From Microcaldota archaeon (GTDB lineage Archaea; Micrarchaeota; Micrarchaeia; Micrarchaeales; Micrarchaeaceae): a stretch of 46,166 nucleotides of DNA. Made by a program: the position numbers and the translations under genes. Below are positions 1 through 46,166 of the stretch, piece after piece (within the stretch, counting starts at the first letter, position 1; each line of letters starts with the position of its first letter). The stretch is taken from NCBI GenBank assembly GCA_021792395.1, contig JAJYUR010000008.1:1-46166 (forward strand), written 5' to 3'. The notes under the pieces are model-generated. The model ran no database searches. It was not told the origin of the DNA and saw nothing but the letters and a program-made list of their open reading frames with translations.

Positions 1-2
1 AT

Positions 3-1427
3 TCAATATACCTATTTATAAAAAATATGGAAAAAAACGGCTCGCTTGAAGATTTATTAGATGAGCCCCCGAAGAACATATATTTTGCAACTGAAAGCAA
101 CGACGATTACAGCAGACCTGAAGCGGAAGTGGCATTTGGATTGGTATATTCAAAATTACTGAACGAAAACGAGGCGTTTTATAGGCCTTACATAGATATG
201 TTCAAGCATGCGGAATTGAAGCAGACGACTTTTGCATGCGCAGGCGTTGGGCTTGTGCTCTCCGATGCAGTTGCAAACATAAAGATGTCATCCGATTCGG
301 GAAGGCTTGAATCAGCCATAATACTATCTGTAGATACTGCAGTATACGATTCTGTGAGGGCACCTAATGCAGAGATGACGCAGGGCTCTGGCGCAACGCT
401 GATGTGGATTAAAAAGGATCCCAAGCTTATCGATGTGGATTATACCTTTGGATATGGAAGATTCAACATGCCATATCCGGACTTTACCAAATTCGGGATT
501 AACACACCTAAGGTATATGGAAGGTTTTCAGAGATAGGGTATGTGTATGCAGTCGCCCAGGCGTTTGAGGATCTGGAGAGGAACTCCAGAGATAAGGAGG
601 GCTTTTTAAAAAGTATAGATGCGTTCGTAAGTCACGTGCCATTTCCAAAACAGGCCATATATTTTGCGTCGTTCCTGTGGGAGCATTACATGAAGGTATA
701 TGATAAAAAGATGTTTGAAGACTTGCAGAATAGGGATGATTTAGGAATAAGCCCGTTAAACGGGAATAGCCTAGTTGAATTGATAACTAAAAAAATCGAA
801 GATTTCAGGGGATTGAACGAAAATGACCTGATAGACTACATAGCTAATGACAATGAGATAAAGGATTATTGGGACTGGCTTAAGAGGCTCAGGACGCAGA
901 TAAATTCAAACCAAAAAAGCGCAATAAGAAAGGAATTCTCTGATTTCCTCGATAGGTTTAGTATAAAAAGCGCGTTGAAACTTCCTTCAATAGTCGGAAA
1001 CTCGTATACCGGTTCTACAGTAATGGCAATGGCAGGCCTGCTTTACGACTCCATGGACGATATAGACAGCATAAAGAATACCATAGCCGTGTTTTATGGA
1101 AGCGGGCTGATAGCCAAGGCGTACAAGTTAAATATAATCGCAACTCCTGATGACATAGCAAACAGGCTCGTGATAAGCATGAACAGATATCAGGATATAA
1201 CCTTGACATCGGGCATGTACAAGCCTATGCATGATGCACTGCTGAAAGGCGATGCGGCCAGAACAACCAACCCTAAGGTTGATTTGATAGAGCAGAGCGC
1301 TAAATTGCTAAGAGGTGATGCGCTGCCCGTAGGATTCCATATAAGGAAAAGGAATGACGATGGAACATGGGAAGCAGCGTATGTAGATGAAGAAGGCAAT
1401 CAGGCAACTATACTGCCACGATTCTGA
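3..1427 (+). CDS. Hydroxymethylglutaryl-CoA synthase, 5' partial
   Basis: This enzyme condenses acetyl-CoA with acetoacetyl-CoA to HMG-CoA, the mevalonate route to archaeal isoprenoid lipids. Numbered from the ATG at 27, the sequence shows the catalytic Glu in FATESN (E23), the acyl-accepting Cys in FACAGVG (C71), the QGSGA loop near 119-123 and the catalytic His in SHVPFPKQ (H203). The C-terminal half has a GNSYTGS motif and an FYGSG motif typical of the thiolase-fold family. The frame stays open to the left edge, and family members have some 40 more residues before the Cys, so the true start is probably outside the window and the ATG at 27 is internal. The insertion after residue 210 makes it long, nearer eukaryotic than short archaeal enzymes. 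The family call is firm; the start is unknown. Confidence 0.9.
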   Translation, partial: SIYLFIKNMEKNGSLEDLLDEPPKNIYFATESNDDYSRPEAEVAFGLVYSKLLNENEAFYRPYIDMFKHAELKQTTFACAGVGLVLSDAVANIKMSSDSGRLESAIILSVDTAVYDSVRAPNAEMTQGSGATLMWIKKDPKLIDVDYTFGYGRFNMPYPDFTKFGINTPKVYGRFSEIGYVYAVAQAFEDLERNSRDKEGFLKSIDAFVSHVPFPKQAIYFASFLWEHYMKVYDKKMFEDLQNRDDLGISPLNGNSLVELITKKIEDFRGLNENDLIDYIANDNEIKDYWDWLKRLRTQINSNQKSAIRKEFSDFLDRFSIKSALKLPSIVGNSYTGSTVMAMAGLLYDSMDDIDSIKNTIAVFYGSGLIAKAYKLNIIATPDDIANRLVISMNRYQDITLTSGMYKPMHDALLKGDAARTTNPKVDLIEQSAKLLRGDALPVGFHIRKRNDDGTWEAAYVDEEGNQATILPRF

Positions 1428-1469
1428 ATGCCTGCTGTCTTTTACGATTGACGATAAAAATATGGGCTA

Positions 1470-1940
1470 TTACTGAGTTTTCTTCCCCTTGCCCATCCTT
1501 CCAGGTGCTCTCGGCGGCTTCAGTTCAGGAAATATCTTGGACATTTCCAATTGACTTATGCCGGTATCGAATTTCATGTTGGTTATAAGCTTGTTCAAAA
1601 GGTAGTTCTCTGCAAGAGGCGCGACCACCTTGTTCGTGCATGCCTGTTCTATTGCGGCTTTTGCATCCTTTCCAGACATAGAGCTTATTATTTGCCCGAG
1701 TGATTGGTAGTTCTTCTTCGCATTCGCAGTTGCCGTTTCAGCAAACCTGTCAAGCATCTCAGTATTTATGCCGAGGAATTTGAACATCTTTCCATCGATA
1801 GTAGTTCTTATGCCCGCCATGTGGAATACGACTTCCTCTGGCTTTGTATGCTCCCTTATACCCAGCTTTCTTATCGATATCCAATCCTTGTACTTCGCCA
1901 TGAACTCTATATATTCAGTAGGGTCATCCACAAATATCAC
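1470..1940 (-). CDS. Hypothetical protein, 156 aa, basic C-terminal tail
   Basis: I do not recognise this family. It is a soluble, mixed alpha/beta-looking protein with no signal peptide or membrane segment. It ends in a proline- and glycine-rich basic tail (PPRAPGRMGKGKK). The start is GTG at 1940, overlapping the stop of the upstream winged-helix gene in a GTGA arrangement, which argues for translational coupling. It is the third gene of a leftward unit that begins with ribosomal protein eL40, so a role linked to translation or nucleic acid binding is possible, but this is context only. Confidence 0.7.
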   Translation of the reverse strand: MIFVDDPTEYIEFMAKYKDWISIRKLGIREHTKPEEVVFHMAGIRTTIDGKMFKFLGINTEMLDRFAETATANAKKNYQSLGQIISSMSGKDAKAAIEQACTNKVVAPLAENYLLNKLITNMKFDTGISQLEMSKIFPELKPPRAPGRMGKGKKTQ

Positions 1941-2161
1941 TTCTTTGCCTGCAAAACATAGTATCCAGCTGCCTTCTCCCTCGCTACCCTTTTAATAGCA
2001 CCCTTTTGGACCAGTGCGACAAGGGTGTTTGTAACCAGGCCTTTTGGCCTGTTGCATTTCCTCATCACGTCATCTGCCGTCTTGATACTAGAATCCTTTG
2101 TCGCCCCAAGATCCTGGAGTGTCTTTAATATTAATTGTTCGTTCGGATTTAGTTCTGCCAT
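1937..2161 (-). CDS. Small winged-helix DNA/RNA-binding protein, 74 aa
   Basis: The 74 residues look like a single winged-helix domain: helices at about 7-18 and 28-36, a recognition-like helix (RPKGLVTNTLVALVQKGAIKR, about 38-58) and a wing ending in GYYVL. There is no additional domain. It sits 16 bases after the eL40 gene and overlaps the next gene by four bases, so the three are probably co-transcribed. Small basic winged-helix proteins beside ribosomal genes may be transcription factors or ribosome-associated. A distant eS25-like identity is conceivable because of the similar C-terminal half, but I could not confirm it. Confidence 0.7.
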   Translation of the reverse strand: MAELNPNEQLILKTLQDLGATKDSSIKTADDVMRKCNRPKGLVTNTLVALVQKGAIKRVAREKAAGYYVLQAKK

Positions 2162-2177
2162 GTATTACACCGCTAGA

Positions 2178-2330
2178 CTATTTCTTTACCCTTGCCTCCT
2201 TTCGCTTAGGCCTAAGGCTCTTGTATCCGCATTTCCTGCACATTTTGCTTCCTACCTTGTTCCTAGACTTGCATCTCCTGCATATCACTATCTTAGATAG
2301 TTCAGCATCTGCTATTGCAAACTTTCCCAT
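2178..2330 (-). CDS. rpl40e: Large ribosomal subunit protein eL40
   Basis: A 50-residue ORF on the minus strand starts at ATG 2328-2330 and ends at TAG 2178-2180. It has the eL40 zinc ribbon, CRRC at residues 17-20 and CRKCGYKSLRPK from residue 31. Archaeal eL40 is about 50 residues and binds rRNA in the 50S subunit near the GTPase centre. A GGTG about seven bases before the ATG is a plausible ribosome binding site. It is the first gene of a leftward unit with the winged-helix protein and the 156-residue unknown. The GYK-LRPK signature makes the call firm despite the short length. Confidence 0.93.
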   Translation of the reverse strand: MGKFAIADAELSKIVICRRCKSRNKVGSKMCRKCGYKSLRPKRKEARVKK

Positions 2331-2383
2331 ATATAAACACCGTTAAGCATCACATAAGCTAATTCTTGATTCCTGATCTATTC

Positions 2384-2404
2384 AATAAATAAGCATTATT
2401 TATT
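2384..2404. promoter_or_regulatory. Inverted repeat in the divergent eL40/speD promoter region
   Basis: A perfect 9-base inverted repeat, AATAAATAA-GCA-TTATTTATT, lies between the leftward eL40 unit and the rightward speD gene (2331-2582). It is TATA-like on both strands and about 55-75 bases from the eL40 start. It could be promoter elements, an operator, or simply AT-rich sequence. A second imperfect hairpin, AATGCTT-TT-AAGCATT at 2523-2538, and another AAGCATT at 2552-2558 lie nearer speD. Confidence 0.35.
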
Positions 2405-2512
2405 ATGCAATAAAGGATATAAACTTTGCTGTATATTGCATGGGACAAATATTTTTCCTTATATGCTTGTTATACTTTGAAAAAGCTAAAAACCTAAGAG
2501 AAAATTAAACGC

Positions 2513-2575
2513 ATTTTATAGCAATGCTTTTAAGCATTTTTATTACTTTATAAGCATTCTTAAGTTATCAGGTGA
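2513..2575 (+). promoter_or_regulatory. speD promoter and ribosome binding site
   Basis: A TATA-like TTTTATAG at 2513-2520 would give a transcript start near 2543. GGTGA at 2571-2575, seven bases before ATG 2583, is a good match to the archaeal 16S rRNA 3' end. A second TATA-like TTTATAAG at 2547-2554 would give a nearly leaderless transcript that lacks most of this site. Confidence 0.5.
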
Positions 2576-2582
2576 AAAAGAA

Positions 2583-2984
2583 ATGAAAAATGTTGCAGGA
2601 GTGCAAAGTTTGCAGAAGCAGATACCTAGGATAATAGGAAAACACGTGTACGGCAATCTATACGACATAGACGAAAAGCAGATAGCTGATTTGGACTTCC
2701 TGAAAAAGACGGTAGTGGATAGTGCAGTAAAAGGCAACCTGCATATAATAGAGATGGTTGCAAAAAAATTTGCGCCTTATAACGACATAGATGGCGGCGT
2801 ATCCATAATCGCATTGATAGAAGAGAGCCACATAGCTCTGCATACATGGCCGGAAAGCAACTATGCCACACTTGACATATACTCATGCGGTGAAAAAAGC
2901 AGTCCAGAAATAGCATTTAAGTATATAGTAGGCAGGATAAAACCGAAAACCTACAAGATATTCAATGCGGACAGGAGCAACTGA
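2583..2984 (+). CDS. speD: SpeD-family pyruvoyl decarboxylase (AdoMet or arginine decarboxylase)
   Basis: This 133-residue proenzyme belongs to the bacterial/archaeal S-adenosylmethionine decarboxylase family. Self-cleavage in LIEES-HIALHTWPE would occur before Ser82, which becomes the pyruvoyl cofactor. His87 and Cys102 match the conserved processing and catalytic residues at the spacing seen in Thermotoga SpeD. AdoMet decarboxylase makes decarboxylated AdoMet for spermidine. In Crenarchaeota a paralogue of this family is instead an arginine decarboxylase that makes agmatine. Because an agmatinase-like gene lies at 27546-28421, either activity is possible. The start is ATG 2583 with GGTGA upstream. 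Confidence 0.9.
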   Translation: MKNVAGVQSLQKQIPRIIGKHVYGNLYDIDEKQIADLDFLKKTVVDSAVKGNLHIIEMVAKKFAPYNDIDGGVSIIALIEESHIALHTWPESNYATLDIYSCGEKSSPEIAFKYIVGRIKPKTYKIFNADRSN

Positions 2985-3016
2985 ATTTTATACTTTCTTG
3001 TTCTGCGGCTTGCTTT

Positions 3017-3038
3017 CATCCTGCCTATAGGCAGGATG
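3017..3038. repeat. 22-bp perfect palindrome after speD
   Basis: CATCCTGCCTA followed directly by its exact reverse complement lies 33 bases after the speD stop. As RNA it forms a strong stem with little loop; as DNA it is a two-fold symmetric site. The run after it (GGATTTCCC) is not U-rich, so it is not a classic terminator. It may be a terminator, RNA-stabilising element, protein site or dispersed repeat. Confidence 0.6.
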
Positions 3039-3081
3039 GGATTTCCCGCTTACGTTGTTAATCTTGACAAAACTTCAAAAG

Positions 3082-3116
3082 CTTTTTAAATCTTTTTACT
3101 TTATTATATATAGGTG
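3082..3116 (+). promoter_or_regulatory. Promoter and ribosome binding site of the surface protein gene
   Basis: A TATA-like CTTTTTAAA at 3082-3090 would start transcription near 3112. GGTG at 3113-3116 lies five bases before ATG 3122. The resulting leader is about ten bases or less. Confidence 0.5.
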
Positions 3117-3121
3117 TATTG

Positions 3122-3736
3122 ATGTTAAATATGAGATTGAATCTTTTGATGGTGCTTGGGCTATTTTCTATGATGATTACAGCAGCATATGCATCGAGTT
3201 ATCTCGGTGTGGCTTTCCCAAAAGTTACGCCAAGCCATGTTACAATGTATCTCAATGATAGCATACTTGTAAACTATACTTTCACATTGTACAACGGCAC
3301 CGCAGGTACGACATATCCTGGAATACCAAATTCACCTCAGCTTGCAGCTGATGGCGTATTCACATCTGTTGCACCTATAAGCGGCGTGCCTCCATTCAGT
3401 GGCCTCATGACGATATACACAAAAGCCAATACAACCCCTGGGAATTACAGCGTGCAACTTGCAGGAGGCGGACAGGATACAACTACGCATGGCATAGCAA
3501 TAGTATACCTCACAGTATTGAACACAGAGAAGCCGGTAACGAGCGTGACTACAACAATACCTGCTAATTCCACAACGTCTCATTCGACTGTGCCGACAAC
3601 CATAGTAACGACATTGACGACCATACCTCAGGCAGGATCTGCACTGAATACTAATTATATAGTAATTGCAATAGTGATAGTTATCATAATAGTGATAATA
3701 GCTTCAGTATTGGTATACAACAAAAGGCGCTATTGA
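3122..3736 (+). CDS. Secreted, membrane-anchored Thr-rich surface protein
   Basis: The protein has a cleavable-type signal peptide at about residues 1-25 (hydrophobic stretch, then TAAYASS). A beta-rich extracellular domain with several N-glycosylation sequons spans about 26-130, followed by a Thr/Ser/Pro-rich stalk at about 135-175. The C-terminal membrane helix is very Ile/Val-rich and ends in the short cytoplasmic tail YNKRRY. This layout is typical of archaeal cell-surface or S-layer-associated proteins that are O- and N-glycosylated. No specific family is recognised. ATG 3122 is chosen because GGTG precedes it at the right distance; a TTG at 3119 is in frame. It ends inside a hairpin terminator and is followed by LonB, a membrane protease. 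Confidence 0.8.
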   Translation: MLNMRLNLLMVLGLFSMMITAAYASSYLGVAFPKVTPSHVTMYLNDSILVNYTFTLYNGTAGTTYPGIPNSPQLAADGVFTSVAPISGVPPFSGLMTIYTKANTTPGNYSVQLAGGGQDTTTHGIAIVYLTVLNTEKPVTSVTTTIPANSTTSHSTVPTTIVTTLTTIPQAGSALNTNYIVIAIVIVIIIVIIASVLVYNKRRY

Positions 3737-3756
3737 TCAATAGCGCTTTTATTCTA
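3727..3756 (+). terminator. Hairpin terminator containing the stop codon
   Basis: GCGCTATTGA followed immediately by its exact reverse complement forms a 20-base palindrome at 3727-3746, then TTTTATTCTATTTTTT. The TGA stop (3734-3736) of the surface protein gene lies inside the stem. Stem plus T-rich tail supports intrinsic termination before lonB. Confidence 0.7.
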
Positions 3757-3790
3757 TTTTTTCCTTTTTCCATTCATAAGGCTTAATAAG

Positions 3791-3800
3791 TTTTATTATC
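3791..3800 (+). promoter_or_regulatory. TATA box of lonB
   Basis: TTTTATTATC lies 25-34 bases before ATG 3825, the distance expected for a leaderless or nearly leaderless archaeal transcript. This supports 3825 over the TTG at 3816. Confidence 0.5.
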
Positions 3801-3824
3801 CTAAAATATTGCTCATTGCATAAG

Positions 3825-5768
3825 ATGTTGCTCATGACCGAATTGCATTTTAATACAACTGCAGATGTCAAGATACCTGACAAGCTCATAGACCAGGTAA
3901 TAGGCCAGAAGCGGGCCACAGATATAGTAAAAAAAGCAGCAAAGCAGGGAAGGAATGTATTGTTGATAGGAGAACCAGGAATTGGAAAGACAATGCTTGC
4001 ACAAGCGATGTCTGAACTTATTTCTGGGACCGACCTTGAGGATATACTTGTTTACAGGAATCCGAATGATGAAAACGTGCCTATAGTGAAATCTGTGAAA
4101 ACTTACCCAGATGAGGAATCCAGGAAGAAGCTTGGGGATGGGCAGGGAAGACAGATTCTGCAGAAGGAGAAGATAGCAAACAGGATGTCGCTGAGCAAGG
4201 GCACTTCCCTAATAACGCCAATTGTATTAATATTGGTAATAGGATTGTTCGCACTTTCATTAAGCGGCATACTTGTAGGCAATGAGATAATAGTGATTGC
4301 CGCGCTCATATTAGGTGTGATGATATTTGGAGCTATGGCTTTATTCATGAGCGGCTTAACGCGAAGGATGGGAGTGCCAGGCATGGGGGACATGAGCGAG
4401 CCCAAGCTTATAGTGGATAACACCGGGAAATCTCACGCCCCGTTTATAGATGCAACAGGATCGCGCGCAGGGGCACTATTCGGCGACGTAAGGCATGACC
4501 CACTGCAGAGCGGAGGGCTCGGCACTCCAGCGCACCTTAGGGTTGAGAGCGGAGGCGTGCATAAGGCCAACAAAGGCGTATTGTTCATAGATGAGATTTC
4601 CAGTTTGGAGCCCAGGTCACAGCAGGAATTGCTAACGGCAATGCAGGAAAAGAAATATTCCATAACCGGGCAGAGCGAGATGAGTTCCGGTGCTTTGGTA
4701 AGGACAGATCCGGTGCCGTGCGATTTCATACTTGTAGCTGCCGGAAACCTATCAGATATACAACATATGCATCCTGCACTCAGGTCAAGGATACGCGGAT
4801 ACGGATACGAGGTATTCATGGATTCAACAATGCCTGACACAACGCAGAACAGGAATCTTCTCGTGCAGTTCATAGCGCAGGAGGTAAGAAAGGATGGTAA
4901 GATACCCCATTTCAACAAGGAAGCGGTCAATGAGCTGATAGAAGAGTCAAGAAGGAGGGCAGGCAGGAAAAGCAGGCTTACACTTGTATTTAGAGATTTG
5001 GGTGGCTTGATAAGGGCATCAGGCGATATAGCAATAGAGCATAAGAGGAAATATGTTACTAGGGAAGATGTGCTTGCAGCAAAGGGTCTTGCCAGCCCAA
5101 TAGAATCGCAGGTCATATCACAGGAGATAGACTTCAGGAAGGATTACAAGGTGTTTAATACATCTGGATTCAGCATAGGCAAGGTCAACGGATTGGCAGT
5201 AGTCGGCAGCTCCGTGATGTCAGCAGGCATCGTTGTGCCCATAGTTGCAGAGGTAACGCCTGCAGGTTCAAAGTCGGAAGGCAAGTTCATACCCACCGGA
5301 AAACTGGGCAAGATAGCCAATGAGGCAGTCAAGAATGTCAGTGCGATAATAAAGAAGCATATAGGCAGGGACGTGGCAGGATATGATATGCACGTCCAAT
5401 TCCTCCAGACATATGAGGGCATAGAGGGCGACAGTGCGAGCATATCTGTAGCTATAAGCATAATATCTGCTATGGAAAGCCTTCCGGTCAACCAATCGAT
5501 AGCAATGACAGGTTCGCTTTCCGTGAGGGGAGCAGTACTGCCAGTTGGCGGAGTGACAAGCAAGGTTGAGGCTGCAATAGCGTCAGGCATAAAGACAGTA
5601 ATAGTGCCGGCAAGCAACAAGGACGACATATACATTGCAAAAGCCAACCTTAAGAAGATAAGGATAATTCCGGTGAAGACCCTTGCCGAAGTGATTAAGT
5701 ATGCAATAAAGCAGAGCAAGAGGCGCAACGAGATAATACGTGAGCTGAACAAGCACGAGCGTGAATGA
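3825..5768 (+). CDS. lonB: Archaeal ATP-dependent membrane protease LonB
   Basis: LonB is the membrane-bound AAA+ protease that degrades unfolded and regulatory proteins in archaea. Visible parts in order are the Walker A motif GEPGIGKT (about 46-53), two adjacent membrane helices inserted in the AAA+ domain (about 125-180), Walker [10 protein letters not shown] and arginine-finger region [10 protein letters not shown]. The C-terminal Lon protease domain has catalytic Ser537 in GDSAS and Lys580 in TSKVEAA. The 43-residue Ser-Lys spacing fits the family. About 647 residues is normal length. Its stop overlaps the region before the Topo VI-A start by one codon, so the two are probably one transcript. 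The start at 3825 is chosen by TATA distance; an in-frame ATG at 3834 is also possible. Confidence 0.95.
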
Positions 5769-5769
5769 T

Positions 5770-6882
5770 ATGCCTGCAGAGAAGAAACCGTCCAACAAGA
5801 CAGAAAAGCTTCTCGAAGGGCTCGGCAATAGCATATTATCGGATATAAAGGACGGGAAGAACCCTTCATTCAGTGCAACTACGAGGACTAAATCAAACAT
5901 ATTCTACGACAAAAAGGAGGGCTTTCTAAGGCTGGGCAGTGCAATGGAGGAACACAGCTTCATAAATTTGGCGCAATCGAAAAGGTTCATGCAGACAATA
6001 GCAATAGCGGCAAAATGCCACAGCTTCATATCGCAGAACCTTCACGCCTCCATAAGGGGCCTTTTTTACCAATTGAAATTCTCCCTTGGCGAGGATGTTG
6101 ACGAGAACATATTCGACGAGCAGAGCGAATCTAATCCACTCATAGAGGACCTTGAAGTCGCGCTCGGCACCAAAAGGGAGAATATGAATCTCAATGCAAA
6201 CAGGAAAGGAGTGCTTGCCGGAAACCTTAGGATCATTGACAATTACGGCAACGAGAAGATAGAGATAGATGCGAGCAAGATGGGAAGGAGCGGATGGGCC
6301 ATACCGAGCGATGTCGACAACGACATAGAATTTGTAGACGTCAAGGCAAAATATGTATTAGTCGTAGAGAAGGATGCATTATGGCAGAGGCTTAATGAAG
6401 ACGGTTTTTGGAAGAAGGAAAATGCAATACTCATAACGCCGCAGGGGCAGGCTGCCAGGGGCACGAGGAGGCTCATAAGGAAGCTTGCAGATATGGGTTT
6501 GCCCATATATGTATTCAACGATGGCGATGCATGGGGATGGTATATATATTGGACAATAAAGACGGGCAGCATAAACCTGGCTTATATAGGCAAGGACATA
6601 GCCACACCGGAAGCCAAATTCATAGGCGTGACCATGGCTGACCTTGAGAAATATGATTTCCTTAAGAGCATGACCATGACTGCAACCGAAGTTGATATAA
6701 AACGCGCCCAGGATATGCTCAACTACCAATGGATAAACCAATACCCTGAATGGGTGGCGGAATTGAAGCAGGTTTTGAAGATAAAGAAAAAACTTGAGCA
6801 GGATTCACTCCAGGGGCCAAGATTGACATTTGTAGACGATTACATCAGGGATAAGATAAAGAACAAGGATTTCCTTCCATAG
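5770..6882 (+). CDS. top6A: DNA topoisomerase VI subunit A
   Basis: Subunit A of the type IIB topoisomerase cleaves DNA as a Spo11-like tyrosine recombinase-fold enzyme. The winged-helix/CAP-like domain contains the catalytic Tyr in IRGLFYQLK (Y100 from this ATG), and the Toprim domain has the metal-binding Glu in VVEKDAL and the Asp pair in NDGDAWGW. The length of 370 residues is normal. A GTG at 5761 in the same frame overlaps the lonB stop; ATG 5770, one base after that stop, is equally plausible. Subunit B, usually adjacent, is not in this window, so the pair is split or B lies elsewhere. Pairing with lonB is a local arrangement without obvious functional logic. Confidence 0.95.
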   Translation: MPAEKKPSNKTEKLLEGLGNSILSDIKDGKNPSFSATTRTKSNIFYDKKEGFLRLGSAMEEHSFINLAQSKRFMQTIAIAAKCHSFISQNLHASIRGLFYQLKFSLGEDVDENIFDEQSESNPLIEDLEVALGTKRENMNLNANRKGVLAGNLRIIDNYGNEKIEIDASKMGRSGWAIPSDVDNDIEFVDVKAKYVLVVEKDALWQRLNEDGFWKKENAILITPQGQAARGTRRLIRKLADMGLPIYVFNDGDAWGWYIYWTIKTGSINLAYIGKDIATPEAKFIGVTMADLEKYDFLKSMTMTATEVDIKRAQDMLNYQWINQYPEWVAELKQVLKIKKKLEQDSLQGPRLTFVDDYIRDKIKNKDFLP

Positions 6883-6906
6883 CCTTGGTTGACAATCAAA
6901 TCGCAG

Positions 6907-6923
6907 TGCACGCTTGCGGTGCA
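6907..6923. terminator. Hairpin between convergent genes
   Basis: TGCACGC-TT-GCGGTGCA forms a seven-pair stem with one bulged base between the convergent Topo VI-A gene and the 137-residue unknown. There is no T-run, so a terminator role is tentative. Confidence 0.3.
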
Positions 6924-6944
6924 GGGCTTGCAAACGCATCTGAT

Positions 6945-7358
6945 TCAGACTACGCTTAAGGTGGTCCTTTTTTTGACTGCATTTATCACATGCCCATAAT
7001 CCCTGTAGTGCGCCATCGCAGTTAGAGTCACAGTATATTCCCCTGGATCCGTCTTTATGCCGCCGTATACGTCAAATTTAAGTTCGCGCTCCTCTCCAGG
7101 TTGGACATCGCCAATACGCTGCTCGCGCTCCTTTATCATTCCAACTTCATCTAAGCCCAGCTGCTGCGGCAGCTCTAAAATTAGAGATGTCAACAGTATC
7201 TCCTTTGTGGCATTCTTGATTTTTACGATAAGCATTGTAGAGCTTCTCCTTCCGGAATAAAGCTTGTATGGAACCCATTCCGAGCTTATCTTATATGGGG
7301 ATCCCTTAGTCAGCTCATTTCCTGCATCCTTTTTACCAAACAGGTTGAATATCGGCAT
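6945..7358 (-). CDS. Hypothetical protein, 137 aa, Ig-like/arrestin-like beta fold
   Basis: Not a family I can name. After a short basic N-terminus (about 1-25) the sequence alternates hydrophobic residues in a pattern of beta strands, with PGEERELKFDVYGG and TDPGEYTVTLTAMAHY resembling the last strands of immunoglobulin-like or CARDB-like domains. There is no signal peptide or membrane helix, so it is probably cytoplasmic. It is a single gene, divergent from the 154-residue unknown at 7450. The function is unknown. Confidence 0.7.
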   Translation of the reverse strand: MPIFNLFGKKDAGNELTKGSPYKISSEWVPYKLYSGRRSSTMLIVKIKNATKEILLTSLILELPQQLGLDEVGMIKEREQRIGDVQPGEERELKFDVYGGIKTDPGEYTVTLTAMAHYRDYGHVINAVKKRTTLSVV

Positions 7359-7410
7359 TGAAACACCATTATACTATATATGATTCCATGAACAGGCTTT
7401 TATATTTTAT

Positions 7411-7434
7411 CGTTTAAATATTATTTATTAAACG
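7411..7434. promoter_or_regulatory. Inverted repeat over the promoter of the 154-aa gene
   Basis: CGTTTAA-N10-TTAAACG is a perfect 7-base inverted repeat whose centre contains the likely TATA box (TTTAAATATT), ending 15 bases before ATG 7450. A repressor bound here would block transcription factor TBP. A very similar element, GTTTAAA-N10-TTTAAAC, lies in the heat-shock promoter region at 36081-36104. Confidence 0.45.
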
Positions 7435-7449
7435 GTTGCGGGCCCAGTT

Positions 7450-7914
7450 ATGCCAAGGAAGTATAATCTTACGAAATATGACGTGCTTGCAAACATGATT
7501 CACAAGCTTTCGATGAAGGAGCAGGGCTTGGCTCATGGCGACGATGATAACTCTAATCAGGAGCGCGCACAGCTTTATGATGATGAAACGCTAAAGGCCA
7601 TAGCGGTGCTGATAGCGGCTTTTTCTTCAAACCACTCATGGCAGACATACAGATATATAACAGTACACGAATCATCCGGAAATTCAAACGCAATAAAGGA
7701 GGAATATTCAGAAGCTGAGAAGAACCGCTGGAAAAATGTTACGCAGTATGATATAGGCGAAGTGGCAAATACTAACCTGCCGGACAATGTCTTTTCAGAA
7801 TGGCTCTTCTTCAACGTAGCAAAGGAAAGGCACGACGCGTATAGGAAGGCGTGGAGGATACTCAAGGAGCAGTTTTCAAACCAGGTAGAAGCAAATTTAG
7901 AGAACAGCGAATAG
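7450..7914 (+). CDS. Hypothetical protein, 154 aa
   Basis: I do not recognise this protein. It is hydrophilic and predicted mostly helical, with no signal peptide or membrane segment. A variable, charged stretch with DDDNSNQERAQ (about 31-41) precedes a helical core containing LKAIAVLIAAF (about 48-58) and several Trp residues. It is transcribed alone from a promoter that carries an inverted repeat, so it may be specifically regulated. The start ATG at 7450 is the first in frame after the TATA region. Confidence 0.65.
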   Translation: MPRKYNLTKYDVLANMIHKLSMKEQGLAHGDDDNSNQERAQLYDDETLKAIAVLIAAFSSNHSWQTYRYITVHESSGNSNAIKEEYSEAEKNRWKNVTQYDIGEVANTNLPDNVFSEWLFFNVAKERHDAYRKAWRILKEQFSNQVEANLENSE

Positions 7915-7922
7915 CATTTCAC

Positions 7923-7957
7923 GAATAGTGGAAGTTCTGTTTGGAATAGCGGAAGTT
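7923..7957 (+). repeat. Direct repeat GAATAG(T/C)GGAAGTT, two copies
   Basis: Two 14-base copies differing at one position start at 7923 and 7944, exactly 21 bases apart (two helical turns), with a third partial GAATAG at 7909 at the end of the preceding gene. They lie about 150 bases upstream of the ribonucleotide reductase start. This may be a regulator site or chance; there is no evidence for CRISPR. Confidence 0.35.
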
Positions 7958-8054
7958 TTTTATCCATGGCTTTTTTGCCGTCAGAGGCATAGGGAAGATT
8001 TTTAAATACCGGAATCCCGCAATATTCAATCAGGTATATGCTTTTTTTTAGTAT

Positions 8055-8104
8055 GATTTATAAACCTTAATCAGAAATAGCTATTTGCAACTTGGTTTTG
8101 GGTG
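8055..8104 (+). promoter_or_regulatory. Promoter and ribosome binding site of nrdJ
   Basis: GATTTATAAACC at 8055-8066 is a TATA box that would start transcription near 8087. GGTG at 8101-8104 lies five bases before ATG 8110. A second TATA-like TTTTTAAATACC lies near 8000. I see no cobalamin riboswitch. Confidence 0.5.
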
Positions 8105-8109
8105 TTCGA

Positions 8110-10377
8110 ATGGTGGCGAATCTGGTAATAAAGAGAAATAACGAAAAGGTGGCTTTTGATGAAAGCAAGATAACGCATGCGGTGTATAGGGCTTTTGCCG
8201 ATGTTTATGTAAAAAGGAGCGAAAAGGAGAACATGGACGAAGCGAAAAAGATAAGCGGCGATATTAAGAATGAGCTTGATGCGTCGTCCAAAGGCGAACT
8301 GCATGTCGAAGAGATCCAAGATTTGATTGAAAAGATATTGATGGAGAAGGAGCCGAACGTGGCAAAATCCTACATTCTTTACAGGCATAAGCGTTCTGAG
8401 ATAAGACTTTTTAAGAATTCTATTGGAATACAAGACGACGACCTTAAGCTTCCGATAAACACGCTTACAGTATTGGCGGCGAGGTATCTGCTCAAAGACG
8501 CTAATGGCAAGGTTGTAGAAACTCCGAAGCAGCTATTTCAGCGCGTTTCTAGGGCAATTGCATCTGCAGACAAGGCATATGGAAAGACCGAAAAGCAGGT
8601 CGAAGACATTGCAAACGATTTTTATGAGTCAATGATAGGCTTCAAGTTCATGCCCAATTCGCCCACACTCATGAATGCAGGGGCACCTTTGGGCCAGCTG
8701 AGCGCGTGCTTCGTGTTGCCAGTAGCAGATTCCATACCAGAGATATTTGATGCTGTAAAAAACGCAGCGATGATACACCAGTCAGGCGGAGGGACAGGGT
8801 TTGCATTTTCACGATTGAGGCCGACAAATGATATAGTCAAAAGCACCGGCGGCGTTGCATCGGGTCCGATTTCATTCATGAAGGTATTCGACTCTGCAAC
8901 CGAGCAAATAAAGCAGGGGGGCAAGAGAAGGGGGGCAAACATGGGTATACTTAGGGTAGACCATCCCGATATACTTGATTTTATAGTATCAAAGGAAAAT
9001 GAGGGGACACTCAGGAACTTCAACATCTCAGTAGGCATAACCGAAGAGTTCATGAAAGCAGCAAAGGAAAACAGGGATTATAAGTTGATAAACCCGCGAA
9101 ATGGAAAGCCAGTAAGCAAGCTCAATGCCAGAGCAGTCTGGAACCTCATAGTCACAATGGCATGGAAGACAGGCGATCCGGGGTTGGTATTCTTAGACAG
9201 GATAAATTCCAGCTATGCAAATCCTGTGCCAAAACGAGGACCGATAGAATCTACGAACCCATGCGGCGAGCAGCCTTTATATCCATATGATTCATGCAAT
9301 CTGGGATCAATAAACCTTGCAATGATGGTCAAGCCTATAGACGGCCATTTCGAAGTCGATTGGGACGAGCTTAAAAGGATTATAAGGATAGGCGTACATT
9401 TTCTGGACAACGTAGTAGATGTAAACCACTACCCGCTCAAAGAGATAGAGGAGGTGAGCCGATCAATAAGGCGCATAGGCCTTGGAGTCATGGGATGGGC
9501 AGACATGCTGATAAAATTAGGCATAAGGTATGACAGCAATGAAGCGCTCATGCTTGCGGAAAAGGTTATGGGTGCTATATCGGACGCTGGCAGAAAGATG
9601 AGCGAAGAACTTGCAGTGGAGAGGGGACCTTTCCCAGAGTTTAAAGATAGCATATGGCACAAACTCGGCTACAAACCACTGAGGAATTCCACGATTACAA
9701 CAATAGCACCTACAGGCACCATAAGCATAATATCCGGAGGGGCATCGCAGGGCATAGAGCCGATCTTTTCTGTGGTGTACATGAGAAATGTCCACGACAG
9801 CCTAGGATCAAACTTAATAGAGGTAAACAATGAATTCGAACGATATGCGCTGGAAAATAATTTTTACAGCAAGGAGCTTATGGAAGCACTTGCCGGTAAG
9901 ATATCAATACAGGATGTCGAAGACATACCTGCAGACATAAGAAAGCTGTTCGTGACAGCATATGACATAGCTCCAGAATGGCATGTAAAGATGCAGGCTG
10001 CATTCCAAAGGCATACGGACAACGCAGTATCTAAGACGATCAACTTCCCAAGCTGGGCTACGCCCCAAGACATAGACAAAGCATATTGGCTGGCCTACGA
10101 CCTTGGATGCAAAGGCATAACTGTGTACAGGGACAGCAGCAAGAACGTTCAGGTGCTGCAGGCGGTAGATACGAAACAGAAGCCCCTGCTTGCCTCTAAG
10201 GAAAAGCATATGCATGATGAGGACAGAACCATAACTATGGAAACATTAAGAAATGGCGCAAGCAGCTACATAATGTCAAAGAATGAAGAGGCAAGATGCC
10301 CTGAATGCAACGGGTTTATGGTTGCAGGAGAGGGATGCTTCACCTGCCCTAAATGCGGATACAGCAAATGCGATTGA
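8110..10377 (+). CDS. nrdJ: Class II (adenosylcobalamin-dependent) ribonucleotide reductase
   Basis: The enzyme reduces ribonucleotides to deoxyribonucleotides using an adenosylcobalamin-derived radical. An N-terminal ATP-cone (about 1-90) for allosteric control precedes the ten-stranded barrel. Redox Cys200 (LSACF) pairs with Cys396 (DSCNLGS). The radical-site loop NPCGEQP supplies Asn383, Cys385 and Glu387, and NPCGE is the class II form. The 11-residue gap between the two Cys matches Thermotoga NrdJ. PTGTISIISGG is the substrate phosphate loop. The C-terminus has a CPEC...CPKCGYSKC zinc-ribbon-like tail that carries the shuttle thiols. There is no intein. ATG 8110 is chosen because GGTG precedes it; a TTG lies 18 bases upstream. 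Confidence 0.95.
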   Translation: MVANLVIKRNNEKVAFDESKITHAVYRAFADVYVKRSEKENMDEAKKISGDIKNELDASSKGELHVEEIQDLIEKILMEKEPNVAKSYILYRHKRSEIRLFKNSIGIQDDDLKLPINTLTVLAARYLLKDANGKVVETPKQLFQRVSRAIASADKAYGKTEKQVEDIANDFYESMIGFKFMPNSPTLMNAGAPLGQLSACFVLPVADSIPEIFDAVKNAAMIHQSGGGTGFAFSRLRPTNDIVKSTGGVASGPISFMKVFDSATEQIKQGGKRRGANMGILRVDHPDILDFIVSKENEGTLRNFNISVGITEEFMKAAKENRDYKLINPRNGKPVSKLNARAVWNLIVTMAWKTGDPGLVFLDRINSSYANPVPKRGPIESTNPCGEQPLYPYDSCNLGSINLAMMVKPIDGHFEVDWDELKRIIRIGVHFLDNVVDVNHYPLKEIEEVSRSIRRIGLGVMGWADMLIKLGIRYDSNEALMLAEKVMGAISDAGRKMSEELAVERGPFPEFKDSIWHKLGYKPLRNSTITTIAPTGTISIISGGASQGIEPIFSVVYMRNVHDSLGSNLIEVNNEFERYALENNFYSKELMEALAGKISIQDVEDIPADIRKLFVTAYDIAPEWHVKMQAAFQRHTDNAVSKTINFPSWATPQDIDKAYWLAYDLGCKGITVYRDSSKNVQVLQAVDTKQKPLLASKEKHMHDEDRTITMETLRNGASSYIMSKNEEARCPECNGFMVAGEGCFTCPKCGYSKCD

Positions 10378-10385
10378 AGATGATT

Positions 10386-10406
10386 GAAGCCGTTTGGCTT
10401 CTTTCA
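10386..10406 (+). terminator. nrdJ terminator hairpin
   Basis: GAAGCC-GTTT-GGCTTC at 10386-10401 is followed by TTTC and, further on, CCTATTTTTATTTT. It lies nine bases after the nrdJ stop and before the end of the convergent map gene. Confidence 0.5.
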
Positions 10407-10432
10407 TCGGCACGGTGATTCAAAACCTATTT

Positions 10433-11374
10433 TTATTTTGTAATGATTTCACATCCATCCTTGGTTACAAGCACTTCTGCCTCAGATTGTGCGACCATGC
10501 CATTTCCTCCTTCCACAAGCACAGGGAATGGTTCTACCGCCCCTGCGCGCATCAGTTCCCTTATGGACAAATAGAGTTCAAATTTGTTCTTTGGAATATC
10601 AGAAAGCCATCGCAGTGCAAATGGCTCGCTCATGTATCTGCTTTGTATGGCTTCAAGCATAGCTCTCGATGCACTCTGCCTCACGCCTGATGGCTGCGAG
10701 AATGCATATATCTCCACGATGTCCCCGTTTATCACCATGCCTTTGCCCTGCTGCGTAGTCAGGAACGGCTCTATGGCTATATAAGCCCCTTCTTCAAGTT
10801 CTGTATCATCCCCATTGTCGTAGTTAGGTATAAAAGGGCTCGAATGCAGGTCGTGTATCCCGACCCCATGCCCGCCGAGATTCTTTATGGGCTTGAAACC
10901 GTATTTTGCAGCTGTGCGCTCTATCTCTTTGCCTATATCACGCACCTTTGCCCCAGCCTTCACTGTGCTTATGGCGTTTTGCAGCGCATCATACGAGGCG
11001 TCTGCCAGTTTCTGGTTATTGCCGGACAGGTCTATCGTAATTGCGCAGTCTGCAAGCACCCCGTGCTTCCCGGCGCCGAAATCCACCTTTATTATGTCGT
11101 TCTCGCCGAAAGTTTTTACGTCTTCAAAACTGGGCGTATAATGAGCAGCCTGTTCGTTTATCGATATGTTTGCGGGAAACGCAATATCGAAGCCGCTCTC
11201 GGTTACGAACGATTCCAATGAAACCGCTACATCGAGTAATTTTACACCCGGCTTTATCATGTCTTTCGCTTTTTGAAGCGCTTTATAGGATATTGCTCCG
11301 GCTTCCAAAGCCAGTTTTCTATGCGTCTCTTCGTCTATTTCAAAATCCTTTTCGAATTCGTTTTCATCAAACAT
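10433..11374 (-). CDS. map: Methionine aminopeptidase, type II
   Basis: It removes N-terminal methionine from nascent proteins. The pita-bread fold supplies the five metal ligands Asp98 (KVDFG), Asp109 (LADCAIT), His169 (GGHGVG), Glu202 (IEPF) and Glu298 (QSEAEV), at the spacing of the Pyrococcus type II enzyme. The type II insertion lies between His169 and Glu298, with the characteristic helical subdomain (about 230-285). The 313 residues match the family. An N-terminal acidic extension of about 14 residues is extra. It lies 18 bases after polB on the same strand, so the two are probably co-transcribed. Confidence 0.95.
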   Translation of the reverse strand: MFDENEFEKDFEIDEETHRKLALEAGAISYKALQKAKDMIKPGVKLLDVAVSLESFVTESGFDIAFPANISINEQAAHYTPSFEDVKTFGENDIIKVDFGAGKHGVLADCAITIDLSGNNQKLADASYDALQNAISTVKAGAKVRDIGKEIERTAAKYGFKPIKNLGGHGVGIHDLHSSPFIPNYDNGDDTELEEGAYIAIEPFLTTQQGKGMVINGDIVEIYAFSQPSGVRQSASRAMLEAIQSRYMSEPFALRWLSDIPKNKFELYLSIRELMRAGAVEPFPVLVEGGNGMVAQSEAEVLVTKDGCEIITK

Positions 11375-11392
11375 TAAATCACGGTAAAATTA

Positions 11393-13870
11393 TCAAAGTT
11401 TTTTCTGGCTTCCGTCGTTCTTGAGCTCGTCCTCCTTGAAATTGAGCTCCTTTAATATTCTCATTGTTGCAGGGAGAACCTGATGGTTTATGTAGTAGTC
11501 TGCATCATAATCCTTTGCATATTCCTCGAGCTCTGCCTTGTCAGATATTGAATTGCCATGCTTTGTTATCACATAGCTTATAACTGCGTGCTCCATTTCG
11601 TACTTTGTCTTTAGCCCAGCTTCGACCGCCTTTTTGGCTGCACCCAATTCAGGAGATTTGGAATCATAATTGTCTATCGATTTTCTTAATTGGGTGCTTA
11701 TTGCCAATTCCTTCATTGGAACCTTGCCATCCTTCAAATCCTTCACCATGTCCTTGACTATCTGCACCGCCTTTTCAGGATTTCCCTCCTTGAGTATGGT
11801 CTCCAAAACCCTTCTTTGGGTATCCCTTGCGACCCTTGACCAGTCTCTCCTGACAAGCTCAAAGCCCCTTATCTTTATATAACCTTTCTCATTTATAAGC
11901 GCATATTTCTTTTTTGCGCCTGAAGGCGATTTTTCGGTTTTCTTGCCTACGAATATGCCTCTGACATAGAAGTCTTCTAGCTCAAGTTCCATAGAACCAG
12001 GAAGCTTTGCATTGAATCCTTTTAGGAACGCTAGTGCTTCGTCCTTTGTCTTATCGCCCAAGAGCATTACTATCGAGTCGGTGTCCCCGTATATTACCTT
12101 GAACCCCATAGCATCTGACGCTTCTATGGCATCATGGATATACTGCCTGCCGTATGCAGTGACGCTTGCAGCGCAGTCTCTCGAATACCATCTGGACCTT
12201 GCATAGCCCAGATAGCCGTAGAATGAATTCGATGTTATCTTCAATGCCTGCGACCTAGAGCCCAGGTATATGTTGTCTTTGTCCTTCTTGTAAAGCTTCT
12301 TGACTTCTGCTCTCTGGTCTATGAGGAGTTTCAGTATTACAGGCGTTATGCTCCTTCTGGTCTTAGAGAACCTTACTTTTGTAGGCGCTTCATAATACTC
12401 GGTGCAGTCGCCGCATATGGATGACGGGTCTATATTGTGCGATATTATTATTGATGGATACAAGCCCCTGAAATCGAATATTGCAAGATTCTCGTAAAGC
12501 CCAGGATCCGGGGTCTTTACAAACGCACCCTCTATTGGGTTCATCAGCCTGCTCTTTATCTCGTATTCGTCTGGCTTGTTAGGTATCAATTCCCCGAATT
12601 CATGTGCGTACCTCATCAGCAGGAATTCCACTATCTGCCCTGTTGTCGATACGGCAACATCGCTCAGCGTGTTCCAGCTTGTCTTGGATAATTCTATAGT
12701 TATGGGCGCAAGCGTATCGAATACCACATTGAGCGCCTTAGAATCACTAAGGTTGTATACCGCTAAGGTTTCTAGATCCTCTTTGCTGCCATCCCACAAT
12801 TTATATATGTCCTTCTTTTCAACATTAGTCTTACCGCTTTTAGTTATGGCTTCATATACATTCTTGAGGGTGTAGCTGTTGAGCTTCAATATGTACTCGG
12901 CAGCTCCAACAGTAGCTATGAATTTGACAACTGTATACATGTCAATATGCACCCTTCCGGCCATCTTTACTTTATCGACAAGACCATGCCTTTCTATGCG
13001 CGTGTCGCCGCTGAATCTGCTTAGGTCAAACTTTATTCTGAGGGCCCTTGCACGCTCAAGCATGTATTTTATATCGAAATTAGCCGAATTATATCCGGTT
13101 ATTATGTCTATATCAAGATCGTTTACGATCCTCGTAAATTCAGTGAAAAGCGCTTTTTCGTCCTTGACAGTCTTTATAAAATCAAGATTTATATCCTTAA
13201 AGGTTATTACGCCATTGCCCTTTTTGCCGTTGGAAATATATGTATAGCTCAGCATTATGACAGGATCTTTTTCAGGTCTTGGAACACCAAGGGGATTGTA
13301 GGTTTCTATATCAAAGCACATGACATTGAAATCTGTGCCTTTGGATGCTGATACCATGTCGTTTACATCCTGGGTAAACGATTCCAAAATCAGCCTTCCT
13401 GCATCGTCTTTTACCGAAAAGGTCGCGTTTATCAGCGGCTGAAGGTGCATGTCCACCAGATACCGCTTTGCAAAAGGTATATCGTATTCATAGCAATCCC
13501 CATATTTTGAGAACGCACTGCTGAGCTTTGGCACATCCATCGGATTCTGTACGAATACCTTGAATGCGGTAACATTCCTGCCGAACAGCATCTTGCTCTC
13601 TTCGTCTATTCTGGTAGGGCTTATGGATCTTTCCGCATCAACCACGTGCAGTGCCATCATCTCCTTTTTGAGAATCTTATCTGTGACGAAATAGAAATAA
13701 GGCCTAAATGATGGATCGAATATTTCATAGACCCTGTCTGCAGAACGCACCGCCAACCTTATCGATGTGCTGTCGCCCAAGGAGGTATAGTCCACTTCAA
13801 GAAGAAACCCATCTATTTTTAATGCGCTTTGAATGGGCGTGTCCCCTGGAGTAGGATGCGGAGTTGACAT
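11393..13870 (-). CDS. polB: Family B DNA polymerase
   Basis: This is a replicative or repair B-family polymerase with proofreading. Exonuclease motifs are ExoI FDIET (D187, E189), ExoII NSANFD (D266) and ExoIII Y372-x3-D376. Polymerase motif A is FDFRGLYPS (D466), motif B KITSNSFYGYLGY and motif C YGDTDS (D596, D598), followed by the KKYAL palm motif. All catalytic acids are present. At 825 residues it is normal length with no intein. The start ATG at 13870 follows a TATA-like TAATTTAATTC near 13893. It precedes map on the same strand. Confidence 0.96.
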   Translation of the reverse strand: MSTPHPTPGDTPIQSALKIDGFLLEVDYTSLGDSTSIRLAVRSADRVYEIFDPSFRPYFYFVTDKILKKEMMALHVVDAERSISPTRIDEESKMLFGRNVTAFKVFVQNPMDVPKLSSAFSKYGDCYEYDIPFAKRYLVDMHLQPLINATFSVKDDAGRLILESFTQDVNDMVSASKGTDFNVMCFDIETYNPLGVPRPEKDPVIMLSYTYISNGKKGNGVITFKDINLDFIKTVKDEKALFTEFTRIVNDLDIDIITGYNSANFDIKYMLERARALRIKFDLSRFSGDTRIERHGLVDKVKMAGRVHIDMYTVVKFIATVGAAEYILKLNSYTLKNVYEAITKSGKTNVEKKDIYKLWDGSKEDLETLAVYNLSDSKALNVVFDTLAPITIELSKTSWNTLSDVAVSTTGQIVEFLLMRYAHEFGELIPNKPDEYEIKSRLMNPIEGAFVKTPDPGLYENLAIFDFRGLYPSIIISHNIDPSSICGDCTEYYEAPTKVRFSKTRRSITPVILKLLIDQRAEVKKLYKKDKDNIYLGSRSQALKITSNSFYGYLGYARSRWYSRDCAASVTAYGRQYIHDAIEASDAMGFKVIYGDTDSIVMLLGDKTKDEALAFLKGFNAKLPGSMELELEDFYVRGIFVGKKTEKSPSGAKKKYALINEKGYIKIRGFELVRRDWSRVARDTQRRVLETILKEGNPEKAVQIVKDMVKDLKDGKVPMKELAISTQLRKSIDNYDSKSPELGAAKKAVEAGLKTKYEMEHAVISYVITKHGNSISDKAELEEYAKDYDADYYINHQVLPATMRILKELNFKEDELKNDGSQKKL

Positions 13871-13921
13871 AGCTATAGTTCACGTTTAAGAATTAAATTA
13901 CTTACTGAAAGGACTAGAGAT

Positions 13922-13938
13922 GCGGGCCAAAAGCCCGC
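13922..13938 (-). terminator. GC-rich hairpin between the 140-aa gene and polB
   Basis: GCGGGC-N5-GCCCGC forms a six-pair GC stem just after the stop of the 140-residue gene on the minus strand. There is no clear U-run, but the position between two same-strand genes fits a terminator or processing site, and polB has its own TATA box. Confidence 0.45.
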
Positions 13939-13947
13939 GCACTTCAA

Positions 13948-14370
13948 TCATTTCTTTGGCTCTTCCTGTATTTTAGTCTGGCTTATTACAAGCGGAGGTA
14001 TCAAGCCGAGCGAATATGCCACGAGCGTTCCAGTTGCACTGCACCTGAAGTTAAGGCCGTTTATCACCTCTTCTGCAAGGTTTACGGGAAGCGTGTGGTT
14101 TTCGTTCCAGCGCTTAAGGACTGCAGCTGTTGCTTCTTTCGATTCTGATATTTCTATCGTCCCTCCGAGCTTTATCTGGCCAACACTCTTTGCGCTTTTC
14201 TCTTCGCCATCTGAATAGTCTGCCATGAACGTATACTCCACGTTTATCTTATCCCCTTTCGATGATACATTGTCAAGATTAACGTTAAGTTTTGGGAAAC
14301 GCTGCTTGCTCAGCGCGTCTGCAGATGCTATTGTGCCTTCTACTTTTGATATTGTGAATCCTGTTATCAT
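13948..14370 (-). CDS. Hypothetical protein, 140 aa, possibly SecB-like fold
   Basis: I cannot name a family with confidence. The sequence looks like a long antiparallel beta sheet (VNLDNVSSKGDKINVEYTFMADY, in pieces) followed by helices and a final GTLVAYSLGLIPPLVIS strand. This order, strands then helix then a conserved small/Pro-rich end, recalls SecB-type chaperone subunits, which bind unfolded proteins. That is a fold-level guess only. There is no signal peptide or membrane helix. It lies upstream of polB and map, separated from them by a GC hairpin. Confidence 0.65.
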   Translation of the reverse strand: MITGFTISKVEGTIASADALSKQRFPKLNVNLDNVSSKGDKINVEYTFMADYSDGEEKSAKSVGQIKLGGTIEISESKEATAAVLKRWNENHTLPVNLAEEVINGLNFRCSATGTLVAYSLGLIPPLVISQTKIQEEPKK

Positions 14371-14434
14371 ACAATCACGTAATGCATTTTATTAATAAGG
14401 TATTTAAGATTATCGCAAACGTGGGCTTTGCCAA

Positions 14435-14456
14435 GGTGCATATATGGTGCATATAT
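14435..14456 (+). repeat. Perfect 11-bp tandem duplication GGTGCATATAT
   Basis: Two back-to-back copies lie about 40 bases before the ATG of a small ORF and look TATA-like. The duplication may double a promoter element, or be a recent slippage event. Confidence 0.5.
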
Positions 14457-14495
14457 TATAGCAGTGGCTGTAGTCAGCTGCCTACATTTTGTTGG

Positions 14496-14711
14496 ATGAA
14501 AATGAACCTCAGGGCAAGAATAAAGCATAAAAACATGAATGGCAATATAGATAACATGCATTCGGAAGGAGCCTACGCAAAACGCCATTCTAAAATAAGA
14601 CTGCAGCTTGGCTTATCCAAAGAGTTATGCAACCCACACCTTAAAGAGATGGTAAAAGCATATAAGGATGAACATAGAAAAATTTCTGAAGTTGACGATA
14701 TTACTTGGTAA
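14496..14711 (+). CDS. Small basic protein, 71 aa, hypothetical
   Basis: The small ORF starting ATG 14496 encodes a basic, helical protein with no recognised family (RHSKIRLQLGLSKELCNPHLKE in the middle, in pieces). Its stop (14709-14711) lies five bases before the htpX ATG, so a shared transcript is likely. The longer frame back to 14382 contains the tandem repeat and looks non-coding. The TATA-like region at 14441-14460 fits 14496. The coding call is moderate because of its small size. Confidence 0.45.
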   Translation: MKMNLRARIKHKNMNGNIDNMHSEGAYAKRHSKIRLQLGLSKELCNPHLKEMVKAYKDEHRKISEVDDITW

Positions 14712-14716
14712 TTACA

Positions 14717-15700
14717 ATGGTAAGCGGAAATGACCTAAGGTTGAGGATGTACTTTACGCTTATTCTCTCATTTGCCATAGGCTTTGGCATAATCTATGCA
14801 TTATTGCTTTATTTAGGAATAGGATTCTCTTTCATAGTCGTATTTGCGATTGCATTCTTTGCCATTGAATGGTACATTTCACCCCATATCCTGCGCATGG
14901 CTTCCAAGCTGCACTACATCGGGGATGATGAATACCCGCAATTGCATTCTACGGTAATAGGATTGGCTAAATCAGCCAATGTGCCAGTGCCCAGGATAGC
15001 GATTGCACCTGCCAAAGAACCAAATGCCTTCGTTTTCGGCAGGACAAGGAAGAGCGCAACGCTTGTAGTGCATGAGGGTCTGCTTTCAATACTGGATGCA
15101 GATGAACTCAGGGCAGTATTGGCGCACGAGATAGGGCACCTCAGGCACAATGACGTAGTAGTCATGACGCTTGTCGCATTTATACCGATGCTGGCATTCA
15201 TGCTGGCGCAGAACATACTATGGGCAGGCATGTTTGGAGTAGAGAACAGGGGCAATGGCTCATACATATTTCTATTCGGCATGCTTGCTTTCGTAGTATA
15301 TTTCATAGCAGAGCTGCTCATGCTTTCATTATCCAGGGCTAGGGAGAGTTATGCCGATGAATATTCCGCGCGCACGACGAAGAAACCGGAAAACCTAGCA
15401 TCTGCGCTCTACAAGATAACCGCCAGGAACGTGAAGTCCACGGCAGCATCGCAGAATGCGACTGTTGCAAGGACCCTTTATATAGTGGACTTCTTCAGCG
15501 CAGATAAGGACGTGAAGGAGCTCAAAGCGCATTTCGATGAGGTAAAAGCCATGCTGCCCAATGTAAATATAAATGCCCTTATTGAAGACTCAAAAGGCAG
15601 GCACAATACAGCGTTCAATATATTGAACAGCATGTTCGCCACGCATCCTCCAGCATATAAAAGAGTAATTGATCTGGCGCGGATTAAAAAGAGCCTTTAG
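14717..15700 (+). CDS. htpX: HtpX-like membrane zinc metalloprotease (M48)
   Basis: It degrades damaged membrane proteins. The catalytic zinc site is HEIGH (His137, Glu138, His141) with the third ligand Glu210 in ARESYADEYSAR. Membrane helices lie at about 12-32 and 34-55 before the protease domain, and two more at about 145-170 and 182-205 between the zinc motif and Glu210. The length of 327 residues is typical. ATG 14717 is chosen; a TTG at 14705 overlaps the small upstream ORF. It forms, with LonB, a second membrane proteolysis system in this window. Confidence 0.93.
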   Translation: MVSGNDLRLRMYFTLILSFAIGFGIIYALLLYLGIGFSFIVVFAIAFFAIEWYISPHILRMASKLHYIGDDEYPQLHSTVIGLAKSANVPVPRIAIAPAKEPNAFVFGRTRKSATLVVHEGLLSILDADELRAVLAHEIGHLRHNDVVVMTLVAFIPMLAFMLAQNILWAGMFGVENRGNGSYIFLFGMLAFVVYFIAELLMLSLSRARESYADEYSARTTKKPENLASALYKITARNVKSTAASQNATVARTLYIVDFFSADKDVKELKAHFDEVKAMLPNVNINALIEDSKGRHNTAFNILNSMFATHPPAYKRVIDLARIKKSL

Positions 15701-15701
15701 G

Positions 15702-16754
15702 CTAGGCACCCTCTTTCTTCCTGATTGTATAGTCTATCACTATTTCTATTTCATCTTTTGAATATGGCCTTACGACCCTTACGTTGTTGAACCTTACACC
15801 GTATGAATTCGCCTTAGCATGAGCTCTTATGGCTTTCTTAGCCTTTTGTATGCCGCCTTCGGCATCGCAGAAAAGATATATGTGCACTGTAGAAACACGC
15901 TTTGACAATACCAATGCCTCGTCAAGAAAATCCATGCTGGTCTTCGGCGTGGGCATCACCACCCTATCCGCCCATGATGCATGCCTTTTCGCTATGCGCT
16001 TTACATCACCAAGATAAGCCTTTACGCTGCCTGTCTTGTTGAGCTTTATGTTTTTAACCATTGAATCGTATGCGTCCTTGTTCAATTCAATGGCAATGAC
16101 TTTTGCATCAGGATGCGCCTTCGCTATCTCAATGGCAAACGGCCCAACACCTGCAAACGGGACTGCTACATGCTCAGCCTTTTTCACCAGCGCATTAATT
16201 CTTGACCGTTCATATGACAGCCTGTTCGAGAAGAAGGTTTTCCTTACATCAAATACGAACACAGATCCATTCTCGCGGTATGTTGCAATATATGTACGCT
16301 TTCCGGATATGTACCTAAACCTTCTCACGCGGTATATCCCTGATACTGCACCAGCCTTGGCTATTACGGTAGTTATGCTTTTGTTGCTCGCAAGTATGGC
16401 TTTAGCTATGACTGCTTCCTTATCTGCTAGCTTATCTGAAACGTCTATTATTGCTATGTTTCCCAGAAGGTCATAGCCGCTGGTAAGATCCTTCATTTCA
16501 TCGGCATCGAGAACTGCAGACAGCATGCCCTTGTAGTCTGCAGTTTCTGTACGTGCAGTGCCCTCCCTATCGATTATGGCGCCGGATGCACCTTCAATAA
16601 GCTTTTTAGTTTTTGCCCCAGCAATACTTATCACTGGAAAGTAAACATAGCGTGTGCTACGTATAACTTTTCGTTTGCGATCCAATAATGCATTGCGCAA
16701 TAGCAGGGTCTTCATAGATTCGGCTTTTTTAATTGGGATCTTTATATAATGCAT
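15702..16754 (-). CDS. trm5: tRNA (guanine-37-N1)-methyltransferase Trm5-like
   Basis: This AdoMet-dependent enzyme methylates G37 next to the anticodon. The N-terminal D1-like domain (about 1-90) precedes the Trm5/Tyw2 core with FFSNRLSYERSRI, the AdoMet motif VPFAGVGPFAIEIA and acidic IELNKDA. The catalytic loop reads VVMPTPKTSMDFLDEAL. In Methanocaldococcus Trm5 the matching loop is MNLPK, so the Asn is replaced by Pro here. That weakens certainty of the exact activity. A Tyw2-like aminocarboxypropyl transferase is a less likely alternative. The length of 350 residues fits. The gene ends one base after the htpX stop, convergently. Confidence 0.85.
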   Translation of the reverse strand: MHYIKIPIKKAESMKTLLLRNALLDRKRKVIRSTRYVYFPVISIAGAKTKKLIEGASGAIIDREGTARTETADYKGMLSAVLDADEMKDLTSGYDLLGNIAIIDVSDKLADKEAVIAKAILASNKSITTVIAKAGAVSGIYRVRRFRYISGKRTYIATYRENGSVFVFDVRKTFFSNRLSYERSRINALVKKAEHVAVPFAGVGPFAIEIAKAHPDAKVIAIELNKDAYDSMVKNIKLNKTGSVKAYLGDVKRIAKRHASWADRVVMPTPKTSMDFLDEALVLSKRVSTVHIYLFCDAEGGIQKAKKAIRAHAKANSYGVRFNNVRVVRPYSKDEIEIVIDYTIRKKEGA

Positions 16755-16792
16755 GTTTTATCATCTGGATTTGTTTAATGGAATTTTACTTT

Positions 16793-16803
16793 AAGTTTTT
16801 AAA
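16793..16803 (+). promoter_or_regulatory. TATA box of the spt5-rpl11 operon
   Basis: AGTTTTTAAAG lies 34-44 bases before the GTG start at 16837, in the divergent region with trm5. Confidence 0.4.
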
Positions 16804-16836
16804 GATGTTGTTATAAAATATTGTTAGAGTGGTTAT

Positions 16837-17292
16837 GTGTATTTTGTTGTAAAGGTCACGTCTGGCCAGGAGAGGATTGCCGCAACGGTGCTGCAGAACA
16901 AGGCAGGCAAGGTAGACCTGCCCATTTATTCCATTGTAGTAGTAGAGGGCATGAAAGGCTATATAATAATCGAATCGGAAGACGAAGTCTCTGCCAGAAG
17001 CTTCATAAGCAAGGAGAGGAACATACGTGGCATACTGCCAAAATCGCTGAGTTCTGATGATTTTGATAAGCTTATTGCAGTAAAGAATGCCATGCAAAGT
17101 ATCGAAAAGAATGACATTGTTGAATTTACCACTGGTCCATTTAAGGGATATAAGGCTAAGGTCATAAAGGTTGACGATACCAAGAATGACATAACCGTAG
17201 AGCTTATGGACGTTGTTGTGCCTATACCGGTAACGACAAAAATGAACACTGCAAAAGTTATACAGAGGGCAAGTGGTGAAGGAAACAGGTGA
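16837..17292 (+). CDS. spt5: Transcription elongation factor Spt5 (NusG-like)
   Basis: Spt5 binds the RNA polymerase clamp and keeps transcription processive. The NGN domain (about 1-85, with VTSGQERIAA and GYIIIE) is followed by the KOW domain (about 90-140) with DIVEFTTGPFKGYKAKVIKVD. A separate Spt4 is not present. The GTG at 16837 is used because a TAG at 16825-16827 closes the frame upstream; the neighbouring ATG at 16835 is out of frame. Coupling with uL11, four bases downstream, is the standard archaeal order. Confidence 0.95.
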   Translation: MYFVVKVTSGQERIAATVLQNKAGKVDLPIYSIVVVEGMKGYIIIESEDEVSARSFISKERNIRGILPKSLSSDDFDKLIAVKNAMQSIEKNDIVEFTTGPFKGYKAKVIKVDDTKNDITVELMDVVVPIPVTTKMNTAKVIQRASGEGNR

Positions 17293-17296
17293 GTTT

Positions 17297-17764
17297 ATGA
17301 GTGAAATTACCATATCTGGTTTGATAGAAGGAGGAAAGGCTACTGGAGGGCCGCCGTTCGGCCCAGCATTGGGTCCGTTGGGAGTCAGCATAAACGAAAT
17401 AATAGCAGACATAAACAAGCAGACCGGAGGCTATGCAGGGATAAAGGTGCCGGTGAAAGTCATAGTCGACACTGGAACGAAGCAGTATAAGGTAGAGATA
17501 GGCGCACCGCCAACCAGCGCATTAATACTTAAGGAGCTAGGAGTCCAGGCAGGTGCAAAGACAAAGGATGAGATAGTCGGCAACCTGACTCTTGAGCAAG
17601 TAAAGAAGATAGCCAAGGCCAAGGAAGCAAAGATCTACGGGCGCAGTTTCGCCGAGAAGATGAAGCAGGTTCTTGGGACATGCAAGAGCATGGGAGTGAA
17701 ATGCGAGAACGAAGATCCGCGCACTATAATAGCAAGGCTTGGCAGCGGAGAGCTTAAAGCGTAA
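17297..17764 (+). CDS. rpl11: Large ribosomal subunit protein uL11
   Basis: uL11 binds 23S rRNA at the GTPase centre with the stalk proteins. The N-terminal motif GGKATGGPPFGPALGPLG is diagnostic (residues about 12-29), followed by the C-terminal RNA-binding domain with GTCKSMGVKCE. ATG 17297 aligns with family starts, has GGTGAG three bases upstream (17289-17294), and lies four bases after spt5. The stop lies in the loop of a terminator hairpin. uL1 and uL10, which often follow, do not follow here. Confidence 0.96.
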   Translation: MSEITISGLIEGGKATGGPPFGPALGPLGVSINEIIADINKQTGGYAGIKVPVKVIVDTGTKQYKVEIGAPPTSALILKELGVQAGAKTKDEIVGNLTLEQVKKIAKAKEAKIYGRSFAEKMKQVLGTCKSMGVKCENEDPRTIIARLGSGELKA

Positions 17765-17784
17765 GCTTTAAGCGCTTTCTTTTC
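17752..17784 (+). terminator. Terminator hairpin containing the uL11 stop
   Basis: GCTTAAAGC-GTAA-GCTTTAAGC is a perfect nine-pair stem with a four-base loop at 17752-17773, followed by GCTTTCTTTTCC. The TAA stop of uL11 (17762-17764) forms most of the loop. Confidence 0.75.
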
Positions 17785-17797
17785 CTAATCTAGAAGC

Positions 17798-18493
17798 ATG
17801 GATTCTGTTAACGGCATACATGGCACAATACCCACGCCATTGATGATTTACGAGATGCTGGAAGACCGCTTCGGTTTTCAGGGCTGGTGGCCAGGAAGGA
17901 ATAACTTTGAGATACTCGTAGGGGCAATGCTTACGCAACAGACGTCTTGGAAGAACGTGGATATGGCATTGCTCAACTTGCGGAAAGGCGGTTTATTAAG
18001 TCTTGACGCGCTTGCAGGCGCTGATTTGCATGAATTAGAGATAATGATAAAGCCCAGCGGATATTACAGGCAAAAAGCGGCAAGGCTAAAGGCAGTATGC
18101 AATCACATACGCGATAAGCATTCTACGCTCCGCAGGTTCCTAAATCGCGATGTGCAAACATTGCGGGTTGAACTGCTATCGCTGAGCGGCATAGGTGAAG
18201 AGACTGCAGATTCGATAATATTATATGCAGCAGACAAACCTGTATTTGTAATAGACGCATACACTAAACGCATGGTAGAGAGGTTATTTGGCATTTGGGA
18301 AAACCTTAAATATGATGCCCTGCAGGATTACTTTCAAAGTAAGATCGTAAAAGATGTAGGGTTATACAAGGATTTCCATGCCCAGATTGTAGAGTTAGGT
18401 AAGAGGCATTGCAGGGCTAAACCTCTATGTGGCAACTGCCCCCTTTTTACTGTATGCAGATATGGAAAATTCGGCTGGCGCCCAGATAGATAA
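17798..18493 (+). CDS. Endonuclease III-related HhH-GPD DNA glycosylase
   Basis: A base-excision repair glycosylase with an iron-sulfur cluster. The helix-hairpin-helix LSLSGIGEETADSIILYA and catalytic Asp in VFVIDAYTKRM are present. The cluster ligands are Cys-x5-Cys-x2-Cys-x5-Cys near the C-terminus, against x6 in classical EndoIII. Lys at the usual beta-lyase position is replaced by Glu (GEET), so it is probably monofunctional, as in the 3-methyladenine glycosylase MagIII group. The exact substrate base is not determined by sequence. At 231 residues it is normal length. The gene begins 33 bases after the uL11 terminator. Confidence 0.88.
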   Translation: MDSVNGIHGTIPTPLMIYEMLEDRFGFQGWWPGRNNFEILVGAMLTQQTSWKNVDMALLNLRKGGLLSLDALAGADLHELEIMIKPSGYYRQKAARLKAVCNHIRDKHSTLRRFLNRDVQTLRVELLSLSGIGEETADSIILYAADKPVFVIDAYTKRMVERLFGIWENLKYDALQDYFQSKIVKDVGLYKDFHAQIVELGKRHCRAKPLCGNCPLFTVCRYGKFGWRPDR

Positions 18494-18534
18494 TATATAA
18501 ATATCTAAACCTGCCCAATTTATATTGTGGTATA
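18494..18534 (+). promoter_or_regulatory. Promoter of the 600-aa helical protein
   Basis: ATATATAAATATC directly after the glycosylase stop is a TATA box about 35 bases before ATG 18535. A second TATA-like AATTTATATT lies near 18517. Confidence 0.45.
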
Positions 18535-20337
18535 ATGAATAAGAATAAAATCATTAAAAATGAGCAAAAATATCATACTGGTTCAATGTTGGCAGTAGGC
18601 CAACTTTATAGATTTTCAGAAAGGCTAAAAGGCATAAGAGATAATCTTGATACAATTAAGGACAATTACCCTGATTTCGTAAATGCTTTGAATTCGGACA
18701 TTGATGCCATAGACGACATTAAAAAGGATGCCGAAAAGAAAGGAAGCGATGCGGCGAAAAAGGAACTCTCCGGAATTTTAAGCTTATTTGAATCGGGAAA
18801 GCTGGATGAGGCTAGAGATAGGATAAATAATATAATAGATAGCATGGGGAATGATATCTATTCACAACCAAATTCGAAGACCAATCAGGTATTGAAGGAG
18901 GTTGAGGATAATACAAAAAAGGAGATCAATGAACTGAGGGAAATTGAAAAGGCAAACGCGAACAAGCTTAAAGATACAAATGCAGCATACACGGATGTAA
19001 AGAATGCCATGGAGGCAGGGTATAATAAGTATATACACAGCTTGGATAAGGAATTGAGTTCTAAGACAAAATTAGATTACAAAAGCAGCAGGAAAACTGG
19101 GCTTAGGATGCTGGGCAATAACATATTGAATAGCCTTAGAGGAGGAAAGGTTGGAATAGAAGTGAAAAACGCACTGGACAGCGTAAAAGAAGACATGGAA
19201 AACGCCCTTAAAAGCCATACTTATGCAGATACTAAAAGCATACAAGCCGAAATAGATGAAATGTTTAAAGCTGTCAGTCCTCAGCAGGCAAACAAGGCAG
19301 GCGGCGTAAAGAACATGATAAAATCAGGTGTAATTGGTTCTGCCAGTGCTGGGATGAGCACATATGGTGCAAATTCAGTACAGCAGAAGATAGATCTTTA
19401 CAATGCGCTGAAAACAACTATGGGAAACACCCTGGATTCCAAGAATAGCGGAAGGGCAAGCGAACTGAAGAAAACAGGAAGTGAAGCAGTTGAAAAGGCA
19501 AATGCTAAAATCAAAAAGGTATTCGAAAGCAATTTCTCGAAGATTAACAATGCTGATGAAGAGAAGGACCCAGATAAGTTGGGCACTGTGGCATATTTCA
19601 AGAAAGCAGCAGACCTGCTGGGCGTATTGGGAAGCGCAAGGAAGATGATAGAGAAGACAGGCAACACCAAGAGCACAGCAAAATACATAAAAGACCATAT
19701 CGAAGGCAAAGGCGTTGCAGAGGCTAAGCAGGTGCCTGCAATCACAATTGCAGACAACTCAGAATCGAAGGCAAGGGCTTCAATGATAAAAACATTCATC
19801 CAAAATCCAGAAACCAGAAAGGCCCTAGGCTTTGAAAGCGATAGAGGTATGCAATACTGGATAAAGAACAACGTTCTGCCAGTGAATGGAGGAAATAAGG
19901 CGTATAAAGATTTCATGAACAACAATACGCTGAGCAAAGAGGATGCAGTATCGCTTATGGCTGACATATATGCAAGGCTTGTTAGGAACAACAGTGAATT
20001 GAGCAAATATATATCCGAGGAAGATCTTGCAAGTATGGAGTACAGCAAAGCGGAAAAGGCGAAAACACTTTATATATACAATCCTAAAGGAGTAGATGCA
20101 ATAGGCAAAAAACTGGTGCTTGCAGGATACCTAGAAGCCAGCAGAGCAGATGCAAAGAAGAATAACGTGCAGGTTGACGCAAATTTGGATGCATTCGCAG
20201 AAAGAGGCTTGAGGGCTTTGGACATATCGGCTTACATAGCTTCGAACATTCAGGAGTATAATGCCCTGTTAAAGAAACTGAGGGATACAGGTTCTTATTT
20301 GGCACCGCTTTTTATACAGGAATTGGCGACACCGTAA
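18535..20337 (+). CDS. Large alpha-helical coiled-coil protein, 600 aa, unknown
   Basis: No family recognised. The sequence is rich in Lys, Glu, Asp, Asn and Ala, with heptad-like stretches at about 20-150 and 215-345, and almost no Cys or Trp. There is no signal peptide or membrane helix, although GVIGSASAGMSTYGANS (about 270-286) is a small-residue linker. The C-terminal third (about 400-600) looks like a compact helical domain. It may be cytoskeletal, structural or nucleoid-associated; the evidence is compositional only. It has its own TATA box and ends convergent to another small helical gene. Codon use looks like its neighbours. Confidence 0.75.
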   Translation: MNKNKIIKNEQKYHTGSMLAVGQLYRFSERLKGIRDNLDTIKDNYPDFVNALNSDIDAIDDIKKDAEKKGSDAAKKELSGILSLFESGKLDEARDRINNIIDSMGNDIYSQPNSKTNQVLKEVEDNTKKEINELREIEKANANKLKDTNAAYTDVKNAMEAGYNKYIHSLDKELSSKTKLDYKSSRKTGLRMLGNNILNSLRGGKVGIEVKNALDSVKEDMENALKSHTYADTKSIQAEIDEMFKAVSPQQANKAGGVKNMIKSGVIGSASAGMSTYGANSVQQKIDLYNALKTTMGNTLDSKNSGRASELKKTGSEAVEKANAKIKKVFESNFSKINNADEEKDPDKLGTVAYFKKAADLLGVLGSARKMIEKTGNTKSTAKYIKDHIEGKGVAEAKQVPAITIADNSESKARASMIKTFIQNPETRKALGFESDRGMQYWIKNNVLPVNGGNKAYKDFMNNNTLSKEDAVSLMADIYARLVRNNSELSKYISEEDLASMEYSKAEKAKTLYIYNPKGVDAIGKKLVLAGYLEASRADAKKNNVQVDANLDAFAERGLRALDISAYIASNIQEYNALLKKLRDTGSYLAPLFIQELATP

Positions 20338-20383
20338 TCGCCCATTTCCCTTTTTATTCATAACGCGTGCCTTTTTTTCTGAT

Positions 20384-20803
20384 TTACTTTCTTATTAGCT
20401 TCTTTATTTCCGAGGTAAGTTCTTGCAGATTTGCTATTTCCTTTATCTCTTCTTCAGTAGCATTGCCGTTTTTTGACTCTAAATGTCGTTCTATCTCGTC
20501 CAAAAACGAGAGCCATTCATCCATGTCAGTTTTAATAAGATTTAAAGTTTGCTTGTCCGATATAAACAGGTTCAAAACTCTCAGGATCATTTTGTTTTCA
20601 GCAACATCCTGGTTCTTGCCCAGCTTTTCTATAATATTATCCCTCAGGTCATTTATCTCTTCCTTATTGACCGTGTTGTTAAGTTTTATGGTGCTGTTAA
20701 GCACGTCAGAGACAGCGAGGAGCGCAGAGTGGAGCCTAGAGAATAGCTCGTTCAGCGATATTATTTTTACCCCGTTAGACAATAAAACACCATTTATAAA
20801 CAT
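20384..20803 (-). CDS. Small helical protein, 139 aa, unknown
   Basis: No family recognised. It is acidic and strongly helical, with leucine heptads (about 55-90 and 110-137) that suggest a coiled coil. No signal peptide. It is convergent with the 600-residue helical protein, whose composition is similar, so they may be functional partners (inference). The opposite strand also holds an open frame with hydrophobic residues, but that looks like an antisense artefact of Lys/Glu-rich codons. Confidence 0.6.
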   Translation of the reverse strand: MFINGVLLSNGVKIISLNELFSRLHSALLAVSDVLNSTIKLNNTVNKEEINDLRDNIIEKLGKNQDVAENKMILRVLNLFISDKQTLNLIKTDMDEWLSFLDEIERHLESKNGNATEEEIKEIANLQELTSEIKKLIRK

Positions 20804-20816
20804 TAATAATATACCT

Positions 20817-20825
20817 TTATAAAGA
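20817..20825 (-). promoter_or_regulatory. TATA box of the 139-aa gene
   Basis: TTTATAAAG on the plus strand, read as CTTTATAAA on the minus strand, lies 14-22 bases from the ATG at 20803, consistent with a leaderless transcript. Confidence 0.4.
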
Positions 20826-20989
20826 TTGGTGAATATTTATCTTGATTAAGGTTGGATTTTGAATTTTTTAATATTTAAATGCATAAGGCACAGATAAAGA
20901 AGTGCTAAAAAGGATGTCTGTGCAATATATATAATATATTCAGTACCTAATAGCATATCTGATGCAAACCAAGATAATAAAGTGATAGT

Positions 20990-21919
20990 TTGGCTGAGGA
21001 ACAACACGGATTTTTAAAGAAGCTCATATTCAAGCTAGTCAAAAAGCACATGGCTGGTGCAACCTCAGCCTCTGCCATAAAGATGCTGCAGCAGCTCAAC
21101 GATAAAAAATTGGCAGGGACAGTAACTTTCTTAAATGAAAATGATATCACAAAGGTAAAGGCCAAGTATAATGCAAACTCCTATATGCAGCTCATGAAGC
21201 AGATCTCAAGGCTCAATATAAAATCCGACGTGTCTATAAGGCCATCGCAAATAGGCTATGGCATCGACAGAAAGGCAGCCGAGGAAAATATGTCAGACAT
21301 ATTGGAATGCGCAGAATCTAATGGCATATATGTATGGATTGAAAGCGGAATGCATGCAGGCAGCATAGATCCATTGGACATATACAAAACGCATAGGAGC
21401 AAGATGCTATGCTTCGAGCTGCCCATCAATGCATTCTATAAGTCCAATAACGGCATTGAGAAGGCGCTTGGAACCGGATGCAAAGTTAAAATACTGCCTT
21501 ACAGTACTTATGGGGCAGACGCTGAAATCAGCAAAAAGCGCGTGAAGCGTCTTGACAAGATAAACAGCCATAAGAAGGAATTGGATGCGTACTCGGATAT
21601 AGTGCGCACATTATTAAATAAAGATATGAAGGTAACACTATTCAGCAGCGATGAAAAGTTTCTTGAACGATTTGCCGAACTTAACAAGGATTACAGAAGG
21701 AATTTAATATTTGAGTTGCCATTAGGATATAACAATAAACGCATGTCAATGCTCATGAAAAAGAAGATTAATTTAAGCGTATACGTTTCGTACGGGAAGG
21801 ATTGGGTGCCGTACGCTATAAACAGGCTTGCCGAGGGGCACATAAGGGACATTGCAAAGGCACTTTTAGATGGGGAGGAGAAGGCTATGACAAAGCCTAC
21901 AAGCAAGGTGCTCAATTGA
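20990..21919 (+). CDS. Proline dehydrogenase-like (FAD-type TIM barrel) protein with altered active site
   Basis: The overall sequence matches the proline dehydrogenase barrel: KKHMAGATSASA near the start, VSIRPSQIGYGID, and the end LSVYVSYGKDWVPYAINRLAEG. In E. coli PutA the equivalent last motif has an Arg pair that holds proline, and here it reads Asn-Arg. The strand that normally supplies an active-site Lys (VRLVKGAY) reads VKILPYSTY here, so that Lys is missing. FAD or substrate use is therefore doubtful; it may act on another substrate. TTG 20990 is the only start after an upstream TAA that keeps the N-terminal helix. It overlaps the epimerase start by four bases. Confidence 0.75.
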   Translation: MAEEQHGFLKKLIFKLVKKHMAGATSASAIKMLQQLNDKKLAGTVTFLNENDITKVKAKYNANSYMQLMKQISRLNIKSDVSIRPSQIGYGIDRKAAEENMSDILECAESNGIYVWIESGMHAGSIDPLDIYKTHRSKMLCFELPINAFYKSNNGIEKALGTGCKVKILPYSTYGADAEISKKRVKRLDKINSHKKELDAYSDIVRTLLNKDMKVTLFSSDEKFLERFAELNKDYRRNLIFELPLGYNNKRMSMLMKKKINLSVYVSYGKDWVPYAINRLAEGHIRDIAKALLDGEEKAMTKPTSKVLN

Positions 21920-22923
21920 ATAGCGAAAAACACATTGATCTGGTAACTGGGGCAACTACTGGATTAGGCAGGCAGCTGATAAAGAGGCTGGTTGAAAAAG
22001 GCGATGACGTAAGGGTCATACTGCAGACGCATCCGAGCGTCAGCAATGAATGGAAAGCATTGCCACCTAAGGTAGAGATATATGTAGCCGATTTGACATT
22101 GGCAAACGATGCGGATCAGCAAAATCTCGAAAAAGCATGTGACGGCGTAGATAACATATTCCATTTAGCAGGTGCAGTTTACAATTATAGATATACTAAC
22201 GAGCAGCTGCTCAATACAAACGCGTTCGGCACGGAGAACCTAATGAATGCATGCACCAATGCAAATAAGAAATCAGGTCACAAGGTGCATGTCATATTTG
22301 CCAGCAGCTCCACAGTATATGGATATAGGCGGCCTAATGAAGTCCTGACAGAGGAATCGCAACTAAAACCTGGAAGCTCTTATTCTGAAAGCAAGGTTAT
22401 TGCAGAACAGATACTGCAGTCGTTCGCAGATGCAAACAGCAACATGGATTATACAATATTAAGGCTGTCAACTTTTTATGGAGAGGATTATAAAAGCTCG
22501 TTCAACAAGGTGTTCAAGCTCATAGAGGCTGGAAAGGCGATGTATGTAGGGGATGGTAAAAACCACATATCGTTCATACATGAATCAGAAGCGGCAGATG
22601 CAATGATTCTTGCATGCCAATCCCGGCAAAGCTTGAACAAGATTTACAACATATGCGACGGCATACCGTATACAGTAAAGGAGTTGTTCACGGCAGTTGC
22701 AAAAAGCCTTGGCGTAAGCCCGCCACATAGGGGCATACCTTTGGCATTGGCAAGGATTACCCGAAAGATAGTCAATATCAATTACGACGAATACGAGTTT
22801 GTCGCAAGTGACAGGGTAATAAGCATAGAAAAGGCGAAAAAGGAACTAGGCTTCAACCCGAAGACAAGCATATACAAGGAGGGCATGCAGCTTCTTGAGG
22901 AGTACAAAAGGAGCAAGCAATGA
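21916..22923 (+). CDS. NAD-dependent epimerase/dehydratase (SDR family)
   Basis: An extended short-chain dehydrogenase. The Rossmann motif TGATTGLG binds NAD(P), ASSSTVYG supplies the catalytic Ser/Thr and YSESK the Tyr-x3-Lys. This points to nucleotide-sugar or similar substrates, not further defined. TTG 21916 is the start: it overlaps the previous stop as TTGA and has GGTG six bases upstream. Longer in-frame starts would lie inside the upstream gene. The stop TGA at 22921-22923 overlaps a possible ATG for the next gene. About 335 residues is typical. Confidence 0.88.
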   Translation: MNSEKHIDLVTGATTGLGRQLIKRLVEKGDDVRVILQTHPSVSNEWKALPPKVEIYVADLTLANDADQQNLEKACDGVDNIFHLAGAVYNYRYTNEQLLNTNAFGTENLMNACTNANKKSGHKVHVIFASSSTVYGYRRPNEVLTEESQLKPGSSYSESKVIAEQILQSFADANSNMDYTILRLSTFYGEDYKSSFNKVFKLIEAGKAMYVGDGKNHISFIHESEAADAMILACQSRQSLNKIYNICDGIPYTVKELFTAVAKSLGVSPPHRGIPLALARITRKIVNINYDEYEFVASDRVISIEKAKKELGFNPKTSIYKEGMQLLEEYKRSKQ

Positions 22924-22949
22924 TAGCTCCCTTATGTTTTTGTGATATC

Positions 22950-23738
22950 ATGGCAAAAAAATCAGTTGAAAAATACATACATGAAATTTTAGATGCGAAT
23001 GGAGCAATGCTTTTCTCGGTTATAGACCCTGTAGATTACAGCAGTGAAAAGGAGGCAATTAAAACAGCTGAAGCAGTCATAAGAGGGGGCGCAGACATAA
23101 TAGTGCTAGGTGGGAGCATAGGCGCACAAGGCGAACTCCTGGACAACGTAGCTACAGGCATAAAGGATGTTGTCGACAGCCCTCTGATATTGTTCCCGGG
23201 CAATATAGCTACAATAACAAAGTATGCGGACGCCATATACTTCATGTCGTTGCTGAATGCAAGGAACCCTTATTGGATAACGCAGGCACAGATGCTTTCA
23301 GCACCGTTGATAAAAAGCCTTGGTATAGAGCCGCTCCCTGTGGGTTATATTGTAGTTCAACCAGGAGGCACGGTAGGCTGGGTTGGGGATGTTAATGTAG
23401 TTCCGCGTGAAAAACCAAAGATAGCTGCGTCGCTTGCACTTGCAGGGGAGTATCTTGGAAACAGGTTCATAATAACGGATACTGGCTCCAACCCCAAACT
23501 GCAGCATATGGGGCCCGTCCCTAAGGAGATGGTTAGTGCTGTTAGTTCTGCCATTAAAGTGCCATACATAGTAGCTGGAGGCGTGGCAACCACATCTGAC
23601 CTGAGGCTAGCATATTCCAACGGAGCAGATATAGTGCAGATAGGCACTGCTTTTGAAAACGCAGATAATGCTTATAGGCGCGCCCTTGCATTTTCCAAGG
23701 TTGTAAAAGAAGAGGGGCGCAAAAAGATAAAGGGTTAG
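22950..23738 (+). CDS. Geranylgeranylglyceryl phosphate synthase
   Basis: It makes the first ether bond of archaeal membrane lipids from sn-glycerol-1-phosphate and geranylgeranyl diphosphate. The TIM barrel shows SVIDPVDY near the N-terminus, LFPGN (about 89-93), YIVVQPGGTVGWVGD (about 138-152), DTGSN and the phosphate-binding VAGGVATTSD/GADIVQIGT. ATG 22950 (MAKKSVEKYI) matches family starts, with GTGAT upstream; an ATG at 22920 overlaps the epimerase stop. Together with HMG-CoA synthase at the left end, it supplies archaeal lipid synthesis. Confidence 0.94.
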   Translation: MAKKSVEKYIHEILDANGAMLFSVIDPVDYSSEKEAIKTAEAVIRGGADIIVLGGSIGAQGELLDNVATGIKDVVDSPLILFPGNIATITKYADAIYFMSLLNARNPYWITQAQMLSAPLIKSLGIEPLPVGYIVVQPGGTVGWVGDVNVVPREKPKIAASLALAGEYLGNRFIITDTGSNPKLQHMGPVPKEMVSAVSSAIKVPYIVAGGVATTSDLRLAYSNGADIVQIGTAFENADNAYRRALAFSKVVKEEGRKKIKG

Positions 23739-23742
23739 GCAT

Positions 23743-24867
23743 ATGCCAGGCATGCGCGGGGTTTCAACCATCGAATTGGCTGCAATCGTATCTGAGCTTC
23801 AATCGGTCAAGGGATTTTACCTGGAGAAGTTTTACGAGGCTGGAAACGGCGAATTCAGGATTAAGATAAAGAATAGGGAGAAATACCTGAATATAAAGTC
23901 CATGCTTGGAAAATCGCTGAACATCACAAAATACATAGAAAAAGCCGACCAGCCCACTAATTTTGCCATAGCAGTACGTAAAAGGATTGAAGGGTCAGTC
24001 ATAGAATCCGTAGAGCAATATAACAATGATAGAGTGGCAATTTTTAGGCTTAGGAAAGGAGAGGGCAGGTCGAATCTTATATTTGAGCTTTTCGGCAAGG
24101 GCAATCTCGTGCTCACTGATGAAAACATGCTCATTGATATAGCATATATTTACCATGAGTTCAAAGACAGAAGTGTCATGCATGGGAAGGAATATAAGGC
24201 CCCTGAGAATACTCCGATAACGATGGCCAACATGGATGCATTGAGCAATTTTTTGGCATCAATACCGAAAGAAGACCCGCGCGGACGGCGCAGTGCAGTA
24301 TCTGTTCTTTCGACGACCGTTAATATAGGCGCCTTATACGTAGAGAACATGCTTAATGAGCTAGGTATAGATCCAAAATCCAATTATAGCGCATTGCCGA
24401 CCGCACGCACTAAGGATATCGAGGGCCTTGCAGTGAAATTGCTAGGTTATATAAAGAATCCAAAACCTAGGATATATAGAGATGAAAGTTACGTAGACTA
24501 TGCAATATGCGACATAATCAAATATTCGGCATTAACGAAGACTGAATTAGGAAGCATGTCTGAAATGCTTGACGAGTCAGATTATGCTACCACAGACATG
24601 TTTGAAAAGCATGAAAACAAGGAGCTTATCGAGCTGTCAGGCAGCATAGAAAAACAGAAAAGGATACTTGAAGAGGCGCTTCCAGGCGTATCAGATGCTA
24701 AGGAGGCTGGCGAAAAACTTATACGTAATATGAACTTGGTAAATGAAATAATATTTAAAGCAAGAAGCAACAAGCATATTTCAGTAAAGGAATTACAGGA
24801 CGAATTCCCCGACACTATAATAAAGGATATCGATCTGAAGAATAAGACAGTGACATTGGAGTTGTAG
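23743..24867 (+). CDS. RqcH/NEMF-like protein lacking the NFACT-R domain
   Basis: The family rescues stalled ribosomes by binding the peptidyl-tRNA on the split large subunit. Residues about 1-200 match the NFACT-N domain (VSTIELAAIVSELQ, ELFGKGNLVLTD, AIAVRKRI). A helix-hairpin-helix-like segment follows at about 200-225, then a coiled-coil region (about 280-335). Full archaeal homologues are about 600-650 residues and end with the tRNA-binding NFACT-R domain. This one stops after TIIKDIDLKNKTVTLEL, exactly at that boundary. The reading frame is otherwise intact. It starts four bases after GGGP synthase and ends ten bases before rnz. Confidence 0.85.
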   Translation: MPGMRGVSTIELAAIVSELQSVKGFYLEKFYEAGNGEFRIKIKNREKYLNIKSMLGKSLNITKYIEKADQPTNFAIAVRKRIEGSVIESVEQYNNDRVAIFRLRKGEGRSNLIFELFGKGNLVLTDENMLIDIAYIYHEFKDRSVMHGKEYKAPENTPITMANMDALSNFLASIPKEDPRGRRSAVSVLSTTVNIGALYVENMLNELGIDPKSNYSALPTARTKDIEGLAVKLLGYIKNPKPRIYRDESYVDYAICDIIKYSALTKTELGSMSEMLDESDYATTDMFEKHENKELIELSGSIEKQKRILEEALPGVSDAKEAGEKLIRNMNLVNEIIFKARSNKHISVKELQDEFPDTIIKDIDLKNKTVTLEL

Positions 24868-24877
24868 TTGCATTATC

Positions 24878-25768
24878 ATGATCAAGCTTACCATATTGGG
24901 CACATCTGGCTCAGCGCCGACAAAGGAGCGAAACCTCAGTGGGATGGCTCTGCAGTTTGATGGAAACCTGTTCCTTTTTGACTGCGGCGAAGGCACACAG
25001 AGGCAGATGTTCAAGTACGGACTCAACATATCAAAACTGAAGGCAATATTCATAACACACATGCATGGCGACCATGTGATAGGCATTGCAGGATTAGCTA
25101 GGACGCTCTCCCTTTACAAAAGGACTGCGCCGCTCACGATCTTTGTACCACATGGATTCGAAGAAAATGCAAAGATGCTTATAAAATTTGACAATGCAAC
25201 TTTTACCTATGAGATAATAGTAAAAGGAGTGAAGGGGGGGAATATCCTTTCAGGAGATGGATTCGAAATCAGGGCGTTCGCACTGAGGCATTCGGTAATG
25301 GATTATGGATATATTTTCAAGGAGTCTGACAAATGGCATTTTATGAAGCAGAAATGTAAGGAGTTGGGCGTAAAGGGGGATATGTTCAAGAAGCTTGAAA
25401 AGATGAAGCAGATAGCCTTAGGAAAGAAGACGGTACGTTTTAAGGATGTGACGACATTCGAGCTTGGCAAAAAGATAGTGTATGCTACTGACACTAGACC
25501 TTCAAAGAGCACAGTAAAAGCAGCTGAAGGCGCAGACGTACTACTTCATGAATCCACATATGATGATGCAATGGCAAAGCTAGCGAAAGAGAGGATGCAT
25601 TCGACATCTGGAGAAGCTGCAAAAGTTGCAAAGGATGCAAAGGTCAAGAAGCTCATTCTCTTCCACTTCAGCACAAGATATAAAAATACTGAAGAGTTAT
25701 TAAAAGATGCAAAAAGCGTATTCCCGGAATCATATCTGGCGAACGACGGCATGCAGATAGATATATAG
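24878..25768 (+). CDS. rnz: Ribonuclease Z (tRNA 3' endonuclease)
   Basis: RNase Z cuts pre-tRNA after the discriminator base. Metallo-beta-lactamase motif HMHGDH gives ligands H61, H63, D65, H66. Other ligands are in ALRHSVMDYG, YATDTRP and FHFSTRY. At 296 residues it is the short type. The stop TAG ends at 25768, directly before the first base of the tRNA-Val gene; RNase P would cut exactly after the stop codon if the two are co-transcribed. CCA is not encoded, so this organism adds it after RNase Z cleavage. Confidence 0.95.
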   Translation: MIKLTILGTSGSAPTKERNLSGMALQFDGNLFLFDCGEGTQRQMFKYGLNISKLKAIFITHMHGDHVIGIAGLARTLSLYKRTAPLTIFVPHGFEENAKMLIKFDNATFTYEIIVKGVKGGNILSGDGFEIRAFALRHSVMDYGYIFKESDKWHFMKQKCKELGVKGDMFKKLEKMKQIALGKKTVRFKDVTTFELGKKIVYATDTRPSKSTVKAAEGADVLLHESTYDDAMAKLAKERMHSTSGEAAKVAKDAKVKKLILFHFSTRYKNTEELLKDAKSVFPESYLANDGMQIDI

Positions 25769-25840
25769 GGGCTCGTAGTCGATTGGTAAGACGTCACGTT
25801 GACAACGTGAAGATACGGAGTTCGATTCTCCGCGGGCCCA
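25769..25840 (+). tRNA. tRNA-Val (GAC anticodon)
   Basis: All four arms fold: a 7-bp acceptor (GGGCTCG with CGGGCCC, one G-U pair), a D stem GTC/GAC with loop containing GG, a 5-bp anticodon stem TCACG/CGTGA around loop TTGACAA, a five-base variable region, and T stem CGGAG/CTCCG with loop TTCGATT. The anticodon is GAC, so valine. The discriminator is A and CCA is not encoded. There is no intron. Its first base follows the rnz stop codon directly. Confidence 0.95.
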
Positions 25841-25950
25841 AATAAAGCAGGCTCCTAAAAAATAACTGTTACCAAAGCAAATTCACACATTGGGAATGCA
25901 ATATCTAGACAAACACATTATACGCTTGTAATAAATAGCTGAATATCAAT

Positions 25951-25972
25951 TGTAATTATATGTTCAATTACA
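25951..25972. promoter_or_regulatory. Inverted repeat centred on the ligase start codon
   Basis: TGTAATT-N8-AATTACA surrounds ATG 25960-25962. It could be a repressor site near the transcript start or a short RNA stem that masks the start. Seven bases in AT-rich sequence may be chance. Confidence 0.3.
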
Positions 25973-26892
25973 GGTATTTAGGTGCAAACAGGCTTTCTAT
26001 ACACAATAATATGGCATTGGAAGAATATGCACTTAACGAATCTGCATTGCACAACTTAGCGACGATAAGATTCTGGGAGGTCGACAAGGACTCCGCGGTC
26101 ATAGGTTACGGCGAATCAAAGGGCAATATACTTAAGGAAGATAAAAGTTTTGACATTGCAAGAAGAATCACAGGTGGATCACATGTGCAATTCGACAAAA
26201 ACTGCCTTGCATACAGCTTCACCGTTCCGAGAGATGGCAGTTTTAAGCATTTCAACGATATGAGGAAATTTTTTGCCGAAAGGATAACAAACGCGCTGAT
26301 AGGCTTAGGTATCGATGGTGCGGAAGCAGATAATAGAGCATCGACTATAAATGTGGATGGCAAGGTAATAGCAAGCCATGCGATATTCTGGGGAGTTGAA
26401 AGCGCATTGCTTCATGGATTAATCCTTGTAGACCATTATGATGTAGACAGAATAATTGAAAGGATGCTCTTGAAGGAAAGGGTGATAGGCAGACATACAT
26501 ATGCTGAATACGACGCGCTGAAAGGAATGCCAGTAGCAAAGGAACTGGTAAACGGAATACCATTTGGCATCAACGAAGATAAGAAACTTGAATATGTAAA
26601 AGGCAGGATATGCAGCAGTGTATTATCAGAAGTCGCTGAAGGGCATTATAAGGCAGAGGGAATAGATGATTATACTATAAACAGCGCAATGAAACTTGCC
26701 GAGACGAGACATATTGGCTCCCCATGGGTAGAAAAAAGATACCCAGCGTATGAGAATGATGAAGTAGATGCAATACCTGGAGAAGAGCTTGCTGGAAGCT
26801 TAAAAAGGAATCTTGGATACTGTATGTATATAGAGGTCCCTGACAAGGATTTCTCCAAAATGACCCTGCCAAAAGAAGAGCTTCATGAATAA
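25960..26892 (+). CDS. Lipoate-protein ligase A-like
   Basis: The BPL/LplA fold is shown by RFWEVDKDSAVIGYGESKG, RRITGGSHVQFD (usual RRxTGGG with the last Gly changed to Ser) and the catalytic Lys region DGKVIASHA. The C-terminal part contains the small LplA accessory motif LAETRHIGSPWVE. It probably attaches lipoate (or an analogue such as octanoate) to carrier proteins. No lipoyl-domain protein is visible in this window. A TATA box near 25929 precedes ATG 25960, which lies inside a 7-base inverted repeat. The ligase type is not certain. Confidence 0.82.
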   Translation: MFNYRYLGANRLSIHNNMALEEYALNESALHNLATIRFWEVDKDSAVIGYGESKGNILKEDKSFDIARRITGGSHVQFDKNCLAYSFTVPRDGSFKHFNDMRKFFAERITNALIGLGIDGAEADNRASTINVDGKVIASHAIFWGVESALLHGLILVDHYDVDRIIERMLLKERVIGRHTYAEYDALKGMPVAKELVNGIPFGINEDKKLEYVKGRICSSVLSEVAEGHYKAEGIDDYTINSAMKLAETRHIGSPWVEKRYPAYENDEVDAIPGEELAGSLKRNLGYCMYIEVPDKDFSKMTLPKEELHE

Positions 26893-26902
26893 TGTTTTTT
26901 AC

Positions 26903-26917
26903 AGCATGGCACATGCT
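26903..26917. terminator. Short inverted repeat between convergent genes
   Basis: AGCATG-GCA-CATGCT lies between the ligase and the leftward 203-residue gene, preceded by a T6 run at 26895-26900 that could end rightward transcription on its own. Its role is tentative. Confidence 0.3.
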
Positions 26918-26933
26918 ATAAACGCTTGTTGAC

Positions 26934-27545
26934 CTATTCCTCTTTTTGCTTATGATGGGAGTCCATAGACAGATACACTCTTTTTTCTATGGCTTTCTTG
27001 TCCTTATACTCTTCAATTATCTGCTCTACAGCTTTGGACATATAGTTCCTTTTTAGGTAAGTCGAAAGTTTTTGCTTTGAAAAAGAATTGAATTGATTTT
27101 TATCTACTTTAAACGATTCTAAAATTGAGACTATGTCATATACTACGCTCTCGTTTATTATGTAATAAGGGTTCAATTTTATCCTATCAAATTCTATCCC
27201 GTATTTGTCTTTTATTGCTGCATATTTTCCAAGCCGCTCTGAATCCATATTCAATACGATGTCGCCGTATTCATTTTTCCTGAGAAGACCCATCTCCTTA
27301 AATTTTTGCTCGTTTTGCATTATCATTTCTTGTATCTCGCGGTCTACTTTGCCGCGCTTTGCGTGCGCCTTGAATATATCTTTAGTGAGTTCTCCGCGCT
27401 TCACGACCAGCACGAAAAGATCTTCAAATTTCTTTTCTTCAGACCTAAGCAGGCTTTCATTCTCGATTTTCTGCCAGTACAGGTCATTCGACTTTATTGT
27501 TGCTTCGTCTATCTTCCTGTTTTTAATATTAGTCTTATTGGACAT
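26934..27545 (-). CDS. Hypothetical protein, 203 aa, helical
   Basis: I do not recognise it. It is charged and mostly helical with a basic, Lys-rich N-terminus and no membrane segment. DREIQEMIMQNEQKFKEMGLLR and YGDIVLNM (about 70-105) could be a winged-helix-like hairpin, but this is not firm. Its ATG at 27545 directly follows the stop of the agmatinase-like gene (TGA-ATG), with AAAGGTG five bases before it, so the two are translated from one transcript. A link to polyamine control is only context. Confidence 0.65.
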   Translation of the reverse strand: MSNKTNIKNRKIDEATIKSNDLYWQKIENESLLRSEEKKFEDLFVLVVKRGELTKDIFKAHAKRGKVDREIQEMIMQNEQKFKEMGLLRKNEYGDIVLNMDSERLGKYAAIKDKYGIEFDRIKLNPYYIINESVVYDIVSILESFKVDKNQFNSFSKQKLSTYLKRNYMSKAVEQIIEEYKDKKAIEKRVYLSMDSHHKQKEE

Positions 27546-28421
27546 TCATGCACCTTTCATAGTATATCCTATGATTAGATACGCCAATTTTGCAGCAGTG
27601 TAATTCGGATAGCTTAGCGATGGCAGCGGACTGAGCTCGGTCATGTCGATGCCCAGGATGTCTTTTTCCTTTATCACAAGCTTTAGTATATCGGATAGCT
27701 GGCTGAAGCGCATACCGTCAGGTTCGGGCGTACCTACGCTAGGCATTTCGGACGGATCCAATGCGTCAAGATCCAATGTGATATACACCTTCTTCTTGGT
27801 CATTTCGATGGCTTTTCTGGCTATTTCAACATTTGACATCCCGCGCATGTCTTTCATGTAGAGGATTTCTTTTCCATACCTCTTTGCGCTATCCTCATCC
27901 ACGCTCCTTACGCCTATGCTATAACAGCTTTTTGTTATCTCTCTTGCTCTTGCCATGATGCAGGCATGAGAATATTTTGTGCCCATAAACTCATCCCTTG
28001 AATCCGAATGGGCATCGAAATGCAGTACGCTGAAATCCTTTTCCTTTTTGCCAATAGCATTAATTGCACCGACAGATACAGTATGCTCCCCGCCTATCAA
28101 AAATGGCAGTTTTTTATCTTCCAATATCAAGCTTACCTCCCTTTCAATCCTTTTGACCATATTTTCAGGAGAACTGTAATCGGGAGCCAGCTCGTCAAGC
28201 GTATATATCCCCATCCTGCTTGCGTCTTTGCCTAATTCCTCATTATAGAGCTCCATGTTCCTGCTAGCCTCTATGATTGCATGGGGGCCGTCCTTTGCCC
28301 CAGACTTGTAGCTCAGTGTTGCTTCATAAGGTATCGGAAGTACAACTATCCTTGCGCTTTCGTAGTCCTGGGATTCCAAACCGAATAGGTTGTACTTTGG
28401 CATGGCGTTTAAAATCTGCAT
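27546..28421 (-). CDS. speB: Agmatinase-like (ureohydrolase) enzyme
   Basis: Ureohydrolases use two Mn ions to release urea from agmatine or related guanidines. The metal motifs are present: GGEHTVS, HFDAHSDSRD and DLDALDPS, with SHACIMARA and GTPEPDG for substrate. This fits agmatinase, which makes putrescine for polyamines. Arginase or another guanidine hydrolase remains possible. The ATG at 28421 is preferred because GGGAGTG lies upstream; an in-frame ATG at 28442 would add seven residues. It is divergent to rfcS. Confidence 0.9.
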   Translation of the reverse strand: MQILNAMPKYNLFGLESQDYESARIVVLPIPYEATLSYKSGAKDGPHAIIEASRNMELYNEELGKDASRMGIYTLDELAPDYSSPENMVKRIEREVSLILEDKKLPFLIGGEHTVSVGAINAIGKKEKDFSVLHFDAHSDSRDEFMGTKYSHACIMARAREITKSCYSIGVRSVDEDSAKRYGKEILYMKDMRGMSNVEIARKAIEMTKKKVYITLDLDALDPSEMPSVGTPEPDGMRFSQLSDILKLVIKEKDILGIDMTELSPLPSLSYPNYTAAKLAYLIIGYTMKGA

Positions 28422-28538
28422 GTTAACACTCCCTATTGCCATTATATAATATAAATTACTTATTATTTAGAAAAAGCAGACAAAAAAGCCATAAATACTT
28501 TTAGTTCACATCTTTATGTGATTTCTGTTTGTGATGCT

Positions 28539-29510
28539 ATGCATGCGATTGACCTTCCGTGGACTGAGAAGTACAGGCCAAAAAACCTTAATGAGGTAAT
28601 AGGCCAGAAGCTCATAGTCGAAAGGCTCAAATCGTTCGTAAAGGCAGGCAACTTTCCAAACATGATATTTGCAGGGAGCGCAGGCATTGGCAAAACTACA
28701 TGTGCAATAGCCATGGCAAACGATCTTTATGGCGGCAGCTTTGATGGCGCATTCAAGGAGCTCAATGCAAGCGATTCGCGCGGTATTGATGTCATACGTG
28801 GTCAGGTAAAGGAGTTTGCAAAGACAATATCCATAGCAGACGTCCCTATAAAAATAATATTCCTTGATGAAGCGGATGCGCTTACTGCTGATGCACAGCA
28901 TGCACTTAGGCGCACGATGGAAAAGTTCTCCTCTGAGACCAGGTTTATATTGAGCGCCAATTACGCCAGCAAACTCATAGAGCCCATACAAAGCAGGTGT
29001 GTTGTTTTTAGGTTCAAACCACTTAATGAAGCGGACATGGTTGAATATATAAAGCGAATTTCAGATAGCGAAAAACTCGAAATGAACGAAAAGGCAATTG
29101 AGGCGCTGATATACGTGAGCGATGGAGACTTAAGGAAACTCACAAATGTGCTGCAAAGCGCTGCAATGCAAAGCAAAAAGATAAGCGAACAGGAGGTATA
29201 TGAGGTAGCGGCGAAGGCGCGGCCAAAAGAGATAGTCGCCATGTTAAAATTCGCGATTGATGGGATTTTCGACAAGTCGCGCGACGAATTGAATACGCTT
29301 ATGCTAAAGCACGGGATGAATGCCGAAGACATATTAATGCAATGCTATAAGGAAGTTCAGGGAATGAACATCGATGAAAGGGCTAAATTGGGCATAATAT
29401 CGGATCTAGGCACATACAACTTCCGCATAGTTGAAGGAGCGAATGAGAGAATACAACTTGAAGCGATGCTTGCACATATAGCGCTTACAAACAGCAAATA
29501 CAAAAAATAA
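28539..29510 (+). CDS. rfcS: Replication factor C small subunit
   Basis: The clamp loader opens the PCNA ring at primer-template junctions. Box II WTEKYRPKNLNEVIGQ (about 8-23), Walker A GSAGIGKT (46-53), Walker B FLDEAD (108-113), sensor ILSANY and arginine-finger SRC (152-154) are all present. The C-terminal collar spans about 230-324. ATG 28539 fits family starts and has GTGAT upstream; a GTG at 28518 in the same frame would add seven residues. The large subunit is not in this window. A TATA-like CATAAATAC near 28490 is the likely promoter. Confidence 0.96.
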   Translation: MHAIDLPWTEKYRPKNLNEVIGQKLIVERLKSFVKAGNFPNMIFAGSAGIGKTTCAIAMANDLYGGSFDGAFKELNASDSRGIDVIRGQVKEFAKTISIADVPIKIIFLDEADALTADAQHALRRTMEKFSSETRFILSANYASKLIEPIQSRCVVFRFKPLNEADMVEYIKRISDSEKLEMNEKAIEALIYVSDGDLRKLTNVLQSAAMQSKKISEQEVYEVAAKARPKEIVAMLKFAIDGIFDKSRDELNTLMLKHGMNAEDILMQCYKEVQGMNIDERAKLGIISDLGTYNFRIVEGANERIQLEAMLAHIALTNSKYKK

Positions 29511-29587
29511 TGTAGTGCATCACTGAATTCTTGCATGGGCATCTTCCCGTGGCGTTATACCTATTTACATGCGTAAGAGAAGAAACC

Positions 29588-29655
29588 TATTTAAAGCTTG
29601 GCATTCCATTTTGGAATGTGATATTATGAATGGAGGACCAAACGGCGGAGGATGA
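29588..29655 (+). other. Possible short transcript or tiny Gly-rich peptide ORF
   Basis: A good TATA box, TATTTAAAG at 29588-29596, is followed 30 bases later by ATG 29626 of a nine-residue ORF (MNGGPNGGG). A CATTCC-N5-GGAATG hairpin (29602-29618) lies between. The intergenic gap 29511-29699 has no larger gene. This may be a small RNA, a leader peptide or chance. Confidence 0.25.
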
Positions 29656-29699
29656 AGAAAAACCTGTTTGAATATTTATTATTCTACTTTTTATGCTAG

Positions 29700-31148
29700 T
29701 TATACTTGTTGCTTGAATATCCTTTTTGTAACTTTTCTTGCGTGTAGCGCGTAATCCGTTCTCTCCTTAGGCTCCACCGATTTTCTTCTTAAAAGGCCTT
29801 CATATTGTATGCTGTATAGGTTATCAAACTTCCTATAATTTATGCTGCCTATGAGTATTTCGCTTACAATCATATAATCGGATCTTATGCCGCTTAATAT
29901 ACTGTTTAACTCTCTTTGGACATCGTCCAGCTGTCCGTCTTCGTATATCGGAAGCAGGTACATTATCCCGTCAGGAGTCTCGAAATCGCATATATACGAA
30001 AACCTGTTCAGCGTAGATTCGGGTTCGCCTATCACGTACTTGCGATGCACATCACGCGTATCAAGAAATTGGGCTTTGTTCAATATGTCTATCATTATTA
30101 TACCGTTATACTTCATGTTGGGCTTTTGTATTGATATTGTTGGGCGCAATATTACATTTGCCTCTTCGCCGGAAAGCCGTTCGTATGCATTTTTTGCGCT
30201 TCCATAGGGCATCTGGTATTTTTTGTCTATTTCCGCAAAGCTAATTCTGCTATTGACGTTGAATTCTTTTAGAACTGCATACTCTCTATGTCTAATATCG
30301 GATTTTGAAGGCTTTGGATGCTCTTTTGTCCTGTGCCATACCCTTTCCTTTATTATATTGAAGAAATTCTCTCGTATAGGGACAAATCCGTAGTCTTCTT
30401 CTACGGGAGTTACCCGCCATTCTGATTGAATATTAATAAGTTGGTTGCTTTTCCGTATGCGGTCAAGCATGTTTGCCAAAACTTCATTGTTTTCTGCTAC
30501 GCAATATACTATCATGTCGTAAATGCCCTTGGTAAGTATTGCCAGCTGCACTCTGTCTTCACTTTCTAAAGCATTTTTGAGTCCGCTTGGACTTGGCATG
30601 GCATCTATGAACTTAACCAAAATGAAATATTTCGAAAAGCCCAGATTGATGACATTTATCTCTTCTGTGTATTTTATTCCGAATTCGCTTTCCGCCCTTT
30701 TTATTATATATGGCAGATTTTTTATTGGAATTTTCGTTATTTTACTCAGGATTTTATAAGGTATCCTGGAGTTCATGCTCAATGCAGTTATTAATTTTAT
30801 ATCATGCCCATTTATCGTTCCATTAGGGGCTATATGAAAATTTTTGCTGTTTTTTGATTCATACTCTAGCTTCTGATTTAGGTTGGAAATCTTTTCTATA
30901 TAATTTTCTTCTATAACGCGGAGGCTTTCAGGCTTGTTTCTCTGCTTTGCCGGCACCATAAGCCCGTCATCAGTTATCCACCCCAAATAATGCGAAATCT
31001 TTTTTGATCTCCCTGCCTCTGCATCATATCTGCTTGTGGCTTCGAATACGCAGAACCGCTTATTAAGGTGCTTTAGCTCTATGTATGAGCCGTATGCAAT
31101 TTTTAAGGCTTCAAACGTTCTTTTAATTTTTTCAGGGATATCCGCCAT
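29700..31148 (-). CDS. Duplicated Lrp/AsnC-like regulator with transposase-like N-terminus
   Basis: Residues about 25-75 (IELKHLNKRFCVFEATSRYD, then ISHYLGWITDDGLMVP) resemble the N-terminal domain of IS1634/IS4-type transposases. About 112-275 looks like an Lrp-like unit: a helix-turn-helix (IKLITALSMNSRIPYKILS) followed by a RAM-like effector domain (YFILVKFIDAMPSPSGL). About 300-460 looks like a second such unit (REYAVLKEFNVNSRISFAEI). One chain could thus mimic an Lrp dimer. Its targets and ligand are unknown. It is a single gene, convergent with rfcS and divergent from the RAM-like gene at 31487, which may be regulated by it. Confidence 0.75.
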   Translation of the reverse strand: MADIPEKIKRTFEALKIAYGSYIELKHLNKRFCVFEATSRYDAEAGRSKKISHYLGWITDDGLMVPAKQRNKPESLRVIEENYIEKISNLNQKLEYESKNSKNFHIAPNGTINGHDIKLITALSMNSRIPYKILSKITKIPIKNLPYIIKRAESEFGIKYTEEINVINLGFSKYFILVKFIDAMPSPSGLKNALESEDRVQLAILTKGIYDMIVYCVAENNEVLANMLDRIRKSNQLINIQSEWRVTPVEEDYGFVPIRENFFNIIKERVWHRTKEHPKPSKSDIRHREYAVLKEFNVNSRISFAEIDKKYQMPYGSAKNAYERLSGEEANVILRPTISIQKPNMKYNGIIMIDILNKAQFLDTRDVHRKYVIGEPESTLNRFSYICDFETPDGIMYLLPIYEDGQLDDVQRELNSILSGIRSDYMIVSEILIGSINYRKFDNLYSIQYEGLLRRKSVEPKERTDYALHARKVTKRIFKQQV

Positions 31149-31460
31149 GCAGCATCATTTATAATAAATTATACATATATTTAAAGATTTCCATTAGTTT
31201 TTATTTTTTGAGATCTTTCATGTATAGTATTTTTATTATAAACCAATGGGTATATAATTTAAAATTTAAGCCGATTTCGCAAAAATTGATTATTATTATA
31301 AAATAGTATTAGACTAAATGGAGCATATATTCTAGTTGCCTTTATATAAAACGCCTTCCATAGATTATATCATTGGTGGTAGGGTGGATTTCATACAGAA
31401 TAGGATATTTACGGCATGTATCGCTTCCTATGTCTCATTTTCCCACATTGTTCTCCCTGC
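31149..31460 (+). promoter_or_regulatory. Promoter and leader region of the RAM-like gene
   Basis: A gene-free, AT-rich stretch contains CTTTATATAAAAC at 31340-31352, a TATA box. Transcription would begin near 31371 and give a leader of about 115 bases, long for this genome. An in-frame TTG at 31373 would make it leaderless but adds 38 residues that do not look protein-like. No other gene is seen in 31149-31486. Confidence 0.5.
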
Positions 31461-31489
31461 CATCAACATCCCCTGATGGTGTGTTGATG
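31461..31489 (+). promoter_or_regulatory. Leader hairpin masking the start codon
   Basis: CATCAACA-N13-TGTTGATG forms an eight-pair stem whose 3' strand ends in the start ATG (31487-31489), and the loop holds the GGTG ribosome site (31478-31481). Opening would free the start. This could be a thermosensor, protein-controlled switch or attenuator. Confidence 0.45.
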
Positions 31490-31807
31490 AATGGAAATAA
31501 AAAACCGAATAATGTGCATATGCGCGGCGCATTCCACAAGTTTTATCTTCTGAAGCCTAAGCATACCGCAAAACTCAAAGACGTTGCAGACAGCATAATG
31601 AACCTCAAGGACGTCCAGGAACTGTATCTAACTGAAGGAGACTATGGGTTCATGCTGAAAACCCGTTTTTCCGACAATAAGAAGCCGGATGAAGTAGAGA
31701 GATACCTCATGAAGAACGTAGACCCGAAATTCGGGGCAATGGTGAGCTATTATAGATTGAAGAAGGTTGCAGAGAGGAACTCAAAAACTAATGAGGTAAT
31801 GAAATGA
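31487..31807 (+). CDS. Stand-alone RAM/AsnC-like effector domain protein
   Basis: A 106-residue protein with the alternating beta-alpha-beta pattern of Lrp effector (RAM) domains: AFHKFYLLKPKHTAKLKDV, MNLKDVQELYLTEGDYGFML and MVSYYRLKKV. It lacks a helix-turn-helix. Stand-alone RAM proteins in archaea modulate Lrp regulators or bind amino acids. It lies divergent from the duplicated Lrp-like regulator, a natural partner. ATG 31487 is chosen for its GGTG site. It overlaps the next gene in ATGA. Confidence 0.65.
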   Translation: MNGNKKPNNVHMRGAFHKFYLLKPKHTAKLKDVADSIMNLKDVQELYLTEGDYGFMLKTRFSDNKKPDEVERYLMKNVDPKFGAMVSYYRLKKVAERNSKTNEVMK

Positions 31808-31977
31808 ACGCCATATCAAGGAGGGTACTCCGATACAAAAGGGCGATGAGGGAGAAGAAGCTTGCCAACGACCCCAACAACAAACGCGAGATAATAGTGA
31901 TAAAAGACAGCCCGAATTCGTGGCATATGGAATGGCTCGACGAATATCAGGAATGCAAGACCCATATTGGCGAATAA
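31804..31977 (+). CDS. Small basic protein, 57 aa
   Basis: Starting ATG 31804 in a four-base overlap (ATGA) with the RAM-like gene, this frame encodes a hydrophilic, Arg/Lys-rich protein (SRRVLRYKRAMREKK near the start) ending with a Trp/His-containing segment DSPNSWHMEWLDEYQEC. No family is recognised. The overlap and tight packing argue that it is real and coupled to the RAM-like protein. It ends five bases before the convergent dnaJ stop. Confidence 0.6.
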   Translation: MNAISRRVLRYKRAMREKKLANDPNNKREIIVIKDSPNSWHMEWLDEYQECKTHIGE

Positions 31978-31982
31978 TCCTT

Positions 31983-33101
31983 TCAGAATGTCCAGAATTT
32001 TTTCTTAGAATCTTTTTCCTCAGATTCGGCAAACCTTTTAATCAGCTCCTTCTGCTCTGCGGTGACGCGCTTTGGGAAATCGAAGTATATGGTGGTTATC
32101 TGGTCGCCGTATCCAGATCTATTGAAGTGCGGCATGCCCTTTCCTTTCAGCGTTATTGCAGTGCCGTTCTGCATACCGGCTTCTATGTCAATCTCATTTT
32201 TACCGTATAATGTTCCTATAGTCACCTTCCCTCCGAGTATAGAATAATAGAAGGGCATATGCAGCTCTGAATACAAGCTGTCTCCGTCTCTCTCGAATCG
32301 CTTGTCTTTTTGCACTGTTATGTCCACATAAAGGTTGCCCATACCTCCGTTCGCATAGTCTCCCATCCCTTTTACTCTAAGGCGCATCCCGCTGTCTACA
32401 CCTTTTGGTATGTTTATGTCTACTTTTTCATGAGCCTGCTGGGTACCCGTCCCATTACAATATCTGCAGGCTTTTTCGGGAACAGTGCCGGAGCCGCCGC
32501 ATCTTGGGCATATGGTAATAGTCTGCATTACGCCAAAAGGCGTGCGCTGCGTAGCGCGCACTTGACCTGTTCCGTTGCACTGGCTGCACCTGATGACTTT
32601 CGAGCCTTCCGCACCTGTGCCGCTGCAATGCTCGCATGCTTTGATGTGATTCAATTCTATCTTTTTTACCGTACCGCTTGCAGCCTCTTCCAATGTCAGA
32701 CTTACCCTTGCAAGTATATCTCCGCCGGATTCCTGCCTCTGCCTTCTCCCCTGTGAACCAAAAAGATTATCGAATAGGTCATCGGTGCTCCCGAATCCGC
32801 CTACATTGAAATTAAAGCCCATATCCCTGAATATCTGGTCGAAATCGAATCCTCTGAATATATCCTGCTCGCTATAATGCTGGTTGAATTGCTCTGGACC
32901 ATACGCATCGTACTGCTTGCGCTTCTGCGGATCGCTAAGCACTGCATAGGCTTCATTTATTTCCTTGAACTTCTCCTCTGCGTCTGGGCTCTTGTTCCTA
33001 TCCGGATGGTACTGCATAGCTAACTTCCTGAACGCCTGCTTTATTTCGTCCTCTGATGAAGTCTTGCTTATGCCAAGCACTTGATAGTAATCCCTAGCCA
33101 T
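31983..33101 (-). CDS. dnaJ: Chaperone DnaJ (Hsp40)
   Basis: DnaJ delivers unfolded clients to DnaK and stimulates its ATPase. The J domain has HPD (about 32-34). A Gly/Phe-rich linker follows ([19 protein letters not shown]), then four CxxCxGxG zinc repeats ([32 protein letters not shown]) and the two C-terminal substrate domains. At 372 residues it is a full type I DnaJ. It is the last gene of the unit; a 58-base gap with a possible TATA (AATATAAAG) separates it from dnaK. Confidence 0.97.
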
Positions 33102-33159
33102 TCAATCATTTCAACCTTTATATTCATACAGATGTGTGACATCCTTCCGTGCACTGATT

Positions 33160-35007
33160 TTACTTTTCCACCTTGAAATCTGTATCTGCAGTCGAATCCC
33201 CATCGCCATGGTCTTTTCCAGAATCATTGCCAGGGGCACCTGGTGCACCCTGCTGTGCACCTTCAGCGCCCTTGTAGAGATCCGATCCTATGTCTCCAAG
33301 GACTTTCTGCAGCGCGGCCATCGCGTTTTTTATGGAGTCGTAATCTTCCTTCTTTATGGCGTCCTGAAGTTCTGATTTGGCAGTATTGATCTTTTCTGCA
33401 TCCTCTTTCTTTATTTTATCTTTGTATTCTTCCAGCATGTGATCGGCAGTATACACCATCGATTCTGCATTGTTTTTAGACTCTATTTGTTCGCGCAGCT
33501 TCTTGTCCTGCTCTTCGTACATCTTGGCGTCTTCCATCTTCTTCTCTATGTCTTCCTTGTTCATCTTATGAGGTGCGACTATATCCATGCTCTGGCTCTT
33601 TCCGCTCGCTTTGTCTTTAGCTGTAACATGCAATATCCCGTTGGAATCTATATCGAACGTGACCTCTACCTGCGGTATGCCCCTCTTAGCTGGAGGTATG
33701 CCGGTAAGCGTGAATTTGCCCAGGTCTATGTTATCCTTGGCCAACGTCCTTTCACCCTGCACCACATGTATATCAACGCTTGGCTGGAAATCTTCTGCCG
33801 TTGTGAATACCTGGGATTTTTTCACTGGTATTGTAGTATTGCGCTCTATTATCGTAGTTGCAACTCCGCCGAGCGTCTCAATGCTCAGCGTCAATGGCGT
33901 GACATCAAGCAGGAGTATGTCCTTTACCTCTCCTGTCATCACGCCAGCCTGTATGGCTGCACCTAGCGCTACGGCTTCCATCGGATCCACGCCTCGTTCT
34001 ATTTTCTTTACTAAAAGCTGCTCCAGATAGCGCTGCACTATTGGCATCCTTGTAGGCCCGCCTACCAGTATGATCTTGTCTATTTGTGAAGGTTCTAGTT
34101 TTGCGTCCTTTAAGGCCTGCATCACAGGCTTTGCAGATTTTTCAATTATAGGTATGACAAGGCTTTCCAGCTTAGCTCTAGTGAATGAGTATGTAAAGTT
34201 TATCGGCTGCCCGTTCTTCTGACCTAAAAATGGAAGGTTTATCTCAGATGTTAATGCAGTAGAAAGCTCTATTTTTGCCTTTTCTCCTGCTTCCCTAAGC
34301 CTTTGTACAGCCTGAGAATCCTTGGATACATCTACCCCAGCAGTCTTCTTTACCTCGTCCAGAAGGAATGTAAGTATTGCATTGTCCATGTCCGTGCCTC
34401 CAAGCTGAGTATCGCCGCTTGTGGCTTTTACCTCAAATACACCCTTGCCGAATTCCATTATGGTTACATCTAATGTTCCGCCGCCAAGGTCATATACGAG
34501 TATCTTCATCTCCCTGTCTGCCTTGTCCAAGCCGTAAGCAAGGCATGCAGCAGTAGGCTCGTTGACCAATCTCACTACCTCCAGCCCTGCTATCTCTCCT
34601 GCATCCTTTGTTGCCTGTCGCTGATTGTCATTAAAGTATGCTGGCACTGTTATCACAGCCTTCTTGACCTCTTCGCCTAAGAAGGCTTCGGCGTCCTTCT
34701 TTATCTTCTGCAGCAGCATAGCAGAAAGCTCCTGTGGTTTGTACTCTTTTCCAAGCACCTTGTAAATGAAATCAGAACCCATCTTTCTTTTGAATGCAAA
34801 TACTGTGCCGTCAGGGTTTGCAACAGCTTGCCTTCTTGCAGGCTCGCCTACGAACCTCTGCCCGTCTTTCGTAAATGCAACGTAGCTTGGAAATGCCTTT
34901 CCGTATAGTGATGTTCCTTCACTGCTGGGTATTATTACCGGCCTTCCGCCTTCCAATACTGCAGCCGCTGAATTTGATGTTCCCAGATCTATTCCAATTA
35001 TTTTCAT
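33160..35007 (-). CDS. dnaK: Chaperone DnaK (Hsp70)
   Basis: The ATPase domain (about 1-360) has [27 protein letters not shown] and DLGGGTLDV. The substrate domain (about 370-490) has [14 protein letters not shown], and a helical lid follows. The C-terminal tail is Gly/Asp-rich, with no EEVD. At 615 residues it is normal. Hsp70 systems of archaea were acquired from bacteria, and the GrpE-DnaK-DnaJ order here is bacterial-like. It lies 21 bases after grpE. Confidence 0.97.
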
Positions 35008-35028
35008 TTTCTCACCAATTTAATACCA

Positions 35029-35634
35029 TTATTCATTATCTTCTTCTTTTTGCGCGACATCCTGTTTTTTGTCTTCATGGCCATTTTTGCGGCCTGCAAT
35101 TATTACTGCAGATGGCCTTAACATTATGTCCATGAACTTATAGCCTTTCCTTATAACCTCCAATATCGTACCTTCCTTTTCGTCGCTCTCTTTTACTAGC
35201 ACAGTTTCATGCAAGTACGGATCGTATATGCCTTTTGCTTCGATTACGCTCAAGCCGAAACCGCTAAGCAATTCAATAAAATTGGCATATATCATCTCTA
35301 TTCCTTTCGCAAGGTTCTTGTCCAAAGACTGAGACGAGGATATCAATGCCAATTCAAATTCATCAATTACCGGCAATAACCCTTTTAATAGTTCCGCTTT
35401 TCCGCTGTTTCTTGAGCTATCAATTTCGTTTTTAGACCTCCGCTTGTAGTTTTCGAACTCCGCAGCCAAACGCAGCAACTTTTCTTTAATATCCGCACAA
35501 CCTTCGGTATCGTCGTTTTTTTCCTGCACATTTAGTTTTCCCTCTGGTTCTTTTTCAGCTTCTTTGACGATGCTTTCGTCTGCAGCCTTTTTTTCATCTT
35601 TTTTATCTTTCATGTTGTGTTTATCTTCAGACAT
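35029..35634 (-). CDS. grpE: Nucleotide exchange factor GrpE
   Basis: GrpE releases ADP from DnaK. After a long, charged N-terminal tail (about 1-50), the coiled-coil AAEFENYKRRSKNEID and the beta-domain with GIYDPYLHETVLVKESDE, GTILEVIRKGYKFMD and LRPSAVIIAG are typical. At 201 residues it is normal. It starts four bases after the stop of the winged-helix regulator, so it is probably co-expressed with it. Confidence 0.95.
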   Translation of the reverse strand: MSEDKHNMKDKKDEKKAADESIVKEAEKEPEGKLNVQEKNDDTEGCADIKEKLLRLAAEFENYKRRSKNEIDSSRNSGKAELLKGLLPVIDEFELALISSSQSLDKNLAKGIEMIYANFIELLSGFGLSVIEAKGIYDPYLHETVLVKESDEKEGTILEVIRKGYKFMDIMLRPSAVIIAGRKNGHEDKKQDVAQKEEDNE

Positions 35635-35638
35635 GACT

Positions 35639-36055
35639 TCACCTAATCTTTACATTCCTACCTTTCTGGTTCATGAGCTTGTCAAATTCTTTAGCAGCTG
35701 CAAGCATCTTCATCATCTCCCTGTTTAAGTCATACTCAATTTCTTCTATAGCCTTTGACATTTCCGTGGCTCTGAGGTAATATTTTCTTCCCTTCTTAAC
35801 TATCAGTCCGGAATCGATGAGCCTGTTGAGGTGGTATATCACAGTACTTCTAGCTATCTCGGGCTTTATTTTTATCGCACTGCTAGGTATGCCTAGATTC
35901 TTCTTTGCGGCATATGCAAACCTGATAAGTATCTGTTCTTCTATACCTGTCTCTTCATCGTTGGATAGACCAAATGCGTAGCAGAACCACCTTATTAGTT
36001 CCGCAGGGTTTTTTGAACTTGGCCTTTCAACTGAGCGGATTACAATGCTTTTCAT
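35639..36055 (-). CDS. Winged-helix transcriptional regulator of the heat-shock island
   Basis: The central winged helix (about 40-97) with ARSTVIYHLNRLIDSGLIVKKGRKYYLR is ArsR/MarR-like. It has a helical N-terminal region (AELIRWFCYAFGL) and a C-terminal dimerisation-like helix (about 98-130). It is the first gene of the grpE-dnaK-dnaJ unit. Its neighbour across the divergent promoter is hsp20, and inverted repeats lie between. It is therefore a good candidate for a local heat-shock repressor, similar in logic to archaeal Phr or HSR1 (inference). Confidence 0.8.
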   Translation of the reverse strand: MKSIVIRSVERPSSKNPAELIRWFCYAFGLSNDEETGIEEQILIRFAYAAKKNLGIPSSAIKIKPEIARSTVIYHLNRLIDSGLIVKKGRKYYLRATEMSKAIEEIEYDLNREMMKMLAAAKEFDKLMNQKGRNVKIR

Positions 36056-36080
36056 ACATTGTATATTTATGCTGCGAAAT

Positions 36081-36104
36081 GTTTAAATATTTATCTTTTT
36101 AAAC
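36081..36104. promoter_or_regulatory. Inverted repeat over the leftward heat-shock promoter
   Basis: GTTTAAA-N10-TTTAAAC lies 26-49 bases before the winged-helix gene start and covers the likely TATA box (TTTAAATATT region). It resembles the repeat at 7411-7434. Confidence 0.45.
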
Positions 36105-36116
36105 AATATATTATTG

Positions 36117-36141
36117 ATATGTCAAATAAATATTGACATAT
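36117..36141. promoter_or_regulatory. Inverted repeat over the hsp20 promoter (candidate operator)
   Basis: ATATGTCAA-N7-TTGACATAT is a perfect nine-base inverted repeat. Its spacer, ATAAATA, is probably the hsp20 TATA box, so a dimeric regulator bound here would block TBP. It ends 16 bases before ATG 36158; AAGGTGG at 36147-36153 is the hsp20 ribosome site. Confidence 0.55.
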
Positions 36142-36157
36142 TACAAAAGGTGGTTTT

Positions 36158-36646
36158 ATGGATGAAAGAAAAAACAGTAGGAAGGGACCCATAAAGAGCA
36201 GAAACAGTATAGAGGAAGAGTACGATCCATTTGACATTGCCCCGGAAACCGATAGCTTTTTTAGATCGGTAATAAAAGCCATGCATCCATCGAGGTTCAT
36301 AGACCAGATAGCAGATAGCAGCATGCGGATACCTGACACGGATATAATAGACAACGGGGACTCGTTCAGCATAAAGATAGATATGCCAGGAATTGACAAA
36401 AAGGATATAAAATTGAAGGTTACGGAAGACAGGATAATGGTTAAGGCCGAGAAGAGCAATGAGAGGGAAAGAAGCGCAGAGGGAATCTATGCGAAGGAGA
36501 GGTCTTCGCTAGGCTATTACAGGACCATAAGGTTTCCAGAACGGGTTAAAGCAGATACGGCAAAAGCCAAACTTGAAAAAGGCACACTTAGCATAGATGT
36601 AGATAAAACGGAAAAGGCAAGAGGCAGGGAGATAAAGGTGGATTAG
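36158..36646 (+). CDS. hsp20: Small heat-shock protein (Hsp20/alpha-crystallin)
   Basis: This ATP-independent holdase has a variable N-terminal arm (about 1-65). The alpha-crystallin domain spans about 65-155, with FSIKIDMPGIDKKDIKLKV, a positively charged YRTIRFPE loop and the end motif AKLEKGTLSIDVDK. At 162 residues it is normal. It is divergent from the winged-helix-grpE-dnaK-dnaJ unit and shares the regulatory region between them, so it probably belongs to the same heat-shock regulon. Confidence 0.93.
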   Translation: MDERKNSRKGPIKSRNSIEEEYDPFDIAPETDSFFRSVIKAMHPSRFIDQIADSSMRIPDTDIIDNGDSFSIKIDMPGIDKKDIKLKVTEDRIMVKAEKSNERERSAEGIYAKERSSLGYYRTIRFPERVKADTAKAKLEKGTLSIDVDKTEKARGREIKVD

Positions 36647-36657
36647 CCTATTTGGCT

Positions 36658-36858
36658 TCACACCTTTAGTTTCCTGTTTCGCCTATAAATCTCATCAATC
36701 AGAATCTTTTGCCTCTTGCTCCATTCCTTGTTATTTGTGCGTTTAAGCCACGCTACATGTAATTCAACAAATTTGAGATTATCTTCAAAATTGCGTTGTT
36801 TATCTTTTTTTAACTGTTTTCTTAGTTTTTTTGCATTCCATCTAATCAAGGCCGCCAC
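36658..36858 (-). CDS. Small basic protein downstream of nucleotidyltransferase
   Basis: A Lys/Arg-rich, helical protein of 66 residues from GTG 36858, or 63 from TTG 36849, which has GGTGG five bases upstream. No family is recognised. It overlaps the nucleotidyltransferase gene and is translated after it. Pairing of a nucleotidyltransferase with a small partner is typical of toxin-antitoxin or abortive infection modules, but roles cannot be assigned. AT-rich codons set it apart from most neighbours. Confidence 0.6.
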   Translation of the reverse strand: MAALIRWNAKKLRKQLKKDKQRNFEDNLKFVELHVAWLKRTNNKEWSKRQKILIDEIYRRNRKLKV

Positions 36859-37453
36859 CGATTACAGTTTTAACAACATCTTTTTTAATTCCTAATAACT
36901 TAATGAATTCATTTAGCAGTTTTTTATCAAGATGCTCTTCGAATACGCCATAAAGATGTTTAGCGTCAAGGTAATCTTTTTCACTTCCTAATTCCAGTTT
37001 ATAAGCTATTTGAAGTTCTATGGGCGATATTAATATTTGATATTTTTTGTTTAAAAGCACTTTCAAAGAATTATCCATGCTATAAAAGTCGGTGTTTCTT
37101 TTAGCAAACTTTATTTCGAAATTAGGCTCCATTGTATTATTTTCCGCAAATCTTATCGATGATCCTTCGTTCAATATATAGCTTGCATCCTCAGCGTTTT
37201 CGGCATTTATACAGTAAAAACCTGCTTTATTAGCAGAATCAAACAATGATTTGAGGCTTTTTATTCCGATTTTTTCGATAAGCAAATCTATATCTTCAGT
37301 GTTTCTGCTTCTTCCAAAAAGTATTGCCAGATAACCGCTTACAATAACATACCTAAATTTTATCAGCTTAGTAAATTTTACAACAAGCTTATCTAGCAGT
37401 GTAAATTCTTTGTCTGAAAATAGTATTTTGCCTTTCTTAAAAATAAAGTCCAT
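36842..37453 (-). CDS. Nucleotidyltransferase-like protein (AbiEii/MNT-type)
   Basis: The polymerase-beta-like signature SGYLAILFGRSRNTEDIDLLI has the Gly-containing loop and the DxD metal pair (about 39-59). Later parts, LLNKKYQILISPIELQIAYKL and SEKDYLDAKHLY (about 132-170), resemble AbiEii and DUF6036-type nucleotidyltransferases. Such proteins act as toxins or antitoxins in two-gene systems that modify tRNA or partner proteins. It is AT-rich, and the gene pair lies between the heat-shock island and the pilin operon, consistent with a mobile cassette (inference). Confidence 0.75.
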   Translation of the reverse strand: MDFIFKKGKILFSDKEFTLLDKLVVKFTKLIKFRYVIVSGYLAILFGRSRNTEDIDLLIEKIGIKSLKSLFDSANKAGFYCINAENAEDASYILNEGSSIRFAENNTMEPNFEIKFAKRNTDFYSMDNSLKVLLNKKYQILISPIELQIAYKLELGSEKDYLDAKHLYGVFEEHLDKKLLNEFIKLLGIKKDVVKTVIGGGLD

Positions 37454-37679
37454 TGTACCTATAGTATATCCAACCTTAATTATAAAAATTATAATGTATT
37501 TGGACCATGGTATAATAAATATTGATTTTGTCTTTGTACTGCAGCAATTTCAGCTTTTCAAGCACTAAGCACTAGCATATTTCGCGTTATCGATATTTTT
37601 GATTTTATATGCCTTGTTTTGCAGAATCGCATAAAGGTAGATTTATTAATAATTATTTGCCAAGCTTAATAGGATAATA
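37454..37679 (+). promoter_or_regulatory. Promoter region of the pilin-LamG operon
   Basis: Between the nucleotidyltransferase gene and the first pilin gene lies 226 bases without a gene. ATTTATTAATAA at 37641-37652 is a TATA box about 30 bases before ATG 37680. An AAGCACT repeat (two copies near 37559-37572) is also visible. No terminator or RNA gene is seen. Confidence 0.5.
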
Positions 37680-40487
37680 ATGCAGGAAGGCAACAAAAAG
37701 GCGCAGATAGCACTTGAGTTTTTAATAGTCTATTCGATAGTGCTTGTTATATTCTTAGTGATATTTGCCATAATAGCCAATCAAAGGGCTGCTACGCTAG
37801 GAAGCCAAGAATATGCTTCGCTGCAACTCGTAACCGAGGATATATCAAGCTATATAAATCAGGCATTGACAGCAGGAAATGGGTATTCTGCAATAGTCCA
37901 GCTGCCAGTTACTGCATCTGTTTCGCCTTATTACCTGTATATGAGCAGCGACGGGGCAATACTTGCGAATTCTACAATAGGTACGACATTGATTTCAGGC
38001 ACATCATATAGTAACTCAAGAAACCTGATAATAAACGGATCCCTTGTCGGCTCATACGGAGGGGTAAATCTTTATAGCATTCCAACATATACAGGGACAA
38101 TCCAACTGACAAATGTCAATGGCGAGATATATGTTGATGAGGTGCCTCCATCGATATTGAGCCTGGAAGGCGTGCCGAAGCAGTCGCAGATAGCGAATTC
38201 CAAAGCGGCAAATTTCAGCACCTATAGCCAGATCAACCTAGGAAGCAGCAGTGCATTGAACGTTGGGTCTGAGACTACCATTGCTATGTGGATCAGATTC
38301 AAAAATTTCACTCCGCCATCAGCTTGGGACATCCTTTCAAGCACAGGCAGTACTTGCACTAACGGCTATCAGGTATGGGCGACAACTTCATCTGGATTCG
38401 GATTCGGTGCATGCAATAACGCTGCCGATATTCGAAGCGCTACGCCGTATATACCTGGAAAATGGTACTTCATTGTTGGAAGGGCTAATTCCACGGATAT
38501 TTCATTATTTATAAATGGTAAAAGTTTGACTCCAACAGCCACTACAACATTTAACACTATCGGACCATGGATATTGGGCATTGGCCCGATAGGAGTTGGC
38601 GTAGCTGAGAGCTTTAATGGAACAATTGCGAACGTTCAGATTTATAATGCACCACTTTCGGCAAACCAGATTCTTCAAATGTATAATAATGGGATAGGCA
38701 GCAGCCCGGTAAACGCAACGTATCTCGCAGGATGGTGGCCTTTGGATGGGAACACAAATGATTACTCAGGATATGGAAGTTATGGAACACCATATAACAT
38801 AACTTATCAGGGCGTGGCAGAGATAAGTTCGTTGGTACTCGGCACCTCGGGCAACTATATTTCAAATGCACCAGTAGGATATGTTTCTTTATATGGCCAA
38901 TTGGGCAACAGTACCAAAAACTTCATAACAAAGTATGCCAATGCAAGCGGAATTCAAAAGCTATTTGTAACTGCAAATTCAAGCATTGGGCCCGATACGT
39001 TGACTACTGATCTTTTCAATGGAAATTTGTCTACATTTAAGAACCTTGTTGGATGGTGGCCTCTTAACATAGGTTATGGCAATAAAGCATATGACTTGAG
39101 TGGTAATGGGAATACCGGTAGCTTTTCGAATCCAGAATGGACCCCAGCAGCTAATAATGGCACGAATTTCATTTCTGCCCAATTCCCAGGGGATACCGCA
39201 GGAGCCTCTGCAAATGCCATAGAAAATGGATTTGTAACGATAAAACCGTCTTCCTCACTGCAAAACATAGAGAGGAATGGCACTTTCACGGTTACTGCAT
39301 GGATATATTACAAAGGACCCACAAGCAACCATATGCAGGGCATATTCGGCGACCTGCCGAATTCCTTTTCTGGACAGGGGTTCCAACTTGAGGGATGGGG
39401 GAGCGGCAATGTCTTGTACATTAACAATTATTACCTGGCATGGCCATCTGGAAGCAATAGCCAGTTCCCAAAAGATAGGTGGGAGATGATAACTGCACAA
39501 TACAACGGATTCACAGGCACAACAAACGTTTATTTGAACAACAAACTGTTTGCTTCTGGAACATTGCCACCTAGTTTAGGTTTGCTGCAAACCATCCCAT
39601 ACTACATAGGTAATGATGCTTGGCAGGCAGGTGGATATGACAGTTTCAATGGATCAATATCGAATGTGCAATTGTACGCGTCGTTCTTGACGCCAACTCA
39701 GATAAACGGTTTATATTCACAAGGCATAACATCAACACCAATCGGCAACTCCAGACTTTTAGGGTGGTGGCCTTTGGATGGAAATGCAAATGACTATTCC
39801 GGAAACAACAACAATGGCACATTGAATTATAACGTGAGCTTCATAGACAAAATATCTTATGATAATATCAGCAATAATAATGTCGCATTTATAAATGGCA
39901 ATCAGAACGGCATTAATATACCCCAAACAAGCTCCATAAACAATGCATGGGATGGAGGCAATTGGACAATAGTTAGCTGGATTAAAGAAACCGCCCCGGT
40001 AACCGCTGGAACAGGCAGATCGCTTATACAGGAGACGGCAGGCTGCACGTCAGGATTATGGCTTACTGCTGGAAGCAGTCCATCAACATATGCTATACAG
40101 ACAATAGAATGGAATTCTCCATCGCCCACTTGTGCAAGCGGTGCAGGAAATCAAGCAGTTTCATCGCCGGATATACCTATCAATACATGGGTGATGGTAA
40201 CCTCTGTCTTCCATTACAATCCGACAGGAACCAGTTGGATTGCTGCGTGCTATGATGGAATATGCAATAATCAAACATGGACGCTAGGAGCACCTGCAGA
40301 CTATGCAACAGTAGGATATAGTTTTGTAATTGGAGGAAATTATTGTTGTGGTGGATCATATTTTACAGGAGAGATTAGCAATACCCAGCTTTATGATGCA
40401 GCGTTGACTATAACCCAGATAAAGCAGCTTTATGCACAGGGATTGCCTGCGCACCATACAGATAGCATACCATTTGGTGGCGGATGA
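37680..40487 (+). CDS. Giant type IV pilin-like protein with three LamG domains
   Basis: The N-terminus KKAQIALEFLIVYSIVLVIF is a class III (prepilin) signal: cleavage after Ala8 would leave Gln as +1 and Glu13 as +5, the canonical pilin pattern. A region of about 130 residues follows. Three LamG-like (concanavalin A-like) domains lie at about 176-337, 497-680 and 735-918, marked by TTIAMWIRF/FTVTAWIYY/WTIVSWIKE, internal ING/LNN turns and NVQ(I/L)Y endings. The linkers include GWWPLDGNTNDYSG and relatives. There are many N-glycosylation sequons and one Cys-rich patch. PibD-like processing would make it a surface-exposed pilus subunit or adhesin. It is the first of four genes; its stop overlaps the next start. 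Confidence 0.85.
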   Translation: MQEGNKKAQIALEFLIVYSIVLVIFLVIFAIIANQRAATLGSQEYASLQLVTEDISSYINQALTAGNGYSAIVQLPVTASVSPYYLYMSSDGAILANSTIGTTLISGTSYSNSRNLIINGSLVGSYGGVNLYSIPTYTGTIQLTNVNGEIYVDEVPPSILSLEGVPKQSQIANSKAANFSTYSQINLGSSSALNVGSETTIAMWIRFKNFTPPSAWDILSSTGSTCTNGYQVWATTSSGFGFGACNNAADIRSATPYIPGKWYFIVGRANSTDISLFINGKSLTPTATTTFNTIGPWILGIGPIGVGVAESFNGTIANVQIYNAPLSANQILQMYNNGIGSSPVNATYLAGWWPLDGNTNDYSGYGSYGTPYNITYQGVAEISSLVLGTSGNYISNAPVGYVSLYGQLGNSTKNFITKYANASGIQKLFVTANSSIGPDTLTTDLFNGNLSTFKNLVGWWPLNIGYGNKAYDLSGNGNTGSFSNPEWTPAANNGTNFISAQFPGDTAGASANAIENGFVTIKPSSSLQNIERNGTFTVTAWIYYKGPTSNHMQGIFGDLPNSFSGQGFQLEGWGSGNVLYINNYYLAWPSGSNSQFPKDRWEMITAQYNGFTGTTNVYLNNKLFASGTLPPSLGLLQTIPYYIGNDAWQAGGYDSFNGSISNVQLYASFLTPTQINGLYSQGITSTPIGNSRLLGWWPLDGNANDYSGNNNNGTLNYNVSFIDKISYDNISNNNVAFINGNQNGINIPQTSSINNAWDGGNWTIVSWIKETAPVTAGTGRSLIQETAGCTSGLWLTAGSSPSTYAIQTIEWNSPSPTCASGAGNQAVSSPDIPINTWVMVTSVFHYNPTGTSWIAACYDGICNNQTWTLGAPADYATVGYSFVIGGNYCCGGSYFTGEISNTQLYDAALTITQIKQLYAQGLPAHHTDSIPFGGG

Positions 40488-41038
40488 TGATAGCAAAAAG
40501 AAACTTTAAAGGGCAGTTCTGGAGCTTCGACGTAATATTCGCCATTGTCATCTTTACTGTTTCGCTCACGATACTGGCTTATACATGGTTCAACATAAAC
40601 AGTGAGCTTGCACTCGCATATGGCAATGGAGGTACTGTAATGGAATTGCAGGCACAGACGCTTGCACATACCTTATTGTCAACCGGATATCCGTCCAACT
40701 GGCAGTCATTAGTTAATACCACTAATACTTCCACATGGGGCAGCGTAAGCATAGGGCTGGTAAATAGGCAGGGCACTACAGCCATAGCACAAAACAAGCT
40801 TTATACCTTTATGGCTATGGAAAATCATAGCTATGAAGCCACTAAACAGGCTCTAGGAATAGGCTATGCATATTTTATAATAATATCAGGGAAAAACATA
40901 AATGTGACAATTGGGCACAACCCCTCGAAATATAGCGCATTGACTACCTTTGTAACAAAAGAGCAAGGGACACTTGGCAACCAGCCGGTAAACATACAGA
41001 TAGACGTATGGACCAACAAACCCATAGCGGTGAGTTAG
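40484..41038 (+). CDS. Minor pilin-like protein (no LamG)
   Basis: The N-terminus KRNFKGQFWSFDVIFAIVIFTVS resembles archaeal pilin-like proteins of the KGQ-F-S-D type. Cleavage after Gly10 would put Asp at +6 in place of Glu +5. The rest (about 40-184) is a small, glycosylatable beta-rich domain without recognised family. It is the shortest protein of the operon. Its ATG lies in an ATGATGA overlap with the previous gene stop, so expression is coupled. A role as minor pilin or initiator is inferred from the signal and from context. Confidence 0.78.
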   Translation: MMIAKRNFKGQFWSFDVIFAIVIFTVSLTILAYTWFNINSELALAYGNGGTVMELQAQTLAHTLLSTGYPSNWQSLVNTTNTSTWGSVSIGLVNRQGTTAIAQNKLYTFMAMENHSYEATKQALGIGYAYFIIISGKNINVTIGHNPSKYSALTTFVTKEQGTLGNQPVNIQIDVWTNKPIAVS

Positions 41039-41042
41039 TGAT

Positions 41043-42887
41043 ATGATGAATAAAAACAAGAACATGAAGGGCTTCATATTTACTCTCGATGCCGTATTTT
41101 CCCTTATAGTTGCAAGCGCAGCCATTTCCATTTTGCTATATGTACACTTCACGCAACCATTGGCATACCAGACTCCTGTCGCATATACATCGACAGTGCT
41201 GTCCAATCTGCTGAATACCAAATTGGGGCAGGTTTCATCTTCTGGAATAATCTCAAATCCTGTGCAATCGGCATATAAAAGTCCATACGCAGATTTTGGG
41301 TACTTGAACCAACATGGACAAACACCAGCAGATTATATATCGGTTGCCGATACTAATTTCAACAGCACGTTCTCAAAGAACAATGCCATAACACTGTCTG
41401 CATGGATATATGAATTTCCGAATTCTGAATGTGAAGTCAGCGTTGCTAATATTTATAATCCTCCAAGTACTTCTTATCCGGGTGCTGCAATTTTCAGATT
41501 CGGCGTCTCCGGAGGCAGCGGATGGGCTACATCGATAAATGCGGTTATGTTGGAATTATTTACTCCGACTGTTCAGACAAATATGTTTAGCAGTCTGCCA
41601 GTACCATATGGAGTTTGGAATTATATAACTGCTAGTTATAACGGGACTTACGTAAACTTTTACATTAATGGCATCCCTGCAGGATCTACCGCATATAGTT
41701 CTACTTTGTCTACTGGTCCAAACAGCGAATTGTTGATAGGTGCAAATCCAAATTCAGGGTGCTATGCATATTTTCCCGGATACGTTAGCAATCTGCAAAT
41801 TTACAATACTGCCTTATCGCCTTCCCAAGTAAGCCAACTATACGATGAAGGTATAGGGGGCGTGCCTGTAGGCGGCTCTGGATTAGTTGGATGGTATCCA
41901 TTGAATGGAAACGCAAACGACTATTCTGGAAACAATTACGACGGAGTTCAGCACAGTGTAAATTTTGTAAATACTTCGTATGTTCCTATAGGGAATTATA
42001 ACGCAACGAATAACTCAAGCCTATTGTATACACTATCGGAGCTTTATTTGAATAACGAAAGCACATATGCAAACTTTATAGCACATAACATAGGAGTGAA
42101 CAGCACAAGCGCCATATTCATAAACGATACGTATGCGCCTTCATATGGCATTGCATCTTTTAATGGCATTAGCAGCTCTATCACTACAGATAAACATATA
42201 ACTAACTCTATAATCAATTGGACTGTAGAAGCATGGATTAACCCTGCAAATTTAGACCAATTGGGAATTGCGGTAGAGAACGGGTGGGACAATAACGTAG
42301 TTGGAAATGGCTATGGGTTTGGCATTAGCAATGGCGGGCTTGGTACAGGATCACAACTGTTTGGGCTTTTTTCTGGAGTAACAACAATTAATACAGGATA
42401 TACTTTTAGCAGCCCGAACAGATGGTATGATATTGTAATGACAAGGAATCAGAGTGGCATTACTTCTTTTTACGTAAATGGGGTTCAGACCCCAAATACT
42501 ACTTCGTCAGTGCCTCTCACATCAAATGATTTTTATATAGGCTCGGATACTGGAATAAGGTATTTTAACGGATCAATAGCAGATGTTCAATTTTACAATA
42601 CATCTTTATCTCCTTCACAAATAAGTAAGATTTACAGTAGCGGAATAGGTGGGATGCCAATAAGCAATTCAAAACTTATAGGATGGTGGCCATTAGAGGG
42701 AAACGTGAATGATTATTCTGGATATGGAAATGCAGGCTTTGCAAGCAATATAATTTATAAGAGGGTACCTTTCACTCCGATAGGCTTAAGCGATGCCTAT
42801 CTCGTAAGCAAATCATCCAGCCCAATGCTTTTAAGCGTAGGGAATAAAAGCAGTATATATAACGTAAGTGTTGTTACATGGCATTGA
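41043..42887 (+). CDS. Minor pilin-like protein with two LamG domains
   Basis: The N-terminus NMKGFIFTLDAVFSLIVASAAI has the prepilin form with Asp at +6 after cleavage at Gly10. Two LamG-like domains lie at about 95-270 and 370-534, each with AITLSAWIYE or NWTVEAWINP and an LQIYN/VQFYN ending. The linkers GWYPLNGNANDYSG and GWWPLEGNVNDYSG are repeats of those in the other operon proteins. The start could be ATG 41043 or ATG 41046, four or seven bases after the previous stop. It ends in a short Trp/His tail that overlaps the next gene by ten bases. Confidence 0.82.
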   Translation: MMNKNKNMKGFIFTLDAVFSLIVASAAISILLYVHFTQPLAYQTPVAYTSTVLSNLLNTKLGQVSSSGIISNPVQSAYKSPYADFGYLNQHGQTPADYISVADTNFNSTFSKNNAITLSAWIYEFPNSECEVSVANIYNPPSTSYPGAAIFRFGVSGGSGWATSINAVMLELFTPTVQTNMFSSLPVPYGVWNYITASYNGTYVNFYINGIPAGSTAYSSTLSTGPNSELLIGANPNSGCYAYFPGYVSNLQIYNTALSPSQVSQLYDEGIGGVPVGGSGLVGWYPLNGNANDYSGNNYDGVQHSVNFVNTSYVPIGNYNATNNSSLLYTLSELYLNNESTYANFIAHNIGVNSTSAIFINDTYAPSYGIASFNGISSSITTDKHITNSIINWTVEAWINPANLDQLGIAVENGWDNNVVGNGYGFGISNGGLGTGSQLFGLFSGVTTINTGYTFSSPNRWYDIVMTRNQSGITSFYVNGVQTPNTTSSVPLTSNDFYIGSDTGIRYFNGSIADVQFYNTSLSPSQISKIYSSGIGGMPISNSKLIGWWPLEGNVNDYSGYGNAGFASNIIYKRVPFTPIGLSDAYLVSKSSSPMLLSVGNKSSIYNVSVVTWH

Positions 42888-45800
42888 AAAAGAATAAAGC
42901 GATGAAGAAAAGCAAAAAGGGCATACTCCTGACCCTTTTGACCATAGTGCTATTCGTACTCATGCTGGGCGAGCTCATTACATATGTGGTTCTTAACATA
43001 AATTATACGAATATAGCATCGCAGGCATCCCAAAGCCTTAACTCAGGGTCGTTTGTGTCTAACCTGAACGGCAGCATATCAAATTTTATGCACACCTCAT
43101 TGAATAACGCGCTATATTCGGCAATTTATTACGAAGGAAACCCGACCCTTAGAAAAGATTATTTCATCAACAATACCTCTTTTGTATTGTCAACATTAAT
43201 GCAAAATGGCACCATAAACGGTTATAACATGTCCTCCAGAATGGGAGAGACCATGAGTAAATATATAGCATCGTTGAAAAACTCCGCATCAGCGCAGAAC
43301 ATAGCACTGAATATAACAAACGGAAGCTTAAGGATATATCAAAATAGCGCTTTTGCCATAAGCGCAAGCTATACTGCATTAGCATCCATAAACCAGAGCG
43401 GCAGCGTATCTACATATCCAATATATGCACACACTAGCGTGTCAGTCGCATATAAGCCTGATCTTCTAAGCGTTGAAGAAGGCATGAACACTACGCTTAT
43501 ACCTTATTCAGGATATCCTAAGGCGCAGCTCATAGGAAACATATATGCAAAGGCAGGGAGCATATCGCCTTTCATGTTTGTATATGGCACCCCTTCATAT
43601 GTATCTGGAGAACCCAAGTGCAGCGGCATATCATCAAGCGTAGAGAACGCAAACTATATACTTGTTACACCGGATGCGGCAGACATAAACCAGAGTGTAT
43701 GCAATATGGGAGGGCTGATAACAAATATTACAAATACAACCACGCCGTTGAAGCCATATCTCTTGTATACAAATGCAACTGTAATAAATGATACAAGAAA
43801 TTATACCCACGTTTTACTTAACGGGCCAGGATTGGCAGCATATTCGCTTTCAACTCTAAAAAACGCGATAACAAACGGATATTATTTCGCGACGAATTAC
43901 ACGCCTGATTATTTAGGGCAGGCTCAGGGAAGCGTTAATCAAGTATCTAATTATGGCTTAGCCTCGTTCAATTTGCTTAATAGGAATGTCGCGAACTTAA
44001 GCATTAATAATGGGTATATTGCCATACCTTCAATTCCACATATTTCTGGAAGCAGCACTGCAACAATATCTGCTTGGGTGTACCTAAATTCGTTGGGAAA
44101 CAACCAAATAATTTTATCTGATGATTGGGGATCTCCAGAAGTTTTACAGATGTATGTGCATACAAATGGTCAATTAGAGGCAGATTTTGGTTCTGGTAGC
44201 GGATGGATAGTTGCTGCATTAACAAATGCAGGTGTAATAAAAACTAATAAATGGTATTATGTTATAGCAAAATGGAGCAGTGGAAGTGGAGAATCCATAT
44301 ATATTAATGGAGTACAACAACAGATTAGTTATATAGTCGGCAGTAATACAGCTACGGGCATATTAGGCACACCAGGAACTGGAGATATAGGCAGTAATCA
44401 GGGCAATGGGGGAACACTGATTGGATCAATATCAAATTTACAAGTGTATAATAGTTCTCTCTCAAGTTTTGATATTAATAAAATTTATGGCAGTGGACTT
44501 TCTGCAATGCCAATAAGCAATGCTGGATTGGTAGGATGGTATCCGCTCAATGGCAATGCGAATGATTATAGCGGAAATGGTAATAACGGTGTTCCGACAA
44601 ATGTAATATACAGTGGTTTGTCCAATTATACTTTGGACGCATTGCCAGATGCACCTATAACCACATTTAATAGTGGAAAAGCACATTTCAATGGATATAG
44701 TAGTTATATAACCGGAAATTCGTACGCCTTTCCAATAACTGCTACTGCATGGGTATACCCAACAAACCTTCAAAGCCCACATTTGAAGGTTATAATGGAA
44801 TTAGATGGGAATCAACCTAGCAGTTCAGGCCAAGGTGAAAGTTATCAATTCTTCATAGTGCCAAAGGGGTCTGGATATTGCGGAGGGATAGCAGGCACAT
44901 TATTTTTATGGAATAATTCTGCAGCCACCTGTACTAATCTAATTGTACCATTGAATAAATGGAGTTTTGTAGCATTTACAATAAATACAAGCGCTATGAA
45001 AGTATTTCTTAATGGACAAATTTATATTTATCCAGCTACATTGACATCAGCTAATCCATCTAATAAAATATTTTTAGTTGGTGAACAAGGAGATAATCGT
45101 TATTTTAACGGATCGATAAGGAATATACAAATTTACAATGCATCCTTTAACGAATCCGAATTAAAATCTTTATATAAGGGTGGGATGAATTCAGGTCCGA
45201 TTAATAACACAAATCTAGCAGGATGGTGGCCCCTAGACGGAAATGCGAATGATTATAGCGGATACAACAATAACGGCACGCCAATTGCAGTTTCATTCAA
45301 TGCATTGCCAAACGATCCCACATCCAATCTTGTTGAAGGTATATTTAACTGCACGAGCATGAATCAATGCAGTAGCAGCATGATACAGCACCTTTACCTG
45401 AATCCATTGCCGCTTGCTTATGCAGGAAAGGGATTCATGAACGAAACAACAGCGCTAGGACTGCCATATGGAGGCATATCGGACGTCGCAAGCTTTAATG
45501 GGCAGAGTGGATATATTGGCGCTCCAGTGGGAACATGGTTAGGCACTAATCATAATTTTACTGTGGTTGCATGGTATTATAGTCTAGGTGGCGGTGGATC
45601 TATAGTTAATATTTGTACCTCGTTATCATGCGGCGGATGGTCTACCCCATTCTTGGGTTATAATAGTAATGGCTCTACATATGCATGGATAAATGGACCT
45701 CCAGTTTTATGGAACTCCACACCTTTTGGAAAATGGTATTTCGCTGCAATAACGTATTCTGCAACTTCTAATAATGAATTTTTATATGTAAATGGAAAAA

Positions 45801-46159
45801 CTGTTTCGGAGGGAACTGGAACATATAGCCCATCTGGAACATTTGATTATGCAACAATAGGCGCCGATCCAACTGGACAACATTATGGTCAGATATACTT
45901 CGACGGTTCTATTGCTGACGCACAGATTTATAATGTTGCACTGTCTTCAGCACAGATACAAGAGCTATACCTTAACAATACGGTAAGCGGCGCAACTCCA
46001 GTAGCATATTGGCCGCTGAGCACAGGCTTGAACGGCTTGCTCAATCAAACCCCCGATGTAATAAATGGCAATACAGGATATCTTTACTCTGGAAGCAGTC
46101 AATGCACGGTAGCAGAAGTCGCAGATGGAACATGCGGCGTCGAATATGCGCAACCGTAA
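42878..46159 (+). CDS. Very large pilin-like protein with three LamG domains
   Basis: The N-terminal membrane segment KSKKGILLTLLTIVLFVLMLGELITYVV has a prepilin-like basic-Gly boundary but no acidic +5 or +6 residue. Residues about 45-350 form a domain I do not recognise. Three LamG-like domains lie at about 372-540, 600-770 and 868-1035. The linkers read GWYPLNGNANDYSG, GWWPLDGNANDYSG and finally AYWPLSTG. Two or more Cys pairs near residues 824-831 and 913-918 may form disulfides. The protein lacks an acidic +5 residue and is large, as is the tip subunit GspK of bacterial pseudopili, so it may cap the assembly (inference). It overlaps the preceding gene by ten bases. Confidence 0.8.
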   Translation: MALKKNKAMKKSKKGILLTLLTIVLFVLMLGELITYVVLNINYTNIASQASQSLNSGSFVSNLNGSISNFMHTSLNNALYSAIYYEGNPTLRKDYFINNTSFVLSTLMQNGTINGYNMSSRMGETMSKYIASLKNSASAQNIALNITNGSLRIYQNSAFAISASYTALASINQSGSVSTYPIYAHTSVSVAYKPDLLSVEEGMNTTLIPYSGYPKAQLIGNIYAKAGSISPFMFVYGTPSYVSGEPKCSGISSSVENANYILVTPDAADINQSVCNMGGLITNITNTTTPLKPYLLYTNATVINDTRNYTHVLLNGPGLAAYSLSTLKNAITNGYYFATNYTPDYLGQAQGSVNQVSNYGLASFNLLNRNVANLSINNGYIAIPSIPHISGSSTATISAWVYLNSLGNNQIILSDDWGSPEVLQMYVHTNGQLEADFGSGSGWIVAALTNAGVIKTNKWYYVIAKWSSGSGESIYINGVQQQISYIVGSNTATGILGTPGTGDIGSNQGNGGTLIGSISNLQVYNSSLSSFDINKIYGSGLSAMPISNAGLVGWYPLNGNANDYSGNGNNGVPTNVIYSGLSNYTLDALPDAPITTFNSGKAHFNGYSSYITGNSYAFPITATAWVYPTNLQSPHLKVIMELDGNQPSSSGQGESYQFFIVPKGSGYCGGIAGTLFLWNNSAATCTNLIVPLNKWSFVAFTINTSAMKVFLNGQIYIYPATLTSANPSNKIFLVGEQGDNRYFNGSIRNIQIYNASFNESELKSLYKGGMNSGPINNTNLAGWWPLDGNANDYSGYNNNGTPIAVSFNALPNDPTSNLVEGIFNCTSMNQCSSSMIQHLYLNPLPLAYAGKGFMNETTALGLPYGGISDVASFNGQSGYIGAPVGTWLGTNHNFTVVAWYYSLGGGGSIVNICTSLSCGGWSTPFLGYNSNGSTYAWINGPPVLWNSTPFGKWYFAAITYSATSNNEFLYVNGKTVSEGTGTYSPSGTFDYATIGADPTGQHYGQIYFDGSIADAQIYNVALSSAQIQELYLNNTVSGATPVAYWPLSTGLNGLLNQTPDVINGNTGYLYSGSSQCTVAEVADGTCGVEYAQP

Positions 46160-46166
46160 ATCATTC

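Follow-up and report, generated by a model that had tools for sequence, protein, structure and literature searches.

Large passenger domains on minor pilins are known from PilY1-type tip adhesins and from the minor-pilin tip complexes of bacteria, and the tip subunit GspK lacks an acidic residue. For the archaeon "Candidatus Mancarchaeum acidiphilum" Mia14, an expansion of LamG domains has been reported, "some of them linked to type IV pili loci," and an interaction with the host was suggested (Golyshina 2017, PMC5498576). In the same study, MIA14_0170-0177 were assigned to clade 1 of the archaeal type IV pili. Clade 1 systems of Methanococci, Methanothermobacteria, and Thermococci contain an ATPase, two TadC proteins, several minor pilins, and candidates for large adhesins (Makarova 2016, PMC4858521). 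In the VARTIG system of Thermococcales, hypervariable Ig modules of a surface protein are replaced via between-species recombination (PMC8416519). Binding of an ultrasmall episymbiont to its host by type IV pili was shown by mutants for Nanosynbacter lyticus TM7x, which is a bacterium; the abstract of that report (PMC12206443) does not mention LamG cassettes.

The window analyzed here is a whole stretch of 46,166 nucleotides from a genome of the order Micrarchaeales (DPANN). The source archaeon is tiny and acid-loving, and its group lives attached to other archaea. The original prediction had spoken of a DPANN organism as a condition only, and the genome was indeed placed in the family of "Candidatus Micrarchaeum harzensis" A_DKE. 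Four pilin-like genes, P1 to P4, occupy positions 37680 to 46159 of the forward strand. As had been read from the sequence, they are closely packed: the open reading frames were recovered with a 4-base overlap between P1 and P2, a 4-base gap between P2 and P3, and a 10-base overlap between P3 and P4. The total size (2,826 amino acids) also agrees with the ~2,800 residues first given, but such a size is the norm within Micrarchaeales and not unusual. By eye, an AT-rich TATA-like stretch at ~37641 to 37656, in the region upstream of P1 (37630 to 37679, forward strand), resembles a putative short-leader archaeal promoter.

P1 (37680 to 40487; 935 amino acids) is a class III-like pilin that starts with KKA/QIALEFLIVY, with Glu at position +5, and carries three C-terminal LamG domains. 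P2 (40484 to 41038; 184 amino acids) resembles a minor pilin and is devoid of LamG. P3 (41043 to 42887; 614 amino acids; KG/FIFTLDAVFSL) has two LamG domains, and P4 (42878 to 46159; 1,093 amino acids; KKG/ILLTLLTIV) has three, preceded by an N-terminal pilin part of ~340 amino acids. Like GspK, P4 has no acidic residue in the vicinity of the cleavage site. Each protein has a basic N terminus and a small residue, and the N-terminal motifs are conserved in the families of the four proteins (50 to 56 members per family): K/R-[G/A/S/L]-QIALEF in P1, K-[G/A/L]-QFWSFD in P2, K-[G/A]-FIFTLD in P3, and K-[G/A]-[I/Q]LLTL in P4, in each case directly followed by a hydrophobic helix. The proposed class III prepilin signals are thus supported by motif and helix but not by the Pfam profile PF04021, for which P1 scored 10.1 bits (cutoff, 23.7 bits) and P2, P3, and P4 gave no match. 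The AlphaFold model of P2 (pLDDT, 90.6) consists of a helix (residues 10 to 64) followed by a small four-stranded head; a fold search with P2 against the PDB gave no match below an E value of 1e-3. Stand-alone genes of the major-pilin type (QSAMEYLMTYGW) also exist, and some of them bear LamG.

The window ends 7 bases past P4, and since the operon reaches the end of the contig, the motor genes were invisible in the first reading. Positions 46040 to 46166 (forward strand) overlap exactly, over 127 bases, with the end of contig C1 (L063), where a T2SSE ATPase gene and two T2SSF/TadC-like genes, identified by Pfam as a pilus motor module, face the operon. The neighborhood search for ATPase genes suggested by the original prediction thus linked the operon to a pilus motor. 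Of the 39 intact operons, 32 have a TadC gene no more than 3 kb from P4, and its orientation is convergent in all 32 relatives that could be tested. Neither a prepilin peptidase nor FleN/MinD was recognized within the stretch of the locus that was read. An A24 prepilin peptidase was not detected in the window's own genome (88.7% complete) either, which is probably explained by the incompleteness of the assembly, as the peptidase was found in 32 of 32 good relatives and in G002 of the same genus. That P1 to P4 belong to a type IV pilus is well supported. The four proteins could instead form a pseudopilus or a surface display complex for secretion or attachment to the biofilm matrix, rather than a long host-binding pilus. 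Such a complex would fit the large passenger domains on a set of four pilins of the minor type, the beta-propellers in the relatives, and the growth of A_DKE in a host-derived biofilm (PMC8975820). However, the archaeal systems that combine an ATPase with two TadC proteins produce pili in Methanococcus (PMC4858521), and the existence of stand-alone major-pilin-type genes means that major pilins are available; we therefore regard a pseudopilus as unlikely.

The eight LamG domains predicted for three of the proteins were all confirmed. In a profile search with PF13385 (cutoff, 27.6 bits), P1, P3, and P4 scored 132.4, 144.5, and 164.3 bits, respectively, and P2 had no such domain. A search of the genome placed eight separate domains (3 + 2 + 3; E values, 5e-23 to 4e-9), all on the forward strand: LamG 1, 2, and 3 of P1 at 38217 to 38672, 39261 to 39707, and 39897 to 40421; LamG 1 and 2 of P3 at 41328 to 41834 and 42174 to 42626; and LamG 1, 2, and 3 of P4 at 44006 to 44476, 44732 to 45163, and 45497 to 45961. 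Only one further LamG was found elsewhere in the genome, so the accumulation in the operon is not due to chance. The model of P4 (moderate confidence; pLDDT, 72.5) has a helix (residues 13 to 87), long strands (residues 143 to 189), and then jelly-roll domains of the LamG type, for which Foldseek retrieved the neurexin LNS domain (E value, 5.8e-18), laminin LG, and pentraxins (TMt, 0.74). Matches to NCBIfam TafC (43 to 60 bits; cutoff, 410 bits) are accounted for by LamG, and this identity was rejected. Two sets of six imperfect direct repeats accompany the domains on the forward strand. Repeats of 68 nucleotides lie at the boundaries of LamG units (38706 to 38773 and starts at 39738, 41865, 42657, 44510, and 45197) and could possibly serve as homology arms; repeats of 47 nucleotides lie at LamG ends (38610 to 38656 and starts at 39642, 41769, 42561, 44414, and 45101).

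The first reading missed that the operon is conserved throughout the order, that sister orders have relatives devoid of LamG, and that LamG domains are exchanged between positions and lineages. P2 was found in 40 of 44 good relatives and in 84 of 96 good genomes of the phylum sample, and the operon layout is kept across Micrarchaeales. Both cultured Micrarchaeales examined, A_DKE and G011 (952,257 bp; taken as Mia14), have the operon; in the latter, it is located at ~152 to 159 kb beside an ATPase gene and two TadC genes. The main text of the Mia14 report (PMC5498576) contains no description of the four-pilin quartet, of minor pilins fused to LamG, of conservation across the order, or of cassette exchange. 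The quartet and the exchange appear to be new, whereas the link between LamG and type IV pili was already reported in 2017 for Mia14. With clade 1 pili (PMC4858521), the locus shares the ATPase, the two TadC proteins, several minor pilins, and large adhesin candidates. DUF2341, the PilY-associated domain, occurs within P4 of one relative (G008), but a Pfam search found none within P1 to P4 of the window, where LamG repeats are fused straight to the pilins. In P3 of many relatives, a PQQ-type beta-propeller replaces the first LamG, which adds to the likeness in architecture to PilY1-type and minor-pilin tip complexes.

In the other orders of the class, the loci read in sister orders contain the same pilin quartet, mostly without LamG. 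This distribution bears on whether the pilus might act among these archaea themselves, in the recognition of kin, in aggregation, or in DNA exchange, instead of in host binding. Such a role would resemble that of the Ups pili of Sulfolobus. In Sulfolobus acidocaldarius, variable pilin domains set self versus non-self recognition (as cited in PMC8416519), and cassette exchange between lineages itself requires DNA exchange. However, it is chiefly in Micrarchaeales, with cultured members that grow alongside Thermoplasmatales, that three of the four minor pilins carry LamG domains, and self-recognition tends toward a constant, species-wide signal. A kin-directed role is therefore improbable.

The pilin scaffold is inherited vertically, whereas the LamG domains are not inherited in place. 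Reciprocal-best LamG pairs were collected at an identity of at least 45% and only between genomes with P2 identities below 65% (n = 30). Eighteen of these pairs occupy different positions (15 of the 18 in different subunits), 11 join different families, and 23 exceed P2 in likeness. For 159 of 316 LamG domains, the best match is in another genome and at another position. The window genome and G016 show a reciprocal swap: LamG 1 of P3 is closest to LamG 3 of P1 in G016 (64% identity over 183 amino acids), and among the P1_d3 and P3_d1 domains, LamG 3 of P1 has LamG 1 of P3 in G016 as its closest kin beyond the genus. LamG 2 of P4 is closest to LamG 2 of P1, in G016 according to the tree and in G021 according to BLAST (best match, 47%). 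LamG 2 of P1 is the slot most often inherited in place. Position-wise monophyly of P3_d1 versus P1_d3 was rejected (P = 2e-5), and within one genus, G007 and G032 form a mosaic, with P1 N termini 75% identical and LamG domains 27% to 56% identical.

Displaced likeness might also reflect ancient paralogous subfamilies that evolved at uneven rates and were differentially lost, as LamG is a repeated domain whose identities often saturate near 30%, making weak best matches uninformative. This is very unlikely, since in most cases displaced pairs reach 55% to 64% where P2 reaches only 35% to 57%, comparable same-position matches in other genomes are lacking, and the swap with G016 is reciprocal. 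Moreover, the likeness mostly ends at the domain borders (median identity, 51% inside and 31% to 32% outside), although 3 of 15 displaced pairs also share ~50% just upstream of the domain, which counts against the cassette reading.

The dN/dS ratio of close pairs is ~0.1 (0.06 to 0.12), which suggests that the LamG diversity stems from replacement and not from point mutation and leaves positive selection unsupported in these pairs. Within-genome duplication was rejected as the main source, because only 9 of 330 domains were nearest to a domain of their own genome; one clear case of duplication is G029, in which two P4 domains are 84% alike. Stand-alone LamG pilins of the same genome were also rejected as a donor pool, as no such pair was present among those sampled; there are a few cross-genome matches (62% and 55%). 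Pili are common virus receptors, and viruses could drive the diversity if swaps were a means of escaping infection and ligand binding were secondary. The domains turn over fast, with a low dN/dS in those that are retained, as whole-module replacement would predict, yet substitution by another complete LamG suggests that fold and function are retained, and we consider virus escape quite unlikely as the driver.

The most probable reading of the locus is a type IV pilus with exchangeable LamG adhesin cassettes on its minor pilins, probably for partner recognition. P1 to P4 would be its minor-pilin set, with the class III signals trimmed by the A24 peptidase before assembly by the ATPase and the two TadC-like platform proteins. 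P1, P3, and P4 would present strings of concanavalin-like LamG domains at the surface or the filament tip. On a vertically inherited scaffold, the cassettes would be replaced and moved among positions, subunits, and species, so that binding specificity could be reset without rebuilding the pilus. Unlike VARTIG, with its Ig domains, variable gene content, and no pilin fusion, the Micrarchaeales operon has a fixed gene order in which only LamG modules move. The likeliest ligand would be a carbohydrate or glycoprotein on partner cells of the Thermoplasmatales type or in their matrix. Filaments are present at the host contacts of A_DKE, and in coculture the host matrix was stained by galactose and mannose lectins only (PMC8975820); however, Krause et al. 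noted that the contact filaments may be host made. Host binding by the pilus is the leading hypothesis.

More tentatively, Micrarchaeales may possess a modular recognition pilus, with a fixed four-pilin scaffold, LamG receptor cassettes exchanged between slots, subunits, and species, and stand-alone single-LamG genes of the major-pilin type as a further repertoire. An operon that is conserved throughout the order, whose LamG fusions are mostly missing from the sister-order loci read, and whose outer domains turn over by exchange on a constant scaffold is what one would expect of a recognition device. With such a modular pilus, an episymbiont lineage could change or broaden its partner range via domain swaps. 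This bears on how DPANN archaea recognize and hold their hosts, for which specific proteins and domains can now be named as candidates.

The four pilin-like genes P1 (window positions 37680 to 40487; 935 aa), P2 (40484 to 41038; 184 aa), P3 (41043 to 42887; 614 aa), and P4 (42878 to 46159; 1093 aa) form an operon where the original prediction had placed one, with a 4-base overlap between P1 and P2, a 4-base gap between P2 and P3, and a 10-base overlap between P3 and P4. Pfam identified the Laminin_G_3 domain (LamG) in P1, P3, and P4 at 132 to 164 bits (cut-off, 27.6); the same profile search gave no Pfam match for P2. A whole-genome search counted nine LamG domains, one of them in a stand-alone pilin-like gene and eight in the operon, the number that had been predicted for its three LamG-bearing genes. 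The window outside the operon contains mostly ordinary archaeal housekeeping genes. A dnaJ-dnaK-grpE-regulator-hsp20 cluster (31983 to 36646) lies upstream of the operon and is its neighbor in several relatives too, and two large ORFs (18535 to 20337, 600 aa; 29700 to 31148, 482 aa) have no Pfam match.

The N-terminal motif is conserved within each of the P1 to P4 families, the acidic residue being Glu (or Asp) at +5 in P1 and Asp at +6 in P2 and P3, with none in P4. The proposed class III signal was not recovered by profile, as the window's pilins scored below the cut-off of the Pfam model. The P2 model combines a helix of 55 residues with a head of four strands (pLDDT, 90.6), and a fold search with it gave no significant PDB match; in the P4 model, a 75-residue helix is followed by long strands (residues 143 to 189) and then by jelly rolls that match neurexin, laminin, and pentraxin (Foldseek). 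No prepilin peptidase was found in the window's genome (831,528 bp in 44 contigs; 88.7% complete), and this absence probably reflects missing sequence, since all 32 good relatives (32/32) have the enzyme, as does one member of the window's genus.

P4 ends 7 bases before the window does, and the window's final 127 bases are exactly the start of the reverse complement of C1 (L063), another contig of this genome, a pattern that would fit neighboring contigs in a k=127 assembly. The motor genes lie on C1, which encodes a T2SSE ATPase, a 235-aa protein, and two T2SSF/TadC-like proteins, all facing P4. Among the 39 relatives' loci with complete P1, P3, and P4, a TadC gene lies less than 3 kb from P4 in 32 and is convergent in all 32. 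A VapB/VapC-like toxin-antitoxin pair, identified by eye, is situated between P4 and the TadC genes (L063:6747-7399). A second T2SSE ATPase is found near a presenilin/SPP-type aspartyl protease (PF06550; L062:9083-13300), a class distantly related to the A24 prepilin peptidases. Loci L135, L156, L157, L167, L172, L180, and L181 include some without P3 and P4, with P2 near TadC genes, or with a split quartet.

The window's genome and G032, which matches Candidatus Micrarchaeum A_DKE (NZ_CP060530.1), belong to one family, and Micrarchaeum is assigned to Micrarchaeaceae, Micrarchaeales, in the NCBI taxonomy. The 80 named loci found with P2 are labeled as Micrarchaeota/Micrarchaeaceae, "Marsarchaeota," or unclassified "bacterium" MAGs. 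The 25 complete operons of the window's family mostly have three LamG domains in P1, one or two in P3, and none to three in P4; the 14 of a second family have four, one, and two (once one), respectively, and P2 is devoid of LamG in every operon listed. A PQQ-type beta-propeller replaces the first LamG of P3 in many genomes, and DUF2341 occurs in the P4 of one relative. P2 relatives are common in other orders of the class, where the quartet beside P2 is small and LamG free in most loci read (e.g., L250: P3, 187 aa; P4, 481 aa; P1, 175 aa; P2, 169 aa). L261 represents an intermediate state: its genes are ordered as in the window, and its quartet has a single LamG, located in P4. The simplest reading is that an older pilin quartet gained LamG cassettes when this order arose or close to that point. 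Giant pilin-like proteins that carry beta-helix and Big_1/invasin-type domains in place of LamG follow P2 in another family of the class (L244:9723-18269 and L251:4386-9365).

LamG domains have moved between positions. In a tree of 330 domains, just 9 had their nearest neighbor within the genome they came from. After removal of near-duplicate genomes, the best matches of 316 domains in other genomes were at the same position for 157, at another position of the same protein for 52, and in another protein for 107. Weak best matches may be noise, and therefore we retained only reciprocal-best pairs that share ≥45% identity and come from genomes with P2 proteins <65% identical; 12 of these pairs were at the same position, 3 at another position of the same protein, and 15 in another protein. 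Eleven pairs span different families, and 23 are closer than their P2 proteins. The clearest displaced pair of the window joins its first P3 LamG to the third P1 LamG of relative G016 (64% identity over 183 aa, stopping at the domain borders), and the reverse pair, between the window's third P1 LamG and the first P3 LamG of G016, is also supported. A tree keeping the first P3 LamGs together was rejected (p-AU, 2e-5, which is optimistic because the groups were picked after the pattern was seen). Median identity in displaced pairs was 51% inside the domain versus 31 to 32% in the flanks, with ~50% identity also upstream of the domain in 3 of 15.

In close pairs, LamG evolves only modestly faster than P2 (dN/dS, ~0.1); between G011, which matches Candidatus Mancarchaeum acidiphilum Mia14 in length, and G034, dN is 0.059 for P2 and 0.077 to 0.103 for the P1 LamGs. 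Between G007 and G032, of one genus (P2, 68%), some LamGs are 52 to 56% identical, as expected, and others of the same proteins only 27 to 37%, and the four P1 LamGs of G054 and G056 (P2, 79%) are at 34 to 47%. Wholesale replacement thus fits better than fast point change. Imperfect repeats of 68 and 47 nt at LamG unit ends could act as homology arms.

Genomes carry up to 34 LamG domains. The extra LamG genes sampled are mostly stand-alone (~290 aa) and combine a variable LamG with an almost invariant N terminus (QSAMEYLMTYGWAILIIAV and close variants). One, at L064:8443-9453, encodes a major-pilin-type protein (QSAMEYLMTYGW) with one LamG; other genomes have numerous similar genes, whose leaders are nearly identical but whose LamGs diverge. 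Two adjacent stand-alone pilins of G011 (L214) have 100% identical LamG domains, a recent duplication. A LamG domain also lies within a 5658-codon open frame (G071:C5:19382-19861).

The link between LamG and type IV pili (T4P) in Mia14 was already published in 2017 (PMC5498576). No description of the four-pilin quartet or of cassette exchange was found among the open-access articles searched. Glycans or proteins are common ligands of LamG/LNS domains. Contacts between A_DKE and its host show filaments, which in the authors' view may be host-made, and the host matrix is stained by galactose/mannose lectins only (Krause et al., PMC8975820). For a bacterial episymbiont, host binding by T4P has been demonstrated (PMC12206443). 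On these grounds, we favor the view that the LamG pilus would serve partner recognition.
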